64,000 nucleotides of DNA from Solirubrobacterales bacterium (GTDB taxonomy: Bacteria; Actinomycetota; Thermoleophilia; Solirubrobacterales; Solirubrobacteraceae). This document shows, piece after piece, positions 1 to 64,000 of the stretch. Both the position numbers and the translations under genes were made by a program. Numbering within the stretch: position 1 is the stretch's first letter; each line of letters starts with the position of its first letter. The stretch is taken from assembly GCA_019240305.1 (NCBI GenBank), contig JAFAYP010000573.1:1-64000 (forward strand). The letters are read 5' to 3'. A model generated the notes under the pieces. The model did not search any database, had not been told where the DNA came from, and saw only the letters and a list, made by a program, of their open reading frames with translations.

Positions 1-105
1 CGAGATGCGCGGGGGCGGGGAGGACGCGACGTGATCGAGATGCGCGGGGGCGGGGAGGACGCGACGTGATCGAGACGCGCGGGGGCGGGGAGGACGCGAC
101 GTGAT
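1..105. repeat. 35-bp tandem repeat, 3 copies (cgaga[t/c]gcgcgggggcggggaggacgcgacgtgat)
   Basis: Direct reading: units 1-35, 36-70, 71-105, differing by one base; array is cut by the window edge. Confidence 0.9.
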
Positions 106-234
106 CGTGGGCGTGAGCGTGGGGTGGGCGAGCGGCGGATCTTTCTCACCGACCCTCGTGCGCACGCCGAAGGTGTGGTGGATTTGATGCGCGTCTGGGA
201 AACATCGCCACCGACCCCGGAGCACGCACCCGGG

Positions 235-261
235 GGTGTGGTGGGTTTGATCCACCACACT
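235..261. other. Hairpin-forming inverted repeat GTGTGGTGG-TTTGAT-CCACCACAC, possible terminator or regulatory element
   Basis: Perfect complementary arms around a short loop; a related gtgtggtgggttgatccacc follows immediately. Confidence 0.5.
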
Positions 262-303
262 CCGGGTGTGGTGGGTTGATCCACCCCGCGCGGGTTTGGC
301 GTT

Positions 304-939
304 CTAATACAGACCCTCGCGTCGGGCGTAGCGCGCGGCGCGGTCGCGGTCATAGCCCTCGGCGTCGAACTCCGGGTCGGTCAGCGACCGCAGGATCGCG
401 CCCGAGCTCGGCAGCGCCGAGCGCTCGATATGTCGCTCGGGGTTCCACAGCTCGGACCGGATGAGCGCCTTCGGGCACTGCGTGTAGGCCTCCTCGATCG
501 TGACCAGCAGCCCGAGCCTGGGGACCTTGCCGCCGACGGCGCACGGCTCGAGCAGCTCGCGCTCGTCGGTGATGATCGCCCGGCCGTTGACCCGGAACGT
601 GTCGTTGACGCCGGGGATGAGGAACAGGAGCGCGATCCGGTCGTCGGTCAGGAGGTTGGTCAGCGTGTCGGCGATCCGGTTGCCGGGCCGGTCGGGCAGC
701 AGGATCGTGCGCTCGTCGAGGACCTGGACGAAGCCGGCGGGATCGCCGCGGGGGGAGACGTCGAGGCCGCCGTCGGGGCTCGCGGTGGCGACGCACAGGA
801 AGGGCGACGCGTCGATGAACCGCCGGGTGAGGTCGTTCAGCCGGTCGGCAAGCTTGGCCACCACCTGCTCGGCCGGCCGGCCGCCGAGGAGCTCGCGCAG
901 CTGCGTCTCAGAGGTGATCCGGTTGATGGTTCGCGGCAT
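304..939 (-). CDS. Pyridoxamine 5'-phosphate oxidase family protein
   Basis: ORF 211 aa; PFLCVATASPDGGLDVSPRGDPAGFV and GNRIADTLTNLLTDDRIALLFLIPG are typical of FMN-binding PNPOx-like proteins. Confidence 0.75.
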   Translation of the reverse strand: MPRTINRITSETQLRELLGGRPAEQVVAKLADRLNDLTRRFIDASPFLCVATASPDGGLDVSPRGDPAGFVQVLDERTILLPDRPGNRIADTLTNLLTDDRIALLFLIPGVNDTFRVNGRAIITDERELLEPCAVGGKVPRLGLLVTIEEAYTQCPKALIRSELWNPERHIERSALPSSGAILRSLTDPEFDAEGYDRDRAARYARREGLY

Positions 940-1750
940 CCGACGACCATACCTCGTTGGGCGCCCGCGAGCTAGGGGTGGACGCCACGACGCCCGCGTC
1001 GACCGCGGCCACGACCTCGGGCGCGCCCGCGATCAGGTCGGAGATGCGGCGCCGACGAGCCCGGATGCGCGCCCATCGCGCCCGCGAGCGCGCGAGCTTG
1101 GCGCCGTCCGCGCGATAGCGCCGGCGCGCCCACCTCGAGCTCGGCGAGGCGAGGCGGATCGCGCCGATGACCGACACCGGCCAGAAGAAGACCCCGACGA
1201 CGCCCATGACCGGCTTGCCCTTGATGATCGGCACGAGGCCGAGGGCGACATCGACGACCACGACCAGCAGCCACGAGCTGACCGAGGTGCCGCCGTGGCG
1301 GAGGTCGAAGGGCGCGGCGCCGAGGACGATCAGCCCTCCGATGAGCGCGGCGATCACGACCGCGTCGAACGAAGATCGTCCCTCGTCGGCCCAGTAGACG
1401 TCGCGCAGGTAGACCCAGAGCGCGAACTCGTCGAGCGTCAGGCCGGCGCCGACACCGAAGCCGGCGGCGAAGATCTCGTTGAAAGGGCTCGGCGGTCGCA
1501 GCGCGAAGCCGAGGAAGCCCGAGAGCAGGAGCAGGACGATCCCCCAGACGAGGTGATGCAGGTGCAGGCCGCTCTCGGTCGTCACGCTGCCCGGCCACCA
1601 CGGAACCCGCGGGCTGCGCATGAGCCGCGCGCTCGTGCGGATGAACAGGAAGGTGATGAGGAACGCGGCGAGCAGCACGAACCCGGCTCGCTGTCCCCGG
1701 AGATCCAGGAAGCCGCCGCTCACGTCGAACCTGAAAGTGATCGCCGCCAC
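908..1750 (-). CDS. Integral membrane protein of unknown function
   Basis: ORF 280 aa with several hydrophobic segments; basic/low-complexity C-terminus overlaps the neighbouring gene. Confidence 0.6.
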   Translation of the reverse strand: MAAITFRFDVSGGFLDLRGQRAGFVLLAAFLITFLFIRTSARLMRSPRVPWWPGSVTTESGLHLHHLVWGIVLLLLSGFLGFALRPPSPFNEIFAAGFGVGAGLTLDEFALWVYLRDVYWADEGRSSFDAVVIAALIGGLIVLGAAPFDLRHGGTSVSSWLLVVVVDVALGLVPIIKGKPVMGVVGVFFWPVSVIGAIRLASPSSRWARRRYRADGAKLARSRARWARIRARRRRISDLIAGAPEVVAAVDAGVVASTPSSRAPNEVWSSDAANHQPDHL

Positions 1751-2003
1751 TCGGCAAGGCTAACCCGAGCGACGGCGCGGTCGCGACCCGGTGGAAGGCC
1801 AGCCCGCGCCGGCCGGCCGACCGGACCGTTCCGGCGCCGCCCGCCGAGACCGGACCTTCGTCATCTCGCGCCGGCCCGTTACGTACCGGATATCGGCAGA
1901 AGTTTGGATCCGGGGCGCAGGAGCGACGGCTCGATCACCGCGGGCGGCGGTGGTACGTTCCGCGCCCACACACCACCAACCACGAGGCTCGAGAGGAGTG
2001 CTC

Positions 2004-2273
2004 ATGGTAGGCACCGTCATCGGTCTGATCATCATCGGCTTGGTCGCCGGATACATCGCCCGCGCGATCGTTCCCGGTCGCCAGGCGCTCGGGGTCATGC
2101 GGACGATCCTGCTCGGGATCGTCGGCTCGTTCGTCGGCGGATTCCTCGGTCGGCTGCTGTTCCATCACCCGGGCGGCTTCGTCCAGCCCTCGAGCTGGAT
2201 CGGCTCGATCATCGGCTCCATCATCGTCCTGCTGATCTGGATGCAGTTGGACAGGCGGCGCGTCGTGCATTGA
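2004..2273 (+). CDS. GlsB/YeaQ/YmgE family stress-response membrane protein
   Basis: MVGTVIGLIIIGLVAGYIARAIVPGRQALGVMRTILLGIVGSFVGGFLG; ATG at 2004 preceded by gagaggag. Confidence 0.85.
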   Translation: MVGTVIGLIIIGLVAGYIARAIVPGRQALGVMRTILLGIVGSFVGGFLGRLLFHHPGGFVQPSSWIGSIIGSIIVLLIWMQLDRRRVVH

Positions 2274-2351
2274 CCTCGCCGATCGCGGCCGGCGTCCCGA
2301 CCGGGGACGCCGGCGTCCGCGCCGACGAGCGGGTCAGCTCGCCAGTGATGA

Positions 2352-2972
2352 TCAGCGGCCCAGCGCGTCGCGCAACGCCCGCCGCGTCGACCAGAACGCG
2401 AGCTCCTGCCACGGGATCTCGCCGGGCGTAAAGACGCGGACCTCGGGGGCTTCTGGCGTCGTCGACGGCTCTCCGAGCGCGAGCGCGCGATAGACGATGA
2501 GGACGACCCGGTCGTCGGGGCGCGAGTAGACCCCGACGAGCGCCCCGAGCTCGATCGCCATCGCCAGCTCCTCGTCGGTCTCGCGCCGTGCGGCGTCCTC
2601 GACGGACTCGCCGAGGTCGACGAAGCCGCCCGGAAACGTCCACCTGCCGGCCGACGGCTCAAAGCCCCGGCGCAGAAGGATGACCCGCCCGTGGGCATCA
2701 AACGGGATCACCGCCGCGACCGGCTCCGGGTTGTAGTACTCGCGAAAGCCGCAGTCCGGGCAGGAGAGCAGGCGGGGGAAGGTCACCTCCGCGGGCCGGC
2801 CGCAGCGAGGGCAGAAGCGCGCCTGGGCGAGCGCGGGGTTCAGCGACGGCTGCACCCCCGCGATGCTAGGCGTCGCCTCACTTGCGGCGGGCGGTGCGGC
2901 TGACCCGGACCTGCCTCGCGCGGCGACGAGCTGATCGCGATCCCGGTCGTATGATCGGCTCGTGGTGCGCAA
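2352..2972 (-). CDS. NUDIX hydrolase with N-terminal zinc ribbon
   Basis: CPRCGRP..CPDCGF zinc ribbon; Nudix box GGFVDLGESVEDAARRETDEEL; true start may be internal. Confidence 0.85.
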   Translation of the reverse strand: MRTTSRSYDRDRDQLVAARGRSGSAAPPAASEATPSIAGVQPSLNPALAQARFCPRCGRPAEVTFPRLLSCPDCGFREYYNPEPVAAVIPFDAHGRVILLRRGFEPSAGRWTFPGGFVDLGESVEDAARRETDEELAMAIELGALVGVYSRPDDRVVLIVYRALALGEPSTTPEAPEVRVFTPGEIPWQELAFWSTRRALRDALGR

Positions 2973-3255
2973 CGTCGTGATGGTCGAGCTGACCGAGGAA
3001 GCCGATCCCGAGGCGATCGCCGCGCTGCAGGAGAAGTTCCGGGCGCTCGACTGCCCGGGGACGCTCAGCTACACGGTCGGCTCGGACCTCGGGCTGCGCG
3101 ACGGCACCTGGAGCTTTGCCATCGTCGCCGACTTCGTCGATGTCGACGCCTACCGCGGCTACGACGCCGACGCCCAGCACAACCGCCTCCGCGCCGAGCT
3201 CGCCCCGTGGGCGCAGCGGATCGCCCGCGTTCAGTTCGAGGTCCCGACCCCTTAG
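2962..3255 (+). CDS. Dabb (stress-responsive A/B barrel) family protein
   Basis: Short ORF with VVMVELTEEADPEAIAALQEKFRAL and HNRLRAELAPWAQRI. Confidence 0.7.
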   Translation: MVRNVVMVELTEEADPEAIAALQEKFRALDCPGTLSYTVGSDLGLRDGTWSFAIVADFVDVDAYRGYDADAQHNRLRAELAPWAQRIARVQFEVPTP

Positions 3256-3400
3256 CGTGGGCGACGAGGAGCGAGCGCTCCCCGCCCGCGACGCCGCGCT
3301 GCACATCGTCGTCGAGCGGCCTCGTCGCCCCGCGTCGGATCGATGAACCGGCGCCCCGCCGGCGGTCTCACCGGTACCCGCCACGACCGAAAGGACGAGC

Positions 3401-4006
3401 ATGAGCAGGGTCATCGCCAACGCCGCCATGTCGCTCGACGGCTACATCTCGGGCCCGGACGAGTCGGGCTTCGACCATCTCTTCGCCTGGTATGGCAACG
3501 GCGACGTCACGGTCGCCACGGCACAGGCGGATCGGACGTTCCACATGACGCCCGAGAGCGCGGCGGTGTGGCGACAGGTCACCGCGCGCCTCGGGGCGCT
3601 GGTCGTCGGCCGCCGCACCTTCGACGTCACCGACGGCTGGGCCGGGCTGCACCCGCTCGGCACGCCGGTCGTCGTGCTCACCCACCGGGTCCCCGAGGCA
3701 TGGGTCGCCGGACACCCCGAGGCGCCGTTCACCTTCGTCACCGACGGCATCGAGGCGGCGGTCGGCGCCGCGCGGGAGCTCGCCGGCGATGCCGACGTCG
3801 CCTGCACCGCCGGCGTCATCGCCCAGCAGGCGCTCGACGCCGGGCTGCTCGACGAGATCTGGGTGATGCTCGTGCCGGTGGTGCTCGGCGGCGGACGGCC
3901 CTTCTTCGAGACGGTGCGCTCGGCGCCGGTGCGCTTCGAGGATCCAATCGTCGTGCCCGCCAGAGGCGTGACGCACCTGCGCTACCGGGTGCGTGCGCGC
4001 GTCTGA
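3401..4006 (+). CDS. Dihydrofolate reductase family protein (RibD C-terminal-like)
   Basis: MSRVIANAAMSLDGYISGPDES... VVGRRTFDVTDGW... EIWVMLVPVVLGGGRPFF. Confidence 0.85.
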   Translation: MSRVIANAAMSLDGYISGPDESGFDHLFAWYGNGDVTVATAQADRTFHMTPESAAVWRQVTARLGALVVGRRTFDVTDGWAGLHPLGTPVVVLTHRVPEAWVAGHPEAPFTFVTDGIEAAVGAARELAGDADVACTAGVIAQQALDAGLLDEIWVMLVPVVLGGGRPFFETVRSAPVRFEDPIVVPARGVTHLRYRVRARV

Positions 4007-4098
4007 CGTGGTGGCCGCCAATAAGCCGGTCAGGCACGGCAGTTCGGCTGCCACCCGTCAGGGGTGGCCGGGCGGGGTGACCGCGCGGGGTGCCGGTC

Positions 4099-5196
4099 TC
4101 AGACGCGCGCCGGCCGCCTGATCGCCCGGTAGACGAACTCGTCGGTCCGCGCCGGCTCGCGCGCGGCCACCACGCGGTCGTGATGGGGCGAGAGGCGGCA
4201 CACCGGATCGGTGGCGGCGGCGTCCCCGGTCAGCCGCAGCGCCTGGCAGCGGCATCCGCCCCAGTCGACCTCCTGGCGGCCCAGGGGACAGCTGCGGCAC
4301 GGCTCCTGCATCCAGTCGGTCCCGCGGAAGCGCGCGAACGCGTCCGATTCGGTCCAGATCCACTCGAGCGAGTGCTCGCGGACGTTCGGCAGCTCGAGCC
4401 CGGGGATCGTGGTCGCCGCCTGACACGGGAGGGCGTCGCCGCTGGGACCGACGACGATCGCCGTCCGGCCCCAGCCGCCCATGCACGGCTTCGGAAGGTC
4501 CTCGTGCAGATCGGGGAGGACCCAGAGGACGTCGACGCGCGGGCCGACGCGCTCGCGGAAGCGCTGGACCGCCTCCTCGCCGCGCTGGAGCTGCTCGGCG
4601 GTCGGCATGAGCGCGTCCTGGTTGACCGCCGCCCAGCCGTAGTACTGGGTGTTGGCGAGCTCGAGGCGCTGGGCGTCGAGGGTCAGCGCGAGCTCGAGGA
4701 TCTCCTCGATCCGATCGAGGTTCTGGCGGTGCAGCACGCAGTTGATGGTCAGCGGGAAGCCGAGCTCGCGGGTCAGCCGCGCGGCGTCGATCTTGGAGGC
4801 GAACGACCGGTTGCCGGCGATCCGATCGTTCTCCTGCGGATCGGGGCTCTGGATCGAGATCTGCACGTGGTCGAGGCCGGCGTCGCGCAGGGCTCGGGCC
4901 CGCTCGTCGGAGAACAGCGTCCCGGCGGTGATCAGGGACGAGTACAGCCCGGCGTCGCGCGCGGCGGCGCACAATGCCGGGAGGTCGCGGCGGAGCATCG
5001 GCTCGCCGCCGGTGAGCGCGAGCTGCAGCACGCCGAGCGCCCGCGCCTGCTCGAACACCCGGACCCAGTCGTCGCTCGCGAGCTCGTCGCGGTAGCGCGC
5101 GTCGCCGATCTCGAGCGGGTTGGAGCAGTAGGGGCAGTGCAGCGGGCACTGGTAGCTGAGCTCCGCGATGAGCGTGGAGGGCCTAGACGGCGGCAT
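4099..5196 (-). CDS. pqqE: PQQ biosynthesis radical SAM protein PqqE
   Basis: CPLHCPYCSNP radical SAM motif, LTGGEPMLRRDL, C-terminal SPASM-like cysteines; last gene of pqq cluster. Confidence 0.93.
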   Translation of the reverse strand: MPPSRPSTLIAELSYQCPLHCPYCSNPLEIGDARYRDELASDDWVRVFEQARALGVLQLALTGGEPMLRRDLPALCAAARDAGLYSSLITAGTLFSDERARALRDAGLDHVQISIQSPDPQENDRIAGNRSFASKIDAARLTRELGFPLTINCVLHRQNLDRIEEILELALTLDAQRLELANTQYYGWAAVNQDALMPTAEQLQRGEEAVQRFRERVGPRVDVLWVLPDLHEDLPKPCMGGWGRTAIVVGPSGDALPCQAATTIPGLELPNVREHSLEWIWTESDAFARFRGTDWMQEPCRSCPLGRQEVDWGGCRCQALRLTGDAAATDPVCRLSPHHDRVVAAREPARTDEFVYRAIRRPARV

Positions 5197-5446
5197 CGAC
5201 GACCAGTCCTCGCTGCGCCAGCCCCTCGACCAGGCCGACGACGTCGCCGCGCAGGTCCCCGCCGCCGTAGCGCTCCGACAGCGCGCTGACGATCTCGTCG
5301 AGCGACCGTTCGCCGTCGCAGAGCTCGAGCACCTCGGCGGCTGTCGCGTTGAGCCGCACCACGCCCTCGGGGACGAGCATCTGATGCTCGGCGCGGACCT
5401 CGTCGTAGCGCAGGCGGGCGCCGGTGACCAGGCGAGGCCGCGTCAC
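5183..5446 (-). CDS. pqqD: PQQ biosynthesis peptide chaperone PqqD
   Basis: GTG start at 5446; RPRLVTGARLRYDEVRAEHQMLVPEGVVRLNATAAEVLELCDGERSLDEIV; overlaps pqqC stop and pqqE start. Confidence 0.92.
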   Translation of the reverse strand: MTRPRLVTGARLRYDEVRAEHQMLVPEGVVRLNATAAEVLELCDGERSLDEIVSALSERYGGGDLRGDVVGLVEGLAQRGLVVDAAV

Positions 5447-6171
5447 GCCCGCGGCCCCGGCGGCTGGGACTCCCCGCGGTCGATCGCATCGAGCTGGGCC
5501 CACAGCATCTCTGTCTTGAACCGCAGCGCCGCGACCGCCGCCTCCTGGCGCTCGAGCGTCGTACAGCGCTCGAGCGTCAGGTCCAGCGCGTAGCGCGCAT
5601 CGCGCGGGGCCTTGACCAGTCGGGTGCGGAAGTACTGAAGGCCGGCGGGATCGATCCACGGATAGTGACGCTCGAGCGCCTCGAGCCGGACCTTGATCGC
5701 CGCCGGACCGAACAGCTCGGTCAACGACGACGCCACCGCCTCGATCCACGGGCGCTCACGCGCGAAGGTGACGTAGGCGTCGACCGCGTAGCGGACTGCC
5801 GGCAGCACGCCTCGCTCGGAGACGAGCTCGCGTCGCGACACGCCGAGCGACTCGCCGAGCGCGAGCCACGAGTCGATCCCACCCGGCTCCGCGGCCGTGC
5901 CGTCGTGGTCGAGGATCCGCCCGATCCACTCGCGCCGGACCTCGACCTCGGGGCAGTTGGCGAGGATCGCCGCGTCCTTGAGCGGGATGCACTTCTGGTA
6001 GTAGAAGCGGTTGGTCACCCAGCGCTGCAGCTCCTCGCGCGAGAGCGCGCCCCCGTCCATCCGCTGGTGGAAGGGATGGAGGTTGTGATACCGCGTGCTC
6101 TGGGCGCGCAGACGCTCGGTGAACTCCGCCGGCGACCACGCGACGGCGGCGCGATCGGCGACGTCGGTCAC
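5443..6171 (-). CDS. pqqC: Pyrroloquinoline-quinone synthase PqqC
   Basis: YHNLHPFHQRMDGGALSREELQRWVTNRFYYQKCIPLKDAAILANCPE is characteristic of PqqC. Confidence 0.95.
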   Translation of the reverse strand: MTDVADRAAVAWSPAEFTERLRAQSTRYHNLHPFHQRMDGGALSREELQRWVTNRFYYQKCIPLKDAAILANCPEVEVRREWIGRILDHDGTAAEPGGIDSWLALGESLGVSRRELVSERGVLPAVRYAVDAYVTFARERPWIEAVASSLTELFGPAAIKVRLEALERHYPWIDPAGLQYFRTRLVKAPRDARYALDLTLERCTTLERQEAAVAALRFKTEMLWAQLDAIDRGESQPPGPRA

Positions 6172-7052
6172 AGCGCGACCTCGAGCCCGTCGTGGGCGAC
6201 CTCGATGCCCGCGCGCCCGACCGCCTCGCGCTCGGGGGAGTCCTCGAGGAGGATCGGATTGGAGTTGTTGATGTGGACGAGGATCGTGCGCGGTCGCCTC
6301 AGCCCGGCCAGGACCTCGAGCGATCCGTCGGGACCGGACAACGGCACGTGCCCCATGTCGCGCGCCGATCGGGTGGAGATCCCGAGCTGCGCCAGCTCGT
6401 CATCGCGCCAGAACGTCCCGTCGACGAGCGCGAGGTCGCAGGCGGCTAGCCGGTCGCGCACCGCCCCGTCGAGGCGGGCGAGGCCGGGCACGTAGCAGAG
6501 GACCGCCTCGTTGGCGCGATCGCGGAACACGTAGCCGCGCGCCTCCATCTCGGCGTCGCAGTAGCGCGGCGCGTCGCCGCCCGAGGCGAACGGCTCGACG
6601 GTCAGGCTCGACCCCGGCAGGGTCGTCTCGCGGCCGTCGGCGAGCGTGTGCCAGTCGATCCCCGAGTAGCGCTGCAGGATGGTCAGGACCGGGAAGCCGT
6701 CGCTGAGAGCGACGCGCACCTCGGCGCTGCCGAAGATCTGCACCGGGGCGCCCGCCTCGCGCAGGAGCAGCAGGCCGGCGGTGTGGTCGATCTCGGCGTC
6801 GGTCAACAGGACCCCGGCGATCGGCGTGCCGCGAACCGCGTCGGGATCCGCGGGATGCAGCCCCTCGAGCTGCTCGCGCACGTCCGGCGACGCGTTGACG
6901 AGGAACCACGGACCTCGATCGCCGCGGACGGCCACCGACGACTGCGTCCGAGCCCGGGCCGCGCCGGCGCGAGCCGCCTCACAGCTCGGGCACCGACAGT
7001 TCCACTGCGGGAAGCCTCCGCCCGCAGCGGAGCCGAGAACGCGGACGTGCAC
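6168..7052 (-). CDS. pqqB: PQQ biosynthesis protein PqqB
   Basis: HVRVLGSAAGGGFPQWNCRCPSCEAAR; GTG start at 7052 better than the ORF-track ATG at 7160. Confidence 0.93.
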   Translation of the reverse strand: MHVRVLGSAAGGGFPQWNCRCPSCEAARAGAARARTQSSVAVRGDRGPWFLVNASPDVREQLEGLHPADPDAVRGTPIAGVLLTDAEIDHTAGLLLLREAGAPVQIFGSAEVRVALSDGFPVLTILQRYSGIDWHTLADGRETTLPGSSLTVEPFASGGDAPRYCDAEMEARGYVFRDRANEAVLCYVPGLARLDGAVRDRLAACDLALVDGTFWRDDELAQLGISTRSARDMGHVPLSGPDGSLEVLAGLRRPRTILVHINNSNPILLEDSPEREAVGRAGIEVAHDGLEVAL

Positions 7053-7113
7053 CTGACCCACGAAGCAGACGCAGCCCCGGCAGGTGCCGGGGACCACGTC
7101 GAGCTTCTCGCTC

Positions 7114-7188
7114 CTACCGGGTGTGGAGGTAGGAGGTGACCTCTGAACAGAGGTCGACAATCTCGAACTCGGGCTTGACCCAGATCAT
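7114..7188 (-). CDS. pqqA: PQQ precursor peptide PqqA (24 aa)
   Basis: Reverse-strand ATG 7188 to TAG 7114 encodes MIWVKPEFEIVDLCSEVTSYLHTR with the conserved E-x3-Y crosslink motif (E16-VTS-Y20); directly upstream of pqqB; too short for the ORF track. Confidence 0.92.
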   Translation of the reverse strand: MIWVKPEFEIVDLCSEVTSYLHTR

Positions 7189-7264
7189 GCAGCGCCTTCC
7201 TACTCGGGTATACAGCCGCCATGCTATCGAACCACCCCCGTTCCTCGACGTCTCATCCCCCGCC

Positions 7265-8683
7265 GTGCGCATCGAGCTGACCGACCAGCCGGCCGAGGCC
7301 GTCGGCGCCGATCTGATCGCCGTCGCGGCCGGTCCGCGCGCTGTCGCCCTCGGGGCTCCGGAGCGTGCGCTCCAGGCCGCCGACCCGGTGGCGATCGTCT
7401 ATTCCGACGCCCTCGAGCTCGCGGTGCTCGCCGCTCCCGAGGACGTCGAGGGCCTGCGCACGGCGGCGGCGCGGGCGGTCCGCGCCGGCCGCGATGGCGC
7501 GACCGTGGCGTGGTCGCTCGACCCCGCGCTTGCCGTGGGGGCGGCCGAGCAGGTGCGCGCGCTCGCCGAGGGCGCGGTTCTCGGCGGCTATGACGGACGG
7601 CGCTGGCGCCGCGAGCCGCCGTCGCCGGGCGTGGCGCGCTTTGTCATCTGCGGCGCCGCACCCGAGCTGGCGGCGGACGCGCAACGCGCCGCGCTCGTGG
7701 CGCGCTGGACGAACACCGCGCGCGAGCTCGTCGACGCTCCGGCGAACATCGTCACCCCGAGTGAGCTCGCCGCGCGCGCGGCGCGGCTCCCGCGGCTGAC
7801 GGTGCAGGCGATCGATCCCGGCCAGGCGGGTCTGCCCGCGCTCGCCGCGGTCGGCGGCTCGAGTCCCGAGCCGCCGCTCCTGCTCGTGCTCTCCCACGAG
7901 CCGCCGCAGGTCGCCACGACCGCGAGGCTGGCCCTCGTCGGCAAGGCGGTCACCTTCGACACCGGCGGCTACTTCCTGAAGCCGCAGTCCGACATCATCC
8001 GTCAGAAGGCCGACATGGGGGGCGGGGCGGCGGTCGTCGCGGCGCTCGGCGCGATCGCCGAGCTCGGGCTCCCGATCTCGGTGACCGGCGTCGTGCCGGC
8101 CTGCGAGAACATGCTCTCGGGCACCGCGATCCACCCGACCGACGTCATCGATACGGCCGCCGGGCTGACCGTCGAGGTCATCAATCCCGACGCCGAGGGG
8201 CGGCTCATCCTCGCCGACGCGCTCTGGTACGCGCGCGACCGCGGCGCCACCCACCTCGTCGACCTCGCGACGCTGACCGGAGCGCTGCGCGCCGGCATGG
8301 GCGACCTGTACGCCGGGGTGTTCTCGCCGGACCCCGCGTGGCGCGAGGCGATCGTGCGGGCCGGCGACGCCAGCGGCGATCTCGCCTGGCCCTGGCCGCT
8401 GCATCCGCGTTACCGCCCGTTGATCGAGTCGACCGTCGCCGACCTGCGCAACGTCGCCGGCAAGGGATTCGGATATCCGATCGTGGCCGCGACCTTCCTC
8501 GCCCAGTTCGCGGGCGACGGGCCGTGGGCGCACGTCGACATGCTCGGCCCGGCGCTGCTCGACGAGGATCGCGGCGACGCGTTTGGCCGCGGAGCCACCG
8601 GCTACGGCGTCCGCCTGCTCGTCGAGCTCGCCACCCGTCTCAGCGATGGTCAGGCCGAGATGGCGATCGCGGCCGCCACATAG
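7265..8683 (+). CDS. Leucyl aminopeptidase family (M17) metallopeptidase
   Basis: VTFDTGGYFLKP, KADMGGGAAVVAAL, NPDAEGRLILADAL motifs of M17; GTG start 7265 proposed. Confidence 0.9.
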   Translation: MRIELTDQPAEAVGADLIAVAAGPRAVALGAPERALQAADPVAIVYSDALELAVLAAPEDVEGLRTAAARAVRAGRDGATVAWSLDPALAVGAAEQVRALAEGAVLGGYDGRRWRREPPSPGVARFVICGAAPELAADAQRAALVARWTNTARELVDAPANIVTPSELAARAARLPRLTVQAIDPGQAGLPALAAVGGSSPEPPLLLVLSHEPPQVATTARLALVGKAVTFDTGGYFLKPQSDIIRQKADMGGGAAVVAALGAIAELGLPISVTGVVPACENMLSGTAIHPTDVIDTAAGLTVEVINPDAEGRLILADALWYARDRGATHLVDLATLTGALRAGMGDLYAGVFSPDPAWREAIVRAGDASGDLAWPWPLHPRYRPLIESTVADLRNVAGKGFGYPIVAATFLAQFAGDGPWAHVDMLGPALLDEDRGDAFGRGATGYGVRLLVELATRLSDGQAEMAIAAAT

Positions 8684-9567
8684 GCGACGTACAGCGCGAC
8701 GAGCGCCGCGCCCTCGACGCGGCCGAGCTGGGGACGCGCCAGCAGGAGCCCGGCCAGCACCACGGGGCCGGCGGCCGCCGCCGGCAGATAGAAGCGCGTG
8801 GTGTCCTGGCTGAGGGACAGCGGCCGGATCAGCGCGATCACCCCGGCGTTCAGAGCCGCGAAGTGGATCACGCTGCCGACGATCGTCCCGAGACCGAGCT
8901 CCGGACGGCCGCGCCGCGCCGGGACGGCGACCCGGGCCACCTCCTCGGCCTCCACGGAGGCGGCGACCGCGGTGTTGCCCAGCAGCGCGCCCGAGATGCC
9001 GAGGTTGCGCACCGTCGTACGCAGGCCCTCGCCCAGCATCCAGCCGCCGCCGGTCAGGACCGCCAGTCCGACCAGCAGACGCCCGGCCGGTCGCCGCGCC
9101 GGCGCTTCGTCGTCGTCTGAGAGCAGGTCGCGGCCCGTGCGCGCGAGGGCGAGGAGCGCCACGGCCGCCCATGCGACGAGAATGCCGCCCTCGAGGCGTG
9201 ACAGATAACCATCGAGCGCGAAGGCCAGCAGCGGTAGCGGCGCGACCGCCGTCCAGGCTGCGAACCGGCGCGGCAGCCCAACGCGCATCGGCGCGATCAG
9301 GCTGCCCAGGCCCGCCACCGCGAGAGCGAGAAACGTCGTGCCGCCGAGGAACGTCCCGGCGGCGGCGTCGGGCAGGCCCTTGACGTCGGCCGCGATGCCG
9401 GCGGCGAGATTCTCGGTCTCGAATCCCGAGAGCGCGACGGTGAGCACGAAGGGCGCGATCCCCAGCGCGCGCGCCACCCCGAGCAGGCCGTCGACGAGCA
9501 CGTCGGCGGCCCAGACGGCCGCCGCGACCCCGGCGGCGAGCGCGGCGAGACCGAGGACGGTTGACAT
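8650..9567 (-). CDS. Sodium/calcium exchanger (CaCA)-like membrane protein
   Basis: Two pseudo-symmetric membrane halves; VALSGFETENLAAG and GLGTIVGSVIHFAALNAGVIALI. Confidence 0.75.
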   Translation of the reverse strand: MSTVLGLAALAAGVAAAVWAADVLVDGLLGVARALGIAPFVLTVALSGFETENLAAGIAADVKGLPDAAAGTFLGGTTFLALAVAGLGSLIAPMRVGLPRRFAAWTAVAPLPLLAFALDGYLSRLEGGILVAWAAVALLALARTGRDLLSDDDEAPARRPAGRLLVGLAVLTGGGWMLGEGLRTTVRNLGISGALLGNTAVAASVEAEEVARVAVPARRGRPELGLGTIVGSVIHFAALNAGVIALIRPLSLSQDTTRFYLPAAAAGPVVLAGLLLARPQLGRVEGAALVALYVAYVAAAIAISA

Positions 9568-9619
9568 CAGGGGTCGGCGGTTGACGTGCGCGTCGGTCTG
9601 CCGCGGCGGCGGGTCGCGC

Positions 9620-10156
9620 CTAGAGTACGCCGAAGCCGAGCAGGACGGCCATCACGATCAGCGCGGCCCCGGTGAGGAGGTCGGGCCGGACCGGGATGAG
9701 GTGAGCCGCGACGCGGCCGATCTGCAGGCCGGCGAGCGACATCAGCGCGGTGGTGGTCGCGAACAGCGGCGGCGCCAGCCACGGTGAGTAGCCGAGCAGG
9801 CCGAGGCTCGTCCCGGCCACGACGTTATCCACGCTCAGCGGCACCGGGAGACCGAACAGCATGACCCGCTCGTTGAGCTCGTCCGGTACTTCGGTGCGCC
9901 AAGCCTGGACGATGAGGTAGAGCCCGTAGACGCCGAGCGCGATCGCGCCCACGATGTCGGCGGTCGAGCCGATCACGCCGCCCACGTAGTGACCCACGAC
10001 GATCCCCACCAGCGGTGCGACTCCGTCCCAGATCCCGAACGTCACGGCGATCTTGACCGAGCGGCGCCACGTCGGCCGAAGGCCGCCGAGGACGATCGCC
10101 GTGCGGAAGTTGTCGAGGCTGAGCGTGAACCCCAGGATGAGCAGGCTGCCGATCAT
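9620..10156 (-). CDS. MntP/CadD-like cation efflux membrane protein
   Basis: Repeated half motifs LSLDNFRTAIVLGG and LSVDNVVAGTSLG with six hydrophobic segments. Confidence 0.65.
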   Translation of the reverse strand: MIGSLLILGFTLSLDNFRTAIVLGGLRPTWRRSVKIAVTFGIWDGVAPLVGIVVGHYVGGVIGSTADIVGAIALGVYGLYLIVQAWRTEVPDELNERVMLFGLPVPLSVDNVVAGTSLGLLGYSPWLAPPLFATTTALMSLAGLQIGRVAAHLIPVRPDLLTGAALIVMAVLLGFGVL

Positions 10157-10263
10157 TCGTACCTCGGCGGATGGCGACGGAGATCAGTGGCGCGGGGCGA
10201 CCCGCTCCGCGTCCCGGCAGGACGCGGAGCGGGCGCAGAGCCGATCGGCCGCAAGCGGCAGAC

Positions 10264-11967
10264 CTACTCTTCGGGCAGCGCGAACACGAACAGCGCGTCG
10301 CCTGCCCTCGCGCCGAGCGCCTCGGCGAAGAACCCCTCGGTCCACGCGCCCCAGCCGCTCGGCACGGCGATGTACTGCCGTCCGTCGATGCTGTACGTGG
10401 ACGGGCTCGAGTGGTGGCCGCTTCCGCACTGGAACTGCCACAGATGCTCCCCGGTCTTGGCGTCGAGGGCGTTGAACTTCCCCGAGGGCTCACCGGCGAA
10501 CACGAGGCCACCGGCCGTGGTCAGTGTCGATGCGCACATCGGCATGTTCTTGTCGTTGTGCCAGCGCCACGTCTCCTGCCCCGTGGACGGATCGAACGCG
10601 CTGATCGAACCCGCGGTGTCCTCGAGGTCGACGGCCACGCCCGCGCCCCAGTAGGGGATGCTCTCCTTGAACTCCCGGCGCCGCCGCGTGGCCGTCGCGC
10701 CGACGTCCTGCACCGGGACGTAGAACAGGTTCGTGTTCGGGTTGTAGGAGGCGTGCGTCCATTCCTTGGCGCCGGCCGGGCCGGGCCAGAAGTGAGACGG
10801 GACCCCCTCCTCGTGCGGGAACTCCTTGGGCGTCACGTTGCCCTCGGCATCGATCTCGCCCCAGGTGATCCGGTCGACGAAGGGAACCACCCGGATCAGC
10901 GAACAATCGGTGCGGTCCAGGACGAACATGTACCCGTTCTTGTCGAAGTGGGCCAGGCACTTGCGCCCGTCCATCTCGAACAGGATGTTCTCCATCGTCG
11001 AGTCGTAGTCCCACACGTCGTGCGGGGTGTACTGATAGTGGGCCTTGATCTGGCCGGTGTCGGCATCCACGGCGACGACGCAGTCCGTGTAGAGGTTGTC
11101 GCCCTCGCGGACCTGCCCGTCGAAGTCGGGGCATGGGTTGCCGGTCCCGTAGTACAGGAGGTTGAGCTCCGGGTCGTAGGTGGGAGTGATCCAGCAGTTC
11201 GCGCCTCCGCGCTGCCAGGCCTCGCCGTCCTCGGGCCAGGTCTCCGAGCCGGGCTCGCCGGGCTTGGGGATCATGTAGCAGCGCCACACGCGGTCCCCGG
11301 TCTCGACGTTGAAGGCGTCCGTGTGGCCACGGACCCCGAACTCGCCGCCGGAGCTTCCGACGATGACCATGTCCTTGACGACCAGGGGGGCGACCGTCGC
11401 GCTCTCGCCGGCCCGAACATCGCCGTAGACCTGGTCCCAGACGCACTTGCCGGTCTTGGCGTCGAGCGCCAGCACGTGGGCGTTCAGGGTGGTGACGAAC
11501 ACCTTGCCATGGGCGACGGCGCACCCGCGGTTGACGTTGCCGCAGCACAGCGACACGTCGTAGGGGGCGGCGTGCTTGTAGCGCCAGAGCTCCTGTCCGG
11601 TCTTGGCGTCAAGCGCCCAGACCCAGTTGTCCCAGCCGGTGAGGTACATGACGCCGTCCACGACGAGCGGGCTGGCCTCGAACGAATACGTCGATGCGCC
11701 CGCGTGCATGCCCGACGAGCCGGCCTGGAAGACCCACACGGGGACCAGCCGCTTGACGTTGCCGGTGTTGATCTGGTCCAGCGTGCTGTAGCGCTGCCCG
11801 TCGTAGGCGCCGTAGTAGGTCATCCAGTTCTCGGGCTCCGAGCGCGCCTTGAGCAGGCGCTCGTAGGTGACCTCCGAGGTCTGCGGCGCCTCCCCGATGG
11901 CATCGCTCAGGGCGGCGTTCTGGACGGCGACCCCTGCGTCCAGATAGTCCTCTTCCTCTACTGCCAT
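10264..11967 (-). CDS. PQQ-dependent alcohol/methanol-type dehydrogenase
   Basis: Beta-propeller W-motifs (ALDAKTGQELWRY, ALDAKTGKCVWDQ, NALDAKTGEHLWQF), vicinal Cys SLCCGNVNRG, catalytic region TPHDVWDYDS; no hydrophobic N-terminal leader. Confidence 0.92.
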   Translation of the reverse strand: MAVEEEDYLDAGVAVQNAALSDAIGEAPQTSEVTYERLLKARSEPENWMTYYGAYDGQRYSTLDQINTGNVKRLVPVWVFQAGSSGMHAGASTYSFEASPLVVDGVMYLTGWDNWVWALDAKTGQELWRYKHAAPYDVSLCCGNVNRGCAVAHGKVFVTTLNAHVLALDAKTGKCVWDQVYGDVRAGESATVAPLVVKDMVIVGSSGGEFGVRGHTDAFNVETGDRVWRCYMIPKPGEPGSETWPEDGEAWQRGGANCWITPTYDPELNLLYYGTGNPCPDFDGQVREGDNLYTDCVVAVDADTGQIKAHYQYTPHDVWDYDSTMENILFEMDGRKCLAHFDKNGYMFVLDRTDCSLIRVVPFVDRITWGEIDAEGNVTPKEFPHEEGVPSHFWPGPAGAKEWTHASYNPNTNLFYVPVQDVGATATRRRREFKESIPYWGAGVAVDLEDTAGSISAFDPSTGQETWRWHNDKNMPMCASTLTTAGGLVFAGEPSGKFNALDAKTGEHLWQFQCGSGHHSSPSTYSIDGRQYIAVPSGWGAWTEGFFAEALGARAGDALFVFALPEE

Positions 11968-11991
11968 GGTTGCTCTCCTTTCTCCGGTTGC

Positions 11992-12441
11992 CTACGGCTG
12001 CGGTTGGGGCGGGCGGTCGAGCTTGGCCTCGTCAGGGGTGTCCCCCTGCACGATGATCGCCCCGGTCAGTCCCCGGCCCTCGTCGTTGCCGGTGCGCGAG
12101 CCAAACCAGTAGTAGCCCGGACCGTCGAGGTTGAGGTTCGCCTTGCCTTTGGAGTGGTTGACCAGCCAGATGAACTGGCTGTCGCCGTTGCTCGGCAGGA
12201 CCGCGCAGTGCGTGTTCTTGTCGTCGTTGATGAGCGTGAGCTCGAGATCGCCCCCATGGGGCAGGATGAGGATTCCGGGCTCCCAGACCAGCTCGTCCTC
12301 CGGGATCCTGACCGTGGCGCGCATCGGGGACCCCTCCTCGGCGTGTCCCACCGTTCCCGAGCCGAGCACCCGACCCAGCGTCGCTCCATTCTGCCGGGCC
12401 AGCTCCGGCAGCTCGGCGGAGTTCTGTGTGGTGCCAGTCAT
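11992..12441 (-). CDS. Cupredoxin-like PQQ-associated small protein (MSMEG_3727-like)
   Basis: PHGGDLELTLINDDKNTHCAVLPSNGDSQF...GPGYYWFGSRTGNDEGRGLTGAIIVQ; immediately upstream of the PQQ dehydrogenase. Confidence 0.65.
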   Translation of the reverse strand: MTGTTQNSAELPELARQNGATLGRVLGSGTVGHAEEGSPMRATVRIPEDELVWEPGILILPHGGDLELTLINDDKNTHCAVLPSNGDSQFIWLVNHSKGKANLNLDGPGYYWFGSRTGNDEGRGLTGAIIVQGDTPDEAKLDRPPQPQP

Positions 12442-12651
12442 ACGGCAAACCTCCCGGGTCGTGGTTCGGCGAGGCCGCCTCCCGTCAACGAGCGCACGCG
12501 TTCGCCGCCAGCTGCCGCTGGCCGGCCCGGCCTGCGTCGCGCGCCGGGACGCTCCTCTCCAACCGATGCAGTGGCCGTAATGTAACAGTGGGGCCCTTCT
12601 CTTGACTGGTCGTGGTGCGCCGGTCGCCGGTGCGTCGGAATCCGCGTCGAG

Positions 12652-12703
12652 AACGACGATGCGTCATACTCTGTGTATGAAGTCGTTTCGTCCCGTGCGG
12701 GAC
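12652..12703. promoter_or_regulatory. Divergent intergenic region with inverted repeats TCATAC-tctgt-GTATGA and GTCCCG-tg-CGGGAC
   Basis: Direct reading: 12664-12680 and 12690-12703; between divergent genes at 12441 and 12726. Confidence 0.45.
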
Positions 12704-12725
12704 ACCGCCGCTAGCCTCTGATCCG

Positions 12726-13547
12726 ATGCTCGCTCAGCCCGCCTACTTCTCGAGGATCGTGGCTCGGCTGCAGTGGGACCCGCGGGCCATCGACTTCACG
12801 CCCGATGCGCGCGCTTGGCCGGAGCTCGCCGATGAGCGTCGCGAGCGCCTGACGAGGCTGCTCTGCGGCTTCCGCGTCGCCGAGACGGCGGTCGCCGAGC
12901 ACCTGACGCCGTTCGGGCGCGCCGCCGACGACACGCTCGTCACCTGGGCGCTGTTCCTGCAGCGCCGCGACGAGCAGCGCCACGCCCAGCTCTTCGATCG
13001 CATCGCGGCGGAGGTGGTCGGGCTGGCGGGGGATGCTCCCGCCGATCGACTCGCCGCCGCCCGCGAGCATGTCTCGGCCGACGTCCTCGAGCTCTTCGAG
13101 GAGCGTCTGCCGGCGATGGCGGCCGAGCTCTCGGCGGGACGCGCCGGGCTCGGCGAGGGCGTCGGCCTCTACCACATGCTGCTCGAGGGCGCGGTGTTCG
13201 CCGCCGGCCAGTCGGCGCTGCTCTCCGAGCTCGCCGACGAGGCGCTGCCCGGCGTGTACCGGGGCGTGCAGCGGGTCGAGCTCGACGAGCGGTGGCATGT
13301 CGGGTTCGGACTGCGCTGCCTCGTCGACGCCGAGCCGACCCCGCAGTTCCTCGAAGAGATCCGTCAGGGTGCCCAGGCCGCCGTCGACGCGTGGGGGGAC
13401 GACGTCGGCGAGTCGATCCGTGAGCACCATAAGGACCTCATCGCGCGACGGCTGGCGGTCGCCGCGCACCGGGCGCGACCGCCGGCGATCCAGCGCGCGT
13501 CGCTCGATCGCCTCGACATGATCCTGCAGCGGCGCGCGGCGGTCTGA
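12726..13547 (+). CDS. Ferritin-like diiron / ribonucleotide reductase R2-like protein
   Basis: RRDEQRHAQLFDRIA and ELDERWHVGFGL resemble the two E-x2-H diiron motifs. Confidence 0.65.
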   Translation: MLAQPAYFSRIVARLQWDPRAIDFTPDARAWPELADERRERLTRLLCGFRVAETAVAEHLTPFGRAADDTLVTWALFLQRRDEQRHAQLFDRIAAEVVGLAGDAPADRLAAAREHVSADVLELFEERLPAMAAELSAGRAGLGEGVGLYHMLLEGAVFAAGQSALLSELADEALPGVYRGVQRVELDERWHVGFGLRCLVDAEPTPQFLEEIRQGAQAAVDAWGDDVGESIREHHKDLIARRLAVAAHRARPPAIQRASLDRLDMILQRRAAV

Positions 13548-13623
13548 GCTCCCGCGCCGGGTCGGCCCCCTCGGCCTTGCGCCGCCCGCGCGAGGTCGTC
13601 CTCTCTCGGCCCGCGCCGCGCGG

Positions 13624-14436
13624 TCAGCGGGCGTGTCGGCGGTCGTAGAGGCGTCTGGCCCAGACGTAGGAGACGAGGGCGATGCCGGCGCTCCACGCGA
13701 TGGCGGCGATCGCGTGGCCTGCGCTCGGGGTGCCGGTGAGGAGGTGGCGAAGGGTGTCGGTGACGGGGGTGAAGGGCTGGTAGGCGGCGAACTGGCGCAG
13801 CCCGACGGGCATCGTGGCGGTGGGGACGAAGCCGCTGCCCAGGAACGGGAGCAGCGTGAGGAACATCGGGGTGTTGCTCGCGGTCTCCACGCTCTTGGCG
13901 GCCAGGCCGAGCGCGACCGCCAGCCAGATGAGCGCCAATGCGAACAGGGCGATGATCCCGGCGGCGGCCAGCCAGTCGATTGCGGAGGCGGTGGGGTCAA
14001 AGCCGAGGCCCAGGGCGACGCCCGCGACGATGGCGACGCTGCCCAGGGTCTGGATGAGCGCGGCGAGCACGTGGCCGGTGAGCACCGACGCGCGCGCGAT
14101 CGCCATCGTGCGAAAGCGATCGATGATCCCGCCGGTCATGTCCATGGCGACGGTGATCGCGGTGCCCTGGACGGTGGCGGCGACGGTCAGGAGCAGAATC
14201 CCCGGGACGAGGTAGTTCAGGTACGCCGCGCGTCCTCGGGCGGGCGCACCGGCCGCTGCGCCCACGCCGCGGAGACCGGCTCCGAGCTGGCCGCCGAAGA
14301 CGTAGACGAACAGCAGCAGGAACACGATCGGAAAGGCGATGAGGATCAGGGTCATCGAGGGGTAGCGGCGCAGGCGGCGCAGGTTGCGCCGCAGCATCGT
14401 CGCGGAGTCGCCGACCGTGTGGGCAACGGTGGTCAT
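13624..14436 (-). CDS. ABC transporter permease (DrrB/ABC-2 type)
   Basis: MTTVAHTVGDSATMLRRNLRRLRRYPSMTLILIAFPIVFLLLFVYVFGG; six hydrophobic segments. Confidence 0.88.
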   Translation of the reverse strand: MTTVAHTVGDSATMLRRNLRRLRRYPSMTLILIAFPIVFLLLFVYVFGGQLGAGLRGVGAAAGAPARGRAAYLNYLVPGILLLTVAATVQGTAITVAMDMTGGIIDRFRTMAIARASVLTGHVLAALIQTLGSVAIVAGVALGLGFDPTASAIDWLAAAGIIALFALALIWLAVALGLAAKSVETASNTPMFLTLLPFLGSGFVPTATMPVGLRQFAAYQPFTPVTDTLRHLLTGTPSAGHAIAAIAWSAGIALVSYVWARRLYDRRHAR

Positions 14437-15401
14437 CGCGCGCTGGCCTGCTGCGCGCCGGCGTCCGGCGAGCTGGGATGAGCGGTGACGGCGAAGAACA
14501 CGTCGTCGAGATCCGGCGTGTGGATCTCAAGCTGCTCAACGTCGAGTCCCGCGTCGTCGAGCCTGCCGAGCAGATCGCGCAGCGTGGCCACGCTCCCGTC
14601 CGCCGCCACCTGCAGGGTGAGGTCGTTCTCATCGCGTGACATCGCCTGCAGGAGCTCGGCGGCCGTCGCGAGCTGATCCGGGTCGGCGAAGCGCAGCTGG
14701 ATGCGCCCGCCCGGGATCCGGCGCTTGAGTTCGGTCGGAGTGCCCTGGGCGACGATTCGGCCGTTGTCAAGCACGGCGATCCGGTCGGCGAGCTGGTCGG
14801 CCTCGTCCAGGTACTGGGTGGTGAGCAGGATCGTCACACCCTCGCTGACGAGCCTGCGGATGGTGTGCCACATCGTGCGGCGGCTGCGCGGGTCAAGGCC
14901 GGTGGTGGGCTCATCGAGAAAGATCACCCGGGGTGAGCCGACCAGCGTCATCGCCAGGTCAAGCCGGCGGCGCATCCCCCCTGAGTACGTCGACGCCGGC
15001 CGCGTCGCGGCGTCGGCCAGCTCGAAGCGCTCGAGCAGCTCGGCCACCCGCGCGGGGCGCTCGGACCGCGGGAGATGCTGCAGGTCAGCCATCAGACGCA
15101 GGTTCTCCTGCCCGGTGAGCAGGTCGTCCAGGGCCGAGAACTGACCGGTGACGCCGATCACGGCGCGCACCGCTTCGGCCTCGGTGGCAACGTCGTGGCC
15201 GAGGACCGCCACGTGCCCGGCGTCGGCAGAGATCAGGGTGCTCAAGATTCGCACCATCGTCGTCTTGCCGGCGCCGTTGGGTCCCAGCAGCGCGAAGATC
15301 GTCCCCTCGCCGACCTCGAGATCGATGCCGTCGAGGACGCGCGTCTGCCCGAAGCAGTGACGCACCCCGGTGGCCGTGATCGCCGCAGCGGACGGGCTCA
15401 T
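14433..15401 (-). CDS. ABC transporter ATP-binding protein (DrrA-like)
   Basis: Walker A GPNGAGKTT, signature YSGGMRRRLDLAM, Walker B VIFLDEPTTGLDPRSR. Confidence 0.93.
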   Translation of the reverse strand: MSPSAAAITATGVRHCFGQTRVLDGIDLEVGEGTIFALLGPNGAGKTTMVRILSTLISADAGHVAVLGHDVATEAEAVRAVIGVTGQFSALDDLLTGQENLRLMADLQHLPRSERPARVAELLERFELADAATRPASTYSGGMRRRLDLAMTLVGSPRVIFLDEPTTGLDPRSRRTMWHTIRRLVSEGVTILLTTQYLDEADQLADRIAVLDNGRIVAQGTPTELKRRIPGGRIQLRFADPDQLATAAELLQAMSRDENDLTLQVAADGSVATLRDLLGRLDDAGLDVEQLEIHTPDLDDVFFAVTAHPSSPDAGAQQASAR

Positions 15402-15805
15402 CAGCGTCTCCCCGGGCCTCCCACGCCCGCAGCTGCGGACAGCTCACCGACAGCGCGCAGCGCCTCGAGGTGGCTCTCCCACTCCTGCTGCAACCTCGGG
15501 ATGCGTTCGCACAGGAACTCGGCGAAGGCGGCCATCTCCAACACCGCGGCTCGCCGGTCGGGCGGAGCGTGGCCGAGGACGTCCAGGCCCTCGCGCACCA
15601 GCTCCCCCAGCTCCGCTCCGGCGATCGCGCTGCGACTCGCGAGCAGCGCCTCGGACAGGTCTCCGATGCTCTGCTCGGGCGGATCGCACACCGCCAGATA
15701 GCCCAACAGCCGCCCCGCCATCGGTGGGTAGGCATGGCGGCGCGCGGAGAAGCGGCCCATGTGATCGGCGAACGTGAGCGCGGCATCGGTCGGCACGGGA
15801 GACAA
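15401..15805 (-). CDS. GbsR/MarR-type transcriptional regulator
   Basis: FSARRHAYPPMAGRLLGYLAVCDPPEQSIGDLSEALLASRSAIAGAELGELVREGLV-like winged HTH; overlaps ABC ATPase start. Confidence 0.8.
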   Translation of the reverse strand: MSPVPTDAALTFADHMGRFSARRHAYPPMAGRLLGYLAVCDPPEQSIGDLSEALLASRSAIAGAELGELVREGLDVLGHAPPDRRAAVLEMAAFAEFLCERIPRLQQEWESHLEALRAVGELSAAAGVGGPGRR

Positions 15806-15812
15806 GCATACA

Positions 15813-15858
15813 CGTATCGCTGAGATAACACAAATCCGTGTTATCTCAGTCCTATACG
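15813..15858. promoter_or_regulatory. Operator-like inverted repeat CTGAGATAACAC-aaatcc-GTGTTATCTCAG with outer cgtat/atacg arms
   Basis: Direct reading: 12-bp perfect arms 15820-15831 / 15838-15849, 15 bp upstream of the regulator start codon. Confidence 0.85.
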
Positions 15859-16100
15859 GGCGTCACGTCGCCCACCCGCCGGAGCTCGTGACCGCCACGA
15901 TCTTGCCCGACCGGCGTTCGATCATCTGGGGCAGCGTGGCGCGCACGATGCGCAGCAGCGGCCAGACCAGCTCGTTGAGATAGCCCTGGAACGCCTCGTC
16001 GGTCGAACTCGGTCGAACCGACGGAGCCGCCGTGCCGTGCACGCTGGTGGCCTCCGCGCGCTTGGTGACCGAGGCTCGGGCGCAGCCGCCGCTACGGTCG

Positions 16101-17381
16101 CTACGGCGACGGCAACGGCGACGGAGCGGCGAGCGGCGTCGTCCCGTACCCAGGGTCGTTCGACAAGGCCGCCGGGAAGTGGCCGATCGGCCGCCACCCG
16201 GTCGCGGTGCGTCGCACCATCGTGTCGAGCGCGGTCACGTTGTCGGTCCAGTTCCACGCGTAGATCGTGAGCCGATAGCGGCCGGGCACGAGCGTCGCCG
16301 GCAGCGGCGGGGTCGTGCCTCCGGCGACCCGGAAGAGCCAATGCGGGACGCACAGGGGCCGCCGCGCGAAGCACCAGAAGCCCGGCGCGTGCGCTCCCGG
16401 CGCGTAGATCAGCCTCCGCTGGACGAAGGGGAGCAGGTGCGTGCCGCGGAACGTCCACTCCAGCGGGGTCATCCGCGTCCCGGCGGGCGTCTCGAGCCGG
16501 TAGGCGAGGGCGGCGGGAGCGAGGACGGGTGTCGGATAGGTCGTCCTCTGCACGAATGTCTGCGGGCTGTAGACGGCGGCGACGACCTGGCCGTCGGCGG
16601 AGACCTCAGGACGCGCGATCTCCGGATGGGCGTGGTCGACGTAGGGTCGGAGCACGCTTCCGCCCGGGCGCAACGGGTTGACATACCCACCGGCGAGGTC
16701 GAGCTCGGAGAACGCGATGTGGCCGTAGTCGGGCAGGACGTGTCCGAGGACCGTGTGGAACGGACGCACGAGCTCGCCCGTCCGGACCGAGGGCGCGATG
16801 TGCCAGTACACGTAATTGCCGACCTGCACGCGGGCGTTCGGACCGACCGCGGTCAGCACGGTGGCGACACCGGGCTGCACGGCGTAGACGGCCGCGCCGT
16901 CGCGGGCCTGGATGTCGATCCCGACGTGCAGCGAGTCGGGCCGCAGCTCGTTGAACCCGGCACGCACGCCGTGCTCGGCATGAAACGGCTTCAGCGGCCA
17001 GCCCGTGAGCGCACCGTACGGACGGCATCCCGTCGAGCACGGCAGTCCGTCGGCGTACATCGAGGGCACCGCCAGCGGCCCCGGAATGCGATCGGCCGGG
17101 TTGGGCGCGAACGGCAGCGCGTCGACGGGCTCGCGGCCGACCGAGAGCGCACCCCGGTGGGCCGCCCGCACCCCGGACGGCGTTCGCGCGCCGCGGCCGG
17201 CGAGTTGGGAGCGCCCGCGGCCGAGATCGGGGCGTGCCCGCACGGTCGCGTGCTCGCCGGCCCCGACGACGACCGCGACGACGGCGCCGAGGGCGAGAAC
17301 CAGCGCCGCGACGCTGGCGCGGCGAGCCCGCCGCCGCCGCCGCCGTCGGGCGATACGACGCTCGGCCGCCCGGCGCACCAT
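16101..17381 (-). CDS. Membrane-anchored/secreted protein with M23 (LytM)-like domain
   Basis: N-terminal basic stretch plus TM; SLHVGIDIQARDGAAVYAVQPGVATVL resembles HxGxD M23 core. Confidence 0.5.
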   Translation of the reverse strand: MVRRAAERRIARRRRRRRARRASVAALVLALGAVVAVVVGAGEHATVRARPDLGRGRSQLAGRGARTPSGVRAAHRGALSVGREPVDALPFAPNPADRIPGPLAVPSMYADGLPCSTGCRPYGALTGWPLKPFHAEHGVRAGFNELRPDSLHVGIDIQARDGAAVYAVQPGVATVLTAVGPNARVQVGNYVYWHIAPSVRTGELVRPFHTVLGHVLPDYGHIAFSELDLAGGYVNPLRPGGSVLRPYVDHAHPEIARPEVSADGQVVAAVYSPQTFVQRTTYPTPVLAPAALAYRLETPAGTRMTPLEWTFRGTHLLPFVQRRLIYAPGAHAPGFWCFARRPLCVPHWLFRVAGGTTPPLPATLVPGRYRLTIYAWNWTDNVTALDTMVRRTATGWRPIGHFPAALSNDPGYGTTPLAAPSPLPSP

Positions 17382-17773
17382 GCGCTGGTGGCGCAGACGC
17401 TCGAGCTCGGCGATTGCGGGCTCGCTCAGGGACAGGTGATCAGTCGCTGTGATGGCGTGTTCCTTGACGGGCCCTCGGAGAATGCTAATCGTCGGCGGCA
17501 GGGGAGGCGACGGCTGGGACGGCCACGACGCCGGCGTGCGCCTCGGCAGCGCGCGGGATCACTGCCGGCGTCGGATCGGGCGGCGGTGCGAGAAGGCACA
17601 CGCCCGGCATTCTTCTACAAGCCGCGCGTTGAGCCTGCAACTGCCGCAGGTTTGAGAACTCGCGCGACCCGCGGGAGCGCGCCCGGGGAGACGCGAAGTC
17701 GTGGCCTTCGGTTCCGGGGAGGACGGGTCAGGCCAGCTGGACGCACCGGTTCCGAGAAGACGGGAAGACCGGG

Positions 17774-18397
17774 CTACAGCGGTGGGACCTGGTTATTGAC
17801 CTGCGGACCGTGGTACTGGTGGTCGTGGTCTGAGCAGGCGGGCGGGAACGTGAACTGGACGCTGTCGCTGCGCACCCCGTTGTAGCTGGCGAACAGGGTC
17901 ACGCGGCCGAGGGTGCCCACCGGGCACCGTGGATCGGTGCTGCTCTGCACCCGGACGATGATCTTCATGATGTTGCCGGGCACGCCCCACATCACCGCGT
18001 GGTGGGAGTGGTAGATGAGGCGGTGTTCGACGGTCATGATGATCAGGCGGTCGGGCTGGCGGCGGACGCGGTCGACCTGGCAGAGGATCCCGGAAGCGGT
18101 GTTGGCGGCCAGGTTGACGTCACCGTGGCCGCGGGCGTAGCTGCCGATCGCGCCGGCGATCGGCGCACCCGTGTGAAAGCCCCATGGCGGGATCCCAGCC
18201 ACGATCGGGACCTGGGCGCAGTACTGGACCGAAGCTCCGGCGGCCGAGCTCGCCATGACGGCCAGCGCAAGCAGCGGCGCCAGCAGTAAGCCCGCGAGCC
18301 CGGTGCGCGCAGAGCGCTCGTCTGGCGTTGCGCGGAAAGTCCGGGTCCTGGCGACCATCAGCCGGAGCCCGTCGGACGACGCAACGGTCGAGTCCAC
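17774..18397 (-). CDS. Secreted protein of unknown function
   Basis: Signal-like LAGLLLAPLLALAVMASSAAGASVQYC followed by soluble domain. Confidence 0.5.
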   Translation of the reverse strand: MDSTVASSDGLRLMVARTRTFRATPDERSARTGLAGLLLAPLLALAVMASSAAGASVQYCAQVPIVAGIPPWGFHTGAPIAGAIGSYARGHGDVNLAANTASGILCQVDRVRRQPDRLIIMTVEHRLIYHSHHAVMWGVPGNIMKIIVRVQSSTDPRCPVGTLGRVTLFASYNGVRSDSVQFTFPPACSDHDHQYHGPQVNNQVPPL

Positions 18398-18706
18398 CGC
18401 GCGGCGCCCCCACCCCGGTGTCGCGCGCTGACGGATGATCGAACGCCTACAGCTGAGCCGTTCATCGTCTCGCTATCGGCCTTGGCGCCGAATGCCTCAA
18501 CCCCCCGCCCTTGGCCTCGACGAACGCTCGAGGGTTCTCCGTCCCGCCTCTGCCAAGCGCCCAGCGGTCGTGGTGGTCTGCCTACACGCGCCGCCACCGT
18601 CGTCGACGCCCGCCGGACGCCCCGGTTTCACCTGCGCCCAGACCGTCTCGTGAACACGCGGTCGAGCGGCGGCGACCCGAGCCGTGGCGGGAGGTCCAGC
18701 GGGGAG

Positions 18707-19300
18707 CTACGCGCTGCCGATCGCTACCCCGATCGCGAGAACGATCGCGCCACCCAGCGTCACCACGATCAACGATGAGCGCAGGGACACCTTGAGGAAT
18801 CGATAGCGCACCCACGCGATCACAAACAGTTCGATCGCGACGACGATCCCGGCCACGATGAGCGCGTGGTTGACGTTGCTGATCACGAACGGGAGCGAGT
18901 GGAACACGCCCCCCAGCGCAGTCGCGCCGCCCGTGATCGCACCGCGGACCACCGCCGAGCCACGGCCGGTTTGCTCACCAGTGTCAGACAGCGCTTCAGA
19001 GATGCCCATGCTCACCCCGGCGCCCAGCGCCGTGGCGAGACCGACCAGTAGAGCCGTCTTCGAGTTGCTCGAGATCGCGGCGGCGAAGATCGGCGCGAGC
19101 GTCGAGACGGTGCCGTCGATCAGACCGACGAGCGAAGGCTGCACGACCTGCAGCACGAACTCCTCTTCTTCGTTGCAGCCGCACAGGCGCGAGAGAAACC
19201 CCCTGAGGCCCGGATGGGCCTGGAGGCCTCGCGTATCGATCGTCGCTTCGGGTTCTTCACGCATATGATGTCCCCTATCAGAGGGCGAGGTGGCGGCCAA
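18707..19300 (-). CDS. VIT1/CCC1-like iron/manganese transporter family protein
   Basis: SLVGLIDGTVSTLAPIFAAAI... AGVSMGISEALSDTG. Confidence 0.8.
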   Translation of the reverse strand: MAATSPSDRGHHMREEPEATIDTRGLQAHPGLRGFLSRLCGCNEEEEFVLQVVQPSLVGLIDGTVSTLAPIFAAAISSNSKTALLVGLATALGAGVSMGISEALSDTGEQTGRGSAVVRGAITGGATALGGVFHSLPFVISNVNHALIVAGIVVAIELFVIAWVRYRFLKVSLRSSLIVVTLGGAIVLAIGVAIGSA

Positions 19301-19336
19301 CTCTTATTTAGCGTCTGTTATAGCAACTCTGTAAGA

Positions 19337-19350
19337 TTAGGCTTCCCTAA
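19337..19350. promoter_or_regulatory. Iron-box-like palindrome TTAGG-cttc-CCTAA
   Basis: Direct reading in the divergent region between VIT1-like and Fur-like genes. Confidence 0.45.
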
Positions 19351-19361
19351 CCCCACCGCCC

Positions 19362-19793
19362 ATGCCCTCCACGTCCACCGACGACCTCGTCGCACTGCTG
19401 CACTCGCGCGGCCAGCGCGTCACCTCCCAACGGCTGATGATCCTGCGGGCGCTACGGCGTCACGTCTGTCACCTCACCGCTTCGCAGATCTACAACGCCG
19501 TGCGAGAAGAGCTGCCCGGCACCTCCGCGCCGACGATCTACGCCACCCTTGAGCTGCTCGTCGAACTCGGCCTCATTCGTCGGCTCGATGTCGGGCTCGG
19601 CGTCGCGCGCTACGACGCTCGGACCGATCCCCACCAACATATGGTCTGCCGCTGCTGTGGGACGGTCGAGGATCTGGAAGGCGAGGTCGACCTCAGCGTC
19701 CCGGTAGGACTCGCCCGCTCCGCGGGCTTTCAGCCCGATCGCGCGGAGCTCGTCCTCACCGGTCTTTGCGTCCGCTGCGCGCGCCCGCAATAG
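19362..19793 (+). CDS. Fur family transcriptional regulator
   Basis: RGQRVTSQRLMILRALRRH.CHLTASQIYNAVREELPGTSAPTIYATLELLVELGLIRRLD; PHQHMVCRCCGTVEDL and C-terminal CVRC. Confidence 0.92.
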   Translation: MPSTSTDDLVALLHSRGQRVTSQRLMILRALRRHVCHLTASQIYNAVREELPGTSAPTIYATLELLVELGLIRRLDVGLGVARYDARTDPHQHMVCRCCGTVEDLEGEVDLSVPVGLARSAGFQPDRAELVLTGLCVRCARPQ

Positions 19794-19894
19794 CCGCCCA
19801 AATCAGGAGGCTGCGCGTCACGTGCTGCGGGCGGTACCTGGCTCAGGGGCGCCGGAGCCCCTGCCGTCGCGTGGGCTCCGGCCTCGGGGTGCTG

Positions 19895-20104
19895 TCAGGC
19901 CCGGCGCGAGCGGACCAGCGCGGTGATGCCGAGGGCTGCCGCGATGACCAGCCCGACGATGAAAGTGTCAAAGAAGACGTTGCTCACGGTCCCCGGGTGG
20001 CTGGCGCTCTTGGCGGTAAGGTTGGCGACCAGGAATAGGCCGATCTCCACGAGCAGGTAGGCGATCCAGGTGTTCCGGCTGAAACGGGTCAGGTTGAGCG
20101 ACAT
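19895..20104 (-). CDS. Small membrane protein (hypothetical)
   Basis: C-terminal part of the 159-aa ORF: MSLNLTRFSRNTWIAYLLVEIGLFLVANLTAKSASHPGTVSNVFFDTFIVGLVIAAALGITALVRSRRA. Confidence 0.5.
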   Translation of the reverse strand: MSLNLTRFSRNTWIAYLLVEIGLFLVANLTAKSASHPGTVSNVFFDTFIVGLVIAAALGITALVRSRRA

Positions 20105-20265
20105 GTGAATACCCCCGTTGGAGTGGTTGATCAGGTGGCTGTAACGGTCCCAGCCCCGGGGCCGCGCGTCGTCGGCGGTGCGAGCGATTTCGCGTGGACT
20201 CCAGGACGATTTCCGATCGTCCGCGCGGATGATGCGTCGCTCGCCTGCGGCGCTAGCTTGCCCTC

Positions 20266-22604
20266 GTGGGCAAGGTGGACGAGCTGATCTGTCGGATCGA
20301 TCTCGTGTGGGTCGACCGTGCCGTTGCGGTGCTGTTGACCGCGGGCGCGATCGCTGACGCCAATTCGCAGCCACATCGCTCGGTTGGACCGGTTGCCATC
20401 GCGGCGCTCGTCGCGCTCACCGGCAGCGTCGCGTGGCGGCGCGCCGATCCCGTGCTGAGCACGGTTGTGGGCGTCACCGGGCTGATCGTGTTCGAGCTTT
20501 CGAGCAGATACAACGGCGACGGCTCGATCGAGGTCGCGTCGTTGGCGCTCGGCTTCTACACGCTCGGCCGTCGGCCGTGGACGCTGGTCAACGTGGCGCC
20601 GCTCGCGTACCTGCTGGGCGGTACCGCGGCGGCGACGTTCGTGCCGACCGATGGGACCGTCGGCTCGATGCTCGGCGCCTGGGCGTTGATCGGGCCGCTT
20701 CCGTTCATGGCCGGCCGTGCCCTTGCGCAGCGTCGGGCGCTGGCCGACGACCTCGCCGCCAGTGCTGCGCAGCTACTCGACGAGCAGGAGCTGGACGCTC
20801 GTCGCGCTGCCGCTGAGCAGCGCAGCCGGATGGCGCGTGAGCTCCATGACGTCATTGCTCACTGCGTCAGCGTGATGGTCGTCCAGACCGCTGCCGCTCG
20901 GCGGGTGGCGGAGTCCGATGTCGCTGCGGCCCGCGAGGCGCTGGCGCTGGTCGAGCGTTCCGGCCGCGAGGCGCTGGTGGAGCTACGGCGGATCGTTGGT
21001 GTCCTGCATCGCGACTCGGACGACGTTCCGGAGGGCGCGCCCCCCGGGCTCGACCGGCTCGGAGCGCTGATCGCGCGCGCGGAGGCGGCCGGTCTGCCCG
21101 TCGAGTTGACCGTCGAGGGACGGCTCGCGGCCGTGCCGGCCGACCTCGATCTGGTTGCCTACCGGCTCGTCCAGGAGGCGCTCACGAACGCGATCAGGTA
21201 CGCCGGTCGCGCGCGGGCGCACGTGACGGTGTCGATTGGCGCCGACGAGCTCGAGCTCCGGATCACGGACACCGGAGGCGCGGCGTGCCGTCTGCCGCCG
21301 CCTCGGTCAACGGCTCCGGCCACGGTTTGACCGGCATGGCCGAGCGCGTCCAGCTGCAGGGGGGTGAGCTGCACGCCGGGCCGGGGGCCCCAGGGAGGGT
21401 TCGAAGTCAGTGCGCGGATCCCGTTTCAGCCGGCGCCCGAGACCAGGGGATCTCAAACACGCGCGGCGGCGAGCGGCGCGCAACCCGCCGTCGGACTACG
21501 CTGGCCATGGCTTGACCCGGTACTTGCCGGGGTCATGCTCGCGGTGCTCGAGTCCGCGGTGCTGGACGCCCACGACCGCCGAGGGCCGATGGCGCTGAAC
21601 CTGATCGTCGTCGCCGCGATCGCGCTGGCGACAACGTGGAGGCGGCGGTCGCCGCTGGTGTTCGTGCTGGTCGTCGGCGTGCTGGGCGCGGTGATGAACG
21701 CGTTCCTGGTCGAGTTGAAGTCCTCGCCGCTGATCGGCGCCTACCTGATCGTGGTGCCGACCTATTCGATCGCGGTTTGGGCAGAGCGGCGCCAGGCGGT
21801 CGGCGGCCTGGCGCTGTTCATCGGCGGCGCCGGTACCTCGCAACTGATCGCAGAGCGCGGCCAGCTCGGCACGTTCGCCGGCGGGGCATTCACGATCTGC
21901 GGATCGTGGGCCGCCGGGCGCGCGATCCGCTCCTACCGGCTGCTGACGGCGAGCCTCTCACAGACCAACGAGCGACTGGCGCTCGAGCGCGAGGCCCGTG
22001 CTCGGCTGGCCGTGGCCGGCGAGCGATCTCGGGTTGCACGCGAGCTGCACGCGGCGATCGCCGGCTCGGTAACGGCGATGGTCGTCCAGGCGCTCGGCGC
22101 GCTGCGGCTGCTGGAGGTCGCCAGCGACCGGGCGGACGAGGCGATGGCGCAATCGAGCAGACGGGGCGCGCAGCGATGGGTGACCTGCGGCGGATGCTCG
22201 GGGTGCTCAGGCACAGCGGCGGCGCCTTAGAGCCGCGCGCGCCACAGCCCGGGGTCGATCAGCTGTACGCGCTGATCCAAGGGGCCCGGGATGCCGGCAA
22301 GGCCGTCGAGCTGACCGTCGAGGGCGAGCCCGGGACACTCGCGGCGGGGATCGAGCTCGGGCTGTACAGGTTGCTTGAGACATCGCTTGCAAGCACCGCC
22401 AGTGCGCGGCCGGGAGTGTCGCTGCGGTTCGGGCCGGACGACATCGAGCTCGAGCTGCGGCAGGACGGCGCGGCTACGCCCGCCTGGCCGCTCCAACTGA
22501 TGAGGGAGCGGGTGTGGCTGTGCGACGGCGACGTGCTATCGAGGCCGGACGAATCGGAGTTCATCGCTCGCCTGCCGCGCGGATCGGAGCCCGCGTTCGC
22601 ATGA
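20266..22604 (+). pseudogene. Tandem NarL-type sensor histidine kinase fusion with apparent frameshifts
   Basis: First module frame 1 (ELHDVIAHCVSVMVVQTAAARRV, NAIRYAGRARAHV) shifts to frame 3 near 21270-21300, back to frame 1 near 21380-21410; second module shifts again near 22150. Confidence 0.7.
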
Positions 22605-23281
22605 CGGTCCGCATCCTGATCGCCGACGACCAGGAGCTTATCCGGACCGGCTTTCGGATGATCCTCAATGCCGAGCCCGCGCTCGAAGTCGTCGGCGAGG
22701 CGGTCGATGGCACCGAGGCCGTGGCTGCCGCCCGCGACCTGCAGCCCGACGTCGTGCTGATGGACATCCGGATGCCCGGCCTCGACGGAATCGAGGCAAC
22801 ACGGCGGATCCTCGCGGCCGGGCTTGAGCCCGCTCCCAAGGTGGTGATCCTGACTACCTTCGACCTCGACGAGTACGTCTACGACGCGCGCGGGCGCGAG
22901 CGGCTTTCTGCTCAAGGACGGCCCTGCGCAGCAGCTGGTCAGCGCGGTTGCGACGATCGGCGACGGCGACACGCTGCTCGCGCCGACGATCACGCGCCGG
23001 CTGATCGAGCAGTTCACCGCGCCGAAGCCCGACCCAGCAGCTCTCCCCGCCCTCGACGAGCTGACCCCGCGCGAGCTCGAGGTCTTCAAGCTGCTCGCGA
23101 CCGGGATGAGCAATGCCGAGATCGCCGGACGGCTCGTCGTCGGCGAGACGACCATCAAGACGCACGTCGCGCGGATCCTGATGAAGCTCGACCTTCGCGA
23201 CCGAGTGCATGCAGTCCTCGCCGCCTACGAAGGCGGAATCGTGCGGGCGGGCACGGGCTCCCCGACCAACTCGCCGGTGTA
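22601..23281 (+). pseudogene. LuxR/NarL-family response regulator with apparent frameshift
   Basis: Receiver domain MTVRILIADDQELIRTGFRM..VVLMDIRMPGLDGIEATRRI; after DLDEYVYDA the GASGFLLKDGPAQQLV and LTPRELEVFKLLATGMSNAEIAGRLVVGETTIKTHVARIL continue in another frame. Confidence 0.75.
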
Positions 23282-23405
23282 GCTGATACGGAGCGCGTCG
23301 CGTGTGTCGATGGCCATCGGTGATTCACAGTGACAGCGTCGATCCCCATCGGCGATCCCGGCGCCTGGAGCGCAGAGGCCAACGGTCCGGGGCGCGCTGC
23401 GTGGG

Positions 23406-23921
23406 ATGATGGTGGTCAGCGTCCGGCATGCCGTGGCTGACGACGCGGCGGCGATCGCCGCGGTCCATGTCCACGCCTGGCAGGTCGCCTACCGCGACCT
23501 GATGTCGGCCAAGACGCTGGATGGTCTCCCGGTCAGCCGGCGAGAGCAGTTCTGGCGCGAGGTGCTGGCCGGCAGGAAGGGCTCTGTGTTCGTCGCCGCC
23601 GGGGAGAATGGAGCAGTGCTTGGGTTTTGCGCCCTCGTCACCCCGAGCCGCGATGATGACGCCGGCGATGATCGCGTCGCGGAGATCGGGGCCATCTACG
23701 TCGATCCGGAGGTTTGGCGCCTCGGGATCGGTAGGGCGCTGATGCGAGCGGCTTTCGCTGCGCTCCAGGAGGACGACTGGCGGTGGGTGACGTTGTGGGT
23801 GCTTGCCGAGAATCGCCAGGCTCGCGACTTCTATGACCAGCTTGGTCTTGAGGCCGACGGTGCGCGAACGACGGATGAGCTGAGCGGACATACGGAGATC
23901 CGCTTGCGCGCATCGCTCTAG
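23406..23921 (+). CDS. GNAT family N-acetyltransferase
   Basis: VRHAVADDAAAIAAVHVHAWQVAYRDL... EIGAIYVDPEVWRLGIGRALMRAAFAAL. Confidence 0.92.
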   Translation: MMVVSVRHAVADDAAAIAAVHVHAWQVAYRDLMSAKTLDGLPVSRREQFWREVLAGRKGSVFVAAGENGAVLGFCALVTPSRDDDAGDDRVAEIGAIYVDPEVWRLGIGRALMRAAFAALQEDDWRWVTLWVLAENRQARDFYDQLGLEADGARTTDELSGHTEIRLRASL

Positions 23922-25234
23922 ATGCTCTCAACGCGCGCACGGAGCGCGGTGAGGAACTGCGCAGCGTACGCGCCGTCGATGGCGCGGTGATCCCAGCTGA
24001 GGCAGAAGTAGGCCATCGAGCGGATGCCGATACTCTCGTTCCCGTTCGCCTCGGCGACGACGACGGGACGACGAGTGATCGTCTCGATATCGAGGATGCC
24101 GACCTGCGGGAGGTTGATCACCGGCGTCGCGATCAGCGCGCCGAACGCGCCCGGGCTCGTGACCGTGAATGTCGCCCCGGCGTAGTCATCGGGGCCGAGC
24201 TGCTTGTCCCGAGCCGCGCGCGCGAGCTTCTTGATCGTCTTGGAGAGACCCTCGATCGAGAGATCTTGGGCGTCGCGGATCACCGGCACGACCAGGCCCT
24301 CTTCGCCCAGTGAGACCGCGATCCCGAGATGTACGTCGTCGAAGACGGTCATCATCTCCCCGTCCAGGGTGGCGTTGAGGCTGCCGAACTCCCGCAGGGT
24401 CTCAATCACCTTGCTGGCCACAACCGGCAGCGCGGTGACCCCAAGCCGCGATCGAGCGTGCTCCACGGCGCTCATATCGCACTCGACGATCGTCGTGCAG
24501 GTGGCAGCCGTGGCCAGCGAGTCGAGCATCGCACGACCGATCGACTGACGCATCCGTGATAACTGCTGCGGCTCGCCGGCCGCCGACGGCGCGGATGCCG
24601 CGACAGCGACCGGCTCGGGAGGCGGAGCCTGATCTGGATCGGGACGATCCCGCGACTCGCCGTCAAGCGGCGGCTGCGCCTCGCCGGGCTCATCCGAGCT
24701 GGCCCTCAGATGCGCCTCGACGTCTTTCTTGGTCACTCGTTCGTTGCGTCCGGTCCCCTCGATCTTGGAGAGGTCGAGATTGTGGTGGTCGGCCATACGC
24801 CTGACGACCGGCGTGACATGCGGCTCGTTACCGTCCTCGTCCGTGGGCGCGTCATTGGAACCCGTAGCGCCTTCGCTGCCGCTCTCAGCGGCCGTCTCAG
24901 CTCCGGATTCTTCGCTGCGCGAGGCCGGGGCTGCTTCATCAGCCTCGGCCGGCTCGTTGGACGCGGCGTCCTCGTCGGCCACGCCAATGCGTCCCAGTGC
25001 GGTACCGACGTCGACGGTGTCGCCGACTTCGACGAGGATCTCACGAAGAACGCCTGCGGCGGGAGCCGGACATTCAACGTCGACCTTGTCGCTTGAGATT
25101 TCGCAGACGTTCTCGTCGCGTTCGATCGGATCGCCGATCTCCTTGCACCACGTGGTCACCGTCCCTTCCGAGACGGAGGTCCCCATCGCCGGCATGACGA
25201 TGTCGATGAGTCGCTCAGTACTCGAGGAGCCCAC
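23918..25234 (-). CDS. 2-oxoacid dehydrogenase E2 (dihydrolipoyl acyltransferase)
   Basis: Lipoyl domain (ENVCEISSDKVDVECPAPAAGVL), E3-binding domain, C-terminal SWDHRAIDGAYAAQFL; start codon uncertain. Confidence 0.9.
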   Translation of the reverse strand: MGSSSTERLIDIVMPAMGTSVSEGTVTTWCKEIGDPIERDENVCEISSDKVDVECPAPAAGVLREILVEVGDTVDVGTALGRIGVADEDAASNEPAEADEAAPASRSEESGAETAAESGSEGATGSNDAPTDEDGNEPHVTPVVRRMADHHNLDLSKIEGTGRNERVTKKDVEAHLRASSDEPGEAQPPLDGESRDRPDPDQAPPPEPVAVAASAPSAAGEPQQLSRMRQSIGRAMLDSLATAATCTTIVECDMSAVEHARSRLGVTALPVVASKVIETLREFGSLNATLDGEMMTVFDDVHLGIAVSLGEEGLVVPVIRDAQDLSIEGLSKTIKKLARAARDKQLGPDDYAGATFTVTSPGAFGALIATPVINLPQVGILDIETITRRPVVVAEANGNESIGIRSMAYFCLSWDHRAIDGAYAAQFLTALRARVESI

Positions 25235-26183
25235 GCGCGGCTTCCTTGACGGCGTCGTCTCCCGGCAGGACGAACTGCTCAAGCGGCGGGCTGAAGGGGA
25301 TGGGCACGTCAGGCGCCGCCAGCCGGCGAACGGGACCGTCGAGCGTCTCAAACCCGCGGTCGGCGATCAGCGAGGCCACTTGTGCCCCCGCGGCACAGGT
25401 GTAGTTGGCCTCATCGAGGACCAAGACCTTGCCGGTTCGTGCGACGGAGGCCAGGATCGCACCTTCGTCGAGGGGCACGAGGGTGCGCAGATCGAGAATC
25501 TCGATGTCGGCGTCCAGCTCCGCGACGGCTCGTTCCGCGGTGTGCACCATGGCGCCGTAGGCGATGATCGTCAGGTCACTGCCGTGGCGGACGGTCCGCG
25601 CCGTCAGCGGCGTCGGGAAGATCTCGCCATCGTCGACATCGTCTTTGACGCGGCGGTACAGGTTCTTGTGCTCGAGGAAGATGACCGGGTTCGGGTCCCT
25701 GATAGCGGAGACGATCAGGCCCTGCGCATCCCGCACCGTCGCGGGAGCGACGACCCGCAGACCGGGTGCATGCATGAACCACGCTTCAGGGTTCTGTGAA
25801 TGAAAGGGTCCGCCGGAGAAGCCCCCGCCGGTCGGGAGGCGGAGCGTCAGCGGAACGGCGAGACCGAGCCGGTAGTGCATCTTGCCAGCGACGTTGACCA
25901 GCTGGTCAAAGCCGCAGGCCACAAAATCGCCGAACTGCATCTCGCAGACGGGGCGTAGTCCCGCGATGGCTGCGCCGACCGCGGCTCCGACGATGCCTGC
26001 CTCGGCGATCGGGGTGTCGCGGACCCGGTCGGACCCGAACTCCTCCGCGAACCCATCCGTGACCTTGAACGCGCCTCCGAGGGCACCGATGTCCTCCCCC
26101 ATCAGAAAGACGCGGTCATCTCGCTCCATTTCCTGCCGCAGGCCAGCGGAGATCGCATGCAGATACGTCCGCTCGGTGCTCAT
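25215..26183 (-). CDS. 2-oxoacid dehydrogenase E1 beta subunit
   Basis: RVFLMGEDIGALGGAFKVTDGFAEEFGSDRVRDTPIAEAGIVGAAVGAAIAGLRPVCEMQFGDF. Confidence 0.93.
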   Translation of the reverse strand: MSTERTYLHAISAGLRQEMERDDRVFLMGEDIGALGGAFKVTDGFAEEFGSDRVRDTPIAEAGIVGAAVGAAIAGLRPVCEMQFGDFVACGFDQLVNVAGKMHYRLGLAVPLTLRLPTGGGFSGGPFHSQNPEAWFMHAPGLRVVAPATVRDAQGLIVSAIRDPNPVIFLEHKNLYRRVKDDVDDGEIFPTPLTARTVRHGSDLTIIAYGAMVHTAERAVAELDADIEILDLRTLVPLDEGAILASVARTGKVLVLDEANYTCAAGAQVASLIADRGFETLDGPVRRLAAPDVPIPFSPPLEQFVLPGDDAVKEAARGLLEY

Positions 26184-27289
26184 TTGGTGACCTCTTGGGC
26201 AAACCCGCTCCAACGCGTGGGCCCTTCGCCGATCGGCTCGGCCTCGCCCTGGCAGAAAACGTCGCCGAGCGCCTCGCTGGGCTCGGGCATCGGCCCGGTC
26301 ATCGCTGCGTCCACGGCCTCGCTCACCGTTTCCGTGACCCGCGCCTGAATGGCGTCGACGTCAACACGATCGGCGCGAAGCCTCTCTGCGTAGCTGTTGA
26401 TCGGATCGCGAGCAGCCCACTTCTCAAGGACATCCTTCTCCATGTAGCCGGCGTCATCGTGAGCGCCGTGACCATGCATACGCATGGTCTGCGTCTCGAT
26501 CAGCGTTGGGCCGCCGCCTTCGACGGCCCGAGTCCGCGCCGCCGACGTCGCGGCGAAGACCGCTTCGACATCGTTGCCATCGATAGTGATCGCGTGCACC
26601 CCGTAACCAGCAGCACGGTCAACGGGATCAACCGCGAACTGGCGCGAGGTCGGGGTCGAGTAGGCAGTCTGATTGTTCTCAAAGACGAAGATGACCGGCA
26701 GTTGGTCAATACCCGCCCAGTTCATCGCCTCGTGCCAATCCCCGCGCGAGGTCGCTCCGTCGCCGAAGAACGTCAGGGCGCACCGCCGCTCGCCGCGCAT
26801 GCGAAAGGCCATCGCGAACCCCACCGCCACGACCATCATGTCGGGAAGCATCGAGATCATCCCCACGATGCCCTTGGTGCGATCCCCGAAGTGCACATTG
26901 CCCTCGCGCCCGCGGCTGATGGTGTTCGAGCGGCCCATGTAATGACGGAACAACTCGACCAGGTCCGTCCCTCGCACCAGGTGGGCGCCCAAGTCTCGGA
27001 TCAACGGAGAGGAGATGGGATCGCTGCCGTGCAGGGCCCAGGTGGCACCGACGCACACCGCCTCCTGGCCGCGCCCGTCGTAAAACGATCCTGGGACCTT
27101 GCCCTGCTTGTACAGGCGCAGGCCCTCCTCCTCCACGGCCCTCATGAGCATCATGTACTCGAGGAGCCCGGCACGGTCGGTGTCGGTGAGCGGCGATCTG
27201 TCGCTCTGCCCGGCAGCGTCGGCGTCGCGGGTTGCGGCCACGAGTTCCCCTCCGTCGTTCGTATCGGGGGCGTCCCCGACGCGAGGCAA
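26180..27289 (-). CDS. 2-oxoacid dehydrogenase E1 alpha subunit (ThDP-dependent)
   Basis: FFGDGATSRGDWHEAMNWAGIDQLPVIFVFENNQTAYST ThDP motif. Confidence 0.93.
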   Translation of the reverse strand: MPRVGDAPDTNDGGELVAATRDADAAGQSDRSPLTDTDRAGLLEYMMLMRAVEEEGLRLYKQGKVPGSFYDGRGQEAVCVGATWALHGSDPISSPLIRDLGAHLVRGTDLVELFRHYMGRSNTISRGREGNVHFGDRTKGIVGMISMLPDMMVVAVGFAMAFRMRGERRCALTFFGDGATSRGDWHEAMNWAGIDQLPVIFVFENNQTAYSTPTSRQFAVDPVDRAAGYGVHAITIDGNDVEAVFAATSAARTRAVEGGGPTLIETQTMRMHGHGAHDDAGYMEKDVLEKWAARDPINSYAERLRADRVDVDAIQARVTETVSEAVDAAMTGPMPEPSEALGDVFCQGEAEPIGEGPTRWSGFAQEVTK

Positions 27290-27459
27290 CGTTACGAAAC
27301 CTCGAACGTCACGCCACGCGACGGTCGATTAAGCTCGGCGCCGTGTGACTCGACATTTGTCGGGTTGGCGCCGCTGGCCCCGCGAGTGACAGCGCCGACC
27401 GCGGCACGAAACGGACTCCGTCGCATCATGCTGTACGTCGCGCCCACCAAACGCCGGGG

Positions 27460-28140
27460 TCAGCTCTTCTTCACGGCCTCCACGACCTCATCGAGTCCCG
27501 AGCGAGCGTCGGAGAAGAGCATCATCGTCTTCTCCTCGTCGTAGAACAGCGGGTTGTCGATCCCGGCGAAGCCAGGCGACAGCGAGCGCTTGATGAAGAC
27601 CCCGTCCTCGTCACCGCTGTCATCGCGATTGGCCGCCGAGCGGTCGGCCCGTCGACGGCGACCGAACTCGGGCGGCAGGCCGAGCAACGCCTTCAGGAAG
27701 GACTCGGCGCGTCCGGTCTCGGGCTCGTCGGGCCACCGAGCCCATCGACGAGATCGCGTCCATCGACTGAGCGGCGCCGGTGCGCGGGATCGTGGACATC
27801 GAGAAGACGGTCACCCGCTGCTCAGCGAGACGCCGCAGGCGATCCTCGGCCCCGGCGGGGTCCAGGAAGCAGATAAGCAGGGCGCCCTCGGGCAGGCGGT
27901 CGACCTCCTCGGCGGTCGGCGCCTGCACCTTGACGACGACCTGTGCGTCGGCCAGGGGATCGTCGCTGCAACGCGCGCGCCGGCAGCCGCATAGGCCTCG
28001 TCGGGATAGACGTCTCCGCCCGCTCCGGACTGCACCGTCACCTCGTGGTCGTCGGCCAGCAGCTTCTCCACCGCGTCGGGTACGAGCGCGACTCGCCGGT
28101 CGCCCGTGGCCGTCTCCTTCATGACCGCGACTCGCAGGTC
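27460..28140 (-). pseudogene. Collapsed NAD(P) transhydrogenase (pntA 5' end joined to pntB 3' end)
   Basis: PntA-like ETATGDRRVALVPDAVEKLL... / VVVKVQAPTAEEVDRLPEGALLICFLDP (different frame) and PntB-like IKRSLSPGFAGIDNPLFYDEEKTMMLFSDA (third fragment). Confidence 0.8.
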
Positions 28141-28315
28141 GCTCGCCCAGCATCCGACGTCGGAGACGCGTGGCGGTTGCGTCAGTGTGGCGGCGTGCGA
28201 CGCCGGAGCAACGGCGGTAGCAGTGCAGATGTTGCGGCACCGCCGACGATCGCCGCCGCTCGGGGTGGTGTCCAGCGGAGCTTCGGTTTAGTCAAGCCCG
28301 CCGGCGGCAGGGTCG

Positions 28316-29758
28316 ATGCCCGCCAGGATGCGCAATGCGTTATTCGACCGAATCCCGGCTGCGCGGAGGAGTCGCGGTCGGGGCGCGCGGAGCGCGGGGG
28401 ATCAACTCGATCAGCTGACCGGACTCGCTGATCGTGGCTCGCTGGTGGCTCACCTCGATCATGTCGTCGGTGAGCGCCGTCGCTTCACGGTGCTCTACGT
28501 CGATCTGGATGACTTCAAGCTGGTCAACGACACCCTGGGCCATAGCGCCGGCGACGATCTGCTGCGCCACGTCGCCGCAGCGATGCGGACCCTGGTCGGC
28601 CCCGAGGATTTGCTCGCGCGCCAGGGCGGAGACGAGTTTGTGCTGATCGCGATGGATCCGCCCGACGCGGATAGGCTCGCCGAGCGGTTGCTCAGCGCGA
28701 TCACGCAGCCAGTGTCGTTGCGCGGGCTCACGGTCCGGGTTGGCGCGTCGATCGGAGTGGCCTGCTGTCCAAATGACGGCTCTGATGCAAGCGCGCTGAT
28801 CGAGAATGCCGACGCCGCGATGTACGACGCTAAAGGCTCCGGACGCAACCAGATCCGCCGCGGACGTCCGCTGCACACGCGCGACCGCGACCGTGACCGC
28901 GCGGCTCTGGAGCTCACCGCGACACTGCCACAGGCGGTCGCCCATGACGAGCTCGTGCTCCCTTGGCAGCCGCTGGTCGACGTCGCCGATCTCTCGATCG
29001 TTGGCCTGGAAGCACTCGTCCGCTGGAATCACCCAGAACGCGGACTGCTCTATCCCGGAGCGTTCATCCCGTTCGCCGAGCGCACCGGCATGATCACCGC
29101 GATCGATGCCTGGGTCGCAAGCGCAGTCACACGCCAACGCCACGCCTGGCATACCCAAGGCCTGGACCCCTACGTCGGCTTCAACCTGGCTCCCCAATAT
29201 GCTCGCCATCCCGACGCGCTGGAGTCGTTGCTCGTCCGCCTGAGCCACGGCGGGCTCGGCCTTGACCACATCACCGTCGAGCTCACCGAGTCAGAAGCCT
29301 TGCGCGAGGATCGGCGCCTCCTCGAATTCGCCCATGGCCTGCACAAGGCGGGCATAACGGTCAGTCTGGACGACTTCGGCCGCGCTTACTCATCGCTGAA
29401 CCGGCTACGCGAGGTGCCGGCCCGCTGGATAAAGCTTGACCGCGCGTTTCTAGAAGGCGTGCCCGAGAACGACGTCGCCACCGAAGTCCTCACCGCGATC
29501 ATCGACCTCCTCCGCGCGCTGCGCTACGACTTCATCATCGAAGGCGTCGAGCGCGAACCCCAACGACAACTCCTCAGCCGCCTCGGCGTTCGCGTCGCGC
29601 AAGGATTCCTGCTCGGCCGGCCAGTCCCCGCCGACGACCTCCATGACCGCCTCCGTCAATCACCGGTCTGCCACCGCACACCTTCCCCCGAGACCACCGA
29701 TGATCAGACCGACCGACCCGATCACGCACACCAGGCCGTACCCGCGCTCGCCTCCTAG
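28316..29758 (+). CDS. Diguanylate cyclase/phosphodiesterase (GGDEF-EAL)
   Basis: RQGGDEFVL and EALVRWNHPERG...ELTESEAL...LDDFGRAYSSLNRL...EGVE. Confidence 0.92.
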   Translation: MPARMRNALFDRIPAARRSRGRGARSAGDQLDQLTGLADRGSLVAHLDHVVGERRRFTVLYVDLDDFKLVNDTLGHSAGDDLLRHVAAAMRTLVGPEDLLARQGGDEFVLIAMDPPDADRLAERLLSAITQPVSLRGLTVRVGASIGVACCPNDGSDASALIENADAAMYDAKGSGRNQIRRGRPLHTRDRDRDRAALELTATLPQAVAHDELVLPWQPLVDVADLSIVGLEALVRWNHPERGLLYPGAFIPFAERTGMITAIDAWVASAVTRQRHAWHTQGLDPYVGFNLAPQYARHPDALESLLVRLSHGGLGLDHITVELTESEALREDRRLLEFAHGLHKAGITVSLDDFGRAYSSLNRLREVPARWIKLDRAFLEGVPENDVATEVLTAIIDLLRALRYDFIIEGVEREPQRQLLSRLGVRVAQGFLLGRPVPADDLHDRLRQSPVCHRTPSPETTDDQTDRPDHAHQAVPALAS

Positions 29759-30394
29759 GCGCTAGCTCAACGGCTCTGGGCCGCCACGTTGGATTCCCAG
29801 AACAGCGCACGACTCTCGCCTGCTCTGAGTCGGGCGGCTTTGGCTTCTGCTCTGAGTCGGATCGGCCTGCGCGATGCTTGCGCACCACGAACGAGCATTC
29901 TCTGCCGACCACGGTTCCCGGATCGCGCGGAGAATGGGCGGGACGCGTTGCGCGACCGCTGAGGTCAACTCGTCCATGCTCTGACGCCGCTGTGGCCGAG
30001 ATCAGGGGGGTCGGTCGCGAGTGGACCGTGGTGGATGATGTCCGAGCTATCGCTTCCCACCCTTGCCGCGGTACGAGCACCGCGCCGCGCCACCCATCGA
30101 GGTTGATCTCAGCGAGCTCGAGCGGCGCTCCTCAATCCCGCCGGCCCTCGTGGGAGGAGAACTGTCTCTAGCCGAAGCAGAGCGACCGTTAGCCGCGGCT
30201 TCAGCGGCCGGCCTGTGACTTGTGGTTCTGGCGAGTTCGGTGGCGGGCCGGGGTGCGGGAGCGCGGACGGCTGGCCGCGGAAGCAGGGCTGAAGATCCTG
30301 GCATCGAGCGGGGGTTCAGGTTGCGCGGTTTGTCGCGTCTCGGATTGAGGAACAGACAAGGCATCAGAATGTTGGGCCGGGCGGGGCCTCGGCC

Positions 30395-31903
30395 GTGCGT
30401 AGAAGAGAGGAGGGAAGGGTGGAGAACCTGAGCCGGGGTTCAGACCCCAGCGGCGCGGCTGGACCTGGGGATGCCAAACGCGAGGCGTCCGAGGGAGGAT
30501 CGGTACTTGCGCGCCTTGACCGCTTGGATGTCTGGTCGATGCCGTTTCTGTTCGTTGGGATCATCGGGCTGGGCTTCCTGTTCACGTTCTACGACGTGTT
30601 CGACATCAACGTATCGTTCATTCAAACGTGCGTGGCGCTCAAGCACGGCTGCACACCGCAGAACGCGCTGACGACCCTGCGTGTGCCGGTGGCGCTCAAT
30701 CTCGCCGGCTACGTGCTCGGGACGCTGCTGCTCAGTCCTCTGTCGGATCGGATCGGCCGTCGCAACATGTTGCTGTTCACCATGGTCCTGACCGGAATCG
30801 GTTCGTTGTGGACGGCGTTGGCCCCCGACTACACCAACTTCGTGCTGGCCCGGATCCTGACCGGGATGGCGGTCGGGGCTGACCTGTCGATCGTCAATTC
30901 TTATGTTGGCGAGGTCGCTCCCCGTCGCGACCGCGCCAAATGGATCTCGGTGATCTTCGTCAACTCGTCACTAGGGGCACTCCTGGGCATTTGGCTTGGC
31001 CTGTTCTTGACCACTTCCCCGGCGCCGTGGCCCAAGGGCCTCTCGTTCGCCCAGGCCGGACCCGGGTTTGTCGATGGTTGGCGCTGGATGTACGCCGTGG
31101 GGGCCCTGCTGGCTCTGGTGGCAATCCTGCTGCGCGTCCAGCTGCCCGAGTCTCCGCGCTGGCTGGTGGGAAAGAAGCGCTTCAGAGAAGCCGACACGGT
31201 GGTGACCGCAATGGAGGAGATGGCGGCGCGCCGGGGACCGCTGGCTGACCCCGCCGAGGACATACCCGTCGACACCGAGATCGAAGGCGGCTACAGCGCG
31301 TTTGCGCAAGTACTTGGCAACCGGACCTACCTGATCAGGTTCTTGGTCCTGGTCTTCATGTGGTTCTTTGCCTACGTGACCGTGTTTGGGTTCTCGGCAG
31401 GCGGCACGTCACTGCTGACCTCGCTGAGCTATCCCCCGCCAGAAGCGGGCCTGATCAACGCGGTCGGCGCCTTTGGCTTTCTGCTGTGTGCCCTGGTCGC
31501 GGTGGCGTCGGCCGAACGCCTGGAGCGTAAGCTGTGGCTGCCCACCGGAGCGGTGATCACCGTCGTCGGCTCGGTCCTTGTCGCTGAGGCCGGTACCAGC
31601 AGCCTGGTGGCGTTCCTGGGAATGGGCGTGGTCTTCTTTGGCTTTAACATATGGGTGCCGATGACCTACGCCCTGTCGACCGAGAGCTTTCCGACGCGCG
31701 CCCGGGCGACGGGCTTCGGGCTCGTCGACGGCCTTGGCCACCTCGGCGGCGGGATTGGCGTGCTGTTGATTGCGCCCGAGATCCCGCATCTAAGCGTGCT
31801 CGGAGCGTTCCTGCTCGTGAGCGGCTTCTTGGTCGTCGCCGCCGTGATAGCCCAGTTTGCGCTCAACACCCGCGGGCGACGGTTCGAGGAGGTTTCGCCG
31901 TAA
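30395..31903 (+). CDS. MFS transporter (sugar-porter-like)
   Basis: 12 hydrophobic segments; SDRIGRRNMLLFTMVLTGIGSLWTALAPDYTNFVLARILTGMAVGADLSI, LPESPRWLVGKKR. Confidence 0.9.
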   Translation: MRRREEGRVENLSRGSDPSGAAGPGDAKREASEGGSVLARLDRLDVWSMPFLFVGIIGLGFLFTFYDVFDINVSFIQTCVALKHGCTPQNALTTLRVPVALNLAGYVLGTLLLSPLSDRIGRRNMLLFTMVLTGIGSLWTALAPDYTNFVLARILTGMAVGADLSIVNSYVGEVAPRRDRAKWISVIFVNSSLGALLGIWLGLFLTTSPAPWPKGLSFAQAGPGFVDGWRWMYAVGALLALVAILLRVQLPESPRWLVGKKRFREADTVVTAMEEMAARRGPLADPAEDIPVDTEIEGGYSAFAQVLGNRTYLIRFLVLVFMWFFAYVTVFGFSAGGTSLLTSLSYPPPEAGLINAVGAFGFLLCALVAVASAERLERKLWLPTGAVITVVGSVLVAEAGTSSLVAFLGMGVVFFGFNIWVPMTYALSTESFPTRARATGFGLVDGLGHLGGGIGVLLIAPEIPHLSVLGAFLLVSGFLVVAAVIAQFALNTRGRRFEEVSP

Positions 31904-31950
31904 CGCGATGACACGGGTAGACCTGAATGAGGCGTCGAGCGGCGCGTCGG

Positions 31951-31978
31951 TTCGAACTCCCGACCTTCGGTTCCGTAG
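31951..31978. repeat. att-like direct repeat copy 1 (28 bp, ttcgaactcccgaccttcggttccgtag), tRNA-Arg(ACG) derived
   Basis: Identical to 36538-36565; reverse complement CTACGGAACCGAAGGTCGGGAGTTCGAA is a tRNA anticodon-to-T-loop segment. Confidence 0.85.
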
Positions 31979-32126
31979 CACGTTCGTGTCTTTGCCGGTG
32001 AGCGGTGTCCAGACCGAAACTGCTGCAAGACACGACGATCTCGCGGCGCTCGCCAGGCCGCGACGGCGTCGAATGGCGTCAGGCGGTTTGCACGGGGTTC
32101 GCACCTTGACGCCGCGACCATCGCCG

Positions 32127-32310
32127 TCACGCTGCCCTGAGCTCTTGGTCTGGGTGACCGATGACTGAGCCTTCGGAATCTGGAACCGAAGCTTGAAGCG
32201 GTTCAGACGACGCAGCGAGAGGCTCGCCGAGATCCGCGTCGAGCAGATGGACGTAGGTGTCGAGCGTGACGCTGGGGGAGTAGTTTGTGAGGAACCCTGG
32301 TGATGACCGC
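32127..32310 (-). pseudogene. Tyrosine recombinase C-terminal remnant
   Basis: Reverse-strand reading ...NYSPSVTLDTYVHLLDADLGEPLAASSEPLQASVPDSEGSVIGHPDQELRAA*; typical integrase C-terminal helix. Confidence 0.75.
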
Positions 32311-32457
32311 AGACGGCACGCTCGAGCACTGGAGCAACGACAAGAGCGCCCCTACTCGTTTTCTCGCTCGAGGGCCTCCGCGGCCATCCCCAGCCTGGGC
32401 GTAGCCACCATGAGGTTGCGCGTTCACGTGGCTCGACCTACGTGCGCGAGACTCGGA

Positions 32458-33477
32458 TTAAGCCGAGACGGTTGCAGGTGGCGCGACTACCGAGGCGCAG
32501 TCGCGTTCCTGTTCGGCCGACGTGATCATCGCCACTAGCTCGGCAAGCACCGACTCGGCGTGGTCGTTGTCGATCTGGCAGGTGCCGGCTGCTTCGTGAC
32601 CGCCGCCGCCGTGTGCGAGCATCAACGCGCCGATATCGACGCGTGAGGAGCGGTTGACGATCGAGCGCCCGACGGCAAAGACGGTGTTCTGCTGGCGCAG
32701 GCCCCAGAGCACGTGGATCGAGACCGTGCATTGTGGGTGGATCGCGTACAGCAGGAATCGGTTGGTTGGGTGGATGATCTCTTCGTCTCGGAGGTCGAGG
32801 ATGACCACGTGGCCGTGGACGGTCGAGCAGCGGCGGATCTGGGCGGCCGCCGCGTCGGCGTGCTCGCGATACAGCGCGACGCGCTCGGCGACGTCAGGGG
32901 ACTCGAGGATCTCTGCGATCGACAGCTCCAGGCAGCTGTCGATCAGCTGCATCATCAGCTGGTAGTTGGAGATCCGGAAGTCTCGGAAGCGACCCAGGCC
33001 GGTACGCGGGTCCATCAGGTAGCTGAGCAGGATCCAGTCCTGCGGGTCAAGGATGTCGTCCATCGAGAGCTTGGCGGCGTCGGCGCGGTCAACGGCCTGC
33101 ATCATCGTCGCGCTGATGCGCGGGAAGCGATCTGCGCCGCCGAAGTGGTCATAGACGACGCGTGCGGCAGAGTCGGCCGTGGCGGACATCACGCGGTTTG
33201 CGTGCTGATCGATGACACGCAGGTCCTCGGAGGAGTGGTGGTCAAAGGACAGCGCCACCTCGGGCCGGTAGGGAAGGTTGGTGGTGATGTCGTTGGCAGA
33301 TAGCTGCACCTTGCCGTCCTGCACGTCCTTGGGGTGCACGAACAGGATCTCGTCAAGGACGCCAAGCTCCTTGAGCAGCGCAGCGCAGACCAAGCCGTCA
33401 AAGTCGCTGCGGGTCACCAGGCGGTAGGAGCGGTCCAGGGGAAGCGGAGTAGGCATGCTCATCATCATCGGCTCCAC
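32458..33477 (-). CDS. DHH family phosphoesterase (exopolyphosphatase/nanoRNase-like)
   Basis: RSDFDGLVCAALL, SFDHHSSED, GGGGHEAAGTCQI motifs. Confidence 0.88.
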   Translation of the reverse strand: MEPMMMSMPTPLPLDRSYRLVTRSDFDGLVCAALLKELGVLDEILFVHPKDVQDGKVQLSANDITTNLPYRPEVALSFDHHSSEDLRVIDQHANRVMSATADSAARVVYDHFGGADRFPRISATMMQAVDRADAAKLSMDDILDPQDWILLSYLMDPRTGLGRFRDFRISNYQLMMQLIDSCLELSIAEILESPDVAERVALYREHADAAAAQIRRCSTVHGHVVILDLRDEEIIHPTNRFLLYAIHPQCTVSIHVLWGLRQQNTVFAVGRSIVNRSSRVDIGALMLAHGGGGHEAAGTCQIDNDHAESVLAELVAMITSAEQERDCASVVAPPATVSA

Positions 33478-33923
33478 TCCGCCGAAGCTTGAGGTCAGAT
33501 CCGGCAGCAGCCGTTCATCTGCAGCACTTTGCGACGGTGCCCGTCAGTGATTCTGCAGCGACCCTGCTGCTCGAGCCCGGCCAAAGCGCCGATCTTGCGG
33601 ATCTGACGCGTAGTTGAGTTGCAAAAGCTCATCTGGTCCAAGTTCCGCCGACTCGGCGTAAGTAGGGTGCTCTCGCTCCCAGCGCTCGTTGACGCGCCAT
33701 GCGGCCGAGGCTCACTCGCGGGTCGCCGACCAGATCGTCATCCCATCGCACGGGTAAGCGCACAACCGCCTCGCCTCGACGCCTCGGCTGCGGCACTACC
33801 AGCAGCGCCCGCCGCAGCGGCGTATGAATGCCGGTCTGCCGAGTTTGCTGGCGCGCGAGCGCTTGGCGACGCATCCGGGAGCGGCGCGTCCGTTTACATG
33901 GTCCGAGACCGTGTCGGCGCTAC

Positions 33924-34664
33924 TCAGTCGGCGAACAGTTCGTTCAGGAATCGTTGGCGCGCACTCAGAAAGCTCGTGGTCAACCGAACGGGCTCAGCGT
34001 CCTCGTACTCGATCGCTTCTAGCCCGTCGGCGGTGCAGCGATAGATGGTGGCGTCGGGGTAGGCGAGGATGATCGGCGAGTGGGTGGCGATGACGAACTG
34101 AGAACCCTGTCCAACGAGTCGGTGCATGCGCCGCAGACAGGTGAGGCAGTTCTGGGTCGACAGGGCGGCTTCTGGCTCGTCCAGGAGGTAGAGGCCGTCG
34201 GGCCCGAAGCGGTGGATCATGATCGCGAGGAACCCTTCGCCGTGAGACTGCTCGTGTAGCGACCTGTGACCGTACGAGGCGAGCGCATCCCGGCCGAGTT
34301 GTTCGAGGTAGGTGGCGGCTACGAACATGCTTTCTGCCCTCAGCAGGAAATCAGTCCGGGGTTGGCGTGCGCCGCGAACGAGCCGGATCGATTTAGCGAG
34401 CCAGGTGTGGGAGGGGCGTCGAGAGAACGCGAATGCCTCAGACCTCTCGCCTTCGGCCGGGAACGCGTAATTGGAAGAGCCGCCCTCCGGACTCATGCCC
34501 GCAGCAAGCGCAATCGCCGTGAGCACACTCGATTTCCCGGTTCCGTTTTCTCCGATCAAGTACGTCACCTTCGGATGCAGCTCAACACCGTCGACCAGCG
34601 CCGCCACCGCCGGCAGGTCCCACGGATGCCCGGGCGGCTCCGCCACCGGATCGGCAACCAGCAT
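33924..34664 (-). CDS. AAA family ATPase
   Basis: Walker A IGENGTGKSSVLTAI, Walker B LYLLDEPEAALS, FVIATHSPIILAYPDATIY; internal ATG 34664 proposed. Confidence 0.85.
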   Translation of the reverse strand: MLVADPVAEPPGHPWDLPAVAALVDGVELHPKVTYLIGENGTGKSSVLTAIALAAGMSPEGGSSNYAFPAEGERSEAFAFSRRPSHTWLAKSIRLVRGARQPRTDFLLRAESMFVAATYLEQLGRDALASYGHRSLHEQSHGEGFLAIMIHRFGPDGLYLLDEPEAALSTQNCLTCLRRMHRLVGQGSQFVIATHSPIILAYPDATIYRCTADGLEAIEYEDAEPVRLTTSFLSARQRFLNELFAD

Positions 34665-34995
34665 GACGCGTTTGATGAACGCCTCGGCCACTCCCTGAAG
34701 GTAACCGGCCGCTCGAGCAATCGGCGACTCCGACAGGAGCAAAACGCGGTTCACGCTCGCGTTGATCAAGGGACAGCGGCCGGGGCGGGCGCTCGCATTG
34801 CGACGAATCCGCTCATCCGGCGGCCCGCGAGCTGACGATCGTGTTGCCGCCGCAAACGCCGTCGTCCGGGCGAGCGGCCGTGGCGGCGCCGGAATCAACC
34901 CCGTCTGTTCGCATGTTCGAGCGCGCGCCGGTGCCCGTGACCGACGGGCATCGAAGGAGATCAGGAGGTCAAGACCCGGGCACGCGCCGGCGCAC

Positions 34996-35056
34996 GGAGA
35001 TCGTGTCGCGCGTCCGTGCGCGGACCGGAGATCGTGTCGCGCGTCCGTGCGCGGAC
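34996..35056. repeat. 31-bp tandem duplication (ggagatcgtgtcgcgcgtccgtgcgcggac)
   Basis: Direct reading: copies 34996-35025 and 35027-35056 identical. Confidence 0.9.
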
Positions 35057-35218
35057 AGCACACCGCGCGCGACCACAGCTGCCTCTGACGAACGGCATGA
35101 GTCACGCGCGTGAAGATCTCGCTTTCGATCTCGCGTCCATGCTCGACGCGCTCCGGGTCCCCTTTCCAACTGAGATGATCTCCGGGTGTCTCAGCACACT
35201 CGAGAAGCTCTGAGCCGA

Positions 35219-35274
35219 GGACGTTTTGGGACGTTTCGTGGTGACCCTGACGTGCGGGACGTTTTGGGACGTTT
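35219..35274. repeat. Direct repeats GGACGTTTTGGGACGTTT (2 copies, each with an internal GGACGTTT duplication)
   Basis: Direct reading: 35219-35236 and 35257-35274. Confidence 0.9.
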
Positions 35275-35304
35275 CCCGCGGACGGGCGGCCGCGGACGGC
35301 GGTG

Positions 35305-35586
35305 CTACGAGGCCTTGGTCGCCGCGACCGGGTGTTTGCGCGCTTCGTCGTAGAGCGGCTCGGGCGCCATGTCGAGGTCGCCGGGCCACGCGATCGTGCC
35401 GAACTGTTCTTCGACGTGGACCTGGGCGAAGACGGTCGGATCCTGGAGGGCCTGAAAGACGCCGCACCAGTCGTTCTCGGCGAAGCTGACGTCGCCGACG
35501 ACGCCGTCGTCGAAAGTGAGCCGGAGAACGTAGTCGTCGATCACCTCGACGGAGGTCACCGCGGGGAGTGCGGGAACATTGGCCAT
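35305..35586 (-). CDS. DUF2442 domain protein
   Basis: VEVIDDYVLRLTFDDGVVGDVSF...DPTVFAQVHVEEQFGTIAWPGDLDMAPEPLY. Confidence 0.88.
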   Translation of the reverse strand: MANVPALPAVTSVEVIDDYVLRLTFDDGVVGDVSFAENDWCGVFQALQDPTVFAQVHVEEQFGTIAWPGDLDMAPEPLYDEARKHPVAATKAS

Positions 35587-35596
35587 GAAGGGCAGG

Positions 35597-35860
35597 TTAC
35601 GAAAGCGGAGCGATCGGCAGAAGCGGCTCCTGGCATCGTGCCCGCTCCCAATTCGCGACGAGCTCGTCGCGATGGAGCGCGGCCCATTCGCGGACGAGCG
35701 CGAGGTCGTGCCTCGTGAGCCCGCCGGCCAAGAGCTGACCGTCGACCGAGATCGATGCGCGCCTGCCGGCGTGCTCCGCGTGGAAATGAGCGATGGGGTG
35801 GTCGCGCTCGTTCCAGAACATCGCGATCGTGATTCCGTGGAACGCGCTGATGCGGGGCAT
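35597..35860 (-). CDS. DUF4160 domain protein
   Basis: MPRISAFHGITIAMFWNERDHPIAHFHAEHAGRRASISVDG. Confidence 0.88.
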   Translation of the reverse strand: MPRISAFHGITIAMFWNERDHPIAHFHAEHAGRRASISVDGQLLAGGLTRHDLALVREWAALHRDELVANWERARCQEPLLPIAPLS

Positions 35861-36452
35861 CAGGGCGCCGCGTCGGCGGGCACATCCGGACCCGCCGTGG
35901 CTCGGAGGCCTGAGCCACCAGAGCGGCATCGTCGGGCCGCGGCACGTAGTGCAGGTAACGCATCGTCGTCTGGACGTCGGCGTGCCCCATCCACTCCGGA
36001 AGGCGGTGGATGTCGGTCGTGGCGATCATGCGCGTGCCAAAGGTGTGGCGCAGGTCGTGGAAGCGCAGCGGACGGAGGCCGGCGCGTCGCAGCGCGACGC
36101 CGTAACGGCGGCGCAGCGCGGACCCGTCGAGGTTTTCGCCCTCCGAGCCTGGGAACACCAGGTCGTCGTCGCCGACGAACCGATCGCGGCGGCCGAGCCC
36201 GGCGAGCACTTCGGCGACGTCGGGGGCCATCGGGACGGATCGGACCTTGCCGGACTTGGGTGACGTGAGCGTGCCGGCGGAGTAGCTCGCGCGGACACGG
36301 ACCCCAGAACCCGCGAAGTCGACGTCGTGCCAGCGCAGCGCGAGCAGCTCGCGGCGCAGGCCGGTGAATGCCGCGGTCACGAAGATCGCGCCGTCCTGCT
36401 CCGATCCGGCAGCACGCGCGAGGGCCATGACCTCCTCCGGCTCCGGGGACAT
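35860..36452 (-). pseudogene. Tyrosine recombinase catalytic domain, truncated
   Basis: TGLRRELLALRW, HDLRHTFGTR, MGHADVQTTMRYLHY; no N-terminal core-binding domain and no own stop before DUF4160. Confidence 0.8.
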
Positions 36453-36495
36453 ATTCGGGACATTTCACCGACCTGGCACACGCCCGGGACCGACG

Positions 36496-36519
36496 AAAGC
36501 CCCGTGACGACGGGGCTTT
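36496..36519 (-). terminator. Stem-loop AAAGCCCCGT-gacg-ACGGGGCTTT downstream of tRNA fragment
   Basis: Perfect 10-bp stem, 4-nt loop, just 3' of the tRNA-like segment on the minus strand. Confidence 0.75.
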
Positions 36520-36523
36520 GTAG

Positions 36524-36566
36524 CGCGCCCGGAGAGATTCGAACTCCCGACCTTCGGTTCCGTAGG
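36524..36566 (-). tRNA. 3' half of tRNA-Arg(ACG) (partial; att copy 2 at 36538-36565)
   Basis: Reverse complement CTACGGAACCGAAGGTCGGGAGTTCGAATCTCTCCGGGCGCG gives T-arm (GGGAG-TTCGAAT-CTCTC) and acceptor 3' strand CGGGCGC; no matching 5' acceptor (GCGCCCG) found upstream. Confidence 0.7.
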
Positions 36567-36763
36567 CCGATTCAGCGCCCGTGGCGTTCGCGTCGGATCG
36601 GCTCGGATCGTGTCGGTTTGCAGCAGGTTCCTAGGGCCGTGGGCGCGGATCGCCTGTAGTGGCGGGATGGTGCTCCCGGCTCGTTTGGGTCGCTATTGGG
36701 TCGCGCTTCGGGGGACTTTGCGGCCCTGGAAGTTGCACGGACTGCGCACCCGTTCCTTCCCTG

Positions 36764-36793
36764 TTGACAGCGGATGACGACGGACCGTAATCT
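36764..36793 (+). promoter_or_regulatory. Sigma70-like promoter TTGACA-18-TAATCT
   Basis: Direct reading at the left end of the phage region. Confidence 0.55.
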
Positions 36794-36840
36794 GGCGCTG
36801 GGGGCTAACTTGCAACATCGGACATATCGGGTGGGGACAA

Positions 36841-37032
36841 GTGGCGATGCGCGAAGGAACGAAGTCCGCCGAGAGCAGCGGGGCGGTCGTGGCCATAGAG
36901 GCCGCGTCGACTGAGGAAGTACTCGCAGAGCTGCGGAGCGACCTGGGGCGCGCTATTGCGCGCCTTCCCGCTTCCTGCGAGTGGCGCTGGGTTGCGCTGC
37001 GGATGGAACGGGCGCTAGCTCGGCACGTCTGA
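36841..37032 (+). CDS. Hypothetical small phage protein
   Basis: Downstream of the 36764 promoter; overlaps the convergent repressor gene tail. Confidence 0.4.
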   Translation: MAMREGTKSAESSGAVVAIEAASTEEVLAELRSDLGRAIARLPASCEWRWVALRMERALARHV

Positions 37033-37387
37033 TGTGATCCACGATCGTCTGGATCGCCAGCGGGTCGTCTCTCTTGCCGTCGTGGGCGCCCTTGGCCTCC
37101 TCGACGCCCTCGGCTTCCTCGGCCGTGAGCGGTGCGTCGCCGAGGGCCTGCCACTGCTCTACGGCCTTCGCGACTAGCGCGCGCGGGTCTATGCCGTCGA
37201 AGCTGGCGTAGCCGGCGGCGTACGCCTCGAAGTTCTCTGACGGGAAGGTGATCCCCTTCTCGAATCGTGTGATGCTCGCGTCAGCGACGCCTACGCGGCT
37301 GGCAACCCGGGAGGGCTTGAGCCCCTTCCGTTGACTGATCTCGACGCAGGCGGCCCGGAAGAATGGTCGGAAGCTTGTGCGATCCAT
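36953..37387 (-). CDS. CI-like HTH repressor
   Basis: ISQRKGLKPSRVASRVGVADASITRFEKGITFPSENFEAYAAGY; ATG 37387. Confidence 0.8.
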   Translation of the reverse strand: MDRTSFRPFFRAACVEISQRKGLKPSRVASRVGVADASITRFEKGITFPSENFEAYAAGYASFDGIDPRALVAKAVEQWQALGDAPLTAEEAEGVEEAKGAHDGKRDDPLAIQTIVDHIRRAELAPVPSAAQPSATRRKREGAQ

Positions 37388-37397
37388 AGCTGGGCCG

Positions 37398-37426
37398 AGC
37401 CTAGACACGTCGTGTCCCGTTGTCAA
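37398..37426 (-). promoter_or_regulatory. Repressor promoter TTGACA-17-TAGGCT overlapping operator GACACGtCGTGTC (37404-37416)
   Basis: Direct reading on the minus strand. Confidence 0.7.
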
Positions 37427-37484
37427 GACTTGCGCAACCTTCACCTAGACAAGCCGCGCAAACGCAGCGTGCCCGCATAGTATC

Positions 37485-37512
37485 TTGACATGGCGTGTCG
37501 GCATGGTATGTT
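37485..37512 (+). promoter_or_regulatory. Early promoter TTGACA-16-TATGTT overlapping operator GACAtGgCGTGTC (37487-37499)
   Basis: Direct reading; operator matches the repressor-side operator at 11/13 positions. Confidence 0.7.
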
Positions 37513-37519
37513 GGTTGCC

Positions 37520-37753
37520 ATGTCGAACCCCAACCGAATCCAGGAGCTCCGGGAAGCCGCCGGAATCAGCCGGGTCGAGCTTGCGGCTCGGCTTGGCGTC
37601 ACGGATCGCACGGTTGCCCGCTGGGAGCGCGGCGACGTTCAGATCCCCGACGAGCAGAAGCTGGCCCTCGCCGACGTCTTCGAGACGACGGTGACGCACG
37701 TGATGGGCTGGGACGAGTCCAACGGCAATGGCGTCGAGGCGGCTGCGCCATGA
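37520..37753 (+). CDS. Cro-like HTH protein
   Basis: RIQELREAAGISRVELAARLGVTDRTVARWERGDVQIPDEQKLALADVF; divergent from CI-like gene. Confidence 0.85.
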   Translation: MSNPNRIQELREAAGISRVELAARLGVTDRTVARWERGDVQIPDEQKLALADVFETTVTHVMGWDESNGNGVEAAAP

Positions 37754-37929
37754 GCCGTGCGACGACGCCCCCTGAACAAGACGTCTGCCCGTGGTGCTCC
37801 CGCACCGTTTGGCTTGACAACGGCGTGCTCACGATGCACGCGGTGCAGGTCGGGCTTGCGGAGTACTGCCCGTGCAGCGGGCTCACGCCTGAGCAGGCGC
37901 AGGAGAAGGCCGACGAGGTGAAGTCATGA
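37750..37929 (+). CDS. Small zinc-knuckle-like phage protein
   Basis: MSRATTPPEQDVCPWCSRTVWLDNG...YCPCSG; ATGA overlap with upstream gene. Confidence 0.6.
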   Translation: MSRATTPPEQDVCPWCSRTVWLDNGVLTMHAVQVGLAEYCPCSGLTPEQAQEKADEVKS

Positions 37930-38087
37930 GGGCCGCGATCCGTCGCACCTATGAGCTGCTGCGCGACCGTGAGATCGCGATCGCCGAGGCCCGCTGGGCC
38001 GAGGCCGAGAAGGCCCGACGCCAGCGCGAGTTCCGCGCTGAATGCGACGCGCGATACGGACGCAGCAGCAGCGAGGAGCGACGCTGA
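37926..38087 (+). CDS. Small hypothetical phage protein
   Basis: MRAAIRRTYELLRDREIAIAEARWAEAEKARRQREFRAECDARYGRSSSEERR; overlaps both neighbours. Confidence 0.55.
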   Translation: MRAAIRRTYELLRDREIAIAEARWAEAEKARRQREFRAECDARYGRSSSEERR

Positions 38088-39298
38088 TGCTTGCCGCGAC
38101 GCCGTACATGGGATGGAGCACGTACTACGGGGGCGGCCAGCTCAGCGAGCCCGCGATCCTCGCGACCGCCAGCCGTATGCGCGACGACGGCCTCCAGAAG
38201 GCCGGCTACAAGCTCGTGTGGCTCGACTGGGGCTGGGCGGGGGCGCGGCGCAGCAAGGGCCGCATCATCGTCAACCGCTACCAGTGGCCGCACGGCATGA
38301 AGTACTTGACCGACCGGCTGCACGCCGAAGGGTTCAAGGCCGGGATCTACACCGACACCGGACGATCGGGCTGCAACGGCAACGGGATCGGCTCGCTGGG
38401 GCACTACCGCGCCGACATGCGCCAGTTCGCCGCCTGGGGATTCGATGCCGTCAAGGTCGATGACTGCGGCGGCGTGCAGCAGGGCGTCCGGGTCACCTTC
38501 GGCCAGCACGCCACCCCCACCGGCGCCACCTGCGCTCACCTGGACCGCGGCGACACGCGGGCGCTGCCCGGTCACGCGCACCACACCGGGCCGATCCTGA
38601 CCCCGTCGACACAGTACCGCCAGGTCGCGCAGGCGATCCGCGCCTCGGGACGGCCGATGATCCTGTCGGTCGCGAACCTGTGGGATCCCGGGGAGGTCGC
38701 CCACAACTACCCGACCTACGCCAACAGCGCCTACAGCAACTACACGTGGGCGTCGCGTTTCGCGGCCTCGTGGCGGACCGACACCGACATCGGGTTCGCC
38801 GGGTGCATCCGCTGGCCGTGGGTGCTACGCAACTTCCGGGCCGACACCACGCACCCCGCGGCGGCACGCCCCGGCCACTGGAACGATCCTGACGATCTCG
38901 CCGCCGGGGTGGGCCTGAACTTCACCGAGGCGCGCGCGCAAACGCTCATGTGGTCGATGCTCGCCGCGCCACTGATGCTCGGCGGCAATCCGCTCACGAT
39001 GAGCGCCCGCGCGCTGCGGATGCTGGAGAACCCGCGAGTCATCGCGGTAGACCAGGATCCCCGCGGCATCCAGGCCCGTCAGATCAGCCCGTACGTGTGG
39101 TCAAAGCCGCTCGTGAATGGTCGCGCGGTCGCGTTCTTCAACACCACCACCCGGCCACTGGCGCTCTCCACGAGCGCCCACGGGACCGCGTGCAACGTGT
39201 GGACGGGCCGGTGTCGCCAGGCACGCCAGACCTTGAGCGCCCGCGTGGCGCCGAATACCGCGATCGCGTGGACGATCGGAGAGGAGCGGAGTCGATGA
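38087..39298 (+). CDS. GH27-like alpha-galactosidase/melibiase
   Basis: TPYMGWSTYYGG, YKLVWLDWGWAG, FKAGIYTDTGRSGC, FDAVKVDDCGG, WRTDTDIG, GHWNDPDDLAAGVGLNFTEARAQTLMWSMLAAPLMLGG are GH27 signatures; TGATG overlap with previous gene. Confidence 0.88.
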   Translation: MLAATPYMGWSTYYGGGQLSEPAILATASRMRDDGLQKAGYKLVWLDWGWAGARRSKGRIIVNRYQWPHGMKYLTDRLHAEGFKAGIYTDTGRSGCNGNGIGSLGHYRADMRQFAAWGFDAVKVDDCGGVQQGVRVTFGQHATPTGATCAHLDRGDTRALPGHAHHTGPILTPSTQYRQVAQAIRASGRPMILSVANLWDPGEVAHNYPTYANSAYSNYTWASRFAASWRTDTDIGFAGCIRWPWVLRNFRADTTHPAAARPGHWNDPDDLAAGVGLNFTEARAQTLMWSMLAAPLMLGGNPLTMSARALRMLENPRVIAVDQDPRGIQARQISPYVWSKPLVNGRAVAFFNTTTRPLALSTSAHGTACNVWTGRCRQARQTLSARVAPNTAIAWTIGEERSR

Positions 39299-39444
39299 CA
39301 GCCATGTTGACGAGGGTGCTTGTCGGGCTTGTGATTTGCGTCGCGGCGCTGCTTGGGTTCGCGCCGGCCGCTAACGCCGGGACACGCCATCCAGCGCCCC
39401 ACGTGCGTGTCATCCGACATCAGACGGCGAGCGTCGACTCATGA
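39295..39444 (+). CDS. Small secreted peptide (49 aa) with signal peptide
   Basis: MTAMLTRVLVGLVICVAALLGFAPAANA-GTRHPAPHVRVIRHQTASVDS; overlaps GH27 stop. Confidence 0.65.
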   Translation: MTAMLTRVLVGLVICVAALLGFAPAANAGTRHPAPHVRVIRHQTASVDS

Positions 39445-39593
39445 GCGACATGAGTCGACTCCTGTGGGCGGCTGCCGCGGTCATCGATGTGCAGCGCAAG
39501 ACGGTGAACGACTGGTTCCGCGCGTGGGAGTGGGCATGCCGTGGCCTGTCGGCACGGTGCCTTGAACTTGAGGAAGTGAGGCGGAGGTCATGA
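39441..39593 (+). CDS. Small hypothetical phage protein
   Basis: MSDMSRLLWAAAAVIDVQRKTVNDWFRAWEWACRGLSARCLELEEVRRRS; overlapping ATGA arrangement. Confidence 0.55.
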   Translation: MSDMSRLLWAAAAVIDVQRKTVNDWFRAWEWACRGLSARCLELEEVRRRS

Positions 39594-39805
39594 GCATCCG
39601 CGTCGAACTCAGGGAGGAGGAAGCCAAGGCGCTCACTCGTAATGCGCAGCTGCTTGCTTCCGCGTGCGAGCTCGTCGCCGCTGGCGACGAGAACCTTCAG
39701 CGCGTCCGCGACGAGGGGGCTGCTGTGCCTCCGCTCGTTAGTGCCGTCATGAAGCTTGAGGCGGCTTTGTTGGTCGACGGCGCGAACCGCGGGGAGGGCT
39801 GGTGA
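39590..39805 (+). CDS. Hypothetical phage protein
   Basis: Compact co-directional ORF, ATGA overlap. Confidence 0.55.
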   Translation: MSIRVELREEEAKALTRNAQLLASACELVAAGDENLQRVRDEGAAVPPLVSAVMKLEAALLVDGANRGEGW

Positions 39806-39870
39806 GCGCGTACCGCGCTCCCGCTCCCGAGCACGGGCTTACGAGTCACACAAAGCAGAAAGGACACCCG

Positions 39871-40104
39871 ATGTCAGATACCGACACCGCCAGGGCCGCC
39901 CAAGGCAAGGTCGTCATCAGCCTGCCCAAAGAGGTCGGCCTGGACATCGACACGCTCGGCGACACCCTCGCCGAAGCCATTGAGCAGCAGACCGGCGTCC
40001 GGTTCGAGCTCAGTCGCGCTCAGGTGGTCCAGTCGATCGTCAAGCAGGCGATCGACCGCATGGACGCTGCCTATGACGCCGTGAACACTGAGGGTGAGCA
40101 GTGA
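39871..40104 (+). CDS. Hypothetical phage protein
   Basis: ATG 39871 preceded by agaaaggac RBS. Confidence 0.6.
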   Translation: MSDTDTARAAQGKVVISLPKEVGLDIDTLGDTLAEAIEQQTGVRFELSRAQVVQSIVKQAIDRMDAAYDAVNTEGEQ

Positions 40105-40823
40105 GCGGCCTGAGCGGGCAATACGCGACGGGCGTCTCCTGGGAACCCAGCGTCTCGGCCCCCAGCCGCCGCTGGCGCTCCCGGGAACTCGGCGAGCTGG
40201 CCGCAGCCCTCGCAGCGTTCCAAGGGGAAGTCACCACCATCCCAAAGGGCGCCTCCAACCCGTTCTTCAAGAGCCGCTACGCGACGCTCCCCGCCGTGGT
40301 CGAGGCCGCCTCGCCGCTGCTTGCCAAGCATGGGCTGAGCGTCAGCCAGTTCATCAGCCGCGAGCAGGACGGGGACGCGCTCGTTACGTGGCTGCTGCAC
40401 AAGTCGGGGCAGTACATGGCCGACACGATGCAGCTGCGCCCGGTCAAGCAGGACCCGCAGGCGCAGGGATCCTCTGTCACCTACGGCCGGCGCTACGCCT
40501 ACATGAGTGTCCTCGGGCTCGTGGCCGACGAGGACGACGACGGCAACGCCGCGTCCCGCAGTAAGGGGAACGGTCTTGCCGCCCCCGCAGAGGCCCCCAG
40601 CGAGCCGCAGGACGCGTCAGAAGGGGGCACCACGCTCGTGTCCGAGGGCACGCTGGTGGAACTCCGCAAGGCGTACAAGGCGGCCGGCGTTGATCGCAAG
40701 GGGTACGAGGCCGTGGTCGCCGAGGTGGGCGCCAAGGGGAAGACAACGGCCGAGCTGACGGAGGATCAGGCCACGTGGGTGGTTATCAAGTTGAGCGAAC
40801 TCGCCAAGCAGAAGGGGGCGTAG
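40101..40823 (+). CDS. ERF-family single-strand annealing protein
   Basis: NPFFKSRYATLPAVVEAASPLLAKHGLSVSQF...SSVTYGRRYAYMSVLGLVADEDDDGN. Confidence 0.9.
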   Translation: MSGLSGQYATGVSWEPSVSAPSRRWRSRELGELAAALAAFQGEVTTIPKGASNPFFKSRYATLPAVVEAASPLLAKHGLSVSQFISREQDGDALVTWLLHKSGQYMADTMQLRPVKQDPQAQGSSVTYGRRYAYMSVLGLVADEDDDGNAASRSKGNGLAAPAEAPSEPQDASEGGTTLVSEGTLVELRKAYKAAGVDRKGYEAVVAEVGAKGKTTAELTEDQATWVVIKLSELAKQKGA

Positions 40824-41543
40824 ATGGCCGCCATCTACTACAAGGCGTGTCGCCCAACCGAGCCGGCGACGGACTTCCATACCGGGACCATCAAGTATGA
40901 GGTCGGCATGCGCGCCCGTCCCCACAAGCACGAAGGCGTGGCGAGCATCTGTGGGCCGGGGGTCCTCCACGCGGCTGACGTGCCCGCCATGACCCTGATC
41001 AGCGGAGCCTGGCCGTGTCGCCTGTTTGAGGTCACCGGCAGGCCTATTGCTGGCTTCGACTCCTGCCATGAGCATAAGGGTGGCTTCGAGCAGTTGACGG
41101 TGGTGCGCGAACTCGACGCGCATCTCGCCCTCGGCCCGAATGGGCGCTACGTGGCCGGGATCATCGAGCGGTCCAAGCGATTGACTCGCGACGAGGCCAA
41201 GGCGCTTCGGGACGCAGCGCGGGACGCAGCGCGGGACGCAGCGTGGGGCGCAGCGCGGGACGCAGCGTGGGGCGCAGCGCGGGACGCAGCGCGGGACGCA
41301 GCGTGGGGCGCAGCGCGGGACGCAGCGTGGGGCGCAGCGTGGGACGCAGCGTGGGGCGCAGCGCGGGACGCAGCGTGGGGCGCAGCGTGGGGCGCAATTG
41401 CCCTGCTCATGCGTGACCTCATCACCCCCGAGCAGTTCGACCTGCTCTACGGCCCTTGGGCCGCGGTCGTCGGCTCGGCCGAGGACATGCTCGCCTACTA
41501 CGAACAGCACCGCAGGGATACGGGTGGCGAAGATGGCCGGTAA
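40824..41543 (+). CDS. DUF7666-like phage protein with Ala-rich tetrapeptide repeat
   Basis: N-terminal domain MAAIYYKACRPTEPATDFHTGTIKYEVG... then [D/G]AA[R/W] repeats. Confidence 0.7.
   Translation: MAAIYYKACRPTEPATDFHTGTIKYEVGMRARPHKHEGVASICGPGVLHAADVPAMTLISGAWPCRLFEVTGRPIAGFDSCHEHKGGFEQLTVVRELDAHLALGPNGRYVAGIIERSKRLTRDEAKALRDAARDAARDAAWGAARDAAWGAARDAARDAAWGAARDAAWGAAWDAAWGAARDAAWGAAWGAIALLMRDLITPEQFDLLYGPWAAVVGSAEDMLAYYEQHRRDTGGEDGR
41208..41399 (+). repeat. 12-nt coding tandem repeat, 16 units, two main variants
   Basis: Units CGGGACGCAGCG (A) and TGGGGCGCAGCG (B) plus one hybrid TGGGACGCAGCG; exact 12-nt period 41208-41399. Confidence 0.97.
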
Positions 41544-41724
41544 GCGCCGCCGCCAGTTCGACGCGGTTGTCCCGCTCCACACTCCGAAAAGGATCCTCGC
41601 CCACGTCGCCGACGAGTACGACGACATGGACAACCGGCGCGTTGCCACAGAGCTGAAACGCCACCTGCGCGGCCAGGCTCGTGCGTTCATGGACGCGGCA
41701 CGGTACGACGCGGGTGGCAAGTGA
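41533..41724 (+). CDS. Small basic hypothetical phage protein
   Basis: MAGKRRRQFDAVVPLHTPKRILAHVADEYDDMDNRRVATELKRHLRG. Confidence 0.55.
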   Translation: MAGKRRRQFDAVVPLHTPKRILAHVADEYDDMDNRRVATELKRHLRGQARAFMDAARYDAGGK

Positions 41725-41918
41725 GTCTGGCGAGGACGTGGGCGCGGCGGCGCCTCAACCCCACGATCCGGCAGTCCAGGCGCAACGGCCTCCCCGTCGC
41801 GGAACGCAACGCGCGCCAGGGTGGCGGCAAGTTCACGAGGCCGGCCCCGAAGGTGCGCCGGGTGCGCAGCCGGGCCGCGGCCAGCATCGCGAAGGCGTCA
41901 CGAAAGGCGAACCGATGA
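41721..41918 (+). CDS. Small basic hypothetical phage protein
   Basis: Overlapping start (GTG) and stop with neighbours. Confidence 0.45.
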   Translation: MSLARTWARRRLNPTIRQSRRNGLPVAERNARQGGGKFTRPAPKVRRVRSRAAASIAKASRKANR

Positions 41919-42676
41919 CCGACACCAAGCCTACGGCTGAGGCCCGCTATCCGGGCATCCATGTGGAGTACTTCGAAGCACCCCGACGCCGGTATGCGGT
42001 CAACGGCAGCCCGGCCGTCAGCGTAACAACAGCACTCGGCATCCTGAACAAGCCCGCGCTACCGCACTGGAGCGCCCGCGTGACCGCTGAGGGCGCGTGG
42101 AAGATGGCGCACCGCAAGGGCTACAAGATGCCCGACACGTCACGCCAGTTCATCGACGACCTGAAACACCACGGGTATGACCACCGCTCGCAGACGAATG
42201 CCGCCGCGGGCCGGGGCGTTGACGTTCACGCCGTGTGGGAGAACTGGAACTCCCGCAAGGAGATCCCGAACGCCAGCGACTATCCCGAGGATCGTCGGGG
42301 CTACATCCGCGCCATGTCGAAGTTCATCATGGAGCACCAGCCGGCCTGCTCGGAGTCAGAGATCGTCGTCGGGTCCGCGGAGCACGGGTTCGCGGGGCGA
42401 CTGGACACGGTTGTGGTGATGGGCACGCAGAACGGGCCCGCGATGATCGACGTGAAGACGTCGAAGGCGGTGTACCCGGAGAGCCACTATCCGCAGCTCG
42501 CGGGCTATGAGTTGGCACGCCGCGAGTGCGGCCTGCCGCCCACGGAGCGCCAGGGGATTCTCCGCGTCGGCACTGACGGCGAGTACGAGGTTCGCTGGTC
42601 TGACGCCGAGCCCGAGGATTTCTTGTGCCTGCTTCGCGCGTGGCGCTCGCAGCAGCGATGGGCCCGGAAGCGATGA
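41915..42676 (+). CDS. PD-(D/E)XK-family exonuclease
   Basis: AAAGRGVDVHAVWE, GFAGRLDTVVVM...AMIDVKTSKAVYPESHYPQLAGYELA nuclease core. Confidence 0.85.
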   Translation: MTDTKPTAEARYPGIHVEYFEAPRRRYAVNGSPAVSVTTALGILNKPALPHWSARVTAEGAWKMAHRKGYKMPDTSRQFIDDLKHHGYDHRSQTNAAAGRGVDVHAVWENWNSRKEIPNASDYPEDRRGYIRAMSKFIMEHQPACSESEIVVGSAEHGFAGRLDTVVVMGTQNGPAMIDVKTSKAVYPESHYPQLAGYELARRECGLPPTERQGILRVGTDGEYEVRWSDAEPEDFLCLLRAWRSQQRWARKR

Positions 42677-43215
42677 CGAATCCCGGGCAAAGCAGCCCGA
42701 TCGTCCCCCAGGGCCCTCCGAAGCTCTGCCGTGGATGCGGCACCGTCAAGCCTCGCGCCGCGTTCTACGCCCGCCGCACACAGTGGGGCGTCTACGCGCA
42801 GTCGCGCTGCAAGGAGTGCGCTCGGACGCGACCCGAGAACGCGTCCTATGGCCGTCGGTATCGAACCCGCGTGTTCGCGGACCCCGAGGCCGCTGCGGTG
42901 TATCGCGACAAGCAGCGCGAGCGGGCTAGGCGCCAGCGCGGCACCCCTCCAGCCCGGTATCGAACCGGAGGCCCTAGCGCCACTGCCGGTGGCCTGCTGC
43001 CAGCCGGACCGTTCGCGCAATGGCTCGCCACGCTCGGCGACGGCCCCACGGCCATCGGCTTGGCGTGCGGCCTTGACCCCCGGCAGGTCGACAAGTACCT
43101 GAACGGCTCGCGTGACGTGCTCTTGGACGTGGTTGACCGCGCGCTGCTGAAGGCACACACGGCGACGACGCTGAACGACCTGTATCCGATCGAAGATGAA
43201 GGGAACGACGCATGA
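42673..43215 (+). CDS. Zinc-finger phage protein
   Basis: CRGCGTVKPRAAFYARRTQWGVYAQSRCKECARTRPENASYGRRYR. Confidence 0.6.
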   Translation: MTNPGQSSPIVPQGPPKLCRGCGTVKPRAAFYARRTQWGVYAQSRCKECARTRPENASYGRRYRTRVFADPEAAAVYRDKQRERARRQRGTPPARYRTGGPSATAGGLLPAGPFAQWLATLGDGPTAIGLACGLDPRQVDKYLNGSRDVLLDVVDRALLKAHTATTLNDLYPIEDEGNDA

Positions 43216-43568
43216 GTGACCTGATCCAAGCGACCGTGGTCGGTCGCCTCACCCGCGACGCAGAGTTGCGGCAGGCCGGCAGCGGGCAGGTGTGCGGCTT
43301 CCGCGTGGCCGCCACGCCCTACAAGTCAGAGGCCATGTTCCTCGACGTGTCCGTGTGGGGCCGTCGTGGCGAGGCCCTGCAGCCGCATCTGACCAAAGGC
43401 CAGCAGGTCGTCGTGGTGGGCGACCTGACGAGGCGCGAGTTCGAGCACAACGGCGAGCGTCGCGTGTCGCTCGAGCTGAACGCGACAGCGGTTGCTCTCG
43501 TGGGCTCGCGCGGCCAGCAGGCACCCGCGAGCGACGACAGCGACGATGACAAGGGCCTTCCGTTCTGA
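43212..43568 (+). CDS. ssb: Single-stranded DNA-binding protein
   Basis: QATVVGRLTRDAELRQAGSGQVCGFRVAATPYK...FLDVSVWGRRGEALQPHLTKGQQVVVVGDLTRREFEHNGERR. Confidence 0.92.
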   Translation: MSDLIQATVVGRLTRDAELRQAGSGQVCGFRVAATPYKSEAMFLDVSVWGRRGEALQPHLTKGQQVVVVGDLTRREFEHNGERRVSLELNATAVALVGSRGQQAPASDDSDDDKGLPF

Positions 43569-43589
43569 TGGCACTCCCGGTGCTGTCCC

Positions 43590-45548
43590 ATGACTGAGAT
43601 CCGGCTTCGCCGGGGCACGGCTGCCGCGTGGACTGCCGCCGCGCCGGTCTTGGATGTGGGCGAATTCGGACTTGAAACCGATACAGGCAGGATCAAGGGC
43701 GGCGACGGATCGACCGCGTGGCCAGCACTTCCCTACCAGATCACGCCGACGACCACGCCAGGGGGCGCCCTGGGCGTGGTATCGGGTTCTACTCGAACCA
43801 GCACGTATGGCGCGCCCGTACTGCGCGACTATATCTCCCTGCTCGATTGGGGCGCTGATCGCACCGGCCTGACCGACTGCACCGCGTATCTTCGCGACGC
43901 TGTTGCCGAGGCCCAAGCGATGCAGATCACCAACTACGGCAACCCACGCGGGGCGACCGTTCACGTCCCGTCGGGCGACTATCTCGTCACCGGGAAGATC
44001 AGCGTCCCCAACGGCGTGAGCATCATCGGGGATGGTTGCCTCTCGACGACATTCGTCATCACTCAGGCGTCCTTCAATGACAACTGCGTCTTTGAGCCCA
44101 CCGCTATCGACGGGTCGCAGGAGTTCATGGGGCTCGCAGGCTTCGCGGTATATGGACACAATGCGTACACCACGCCGGATGCCAATCAGGCCAATGCCGG
44201 CGCCGCGACGGCGGTAAATACGTCGCCGAGCAACACCTATCTAGCGTTCAGCTTGGTCGCGAACTCGATCAGCGGCTACACGTCACTCTCGAACGCTGGC
44301 TGGCCGTCCAACGGCACCTTCACGGTGGGAGCACAGCGCGTCAAGTACCAGTCCCTCAACGGCTGGACCTTCCAGGGATGCATGCTCGTCTCCAAGAACG
44401 GCCCTACGATCAACGTTGGGGATGCGATCGCTCCGGTTGCCACGAACAACGTGTCCGCCGTCCACCTGTTCGGGGTCGCCGCCCCATCGTTTCTTAGGCA
44501 GCTGTGGCTGGACGGATTTCCCGGCGAAACGGTTATCAGCGCGTATCTAAACGGCTGCCAGCTCCAGGACCTGGTCGTCAACCACTCCAACCGCGACTGC
44601 TGGCTGCATCAGTCCACGCGGACCGGGAACACCTTCCATAACTTGCTGGTCCAGTATTCCAACATGGCCAACACGGGCACGCAGTACGCCGGCCTGCACG
44701 TCATGGGGATCTCCACCGCGGCCCAGTTCGCCAATCTGCTGTCTATCGACACGCTCTATTCCGAGCAATCCAGCTCCAATCAGCTCGGGCTCTGGCTCGA
44801 CGACGCAGGATCGGTCAACGCGCAGAACGTCAACATGCAAGGCGGCAGCAGCAACTACACCACGCAAACCTGCGTGCAGATCGACAGCGACCAATCGGCC
44901 CCCTTGACCCAGGACGGGAGTCACACTGCGAACATCGGCCTGCGCAACATCCACGTTGGCCAGATCGGGCGCGTACTCCTCAAGGACAACGTGCGCGGCC
45001 GGTCTACTGCCGCGACGACGACGCAGGTAGGGCAGGCACTCACGCGCTATGACACCGAGGACAACTCTCCGGGGATCACTCGACCGTGGGCAGCCGGCGA
45101 GGTGTACTGGGCAGGGCAGCTTTGCGTGTACAACGGCGCGATCTACCAGCGCGCCACGGCTGGCGTTGCTGCCTCCACGTGGTCGACCGATGCCAGTGCT
45201 TGGACAGTAGTGACAAGTGGGAACCGCGTCAATTCGATCACGTCCTCTGCAACTCCGGCGATCAACGTCGGCACCACCGCCGTGTTCGAGATCACCGCTC
45301 TGGCAGTGAACATCACGAGCATGACAACCAACCTCACTGGCACGGCGGTCGATGGTCAGCAGCTCCGGATTCGGATCACGGATAACGGGACCGCGCAAAC
45401 CATCACCTGGGGCGCGGCGTTTGCCAATTCCGGCGTCGCTACTCTGCTCGCTACGACCGTTGCCAATAAGACTCACAATATCGGCCTACAGTATGACGGC
45501 GTAAGGGCACTGTGGTACTGCCTCGCCGTCGATGCCACTGGATACTAG
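43590..45548 (+). CDS. Pectate-lyase-fold tailspike/receptor-binding protein
   Basis: N-terminal IRLRRGTAAAWTAAAPVLDVGEFGLETDTGRIKGGDGSTAWPALPY tail-fibre tether; LLDWGADRTGLTDCTAYLRDAV..GATVHVPSGDYLVTGKISVPNGVSIIGDG pectate lyase superfamily; C-terminal VYWAGQLCVYNGAIYQRATAG carbohydrate-binding-like. Confidence 0.85.
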   Translation: MTEIRLRRGTAAAWTAAAPVLDVGEFGLETDTGRIKGGDGSTAWPALPYQITPTTTPGGALGVVSGSTRTSTYGAPVLRDYISLLDWGADRTGLTDCTAYLRDAVAEAQAMQITNYGNPRGATVHVPSGDYLVTGKISVPNGVSIIGDGCLSTTFVITQASFNDNCVFEPTAIDGSQEFMGLAGFAVYGHNAYTTPDANQANAGAATAVNTSPSNTYLAFSLVANSISGYTSLSNAGWPSNGTFTVGAQRVKYQSLNGWTFQGCMLVSKNGPTINVGDAIAPVATNNVSAVHLFGVAAPSFLRQLWLDGFPGETVISAYLNGCQLQDLVVNHSNRDCWLHQSTRTGNTFHNLLVQYSNMANTGTQYAGLHVMGISTAAQFANLLSIDTLYSEQSSSNQLGLWLDDAGSVNAQNVNMQGGSSNYTTQTCVQIDSDQSAPLTQDGSHTANIGLRNIHVGQIGRVLLKDNVRGRSTAATTTQVGQALTRYDTEDNSPGITRPWAAGEVYWAGQLCVYNGAIYQRATAGVAASTWSTDASAWTVVTSGNRVNSITSSATPAINVGTTAVFEITALAVNITSMTTNLTGTAVDGQQLRIRITDNGTAQTITWGAAFANSGVATLLATTVANKTHNIGLQYDGVRALWYCLAVDATGY

Positions 45549-45551
45549 GCA

Positions 45552-46199
45552 ATGGCGATCTCACTCGTCGCACACACGCATGCGTCGGCAAGTACGGGGT
45601 CGGCGACCACCGTGGGGATCAACACCACGGGCGCATCGCTGCTTATCGCGATCGTGTCGTGGTACACGGGCGGCGGCAGCGTATCGGTCAGCGACTCGCT
45701 CGGGAACGCGTGGACGCTGGGCAGCAGCTATGCCAGCAGCTCGGATGCGGGCTTGGCGACCTACTACTGTTCGTCGCCTACGGTCGGGTCGGGGCACACG
45801 TTCACGGTCGCGTCCGCTGATTCGCCGTCTATCTGCGTCGCAGCATTCTCGGGCACGCGGGCTGGTGGGACGCCGGACATGCAGGTCGGCTCGACCACGT
45901 CCTACCAGACGGGCTCAGGCACGCCGGGGGCCAACGGGGATCTCGTCATCACCGGCATCCAGAGCACCGATACGTCGGTACCGACTGCGCCGACGAGCTT
46001 CACCCTGCTCGATGCGTTCGCGTACGTCAGCGGCGCTGACTACGCAATGGGGATGGCGTACTACGTGCAGGCAACCGCAGCGGCGCTCAACCCGTCCTGG
46101 GGGGCAGCGAACACCTCGCCGGTGTCACTCATGTTGTCATTCCCAAAGGCGACGGCGGCTATCAACACCGGCCAGTTCTTTCCGTTCTTTTCGGGATGA
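45552..46199 (+). CDS. Hypothetical phage structural/adhesin-like protein
   Basis: Beta-rich Ser/Thr/Gly-rich ORF directly after tailspike. Confidence 0.5.
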   Translation: MAISLVAHTHASASTGSATTVGINTTGASLLIAIVSWYTGGGSVSVSDSLGNAWTLGSSYASSSDAGLATYYCSSPTVGSGHTFTVASADSPSICVAAFSGTRAGGTPDMQVGSTTSYQTGSGTPGANGDLVITGIQSTDTSVPTAPTSFTLLDAFAYVSGADYAMGMAYYVQATAAALNPSWGAANTSPVSLMLSFPKATAAINTGQFFPFFSG

Positions 46200-46279
46200 C
46201 ATGCCGAGACGAAGGGTGCTGCTGGGGCTGCCTCATGCAGCGCTGTTACACGTAGGACGACGACAAGGGAGATGCCCTG

Positions 46280-47113
46280 ATGGCACATCATCTCGGTAAG
46301 CGGCCAGCGCGGCCGTACACGTCCGACCACACGCCAATGGCGGAGCTGCTGCGCGCGGTCCCGTCCGGCTCGATCCCGCCGATCCCGGCGAACTTCGGCC
46401 ACGGCTACGACTTCGGCGCCACTGGCTGGGGGATGATGGGCAACGGCCTATGCGACGACGGGTCGATCACCGACACGAGCCTCTACGCCTACGGTGGTGG
46501 TGGCGACTGCGTGTGGGCGAAGTTCTCCCACGGCTTCATGGAATCAGCGCGCAACGCCGGGCGTCCCATCCCCAAGTTCACCTGCGCCAGCACGCTGAAC
46601 AACTACTGCGCGTACCTCGGGATCGGCTCCTACGAGAACCTGAACGCGAGCAACGATCAGGGCTCCGACATGCAGGAGGCGCTGAAGCGCGCTCAGACGC
46701 AGGGCTACACGGACGCGGGCGGAAACGTCTACAAGATCGGCAAGACGGTTTCGGGCACGCCTGGCAACCTGCAGGAGCTGTGGGCAATCGCCTACCTGTT
46801 CGAGCTCGCTGACATCGGCGTGAACCTGCAGCAGGCGCAGGAGAACGCGTTCCCGGGGCCGTGGACCTATGTCGCTGGCTCGCCGACGATCGGCGGCCAC
46901 TGCGTGCCGGTGATGGGGAATAACGGCCTCATCACCTGGGCGGATCGTGTCGGCTTCACGCAGTCCTTCTTTGAGCAGCTGTGCGACGAGTTCTACGGGT
47001 ACATCGACCCGCTGCGCTACAACCGCGTGACCGGCGAGACGCTGGAGGACTACACGGACGCGGACTTGGAGAAGTACGTGGTGCTCGTGGCCCAGCAGAA
47101 GGCAGCGCGATGA
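46280..47113 (+). CDS. Hypothetical phage protein, possibly papain-like cysteine peptidase
   Basis: GGGGDCVWAKFSHG and GSPTIGGHCVPVMGNNGLITWADRVGFTQSFFEQLCDEFYG resemble Cys and His blocks. Confidence 0.45.
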   Translation: MAHHLGKRPARPYTSDHTPMAELLRAVPSGSIPPIPANFGHGYDFGATGWGMMGNGLCDDGSITDTSLYAYGGGGDCVWAKFSHGFMESARNAGRPIPKFTCASTLNNYCAYLGIGSYENLNASNDQGSDMQEALKRAQTQGYTDAGGNVYKIGKTVSGTPGNLQELWAIAYLFELADIGVNLQQAQENAFPGPWTYVAGSPTIGGHCVPVMGNNGLITWADRVGFTQSFFEQLCDEFYGYIDPLRYNRVTGETLEDYTDADLEKYVVLVAQQKAAR

Positions 47114-47286
47114 CCGACGGACCTGATCTCGTCGCGACCATTGACCAGTGGGCGGCGCTCGCCCGCCAGATCCCCGTGGTGCTCGGCGCCTACTACAAGG
47201 CACTTCTACAGGAAGGGTTCAGCCGGGAGGAGGCGTTCGCGTTGACGCTCGCCTATCAGACGGTCGCCCTTAGCCCGAAAGCGTAG
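47110..47286 (+). CDS. Small hypothetical phage protein
   Basis: ATGA overlap with upstream gene; MTDGPDLVATIDQWAALARQIPVVLGAYYKALLQEGFSREEAFAL. Confidence 0.55.
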   Translation: MTDGPDLVATIDQWAALARQIPVVLGAYYKALLQEGFSREEAFALTLAYQTVALSPKA

Positions 47287-47288
47287 CG

Positions 47289-47696
47289 GTGGCCCGAGGG
47301 GCTGTGGGCTGGACATGCAAGCGCGTGAGCAAGGGGGCGCGCTGTGGGAGCTTCAACCCCCCGCGAGCCAGGAAGTGTCAGGCGTGTGGCAAGCTGCGGC
47401 CGGCGCGAAGGCAACCCGCCCACATGGCCGCGCTGAAGGCGGATTATGCCATCTACGTGAGGCTGAACGGCGGCGACTTCTGCGGCGCGTGTGGGCGCAG
47501 TCCATCGGCCACGCGGAAGCTGGACCGCGACCACGCGCACACGACGCCACCGGTCGCCAGGGGGCTGCTGTGCGCTCGCTGCAACAGGGCACTCCCGTCC
47601 TGGGTAACGCCAGCGTGGCTACGAGCAGCTGCTGACTATCTGGAACGTGCAGAACGGAGGCACACGAATGGGGATTCTTATCAGCTCGCAGGTTGA
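47289..47696 (+). CDS. Recombination endonuclease VII-like
   Basis: CGACGRSPSATRKLDRDHAHTTPPVARGLLCARCNRAL. Confidence 0.85.
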   Translation: MARGAVGWTCKRVSKGARCGSFNPPRARKCQACGKLRPARRQPAHMAALKADYAIYVRLNGGDFCGACGRSPSATRKLDRDHAHTTPPVARGLLCARCNRALPSWVTPAWLRAAADYLERAERRHTNGDSYQLAG

Positions 47697-47952
47697 AGTG
47701 GCCTGCGGAACGCCCGGATGTCGGGACCGACGTGGCTACGGGCTGTTCGCCAGCTTCTGCAACCCGTGCGCCGATCGGCTCGCGAAGCTGCGTGACGAGA
47801 TCGAGCAGGAGGTCGCCGCGGCGAACCCCAAGACTCGTAGCAGGGGAGGGTCGCCGATGTGCTGCTCGCCGTACTGTTACGGCCCACGTCGGCCGCCGGC
47901 CTTGTTCTGCGAGGACTGCCAGGATGCTGGATACGTCGAAGAGGCAGCGTGA
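47668..47952 (+). CDS. Cysteine-rich small phage protein
   Basis: CGTPGCRDRRGYGLFASFCNPCADRL ... CCSPYCYGPRRPPALFCEDC. Confidence 0.5.
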   Translation: MGILISSQVEVACGTPGCRDRRGYGLFASFCNPCADRLAKLRDEIEQEVAAANPKTRSRGGSPMCCSPYCYGPRRPPALFCEDCQDAGYVEEAA

Positions 47953-47955
47953 CCG

Positions 47956-48759
47956 TTGCTCGGTCGAGCCGTGACCTTCGACTTCAGCGGACCACCCCCA
48001 GCAGCCGACTACCTAGTCGACGGCCTCCTCGAGCGCGGAACGATCACCGTGCTCTCGGCCGACTCCGGAGCCGGGAAGTCACTGATCGCCGCCAGCATGG
48101 CCGTAGCGATGATGCAAAGCCGTCCGTGGCTAGGACGCAGGACCACCGGCAAGCGCGTCATGTTCATCGACGAGGAGAACTTCTACCGGGTGATCTTCGG
48201 ACGCCTGCTAGCGCTCGGCATGACCAACGAGGACCGGCAGAATCTCCTCTACTTTCTGCGTCTCGGCGTTGCGCTGGGATCGGGCGATTGGATGGAACGC
48301 GTCCGCGAGGAGATGGACGACTTTCACCCCGACCTGCTGGTGGTCGACACGGCAGCTGCGGCGACAAACGTCGAGCTCAATGACAACAGTGCCGTGGCGC
48401 GCCTGTACGCCACGTCGCTGCGTCCCCTAGTGGATGATGCTGGGATGCTGCTCTTGCACCACGAGCGTAAGCCGCAGGGCAGCTATCAGCGACATGCCGG
48501 CCACGCGATGATGGGAGCTCGACAGTGGGCAGGCCAGGCGGACTCGCACCTGGCGCTCGAGCGGCTAGGTGACGTTGCCGTGGAGGCACTATCGGACGGC
48601 AGGATGCTGCGGCGCTACCCGTTGAAGATGGAGATGCCGAAGAACCGGGATGGGCGGAGCGTGAACGAGAAGATCGCGATCGTGTCTGAGCACAATCCGG
48701 GTTCGACGCAGCCGACGTGGCTGCGGGTGGACAGGGTTGGACGCGGTGACCTTACATGA
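47956..48759 (+). CDS. RecA/RepA-like AAA ATPase
   Basis: TVLSADSGAGKSLIAASMAVAMM, VMFIDEEN, PDLLVVDTAAAATNVELNDNS, LLLLHHERK. Confidence 0.85.
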   Translation: MLGRAVTFDFSGPPPAADYLVDGLLERGTITVLSADSGAGKSLIAASMAVAMMQSRPWLGRRTTGKRVMFIDEENFYRVIFGRLLALGMTNEDRQNLLYFLRLGVALGSGDWMERVREEMDDFHPDLLVVDTAAAATNVELNDNSAVARLYATSLRPLVDDAGMLLLHHERKPQGSYQRHAGHAMMGARQWAGQADSHLALERLGDVAVEALSDGRMLRRYPLKMEMPKNRDGRSVNEKIAIVSEHNPGSTQPTWLRVDRVGRGDLT

Positions 48760-48761
48760 AA

Positions 48762-48770
48762 TTATGCACA
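48762..48770 (+). other. DnaA-box-like 9-mer TTATGCACA
   Basis: Matches TTATNCACA; inverted partner at 49691-49699. Confidence 0.45.
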
Positions 48771-48774
48771 CGCC

Positions 48775-48804
48775 TTGACTTTTGATGACTGAAATCGCTA
48801 CAAT
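48775..48804 (+). promoter_or_regulatory. Sigma70-like promoter TTGACT-18-TACAAT
   Basis: Direct reading downstream of ATPase gene. Confidence 0.6.
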
Positions 48805-48970
48805 CTATCCGCTAGGTTCTCTACGGGCCTTCAGATTCCAGCCGGCCTTGCGCTTCGCCGCAGGAAGCTTGAGCCGTCAGGCGCTCATAAGACCAGCGGC
48901 CCTGACAGCTTGCGCCGCAGCGTCGCTACGCAGATCACGCCCTACCTATGTCCAGGGACGTGGTTGCTGA

Positions 48971-49684
48971 ATGCCAGTTCCGGTGCCCGATCTCGCCGTG
49001 GCCGAAATTGCCTGCAAGCGAGCCCTAGCCAAGCTCGTCACGCTCAGCGACAAGAGCGCTGTCCAGATCCGAGCCGAAGGCATGCTCGAACACGAGACCA
49101 CAACCGACCGGCTGCGCACCAGGGACCGACAGCCCATGCCCGTCAAAGGTGGTCGGGGTGCTGGCAGCCAGCTGCCCAGCGGCGTCGACACGAAGGCGAC
49201 CACGCGTGGCGACCACGCGCCGTCCAAGCAGTCCTCGCTGTACTTCCATTACCGGTGGCGCATGCACAAGGCGCTCGTGTCCGAAGATGCCGGCCTGGCA
49301 CTGTCGCTGGCTGGCGCCGCGACCCAAGACTACGAGGAGCACGTCGGCAAGCGCCGGCCGCTTCGCTGGGCGTCGCACGACGACGCCGTGAACTACCTGC
49401 TGACACACTACGTCGGCGTACCCTCTGCCACCGCGGCCGTGGACATGCGCACACCATCCGAGTCGTTTCGGAACGCTCAGCGCTGGGTTCAAGCCCAGCG
49501 CACGAGAAACGGCCATGATCCCGAGCTGGGCGAGCGGAGAGCAATGGACAGCCGGACACGGAGGATTGTGGAGATGGCAGCTGCGGGAATCAAGCAGCGC
49601 CTGATAGCCGACGAGGTCGGACTGTCGCAGGCGCAGGTCAGCCGCATCCTGTCGGGCGCGAGCATACATACCCAAGCGCCTTGA
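48971..49684 (+). CDS. Phage protein with C-terminal HTH
   Basis: TRRIVEMAAAGIKQRLIADEVGLSQAQVSRILSGASI. Confidence 0.7.
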   Translation: MPVPVPDLAVAEIACKRALAKLVTLSDKSAVQIRAEGMLEHETTTDRLRTRDRQPMPVKGGRGAGSQLPSGVDTKATTRGDHAPSKQSSLYFHYRWRMHKALVSEDAGLALSLAGAATQDYEEHVGKRRPLRWASHDDAVNYLLTHYVGVPSATAAVDMRTPSESFRNAQRWVQAQRTRNGHDPELGERRAMDSRTRRIVEMAAAGIKQRLIADEVGLSQAQVSRILSGASIHTQAP

Positions 49685-49709
49685 ATTCAATGTGCATAAG
49701 CGGTAAGGT
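49681..49709 (+). promoter_or_regulatory. Sigma70-like promoter TTGAAT-17-TAAGGT with TGTGCATAA in spacer
   Basis: Direct reading. Confidence 0.5.
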
Positions 49710-49863
49710 GTGTTTCGGTGGATGATTGCGCACTGCGCCATCGCTCGCCGAGAGGGCGACGACCCAATACCGCAGCGGACCATTCGGTCAGGCACAGGGC
49801 GTCAGCAGCGATCAGAGGCGGGGGATCGCTCACAACCACAGGTCACAGCACGGGAGGGCAACC

Positions 49864-50232
49864 GTGGAGACTGATCCAAGGCTTGAAGCAGACGCCTACG
49901 TCAGGCACGACGAGCGCATGTACCGAGTGGTGGGACCCGAGATTGACGACCGCGGGTGCATCACTGGGCGCTACGAGCTCGAAAGCGCCAAGGGCGAATG
50001 GTCTGCCTACGGGCACGGGCGTGGAACCTGGGTCTACCCCAGGTGCTACCTGACGGCCATTCGGGTCACCTGGGAGTGCCAGCTCGTGAGAGCATCCAAC
50101 GGGATCTCACACCTAGACGAGGCGATGCGAGCACACCTCCACGACAACGGGCTGCACATGCCGGCCACCATCCAAGCCGGGATGCAAGCACCCCTAGCGA
50201 TAGAGCGCACCCTGCGGCGTCAAGTTCGCTAG
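49864..50232 (+). CDS. Hypothetical phage protein
   Basis: GTG 49864 preceded by gggagggcaacc; VETDPRLEADAYVRHDERMYRVVGPEIDDRGCITGRYELES. Confidence 0.55.
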   Translation: METDPRLEADAYVRHDERMYRVVGPEIDDRGCITGRYELESAKGEWSAYGHGRGTWVYPRCYLTAIRVTWECQLVRASNGISHLDEAMRAHLHDNGLHMPATIQAGMQAPLAIERTLRRQVR

Positions 50233-50498
50233 GGGTAGGAGGGCTCGGGCATGGTGCCAGGAGGGCGACGGCGGGGCTCACACAACCCCCGGGGGGGGTA
50301 AGAAATCCCTTTCGGGTAAGGCGAGGACCCCAGTCGAACTTTCGCGCACGTTGGCCCATATGGCGATTTGCGCAATCGCTGGGTTGCGTTGCGTGGCGAT
50401 CGGCCGACGGGCAACCAGAAGGTTGCAAATAGTTCAGCGAAGGCCGCGCGAGCATCCGCAACCGATGCGTTGCGCAGGCGTGACGAGGGAGGGCCGCG

Positions 50499-50990
50499 AT
50501 GCGCAAGACTCACGTCTACGTTCGCCGAACGCACGTCTACGTCTGCGTTGATTGCGGCGGGACCTTTGAGCATGTTCGTGTCACGAAGGCACGGAAGCGG
50601 TGCCCCGGGTGCGCGCCGGGTGGCATGCGTCCTGCGACACGGCCGTGCGTTGCCTGCAGCAACCCCGCTGCATCGTCTAGGCACTGGTACTGCAATGTGT
50701 GCAGCGCCAAGGCACGCCTTCGTCGTCGTGGCCGTCCTCGCCAACCGCACGTGCTCAGCACGGCCGAGCGGGGATACGGGCGGGAGCACGCGAAGCTTCG
50801 CAGGCAGTGGCTGGCGACCGTGAGGGCGGGGGGCGTCCGGTGCTGGAGGTGCGGCTCTCCCATCCTTCCGATGGAGCCGTGGGACCTGGGGCACAACGAC
50901 TTCGACAGGACCGCCCACGCCGGGCCTGAGCACCGCTCCTGCAACAGGGGAGCGCCTTGGAGGAGGCAGCATGCCCGACCAGCGCGCTGA
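50499..50990 (+). CDS. HNH endonuclease
   Basis: RGYGREHAKLRRQWLATVRAGGVRCWRCGSPILPMEPWDLGHNDFDRTAHAGPEHRSCNR. Confidence 0.88.
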   Translation: MRKTHVYVRRTHVYVCVDCGGTFEHVRVTKARKRCPGCAPGGMRPATRPCVACSNPAASSRHWYCNVCSAKARLRRRGRPRQPHVLSTAERGYGREHAKLRRQWLATVRAGGVRCWRCGSPILPMEPWDLGHNDFDRTAHAGPEHRSCNRGAPWRRQHARPAR

Positions 50991-51342
50991 GGCCCTTGCG
51001 ATGCGTGACGCGGGCCGAGACATTGACGATATCGCTGCCCACTTTGAGGTAAACAAGGCGACGGTCTATCGCTGGATCAACGCCGCGAAGGATGGGCCGG
51101 GTCCCACAGAGCGCTCCGCGCGCGCCCTGATCGCCACTTGGGGCGAGCTCGACGAAACCCGCTCCTTGGTTGCCGAGACGATGCTGACCTACGCCGTCAC
51201 GGCCGACAAGGGCCGCAGGGCGACCGTGGGCGTGATGGCCTCGGCCGGCGTGGCCGCCGCGAAGGAGCTGGACGCGATGACGCAGCGCCTCGGGCAGAGT
51301 TCGGGCTTTGAAGAGCTGACCCGCGCGCTGCTGGAAGCGTGA
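50971..51342 (+). CDS. Candidate terminase small subunit
   Basis: HTH AMRDAGRDIDDIAAHFEVNKATVYRWINAA immediately upstream of large terminase. Confidence 0.65.
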   Translation: MPDQRAEALAMRDAGRDIDDIAAHFEVNKATVYRWINAAKDGPGPTERSARALIATWGELDETRSLVAETMLTYAVTADKGRRATVGVMASAGVAAAKELDAMTQRLGQSSGFEELTRALLEA

Positions 51343-52757
51343 CCGGAGCGCCACGATGGGCGACGTCGAGGACCCCATCGCGCCGGACGCTCGGAGGGGC
51401 CGCCCACAGGATCAGCAAGCTGCTCGGGCAGCCTTTCATGCCCTGGCAGCGCGAGGTTGCCGACGTGGCGCTTGAGCTAGACGACAGCGGGCGTCTCGTG
51501 TACCGCGACGTGGGGCTGATAACGCCCCGGCAGTCGGGCAAGAGCACACTGATCCTCTCGCTGATCTTGACGCGCTGCATCGTGGCCGCGAACCAGCATG
51601 TCGTCTACTGCGCGCAGAGCGCGCTTGATGCCCGCAAGCAGTGGGTCAATAACTGGTCCCCTGTGGTCGAGGGATCGGCGATCGGCTCATCGGTGCGTGT
51701 CCGCCTAGCGCCGGGCGACGAGGGCTGGTGGTTCCCGAACGGCTCTCACCAGAGCATCGCGGCGAGCACGGTGAAGGCTGGTCACGGGCAGGTGGTCGAC
51801 ACCGCGATCGTGGACGAGGCGTTCGCCTACCAGGACGATCGCATTGAGCAGGCGCTACGGCCCGCGACGATGACCCGGAACCGCCCTGGCATGCTCGGGG
51901 CGCAGTTCTGGATCGTCTCTACCGTGGGGGTGCCGTCGTTCAGCACCTACCTGCTGGCGAAGACTGAGCGAGGCCGTGCCGCTGTCGACGAGGGCTTGAC
52001 GGAGGGCACCTGCTACTTCGAGTATTCGGCGCCGCAGGATGCCGACCCGGGGGACCCTGCGACGTGGCGGGCGTGCATGCCGGCGCTGGGGTACACGGTG
52101 GACGAGGACACGATCCGGGCGGCGTTTGAGTCGATGACCCGGAGCGAGTTCCGTCGCGCGTTCCTCAACCAGTGGGTGACGGCACTCGGCGACCCGATCG
52201 TGCCGATCGACCACTGGAACCTGCTCGCCCGGCCGGAGGCTCCTAGGCCGCCCTGGGTGGTCCTGGGGCTGGACATTGACCGTCAGGACGCCCATGCCGC
52301 GCTTGTGGCCGTCGGCGAGATTGACGATGGGCCGCAGGGTGGCCCGAAGGGGCTACAGGGCGGCGTGCTTGAGGCCGGCGATCGGACGGACTGGCTTCTG
52401 CCGGCCCTTGCGGACCAGGTGGCCCGGTTTGATCGTCCCCATGTCGTCGTGGACGAGCGCGCATGTCGACACATGCTGCCCGAGATTGAGCGCATCGCCG
52501 GCTTTGACCGGGTGATCGCGCTGAAGACGAGCGAAGTGCCTCCTGCGTGCGCGTTCTGGCTGCGACTGATTCAGCAGCAGCGTGCTTGGCATCGCGGCGA
52601 GCCCGAGCTGACCGCTGCACTGGTTGGCGCTGGGCAGCGGCGCCTCGGTGACGGGTGGGCTTGGAGTCGGGCGCAGTCCGGAGTGGATATCAGCCCCTTG
52701 GTGGCGTTCACCTTGGCGTGCTCGTTCTGGCTGGGAGCGTGGGGTGACGAGACGTAG
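51339..52757 (+). CDS. Terminase large subunit
   Basis: FMPWQREVADVAL, LITPRQSGKSTLILSLIL, DTAIVDEAFAYQDDRIEQALRPATMTRNRPG...VSTVG. Confidence 0.93.
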   Translation: MTGAPRWATSRTPSRRTLGGAAHRISKLLGQPFMPWQREVADVALELDDSGRLVYRDVGLITPRQSGKSTLILSLILTRCIVAANQHVVYCAQSALDARKQWVNNWSPVVEGSAIGSSVRVRLAPGDEGWWFPNGSHQSIAASTVKAGHGQVVDTAIVDEAFAYQDDRIEQALRPATMTRNRPGMLGAQFWIVSTVGVPSFSTYLLAKTERGRAAVDEGLTEGTCYFEYSAPQDADPGDPATWRACMPALGYTVDEDTIRAAFESMTRSEFRRAFLNQWVTALGDPIVPIDHWNLLARPEAPRPPWVVLGLDIDRQDAHAALVAVGEIDDGPQGGPKGLQGGVLEAGDRTDWLLPALADQVARFDRPHVVVDERACRHMLPEIERIAGFDRVIALKTSEVPPACAFWLRLIQQQRAWHRGEPELTAALVGAGQRRLGDGWAWSRAQSGVDISPLVAFTLACSFWLGAWGDET

Positions 52758-52786
52758 GACTTGCAACCACGAGCACGGGAGGAACC

Positions 52787-53137
52787 GTGATCCGAGAGCA
52801 TCTTGACCAGCTCATCTCCGAGCTGGGCGAGCACATGGAGAAGACCGAGCGGCTGCGTGGCGAGCTGAGGAAGCACGTCGCAAGAGCTGAGCAGCAGCTA
52901 TTGGAGCGCGTGGGCCGCGAGGCCGAGCTGCGCAATCAGATCGAGGACCACGAGGCGAACCTGCGCGCCGACGGCCACGTGGTGGCTCCTCACGCGCCGC
53001 ATGTTGACGCTGGCCAGCCAGCCGCCGCCATTGAGGCGGCCACGGCCGTGAAGGGTTCGACGGCGTTCAAGCCCGATTCGAGCAGGATGGGTCCCGAGAA
53101 GGGTCCGAGCCCGGGCCCGAAGCCGTCCCGGCCGTAG
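52787..53137 (+). CDS. Coiled-coil hypothetical phage protein
   Basis: Charged helical ORF, start after gggaggaacc. Confidence 0.5.
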   Translation: MIREHLDQLISELGEHMEKTERLRGELRKHVARAEQQLLERVGREAELRNQIEDHEANLRADGHVVAPHAPHVDAGQPAAAIEAATAVKGSTAFKPDSSRMGPEKGPSPGPKPSRP

Positions 53138-53146
53138 CCGCCCGAC

Positions 53147-53527
53147 GTGGATCTCTCCAGCGGGTTTGACATCCCGAACCCGTACGGGCTGCTGGCGTCG
53201 GACTTCGGCTTCGACGTCGCCGGATACCGGGCGGCCCTGGGGTTCCTGGGCGACCTGGCGAGCGGCACTGAGCATGACCGCGCGCTGGCGGCCAACGGGG
53301 GCTCGCTGGCCCTGCTGACGGGGTGGAAGGGTTCGCCCAAGTTCCGTCGCGTGTACGCGAAGTGCCTTGAGGCGGCCCGAACGAACACGGAGAGGCCGAT
53401 CGTGCGGCAGATCCCTGTCGTTCCGGTGCTGCCGCCCTCGGGCCAGCAGCGGTTCATTCCCGTTGAGGAGGTGCCGCGGAACGCTGGGCCCTTCACGAGT
53501 ACCCCAGCGCCCACTGTGGGGCTGTGA
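53147..53527 (+). CDS. Hypothetical phage protein
   Basis: Co-directional compact ORF. Confidence 0.5.
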   Translation: MDLSSGFDIPNPYGLLASDFGFDVAGYRAALGFLGDLASGTEHDRALAANGGSLALLTGWKGSPKFRRVYAKCLEAARTNTERPIVRQIPVVPVLPPSGQQRFIPVEEVPRNAGPFTSTPAPTVGL

Positions 53528-53730
53528 TGAATCTGCCGCCCTCGTTCCGCCATCAGGCTCGGTCGGCCGCTCCGGCGTCGCCGACGTCGATCCTTGACGA
53601 TATCGAGCGGGCGCACGAGGCCGAGTACGCCGACCTGCTCAGGTATGCGGCTATTCGCGCTCGCGCGTTTGCTCCGCGGCCCGAGGAGCGGCCGGGATGG
53701 TGGGCAGCGTTCAAACGGTGGCGCCGGTGA
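53524..53730 (+). CDS. Hypothetical phage protein
   Basis: Overlapping ATGA arrangement. Confidence 0.5.
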   Translation: MMNLPPSFRHQARSAAPASPTSILDDIERAHEAEYADLLRYAAIRARAFAPRPEERPGWWAAFKRWRR

Positions 53731-53903
53731 GCACCGAGGCCGAGCGCGAGCTTGTCAAGGCCGGGGATGCGCTGGCGGGCATGCTCGGGGTGGCTGTCGC
53801 GGCGATGGACTCGCGCGAGCTGTTCTCGCCGATCGAATCGGATCTGGTGCGCTCTGAGATTCTGCGGTGGCATCACGTGAAGGCGACCACGTCGGACGAG
53901 TGA
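53697..53903 (+). CDS. Hypothetical phage protein
   Basis: Co-directional overlapping ORF. Confidence 0.45.
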   Translation: MVGSVQTVAPVSTEAERELVKAGDALAGMLGVAVAAMDSRELFSPIESDLVRSEILRWHHVKATTSDE

Positions 53904-54175
53904 GAGCTCGCCCACGCCGCGGCGTGCAGCGCAAGACCGGGGACCGGGGCTACGGTGGCGAGCACCAGCGTCTCCGCAAGCGGTGGATCCCGATCGTGGC
54001 CGCGGGCGGTGTCATGTGCGCCCGCTGCAAACGGCCGATCTGGCCCGGCGAGCCTTGGGACCTCGATCACACGCAGGATCGGACGGGCTACCTCGGCCCC
54101 AGCCATGCGCGTTGTAACCGCGCCACTGCTGGCCGGCGCCCTCGTCGTGTCCGCCGAATCTCAAGAGGGTGGTGA
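53900..54175 (+). CDS. HNH endonuclease
   Basis: RGYGGEHQRLRKRWIPIVAAGGVMCARCKRPIWPGEPWDLDHTQDRTGYLGPSHARCNR; GTG 53900. Confidence 0.88.
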   Translation: MRARPRRGVQRKTGDRGYGGEHQRLRKRWIPIVAAGGVMCARCKRPIWPGEPWDLDHTQDRTGYLGPSHARCNRATAGRRPRRVRRISRGW

Positions 54176-54178
54176 GCC

Positions 54179-54394
54179 GTGAAGGTAGGAGACATCCTCG
54201 AGTGGCTTGCCGGCGCTGCCTTCACGGCGGCTGCCTTTCTCGCCACCGGCCGCCCTTGGCCCGCTCTCGTGGTTGCGGGGGCTTGTCTCATGTACGAGGC
54301 GCAGTGCTGGGCGGGGCATGATTTCGCGCCCGTGCGCCCCGGCTGGCTGCGGTGGCCTTCTCGGCTGCGCCGTCGCGGGCGGGAGGAGTCTTGA
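54179..54394 (+). CDS. Small membrane phage protein
   Basis: Hydrophobic GAAFTAAAFLATGRPWPALVVAGACLMY. Confidence 0.5.
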   Translation: MKVGDILEWLAGAAFTAAAFLATGRPWPALVVAGACLMYEAQCWAGHDFAPVRPGWLRWPSRLRRRGREES

Positions 54395-55761
54395 CGCTCG
54401 CGCGACTTCGGGAGGCCCGGGCTGGCGCTGCCGTTGAGCAGCGCAACCTCGCGGGCATGAACTATGGCAACGGCTACGCGTACGCGGACCCTCACGCCAT
54501 CCCGCCGCACGGCTGGAACAATATGGCGCGGGCTGGTGTGCTTGTCACCCCGCACACGCTTCTGCAGGTTGACGTGGTTTACACGGCGCTGCGGATCATC
54601 TCGAACAACATCATCAAGATGGGCAACCTCCGGGCGTACGCGGAGGGCTATTCGCAGGACAACGTGGTCTATCGCCAGTTCCTGCGCCAACAGCCGGCGA
54701 TCCTGACGAACACGTTCGGTGGGGGGAACCTCGGTGGCATCGGCGGGTCGATGATGCAGTGCACCGGCATCGACCGGACGATCTGGTCGATGGCGCTGTT
54801 CGGCGAGGCGTTCTGGTACATCCTCGATCGCGATCGCCTTGAGCGTCCACGGACGATAGAGGTGCTGCACCCCGCGTTCATGGAAGTGAAGATTGACGAT
54901 GGCCAAGTGCAGTACCTCTACGGCAGCAGCAATAACCGTCAGGTACTGGACTTGTGGAACGTGGTTCACGTTCCGATGAAGTCGCTGCCGGGCGCGCGCC
55001 GAGCGCTCAACCCGACCGACTACGCGGGGGTTGCCGGCGCGCTAGCGATGGCCGCCTACGAGTTCGGCTCGACCTGGTTCAGCCAGGGCGCGTCCCCGTC
55101 GTTCATCCTGTCGACCGACCAGAAGCTCGGCAAGGACGAGATCGACCGGATCGCCCAGAAGTTCCTTATCGAGCATAGTGGCCTGTCGCAAGCGCACCTT
55201 CCACTCGTGCTGGACTCGGGCGTGAAGGCCACGAAGGCCTTGAACACGCCCGACGAGGCGCAGTACCTGCAAACGCTTGAGTATGCCCGCCAGGTGATCG
55301 GCGCGTGGTTCGGTATCCCGCAGTCGCGGATGCCGAACGCGCTCCAGCGCCAGTCGCCAATGCCTCCGCATGCCCGGCAGGAGGAGGCGATCGGCTTCCA
55401 GCTGGACACCCTGTCGGGGTACATCGTGCCGCTTGAGGAAGTGTATTCGGCGTTGCTGCCGGCTGGACAGTTCGCCTGCTTCGATGAGCAGCAGTTGTCG
55501 AAGCCGGACGCGCAGTTCCAGGCGATCAAGATCCAGGCGCTGCGGATGACGCAGGCGGCGTCGATCAACGATGTCCGTACCCGGGAGCTCGGGTGGGCGC
55601 CCGTGGATGGCGGTGACGATGTGATCGCGCCGTTCGCTTCGAACGTGGCGCCTGGCCAGACGGGTTCGCAGGCTCCGCAGTCCTCGTCCGGCTCGCCTGT
55701 GGATGAGGCTGACGACGATCCGCCTGCGGCGCAGGCGAGAGGCGCTGGATTGGGAACTTGA
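54391..55761 (+). CDS. HK97-type portal protein
   Basis: YTALRIISNNIIKMG, SMALFGEAFWYILDR, FGIPQSRMPNALQRQSPMPPHARQEEAIGFQLDTLSGYIVPLEE; TTG 54391 after gggaggagtc. Confidence 0.88.
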   Translation: MTLARLREARAGAAVEQRNLAGMNYGNGYAYADPHAIPPHGWNNMARAGVLVTPHTLLQVDVVYTALRIISNNIIKMGNLRAYAEGYSQDNVVYRQFLRQQPAILTNTFGGGNLGGIGGSMMQCTGIDRTIWSMALFGEAFWYILDRDRLERPRTIEVLHPAFMEVKIDDGQVQYLYGSSNNRQVLDLWNVVHVPMKSLPGARRALNPTDYAGVAGALAMAAYEFGSTWFSQGASPSFILSTDQKLGKDEIDRIAQKFLIEHSGLSQAHLPLVLDSGVKATKALNTPDEAQYLQTLEYARQVIGAWFGIPQSRMPNALQRQSPMPPHARQEEAIGFQLDTLSGYIVPLEEVYSALLPAGQFACFDEQQLSKPDAQFQAIKIQALRMTQAASINDVRTRELGWAPVDGGDDVIAPFASNVAPGQTGSQAPQSSSGSPVDEADDDPPAAQARGAGLGT

Positions 55762-55803
55762 GCGCGACGACGAGAAGTCGTTGCTGCTCGCCTTGACGTA
55801 GAG

Positions 55804-57396
55804 TTGACCGAGGAGGTCACGATCCGTACCCAGACACAGGACGTGGCCGAGAACGTCGAGCCGCGCAAGGACTACACGCAGGCCGAGCGGGACAAGGCCG
55901 CCAAGGAGGGCGCGGCCCTCAGCGACGGCAGCTTCCCGATCTACAGCCAGGCGGACGCCGAGAACGCTTGGAGGCTGCGTAACAACGGCGACCACGCCGA
56001 GGCATCCGTGGTCGCGCATATCAAGAAGCGCGTCAAGGCGCTCGGGCTGAAGATGCCCAGTGACGACGACTCGCGAGCGCAGGCGAAGGACTGCTCGACG
56101 TGCGATGGCACCGGGAAGATCATGGACGGCAACCGCAAGTGCCCGGATTGCAACGGCACTGGTTCGCTTGCGAACGACGGCTCGGCTCCCGAGCAGCGGA
56201 CGCCGCTGAGGGCTCGGAAGCCTGGGCGCAAGGAGCGCCACCGGGCCGTCCCGCTCATACCCGAGGTCCGGCATTACAACGCCACTGACCTTGAGGTTCG
56301 CAGCGTCCGGGACTCCGACGAGATCATCATCACCGGCTCCGCCATCGTGTACGACTCCCCGTACGTCGTCCGGGACATCTTCGGCGAGTTCGAGGAGCGC
56401 ATGATGCCCGGATGCGTCGCCGACCTGCTCAATCGCGGGGTGGACTGCCGGCTGCTGCTCAACCACGAGGGGCTGGCGATGGCGCGCACCACCGCGCGGA
56501 CGCTCACCCTTGCCGACACGCCCCGGTCGCTGAACATTGAGGCTCGACTGGACGCCCGGCAGCATCTCGCGAACGACTTCGCGATCGCCGTCGAGCGGGG
56601 CGACATGAACCAGATGTCCGTCGGCATGGTCGTCAGCCTTGACGAGTGGGGCGACAACGGGACGCTTGAAACCCGGGACGTGTACAAGCTGGACAACCTG
56701 CTGGACGTGAGCGGGGTGACTTACCCGTGCTCGCCAAGCACGAATCTCGCGGTTGCGCAGCGCATGGCGATGGAGATGCCCGTCGAGTCGCGAGCGCGCG
56801 TCCGGCGCCTGTACGCGGACGTTCGTGCGGGCAAGGTGCTCTCGGACACGAATCAGGGCAAGATCGTGGAGGCCGCGAAGGCGATCCATACCGTCCTTTC
56901 GGCATCGGGCTTCGATCCTTCGAGCCTGATCGAGGCCGACGACAGTGCCGAGCCGGACGCGGCTGGCACGTTGAACGAGGATGCCTCGGTCGGGGGTGAC
57001 GTCGAAAATGGCGAGGGTTCGTCCACGGACGCGGCTGACGGCTCGGGTGACCTGAGCGGCAGCCTTCGTCAAGAGGATCCGGGCGAGAAGATCCGCGACG
57101 ACGAGCCGGTGGCGGCTGAGCGTCGCGACGATCCCACTCCCGAGGATCATGGCATCGCTTGGGGGCTGAAGGACCTCAAGGCCCAGATCGCCCAAGTGAA
57201 GGCGAGACAGCTCGCCGATCCGGACAACGCGACCGACCCGGACGACAAGGCCGTGATGGAAGCCATCAGCGCCGCCGAGGCGGCGATCGACAAGGCCATC
57301 GTCGCGCAGTCGAAGGATGGTCACGCCGACAGTCGGTCCAAGACTTTGACCGCGCTTCGCATCCGTGCGGAGGCGCACAAGCTGCGGGTCCTGTAG
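55804..57396 (+). CDS. HK97-family prohead protease with N-terminal DnaJ-like zinc finger
   Basis: IITGSAIVYDSPYVVRDIFGEFEERMMPGCVADLL..CRLLLNHEGLAMART..LNIEARLDAR; N-terminal CSTCDGTGKIMDGNRKCPDCNGTGS. Confidence 0.85.
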   Translation: MTEEVTIRTQTQDVAENVEPRKDYTQAERDKAAKEGAALSDGSFPIYSQADAENAWRLRNNGDHAEASVVAHIKKRVKALGLKMPSDDDSRAQAKDCSTCDGTGKIMDGNRKCPDCNGTGSLANDGSAPEQRTPLRARKPGRKERHRAVPLIPEVRHYNATDLEVRSVRDSDEIIITGSAIVYDSPYVVRDIFGEFEERMMPGCVADLLNRGVDCRLLLNHEGLAMARTTARTLTLADTPRSLNIEARLDARQHLANDFAIAVERGDMNQMSVGMVVSLDEWGDNGTLETRDVYKLDNLLDVSGVTYPCSPSTNLAVAQRMAMEMPVESRARVRRLYADVRAGKVLSDTNQGKIVEAAKAIHTVLSASGFDPSSLIEADDSAEPDAAGTLNEDASVGGDVENGEGSSTDAADGSGDLSGSLRQEDPGEKIRDDEPVAAERRDDPTPEDHGIAWGLKDLKAQIAQVKARQLADPDNATDPDDKAVMEAISAAEAAIDKAIVAQSKDGHADSRSKTLTALRIRAEAHKLRVL

Positions 57397-57408
57397 GGCC
57401 CGACAAAT

Positions 57409-57557
57409 CCCCGCGAAGCGGGGTGCCTCGCAGTACTTACGTACGAAGAGGCGAAGCCTCGCAGTACCGCATTCACGAGGTCCGGGAGTTCGCTCAGGCC
57501 AAGGCGAACAGTACCGCTCGCGGATGGTCCGGGAGGCGTGGTGTTCACATACACCAC
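57409..57557 (+). promoter_or_regulatory. Structured leader upstream of major capsid gene (three hairpins, one 12-bp direct repeat)
   Basis: CCCCGC-GAA-GCGGGG 57409-57423; GAGGC-GAA-GCCTC 57448-57460; GTGGTGT-tcacat-ACACCAC 57538-57557; repeat GCCTCGCAGTAC at 57425 and 57456. Confidence 0.6.
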
Positions 57558-57575
57558 AATGAAAGGAGTGGGTTC

Positions 57576-59120
57576 TTGAACCCGCTGAAGGCGCTCCTGG
57601 CGAAGCGCGATAGCGCCGGCCAGGAACTCGAGGGCATCCTCCGCGACCCGGAAACGGGCGAGGAGCGCGAGTCCCTCAGCGACGAGCAGGAGTCCCGGAG
57701 CACCGAGCTCCTAGGCGAGATCAAGGAGCTGGACTCCGAGATCGAGAGGGTCAGCGCCGAGGTCCGCAATCAGAAGATGATTGTCGAGGCTCGGAAGCTG
57801 GTGACGGGTGGCGTGGCTGCGGACGTGAGCGTCGAGGACGAGCCGATGGTCTATGGGCCGGGCTCGCCGAACTCGTTCTACGCGGACTTCATCACCCTGG
57901 ATCGGCGCACTGCGATCGATCCGCGGTATCGCGGTGCGCAGGAGCGCATGCTGAAGTGGTCCGATCAGGTGGAGCGTGAGATCGCCTCGGCGACCGCGTT
58001 CGGCAAGGACGCGGAGCGGCAGCTTCGCGAGATCTACCGGGACTCGTCTGTTGAGTTCACGCACAACGTGATGGCGGAGGTTCGCCAGCGCGGGAAGCTG
58101 GCTCGGGAGCTGAAGGACGGCGTCGAGTCGCGTGCGGTAACGACTGGCGGTGGCGCTACCGCGTCGGCGGCGGGTGGTGGTGCGGCGTCGTTCGTGACGC
58201 CGATCTTCGCTACCCCGTACATCCCGTACCGTGAGTACGGCCGGGCGTTCGCGGACCAGTGCTTCAAGGCTCCGCTGCCTGACTACGGCATGGCAATCTA
58301 CAAGCCGCAGGTGACCGGGCCGGCTGGCGTGGCTCAGTTCACTGAGGCCGGGGTTGTTACCGAGGTTGATCCGAGCGCCGGGTACGCGGTGGCGACGCTG
58401 GCGATCTTCGCTGGCGAGGTCACGCTGTCCCAGGTGGTGCTCGATCGCATGGCGCCGGACTACCGGTTCGATGTCATGTGCGAGGATCAGCTCAAGCGCG
58501 ACTACGATCCCAAGTTCGACAAGTACGTTCTCGCGCAGGCGTTGGCGAATGCCACGTCGCAGGCGTGGACGGGCAACGGTGGCGTGTTCACGCTGACCCC
58601 GCCGTCGGGCAGCCTGCCCGGCTCGGGTGGCTTCTATGGCCAGGTCAGCAAGGCGAAGGCCGCGATGCGCAAGTTGATCGGCACCGTTCTGAACCCGACG
58701 CACCTGTTCCTCGATCCGGCGCGCTACGAGTTCATCGCTGCGTGGTCGGATGCGCAGGGCCGGCCGGTTGTCGTGCCGGACTACGCGGGACCGTTCAACG
58801 CGCTGGCGAACAGCGGGAACGGTGACGCTGGCATTGAGGGCTACACGGGCACCCGGTTCAACGGGCTTCCGGTGTTCACCGATGCCAACCTGCCGACCAC
58901 GGGCGGCACGTTGAACTACGATCAGGCGCTCATCGGGTGCCTGGCCGAGGTTGAGGTCTACGAGGGTAACGCGATCAACCGCGTTCTTCCGCAGACGCTT
59001 GCTACGAATCTCGAGACGATTCTGCAGCGCTACTCGTACGCGACCGTTCTGGTCAACTACAACGGCGCGGTCACCTCGATCAATGGTTCGGGCATGTCGG
59101 CGATCAACTACGTCGACTAG
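57576..59120 (+). CDS. HK97-fold major capsid protein
   Basis: N-terminal coiled coil (EELEGILRDPETGEERESLSDEQESRSTELLGEIKELDSEIERV-like) then VTPIFATPYIPYREYGRAF...VVVPDYAGPFNALAN; TTG 57576 after gaaaggag. Confidence 0.85.
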   Translation: MNPLKALLAKRDSAGQELEGILRDPETGEERESLSDEQESRSTELLGEIKELDSEIERVSAEVRNQKMIVEARKLVTGGVAADVSVEDEPMVYGPGSPNSFYADFITLDRRTAIDPRYRGAQERMLKWSDQVEREIASATAFGKDAERQLREIYRDSSVEFTHNVMAEVRQRGKLARELKDGVESRAVTTGGGATASAAGGGAASFVTPIFATPYIPYREYGRAFADQCFKAPLPDYGMAIYKPQVTGPAGVAQFTEAGVVTEVDPSAGYAVATLAIFAGEVTLSQVVLDRMAPDYRFDVMCEDQLKRDYDPKFDKYVLAQALANATSQAWTGNGGVFTLTPPSGSLPGSGGFYGQVSKAKAAMRKLIGTVLNPTHLFLDPARYEFIAAWSDAQGRPVVVPDYAGPFNALANSGNGDAGIEGYTGTRFNGLPVFTDANLPTTGGTLNYDQALIGCLAEVEVYEGNAINRVLPQTLATNLETILQRYSYATVLVNYNGAVTSINGSGMSAINYVD

Positions 59121-59163
59121 CAGTAGGTAGGCTTATCCCCGGCTTGGCGGTCGAGGGGATAGT

Positions 59164-59230
59164 GCGCGCGCCGCTGGGGCGGCGAGGTCGGCTACGGCCT
59201 TGGGCTTGGGTTCGATTCCCGCCCGTGCGC
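59164..59230 (+). other. tRNA-like element of doubtful function
   Basis: Acceptor-like GCGCGCG/CGTGCGC pairing and T-loop GGGTTCGATTCCC; central arms fold poorly. Confidence 0.25.
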
Positions 59231-59231
59231 T

Positions 59232-59672
59232 TTGCGTGATCCATTGGTGTGCCGGTTCGTTCCTGCGCGCTGGCATGATGAGTACGCGTACGGCGAAGAG
59301 CTCTCCCGAGTGTGGGGCGAGGACTGCGTGATCGTGAACGTTGAGCACGACATGGAGTATTCCGATCGGCTCGCGCGCGAACTCGTGGCCTGCGACCATC
59401 CGCTCTGCACTCACGCTTACCGCATGCATCTGCCGCGGGAGTGCTGGGCGCACGGCGCGGTGGCGAACGCGGCCACGTTGACGGTGGCGTGGGGTAGCGA
59501 GGGCGAGGAGTGGGCCGAGTTCTCGGGCGTGGGCTTCTGCAAGATCGTGCCTTCGGCACGCGTCGCCCCGCTTGAACGCTGTCCGTGGTGGGAGGTTGAG
59601 GGGACCGTGAACGCGACAGTCCGCGGGCCTTGGCATGTGCATTGGCCCGCGGTGGAGCACTATCACCGATGA
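59232..59672 (+). CDS. Hypothetical phage protein
   Basis: LVCRFVPARWHDEYAYGEELSRVWGEDCVIVNVEHDMEYSD; compact ORF. Confidence 0.6.
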   Translation: MRDPLVCRFVPARWHDEYAYGEELSRVWGEDCVIVNVEHDMEYSDRLARELVACDHPLCTHAYRMHLPRECWAHGAVANAATLTVAWGSEGEEWAEFSGVGFCKIVPSARVAPLERCPWWEVEGTVNATVRGPWHVHWPAVEHYHR

Positions 59673-59854
59673 GCGACATTTACGATCGGATGGACCCGAA
59701 GGTGGGCGCCGTCCAGCGGGAGTTCAATCGCAAGCGCCTAGCGCAGCTCAAGGCCGAGGGCCTGGAGCGCCAGCGTCGCCTGCGGCTCGTCGCGGCACTG
59801 CATTGTCACCCGGGGCCCGGTGAGTCGGGGTGGTCGGATCGGCGCCGCACGTGA
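59669..59854 (+). CDS. Small hypothetical phage protein
   Basis: MSDIYDRMDPKVGAVQREFNRKRLAQLKAEG; ATGA overlap. Confidence 0.5.
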   Translation: MSDIYDRMDPKVGAVQREFNRKRLAQLKAEGLERQRRLRLVAALHCHPGPGESGWSDRRRT

Positions 59855-60549
59855 TCTCGCTGCTCGTTCCGACGCGTGGGCGCCCTCACAATATCCGTAG
59901 GTTCGCGGAGAGCGTCGAGGCGACCGCATCTGCCCTAGTGGAGGTCGTGTGGTGCGTGGACGATGACGACGTCGAGTCCTTTGACGCAGTGATCCAGTGC
60001 AACGAGTGCGCCGAGATGACGAGCCATTGGCTGCTCGTGGCCCCGCGCGTAATCCCGTGCAAGCGCTGGAACGATGCGTGGCGTGCCGCCAATGGGAGCA
60101 TCTTCGGCATGTTCGGCGACGACTGCGTGTTCCGGGCGTCGGGCTGGGACGAGATGGTCGAGCATGCGTTCGCTCGGTACCCGGACGGTATCGCGCTCGT
60201 GTACGGCCCCGACGGCTTTCGCAACCAGGCGCACGCGAGCCACCCCTTCCTCTCCCGCCAGTGGACGGATGCCCTGGGCGGCGCGACCGTCGAGTTCTTT
60301 AGTCAGGACTGGAACGACACGTGGATGAACTACCTCGGCGACGCGGTGGGGCGGCGCCACTACATCCCGGAACTCAGGATCCAGCACCTGCACCCCGACG
60401 ATCCGAGCTTGGGGGTGCCGGAGGACGATACCTACCGGCAGAACCGAGAGCGGTGCGTCCGCGACCGAAATGCGGAGCGCTACGCGAGCACTGAGATGCA
60501 GCAACTGCGCGAGCAGGACGTGGCAAGGCTGCGGGCGGTCATGCGGTGA
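59830..60549 (+). CDS. Glycosyltransferase (GT-A fold like)
   Basis: ISLLVPTRGRPHNIRRFAESVEA...VEVVWCVDDDD...IFGMFGDDCVFRASGWDEM. Confidence 0.78.
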   Translation: MVGSAPHVISLLVPTRGRPHNIRRFAESVEATASALVEVVWCVDDDDVESFDAVIQCNECAEMTSHWLLVAPRVIPCKRWNDAWRAANGSIFGMFGDDCVFRASGWDEMVEHAFARYPDGIALVYGPDGFRNQAHASHPFLSRQWTDALGGATVEFFSQDWNDTWMNYLGDAVGRRHYIPELRIQHLHPDDPSLGVPEDDTYRQNRERCVRDRNAERYASTEMQQLREQDVARLRAVMR

Positions 60550-61499
60550 TTCTCGTCTGCGGCGCGGGCGGCTTCATCGGGGGCCACCTGGTGGAGCGGC
60601 TGCTGGCCGACGGCAAGGAGGTCCGCGCGGTTGACATCAAGCCGTGGGCTGCGTGGTGGCAGACGTATGCCGATGCTCAAAGCGTGTCGCTCTGTGACCT
60701 TCGGGATCCGATGGCATTCGTCGGCTCTGTGCGCGGGATCGATGCGGTCTACAACCTTGCGTGCGATATGGGCGGCATGGGCTACATCGCGGCCCATAGG
60801 GCCGATTGCATGCTGTCCGTGTCGATCAACACGAACCTGCTGCAGCGGGCTTGGCGCTGGGGCGTCGACCGCTACTTCTACAGCAGTAGCGCGTGCGTCT
60901 ATCCCGCCTATCGTCAGGCCCAGCCGGGCGCGGAGGGGCTGAAGGAGGCAGATGCTTACCCGGCCGATTGCGAGGACGGGTACGGCTGGGAGAAGCTGTT
61001 CTCCGAGCGACTGTGCCGTCACTTCGCGGAGGACTATGGGCTGGCGACGCGCGTCGCGCGCCTGCACAACTGTTACGGCCCGATGGGAACCTGGGCCGGC
61101 GGACGCGAGAAGGCCCCGGCCGCGATCTGCCGCAAGATCGCCCAAGCGCAGCGCTCCGGCCATCACGAGATCGAGATCTGGGGCGACGGCGAGCAGACGC
61201 GCTCCTTCATGCACGTTGACGACTGCGTGGAGGGCATCCTGCGCATCATGCGCTCGTCCATGTCCGAGCCGATCAACCTCGGCAGCTCGGAACTCGTTTC
61301 GATCAATCAACTCGTGGATGCCGTCGAGGCGATCGCCGGGATCAAGGTTCGCCGTCGCTACGTGGATGGCCCCGAGGGCGTCCGTGGGCGGGCTAGTGAC
61401 AACACGCTGATCCGATCGACCCTAGGCTGGGAGCCCTCGATCACGCTGGCAGAGGGGCTTCAGGGGACTTACCGCTGGATCTATGATCAGCTCGATTGA
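60546..61499 (+). CDS. NAD-dependent epimerase, GDP-mannose 3,5-epimerase-like
   Basis: GAGGFIGGHLVERLL Rossmann, NLACDMGGMGYIAAHRADCMLSVSINTNLL, YFYSSSACVYP, YGWEK. Confidence 0.85.
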   Translation: MILVCGAGGFIGGHLVERLLADGKEVRAVDIKPWAAWWQTYADAQSVSLCDLRDPMAFVGSVRGIDAVYNLACDMGGMGYIAAHRADCMLSVSINTNLLQRAWRWGVDRYFYSSSACVYPAYRQAQPGAEGLKEADAYPADCEDGYGWEKLFSERLCRHFAEDYGLATRVARLHNCYGPMGTWAGGREKAPAAICRKIAQAQRSGHHEIEIWGDGEQTRSFMHVDDCVEGILRIMRSSMSEPINLGSSELVSINQLVDAVEAIAGIKVRRRYVDGPEGVRGRASDNTLIRSTLGWEPSITLAEGLQGTYRWIYDQLD

Positions 61500-62157
61500 C
61501 CCGCCCGTGTTCATCACGGTGCGGGATCGTGTCGTGGACCTGTGCCGACTGGTCGCGTGGCTTGAGCGCGCCGGGCACCAGCGGATCGTCCTGCTGGACA
61601 ACGCGAGCACGTACGAGCCCGTCGTGGAGTACCTGCGCTCGACGCCGCACGATGTCGTCTGCTTGGGGAAGAACTTGGGCTCGCGGGCGCTCTGGCACGC
61701 CGGGCTGGCCCCACGCGACGAGTGGTTCGTGCTGACGGACCCCGACGTGGTTCCCTTGGACGACTGCCCGCACGATGCGGTTCGGTACCTGCACGATCTC
61801 CTGCTGCGCTACGGCGGCCCGAAGGCGGCGCTCGGCCTGTACTTGGGCGACGTACCCGGGGATCTCGGGTGCCTTCCGTGGGAGCGGCAGCTGCTGGATC
61901 CGTGGCCTGGCGACAGCTGGCGCGGCAGGCTTGCCCCGGGGGTGTTCGACTCGCTGTCGGACACGACGTTCGCCCTGTACCCGCCCGGAGGCGCGTTCGG
62001 ATATCACGCGCTGCGCACGGGGTGGCCGTACCAGGCGCGGCACATGCCGTGGTACGAGCCAGCTACGGACGAGGAGCGCGCCGAGCGCGCCTACTACCTG
62101 GCACACGCCAAGGGCGGCTGCGAGGGCTCAAGCTACAAAGACGGGCTGCAGGCCTAG
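61483..62157 (+). CDS. Second glycosyltransferase-like protein
   Basis: VFITVRDRVVDLCRLVAWLERAGHQRIVLLDNASTYEPVVEYL...WFVLTDPDVVPLDD. Confidence 0.75.
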   Translation: MISSIDPPVFITVRDRVVDLCRLVAWLERAGHQRIVLLDNASTYEPVVEYLRSTPHDVVCLGKNLGSRALWHAGLAPRDEWFVLTDPDVVPLDDCPHDAVRYLHDLLLRYGGPKAALGLYLGDVPGDLGCLPWERQLLDPWPGDSWRGRLAPGVFDSLSDTTFALYPPGGAFGYHALRTGWPYQARHMPWYEPATDEERAERAYYLAHAKGGCEGSSYKDGLQA

Positions 62158-62160
62158 GGG

Positions 62161-62361
62161 GTGCCGATGCGACTTCAGTACTTGTGGCGCTGCGCCAAGT
62201 GTGGCGAAACGCTGTGGAGTATCGGGCGCCCTGCGCCCTGTCGCCACAGGTCGGCCGTGTATCAGACCACGACCTCGCGGCCGGCCAGCAGGGCCGTGCG
62301 GCGTCGAGGCGCGGAGCTTGTCGAAACGACGGCTGCGCCCGAGATGGAGGTCCGCCGATGA
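62161..62361 (+). CDS. Small zinc-ribbon-like phage protein
   Basis: YLWRCAKCGETLWSIGRPAPCRHRS. Confidence 0.5.
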   Translation: MPMRLQYLWRCAKCGETLWSIGRPAPCRHRSAVYQTTTSRPASRAVRRRGAELVETTAAPEMEVRR

Positions 62362-62696
62362 GCTTCAGTCAGACGATTATCACGCACCAGTGGGCCAACG
62401 CGGATCTGACGCCCGCTAGCGGCTCTATCACCTGCGCGCTCACCAAGAGGATCACGAACGGTGGTGTCAGCATCGTGCCGGCATCCGAGGTCAGCGTGAA
62501 CCTCAACGGCAGTGGCGCGATCAGTCAGGCGCTGACCTCGAATGCCGACCCGGGGACGACGCCCACGGACTCGCAGTGGCGCATCGACGTGCGCGTGGCC
62601 GGCGCCACCGAGGAGTCGTATCTCATCACGGTGCCCCCAGGGCCGGGGACGGTCGACCTCGGGACGCTGCTGCCGGGCGCGGAGCAGATCCAATGA
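62358..62696 (+). CDS. Hypothetical phage protein (possible decoration/fibre protein)
   Basis: Beta-rich MSFSQTIITHQWANADLTPASGSITCALTKRITNGGVSIVPAS. Confidence 0.5.
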   Translation: MSFSQTIITHQWANADLTPASGSITCALTKRITNGGVSIVPASEVSVNLNGSGAISQALTSNADPGTTPTDSQWRIDVRVAGATEESYLITVPPGPGTVDLGTLLPGAEQIQ

Positions 62697-63073
62697 GCGC
62701 GCGACACCATCGCCACGACACGAGCCCGTTCGGGTCGGACCGGTTCGGCTGCGCGGCTGAGCGGTTCGCCCGGCTCTTCGGCACGCCGCGGTTCATTGTG
62801 GCGCAGACGGGCGTCGTCATCGCGTGGATCGCGGTCAACGGGGCGGCGGTCGCGCTGCGATTCGACCCGTATCCGTTCATCCTGCTCAACCTGCTGTTCA
62901 GCACGCAGGCGGCCTACGCGGCGCCGCTGATCCTGCTGGCGCAGACGCGTCAAGCGGATCGCGAGAGGCTGACGGCGGAAGCGGACGCGCGCCACCGGGA
63001 AGAGATCGCCGAGCGGCACTCGGAGATGCTGCGAGAGCTCCGTGCCCTCGTGGCCGAGGAGGGGCACCAGTGA
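62693..63073 (+). CDS. DUF1003-like membrane protein
   Basis: FGTPRFIVAQTGVVIAWIAVNGAAVALRFDPYPFILLNLLFSTQAAYAAPLILLAQTRQADRERL. Confidence 0.78.
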   Translation: MSARHHRHDTSPFGSDRFGCAAERFARLFGTPRFIVAQTGVVIAWIAVNGAAVALRFDPYPFILLNLLFSTQAAYAAPLILLAQTRQADRERLTAEADARHREEIAERHSEMLRELRALVAEEGHQ

Positions 63074-63723
63074 GCTTCAACAGCAACGCCCTGTCGACGC
63101 AGTGGGGATCGTTCCTGGATTTGCAGAACGATCTCAAGCCCTTTTTGAATGTGCCGAGCTCTGACACGAGCCGCGATGTCGTCCTGCAGGACCTGATCGA
63201 CGGCATCTCAGAGTGGGTCCAGCTCGAGGCCGGCCGGCCGCTCGCGAAGACGCGGTTCGAGTTCAAGTTCGACGGCAACTCGGGCTGGAAGGGCTCGTAT
63301 CTCATGCTGCCGTACGTCCCGGTGCTCGAGGTTATCTCCGTCACCGAGTATTGGGGCTACTCCGGCCCGCACGTTCTGACGGAGCAGACGCCGACGAGCC
63401 AGGTCGACGGCTGGCAGTGCGAGTATCGCACCGGCCGCTTGACGCGCGTGTTCCAAGGCTTGATCCCCAAGCCGTGGTTCCCCGGCTCGGGGAACGTCAT
63501 CGTGGAGTGGGATGCGGGATTCAACCCGGTCCCCAAGAGCGTCCAGCTCGCCACGAAGGAGGCCATCAAGTGGTATTGGGACAACACGCAGCAGCACTCG
63601 CGCAGCCGCCCGTCGGGCCAGGACGAGTGGAATAGGCCCGACCCGTCGCAGTTCTGGGGTTCTGTGATGCCGGCGATGATGCGCCCGCTGCTTGAGCAGT
63701 ACGCGCAGGTAGGCATGGGGTGA
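63070..63723 (+). CDS. Head-tail connector (gp6-like)
   Basis: MSFNSNALSTQWGSFLDLQNDLKPFLNVPSSDTSRDVVLQDLIDGISEWVQLEAGRPLAKTRF...YWDNTQQ. Confidence 0.7.
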   Translation: MSFNSNALSTQWGSFLDLQNDLKPFLNVPSSDTSRDVVLQDLIDGISEWVQLEAGRPLAKTRFEFKFDGNSGWKGSYLMLPYVPVLEVISVTEYWGYSGPHVLTEQTPTSQVDGWQCEYRTGRLTRVFQGLIPKPWFPGSGNVIVEWDAGFNPVPKSVQLATKEAIKWYWDNTQQHSRSRPSGQDEWNRPDPSQFWGSVMPAMMRPLLEQYAQVGMG

Positions 63724-64000
63724 GTCGCCTTGTCAGCACGGTCCCGGGGGCGTTCGCGGCGTTCTACTCGCTGCTCGCCGCGGCGGGACAGGCGCAGAAC
63801 CCTCCGATCTCCGTGTTCGCCCAAGCGCTCCAGCAGGACGAGCCGAACTCGTACGTGCTGCTCGGCGGCTCCCCGGACGGGCAGCCGGGTATCCGGAACC
63901 ACTCCTTCGAGCCTGCCTCTCTGGGGTCGCTGAACCAGTATGAGACGTTCGAGCTTTGGGGCTACGCCACGGCGTACCTCGGCAGCTTCGATCCGGCGTC
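63720..64000 (+). CDS. Phage head-closure/tail-completion candidate (partial, runs off window)
   Basis: GTG 63720 SRLVSTVPGAFAAFYSLLAAAGQAQNPPISVFAQALQQDEPNSYVLLGG, open to end. Confidence 0.5.
   Translation, partial: MSRLVSTVPGAFAAFYSLLAAAGQAQNPPISVFAQALQQDEPNSYVLLGGSPDGQPGIRNHSFEPASLGSLNQYETFELWGYATAYLGSFDPA

Follow-up and report, generated by a model that had tools for sequence, protein, structure and literature searches.

In-frame tetrapeptide repeats of variable number in a prophage protein with a predicted RIIB/DUF7666-like domain: a possible adjustable counter-defense protein

A prophage gene in the 64-kb stretch of DNA analyzed here (the window) encodes a 239-residue protein in which sixteen tandem 12-nt units, each specifying [R/W][D/G]AA, lie in frame ahead of a conserved C-terminal tail (Table 1). 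We consider it very probable that this is a turnover array within an adjustable protein. The explanation that we favor overall, at close to but below an even chance, is an early-phage three-part protein with a slippage-varied array and a counter-defense role; that role, which we reach by analogy with other phage proteins, is a tentative best guess, some way short of even. A reading of the letters alone had already described a sixteen-unit, two-variant 12-nt coding repeat in a phage protein, and this description holds in position, in frame, and in its placement within a prophage ORF. The source contig (G000:C175), from an incomplete genome, is 98,238 bases long; the window covers its first 64 kb, and the rest was used for annotation only. 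We regard the element as a prophage because the contig carries terminase, portal, protease, and tape measure genes, integrases, and a repressor-like HTH protein.

Table 1. Positions of the array, the parts of its protein, and neighboring genes in the window
Feature	Position	Strand	Evidence
ORF bearing the array, 239 aa, phrog_8332 (PHROG 8332, function not assigned)	40824..41543	+	phrog_8332 E=4.7e-41
N-terminal beta domain, residues 1-121, predicted RIIB C-terminal/DUF7666-like	40824..41186	+	AlphaFold2, Foldseek, hhalign
12-nt tandem array, sixteen units, [R/W][D/G]AA each, last unit WGAI	41208..41399	+	TRF and unit reading; in frame
Hybrid unit 12 (h), TGGGACGCAGCG, encodes WDAA	41340..41351	+	
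C-terminal helical tail (ALLMRDLITPEQFDLLYGPW...), kept in most homologs	41400..41543	+	alignments; AlphaFold2 helices 202-215 and 219-232
ERF-type single-strand annealing protein, upstream neighbor	40101..40823	+	PF04404 E=3.4e-22; phrog_2324 E=1.4e-43
Phage exonuclease, downstream neighbor	41915..42676	+	phrog_298 E=1e-27
SSB	43212..43568	+	PF00436 E=1.4e-16

The units follow the order A A A B A B A A B A B h B A B B', where A (CGGGACGCAGCG) encodes RDAA, B (TGGGGCGCAGCG) encodes WGAA, h is the hybrid, and B' reads WGAI since its 3′ end is AATT. Units 1-15 vary at unit positions 1 and 5 only, and silent variation is absent from the 12-nt DNA units. The TRF score of 273-306 is far above that of every other tandem repeat in the window. 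The alternation of RDAA and WGAA in a fixed register that had been proposed did not survive a runs test (p=0.08-0.40, depending on the scoring of unit 12), which gave no significant departure from random order in the window array. The longest exact repeat within the array is 67 nt, so that long-k assembly could resolve it. A 60-nt block duplication inside that repeat (units 2-6 = 7-11) was dropped as evidence, chance matches being expected with two unit types. Antisense ORFs across the array were likewise rejected as genes: they are open merely through the stop-free 12-nt unit, and conservation tracks the + frame. The sole other copy of the array that we found, IMG/VR 3300037853_000138, begins at window position 37926 and is identical across 7615 nt; it is probably the same metagenomic contig and hence no independent isolate of the array.

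Turnover of whole units is most directly seen between close relatives. The flanks of loci L037 and L038 are identical at 1184 of 1200 nt upstream (98.7%) and 599 of 600 downstream (99.8%), and their arrays differ: that of L038 is longer by 24 nt (two units), with the units reshuffled and only 4 types in common among the 7 and 9 present. L039 and L040, identical at 1193 of 1202 aligned columns upstream, differ in their arrays by a clean six-unit insertion of 72 nt. Both pairs are metagenome assemblies, for any single one of which misassembly is possible, and further scans of viral sequences for near-identical pairs yielded nothing beyond these two. A similar pattern is found in isolate genomes of the relatives of phage Tweety, whose matched flanks are 100% identical and whose proteins of 374, 334, 302, and 246 aa differ by multiples of 4 aa. 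Unit number and order thus vary by whole units among homologs, in keeping with the variation that the sequence-only reading had anticipated. Five Propionibacterium prophages (L071, L080-L083) retain an unchanged array while their flanks differ by several percent, which indicates that turnover is not always fast.

The homologs number about 60 in viral contigs and come from actinobacterial and other phages. In viral contigs, scans gave 18 loci and later 60; genomes contributed 6, among them Brevibacterium casei and Streptomyces. Clavibacter phage CN1A (homolog CN1A_10) and the Propionibacterium phages PFR1 (homolog PFR_34) and PFR2 were matched as well. L002 and L026 were left out as the same contig, as were L085-L087, duplicates of L029, L034, and L041, and L020-L022, which lie in genomes of the same genus or family, were rejected as low-complexity matches in unrelated reading frames. 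The common plan is an N-terminal β-domain of ~100 residues, then an [x x A A]n array, then a conserved C-terminal helical tail resembling RDLITPEQFDLLYGPW. The match of the window protein to the phrog_8332 profile extends over residues 3-219 (profile 20-244 of 248). L054, L070, and L074 have few or zero units, the latter two being without an array. A similar [x x A A] array also stands behind an unrelated N-terminus (W..LPNA..ID) in L014 (3947-4405), L016 (3363-3770), and L017 (3908-4372), which suggests that such arrays originate in proteins of several kinds.

AlphaFold2 modeled the window protein from 41 sequences with a mean pLDDT of 81.8, rising to ~90 in the N-terminal β-domain. Helices were predicted at residues 122-155 and 179-195, within or adjoining the array, with low confidence at 157-177, followed by two C-terminal helices. 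The model of a shorter homolog has the same plan, and the middle of its array is of low confidence too. On these models the array is quite likely helical, and it is predicted so at both ends, which bears out the helix expected earlier; it may be a single long helix or may fold into a hairpin. With respect to the N-terminal domain, Foldseek against viral models matched DUF7666 proteins and, with probability 1.00, RIIB proteins for both models, and hhalign against an alignment of nine RIIB proteins aligned the RIIB C-terminal domain over 97 columns (probability 66.8%, score 38.2, compared to a maximum of 16.0 among 100 shuffled or reversed controls). We are therefore highly confident, within the limits of modeled structure, that the domain is RIIB/DUF7666-like. 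A PDB fold search with the full chain gave no significant match. For DUF7666 (PF24703) the fold matches, and the best two relatives score 21.0 and 20.7 bits (E about 5e-4), below the Pfam gathering cut-off of 27 bits; a Pfam scan of the window protein itself did not reach the family, and a DUF7666 search in 150 genomes gave no match, with none for its controls either, and so carries no information. A DUF7666-like fold is also present in ankyrin proteins of giant viruses and pentapeptide proteins of phages, and the fold alone is therefore no proof of counter-defense.

The distribution of variation was compared across 53 arrays. Within-array diversity is 0.53 at unit base 1, 0.50 at base 5, and ~0.10 at third positions, that at the first and second positions of the Ala codons being zero by construction; the two variable bases of the window array are thus those of the whole family. 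The non-Ala residues are mostly R/W/G/L and D/G/A/N/V. The Ala-Ala hexamer is almost uniform inside most arrays and differs among them, with 11 modal hexamers. Nonsynonymous exceeds synonymous variation (pN>pS) in 45 of the 53 arrays (Wilcoxon p=1.6e-6), in a test that is conservative, since Ala codons are forced constant, and whose p-value is a guide, since the homologs are not fully independent. We read this pattern as homogenization by unit copying together with selection that retains residue variety, and turnover by unit gain and loss, plus such selection, is well supported.

These data also bear on another possibility, that the Ala helix is a neutral or structural spacer that merely separates two domains, its unit number drifting by replication slippage with no adaptive value. 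Tandem repeats are prone to such drift, and a spacer would sit well with the retention of Ala while other residues vary, with the low confidence of the array middle in both models, and with the homologs whose arrays are very short or absent. Drift and homogenization, however, should not spare silent sites while replacement sites vary, and the differences within arrays are mostly amino acid changing, the silent sites being homogenized. Unit number also has a strong phenotype in the analogous Tweety gp54 (PMC9262239). We therefore regard a pure spacer as rather unlikely.

Coupling between the two variable residues provides a further view of how units are exchanged. The sequence-only reading had reported that Arg goes with Asp and Trp with Gly, and within the window array this coupling is significant (p=0.001 by MI permutation, p=0.0014 by Fisher's test). 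As a general rule the coupling fails: it is array specific, with the reverse pairing in L036 and L032, and R-D/W-G was rejected as a functional rule, the pooled odds ratio of the other arrays being 1.05 for R/W by D and, in the opposite direction, 0.60 for D against G. Of 50 arrays, 20 showed coupling within the unit at p<0.05 and only 4 showed coupling of adjacent units, a disparity that fits the copying of whole units, of which coupling would most simply be a trace. The variable bases lie 3 invariant bases apart within a unit and 7 apart across a border, and exchange would accordingly fall more often at the border. Moreover, steps of 12 nt never break the frame, so that gain and loss of units would tune the length and surface of the protein, not switch it on and off as in the phase variation proposed earlier.

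The closest functional precedent is gp54 of mycobacteriophage Tweety, described as an intriguing counter-defense protein with an obscure mechanism. Its repeats, 12-bp AA[GWQ][SY] units, vary at the first and second positions of codons (PMC2884959); escape mutants that overcome prophage-encoded defense are reported to carry more or fewer repeats, tuned to the Phrann or MichelleMyBell defense (reviews PMC9262239, PMC8549241). Like Tweety gp54, Che8 gp57, and PMC gp51, the window protein is encoded by a temperate actinobacteriophage gene with in-frame 12-bp units of two invariant Ala and two variable residues, with most of the variation in the first two positions of a codon, and as in the gp54 family unit number differs by whole units between relatives with identical or nearly identical flanks. 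Unlike gp54, its N-terminal part is unrelated (hhalign probability 0.2%; a whole-length comparison aligns 18 repeat residues only), and its residue alphabet is R/W and D/G as against G/W/Q and S/Y. Counter-defense is established by escape mutants for gp54 and is extended to the window protein by analogy only, so that the latter may work like gp54, yet outside the gp54 family. A second repeat of varying number, VR2 of bbp36 in Bordetella phage BMP-1, lies in a non-essential phage gene and changes copy number by isolate (PMC2884959); by the description given there, it differs in having a 24-bp unit of unrelated sequence. Crossroads gp132 was dropped as a second tetrapeptide precedent, tetrapeptides not being mentioned in PMC6426596.

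The other end of the protein may point toward a similar function. By annotation, T4 RIIB guards against prophage-induced lysis (prophage exclusion), and lysis of T4 rIIB mutants on lysogenic strains is rapid owing to prophage effects. The resemblance to RIIB of T4 and its relatives comprises the 97 aligned columns and the fold; the window protein differs in having neither HTH nor RIIB core and in placing the domain at the N terminus, ahead of a repeat array. No RIIA partner was found among the scanned neighbors (ERF, exonuclease, HNH-like, SSB, and tail-type proteins). That two parts of the protein resemble parts of proteins that counter prophage exclusion is suggestive of counter-defense.

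We propose that an early phage protein of three parts, a RIIB/DUF7666-like β-domain, an Ala-based helical [x x A A] segment, and a conserved helical tail, would be varied as follows. Whole 12-nt units would be gained, lost, or reshuffled when identical stretches, chiefly the invariant C-GCN-GCN of the unit, slip or pair unequally; this slippage route is one that we infer. The frame would be kept throughout, and the length of the segment and its pattern of charged and aromatic residues would change. Selection would retain the Ala residues as well as the flanking domains, while favoring variety at the other two positions. The flanking domains would act on a host or prophage-encoded defense complex, and the number and pattern of units would tune which complex is met, as in Tweety gp54. 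A broader proposal, which we put forward as an unlikely one, is that the family is a widespread actinobacteriophage class in which a RIIB-type counter-exclusion domain is coupled with a tetrapeptide helix that varies by itself, the helix serving as a mutational dial for re-tuning to new prophage-encoded defenses; T4 rIIB and Tweety gp54 would then represent one functional strategy on different domains. If a separate family does use the same dial with a RIIB-like domain, adjustable tetrapeptide helices would be a general phage strategy. Natural pairs that differ in array length, together with the homologs carried by the phage isolates PFR1, PFR2, and CN1A, make the family suitable for testing directly how repeat number sets specificity.

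The array may instead present a variable recognition surface on the helix, with unit order determining which protein, DNA, or membrane partner is bound and no role against defenses. Diversity concentrated at the two non-Ala residues is what an exposed face would show, and a binding surface, also raised by the sequence-only reading, is possible. The early recombination neighborhood makes receptor binding unlikely, however, and the recurrence of the R/W mix in arrays of distant phages would point to a physical requirement rather than to fine recognition. We consider a recognition surface devoid of a defense role unlikely, and by analogy a counter-defense protein adjustable in length and surface fits the gp54 precedent better.

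The possibility of a DNA-level element, such as a replication, recombination, or packaging site that is incidentally translated, draws on the lack of silent variation in the window array and on the adjoining recombination genes; it is largely refuted, and very improbable in our estimation, by the change of the DNA unit between homologs (the 11 modal Ala hexamers) under a conserved protein pattern. Targeted hypermutation, for example by a diversity-generating retroelement, is suggested by the PF18454 Mtd_N domain in the neighbor at 43590 and is hardly credible given that a search for reverse transcriptase (PF00078), whose control works, finds none in the genome, which is 73% complete, that variation is not adenine specific, and that a change in unit number is not a retroelement product.

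The gene lies between the ERF annealase and the exonuclease, downstream of which come an HNH-like gene and SSB, as well as a tail-type protein whose N-terminal domain is of the Mtd type. Adjacency to ERF, which had been put forward for recombination tests, is not common to the homologs: ERF matched at 0 of 63 loci by single-sequence tblastn over partial flanks. The same method placed a recombination gene near the homolog at 12 or more of the 63 loci, a lower bound since many flanks are short. PADLOC gave no match among the proteins scanned. The tail-type protein (43590-45548) combines the Mtd_N domain with a pectate-lyase-like domain and sits right after the recombination genes and SSB, apart from the structural genes. 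Near the prophage edge, an alpha-galactosidase at 38042-39298 (PF16499 Melibiase_2, E=1.6e-36) is possibly cargo. Integrase-like genes flank the phage region on both sides, at window 35556-36449 (-) and contig 93466-94527 (+), the latter in L092, and a perfect 2 x 31-nt tandem repeat occupies 34995-35056 next to the integrase region. At the start of the contig, window positions 1-107 hold three copies of a 35-nt unit.
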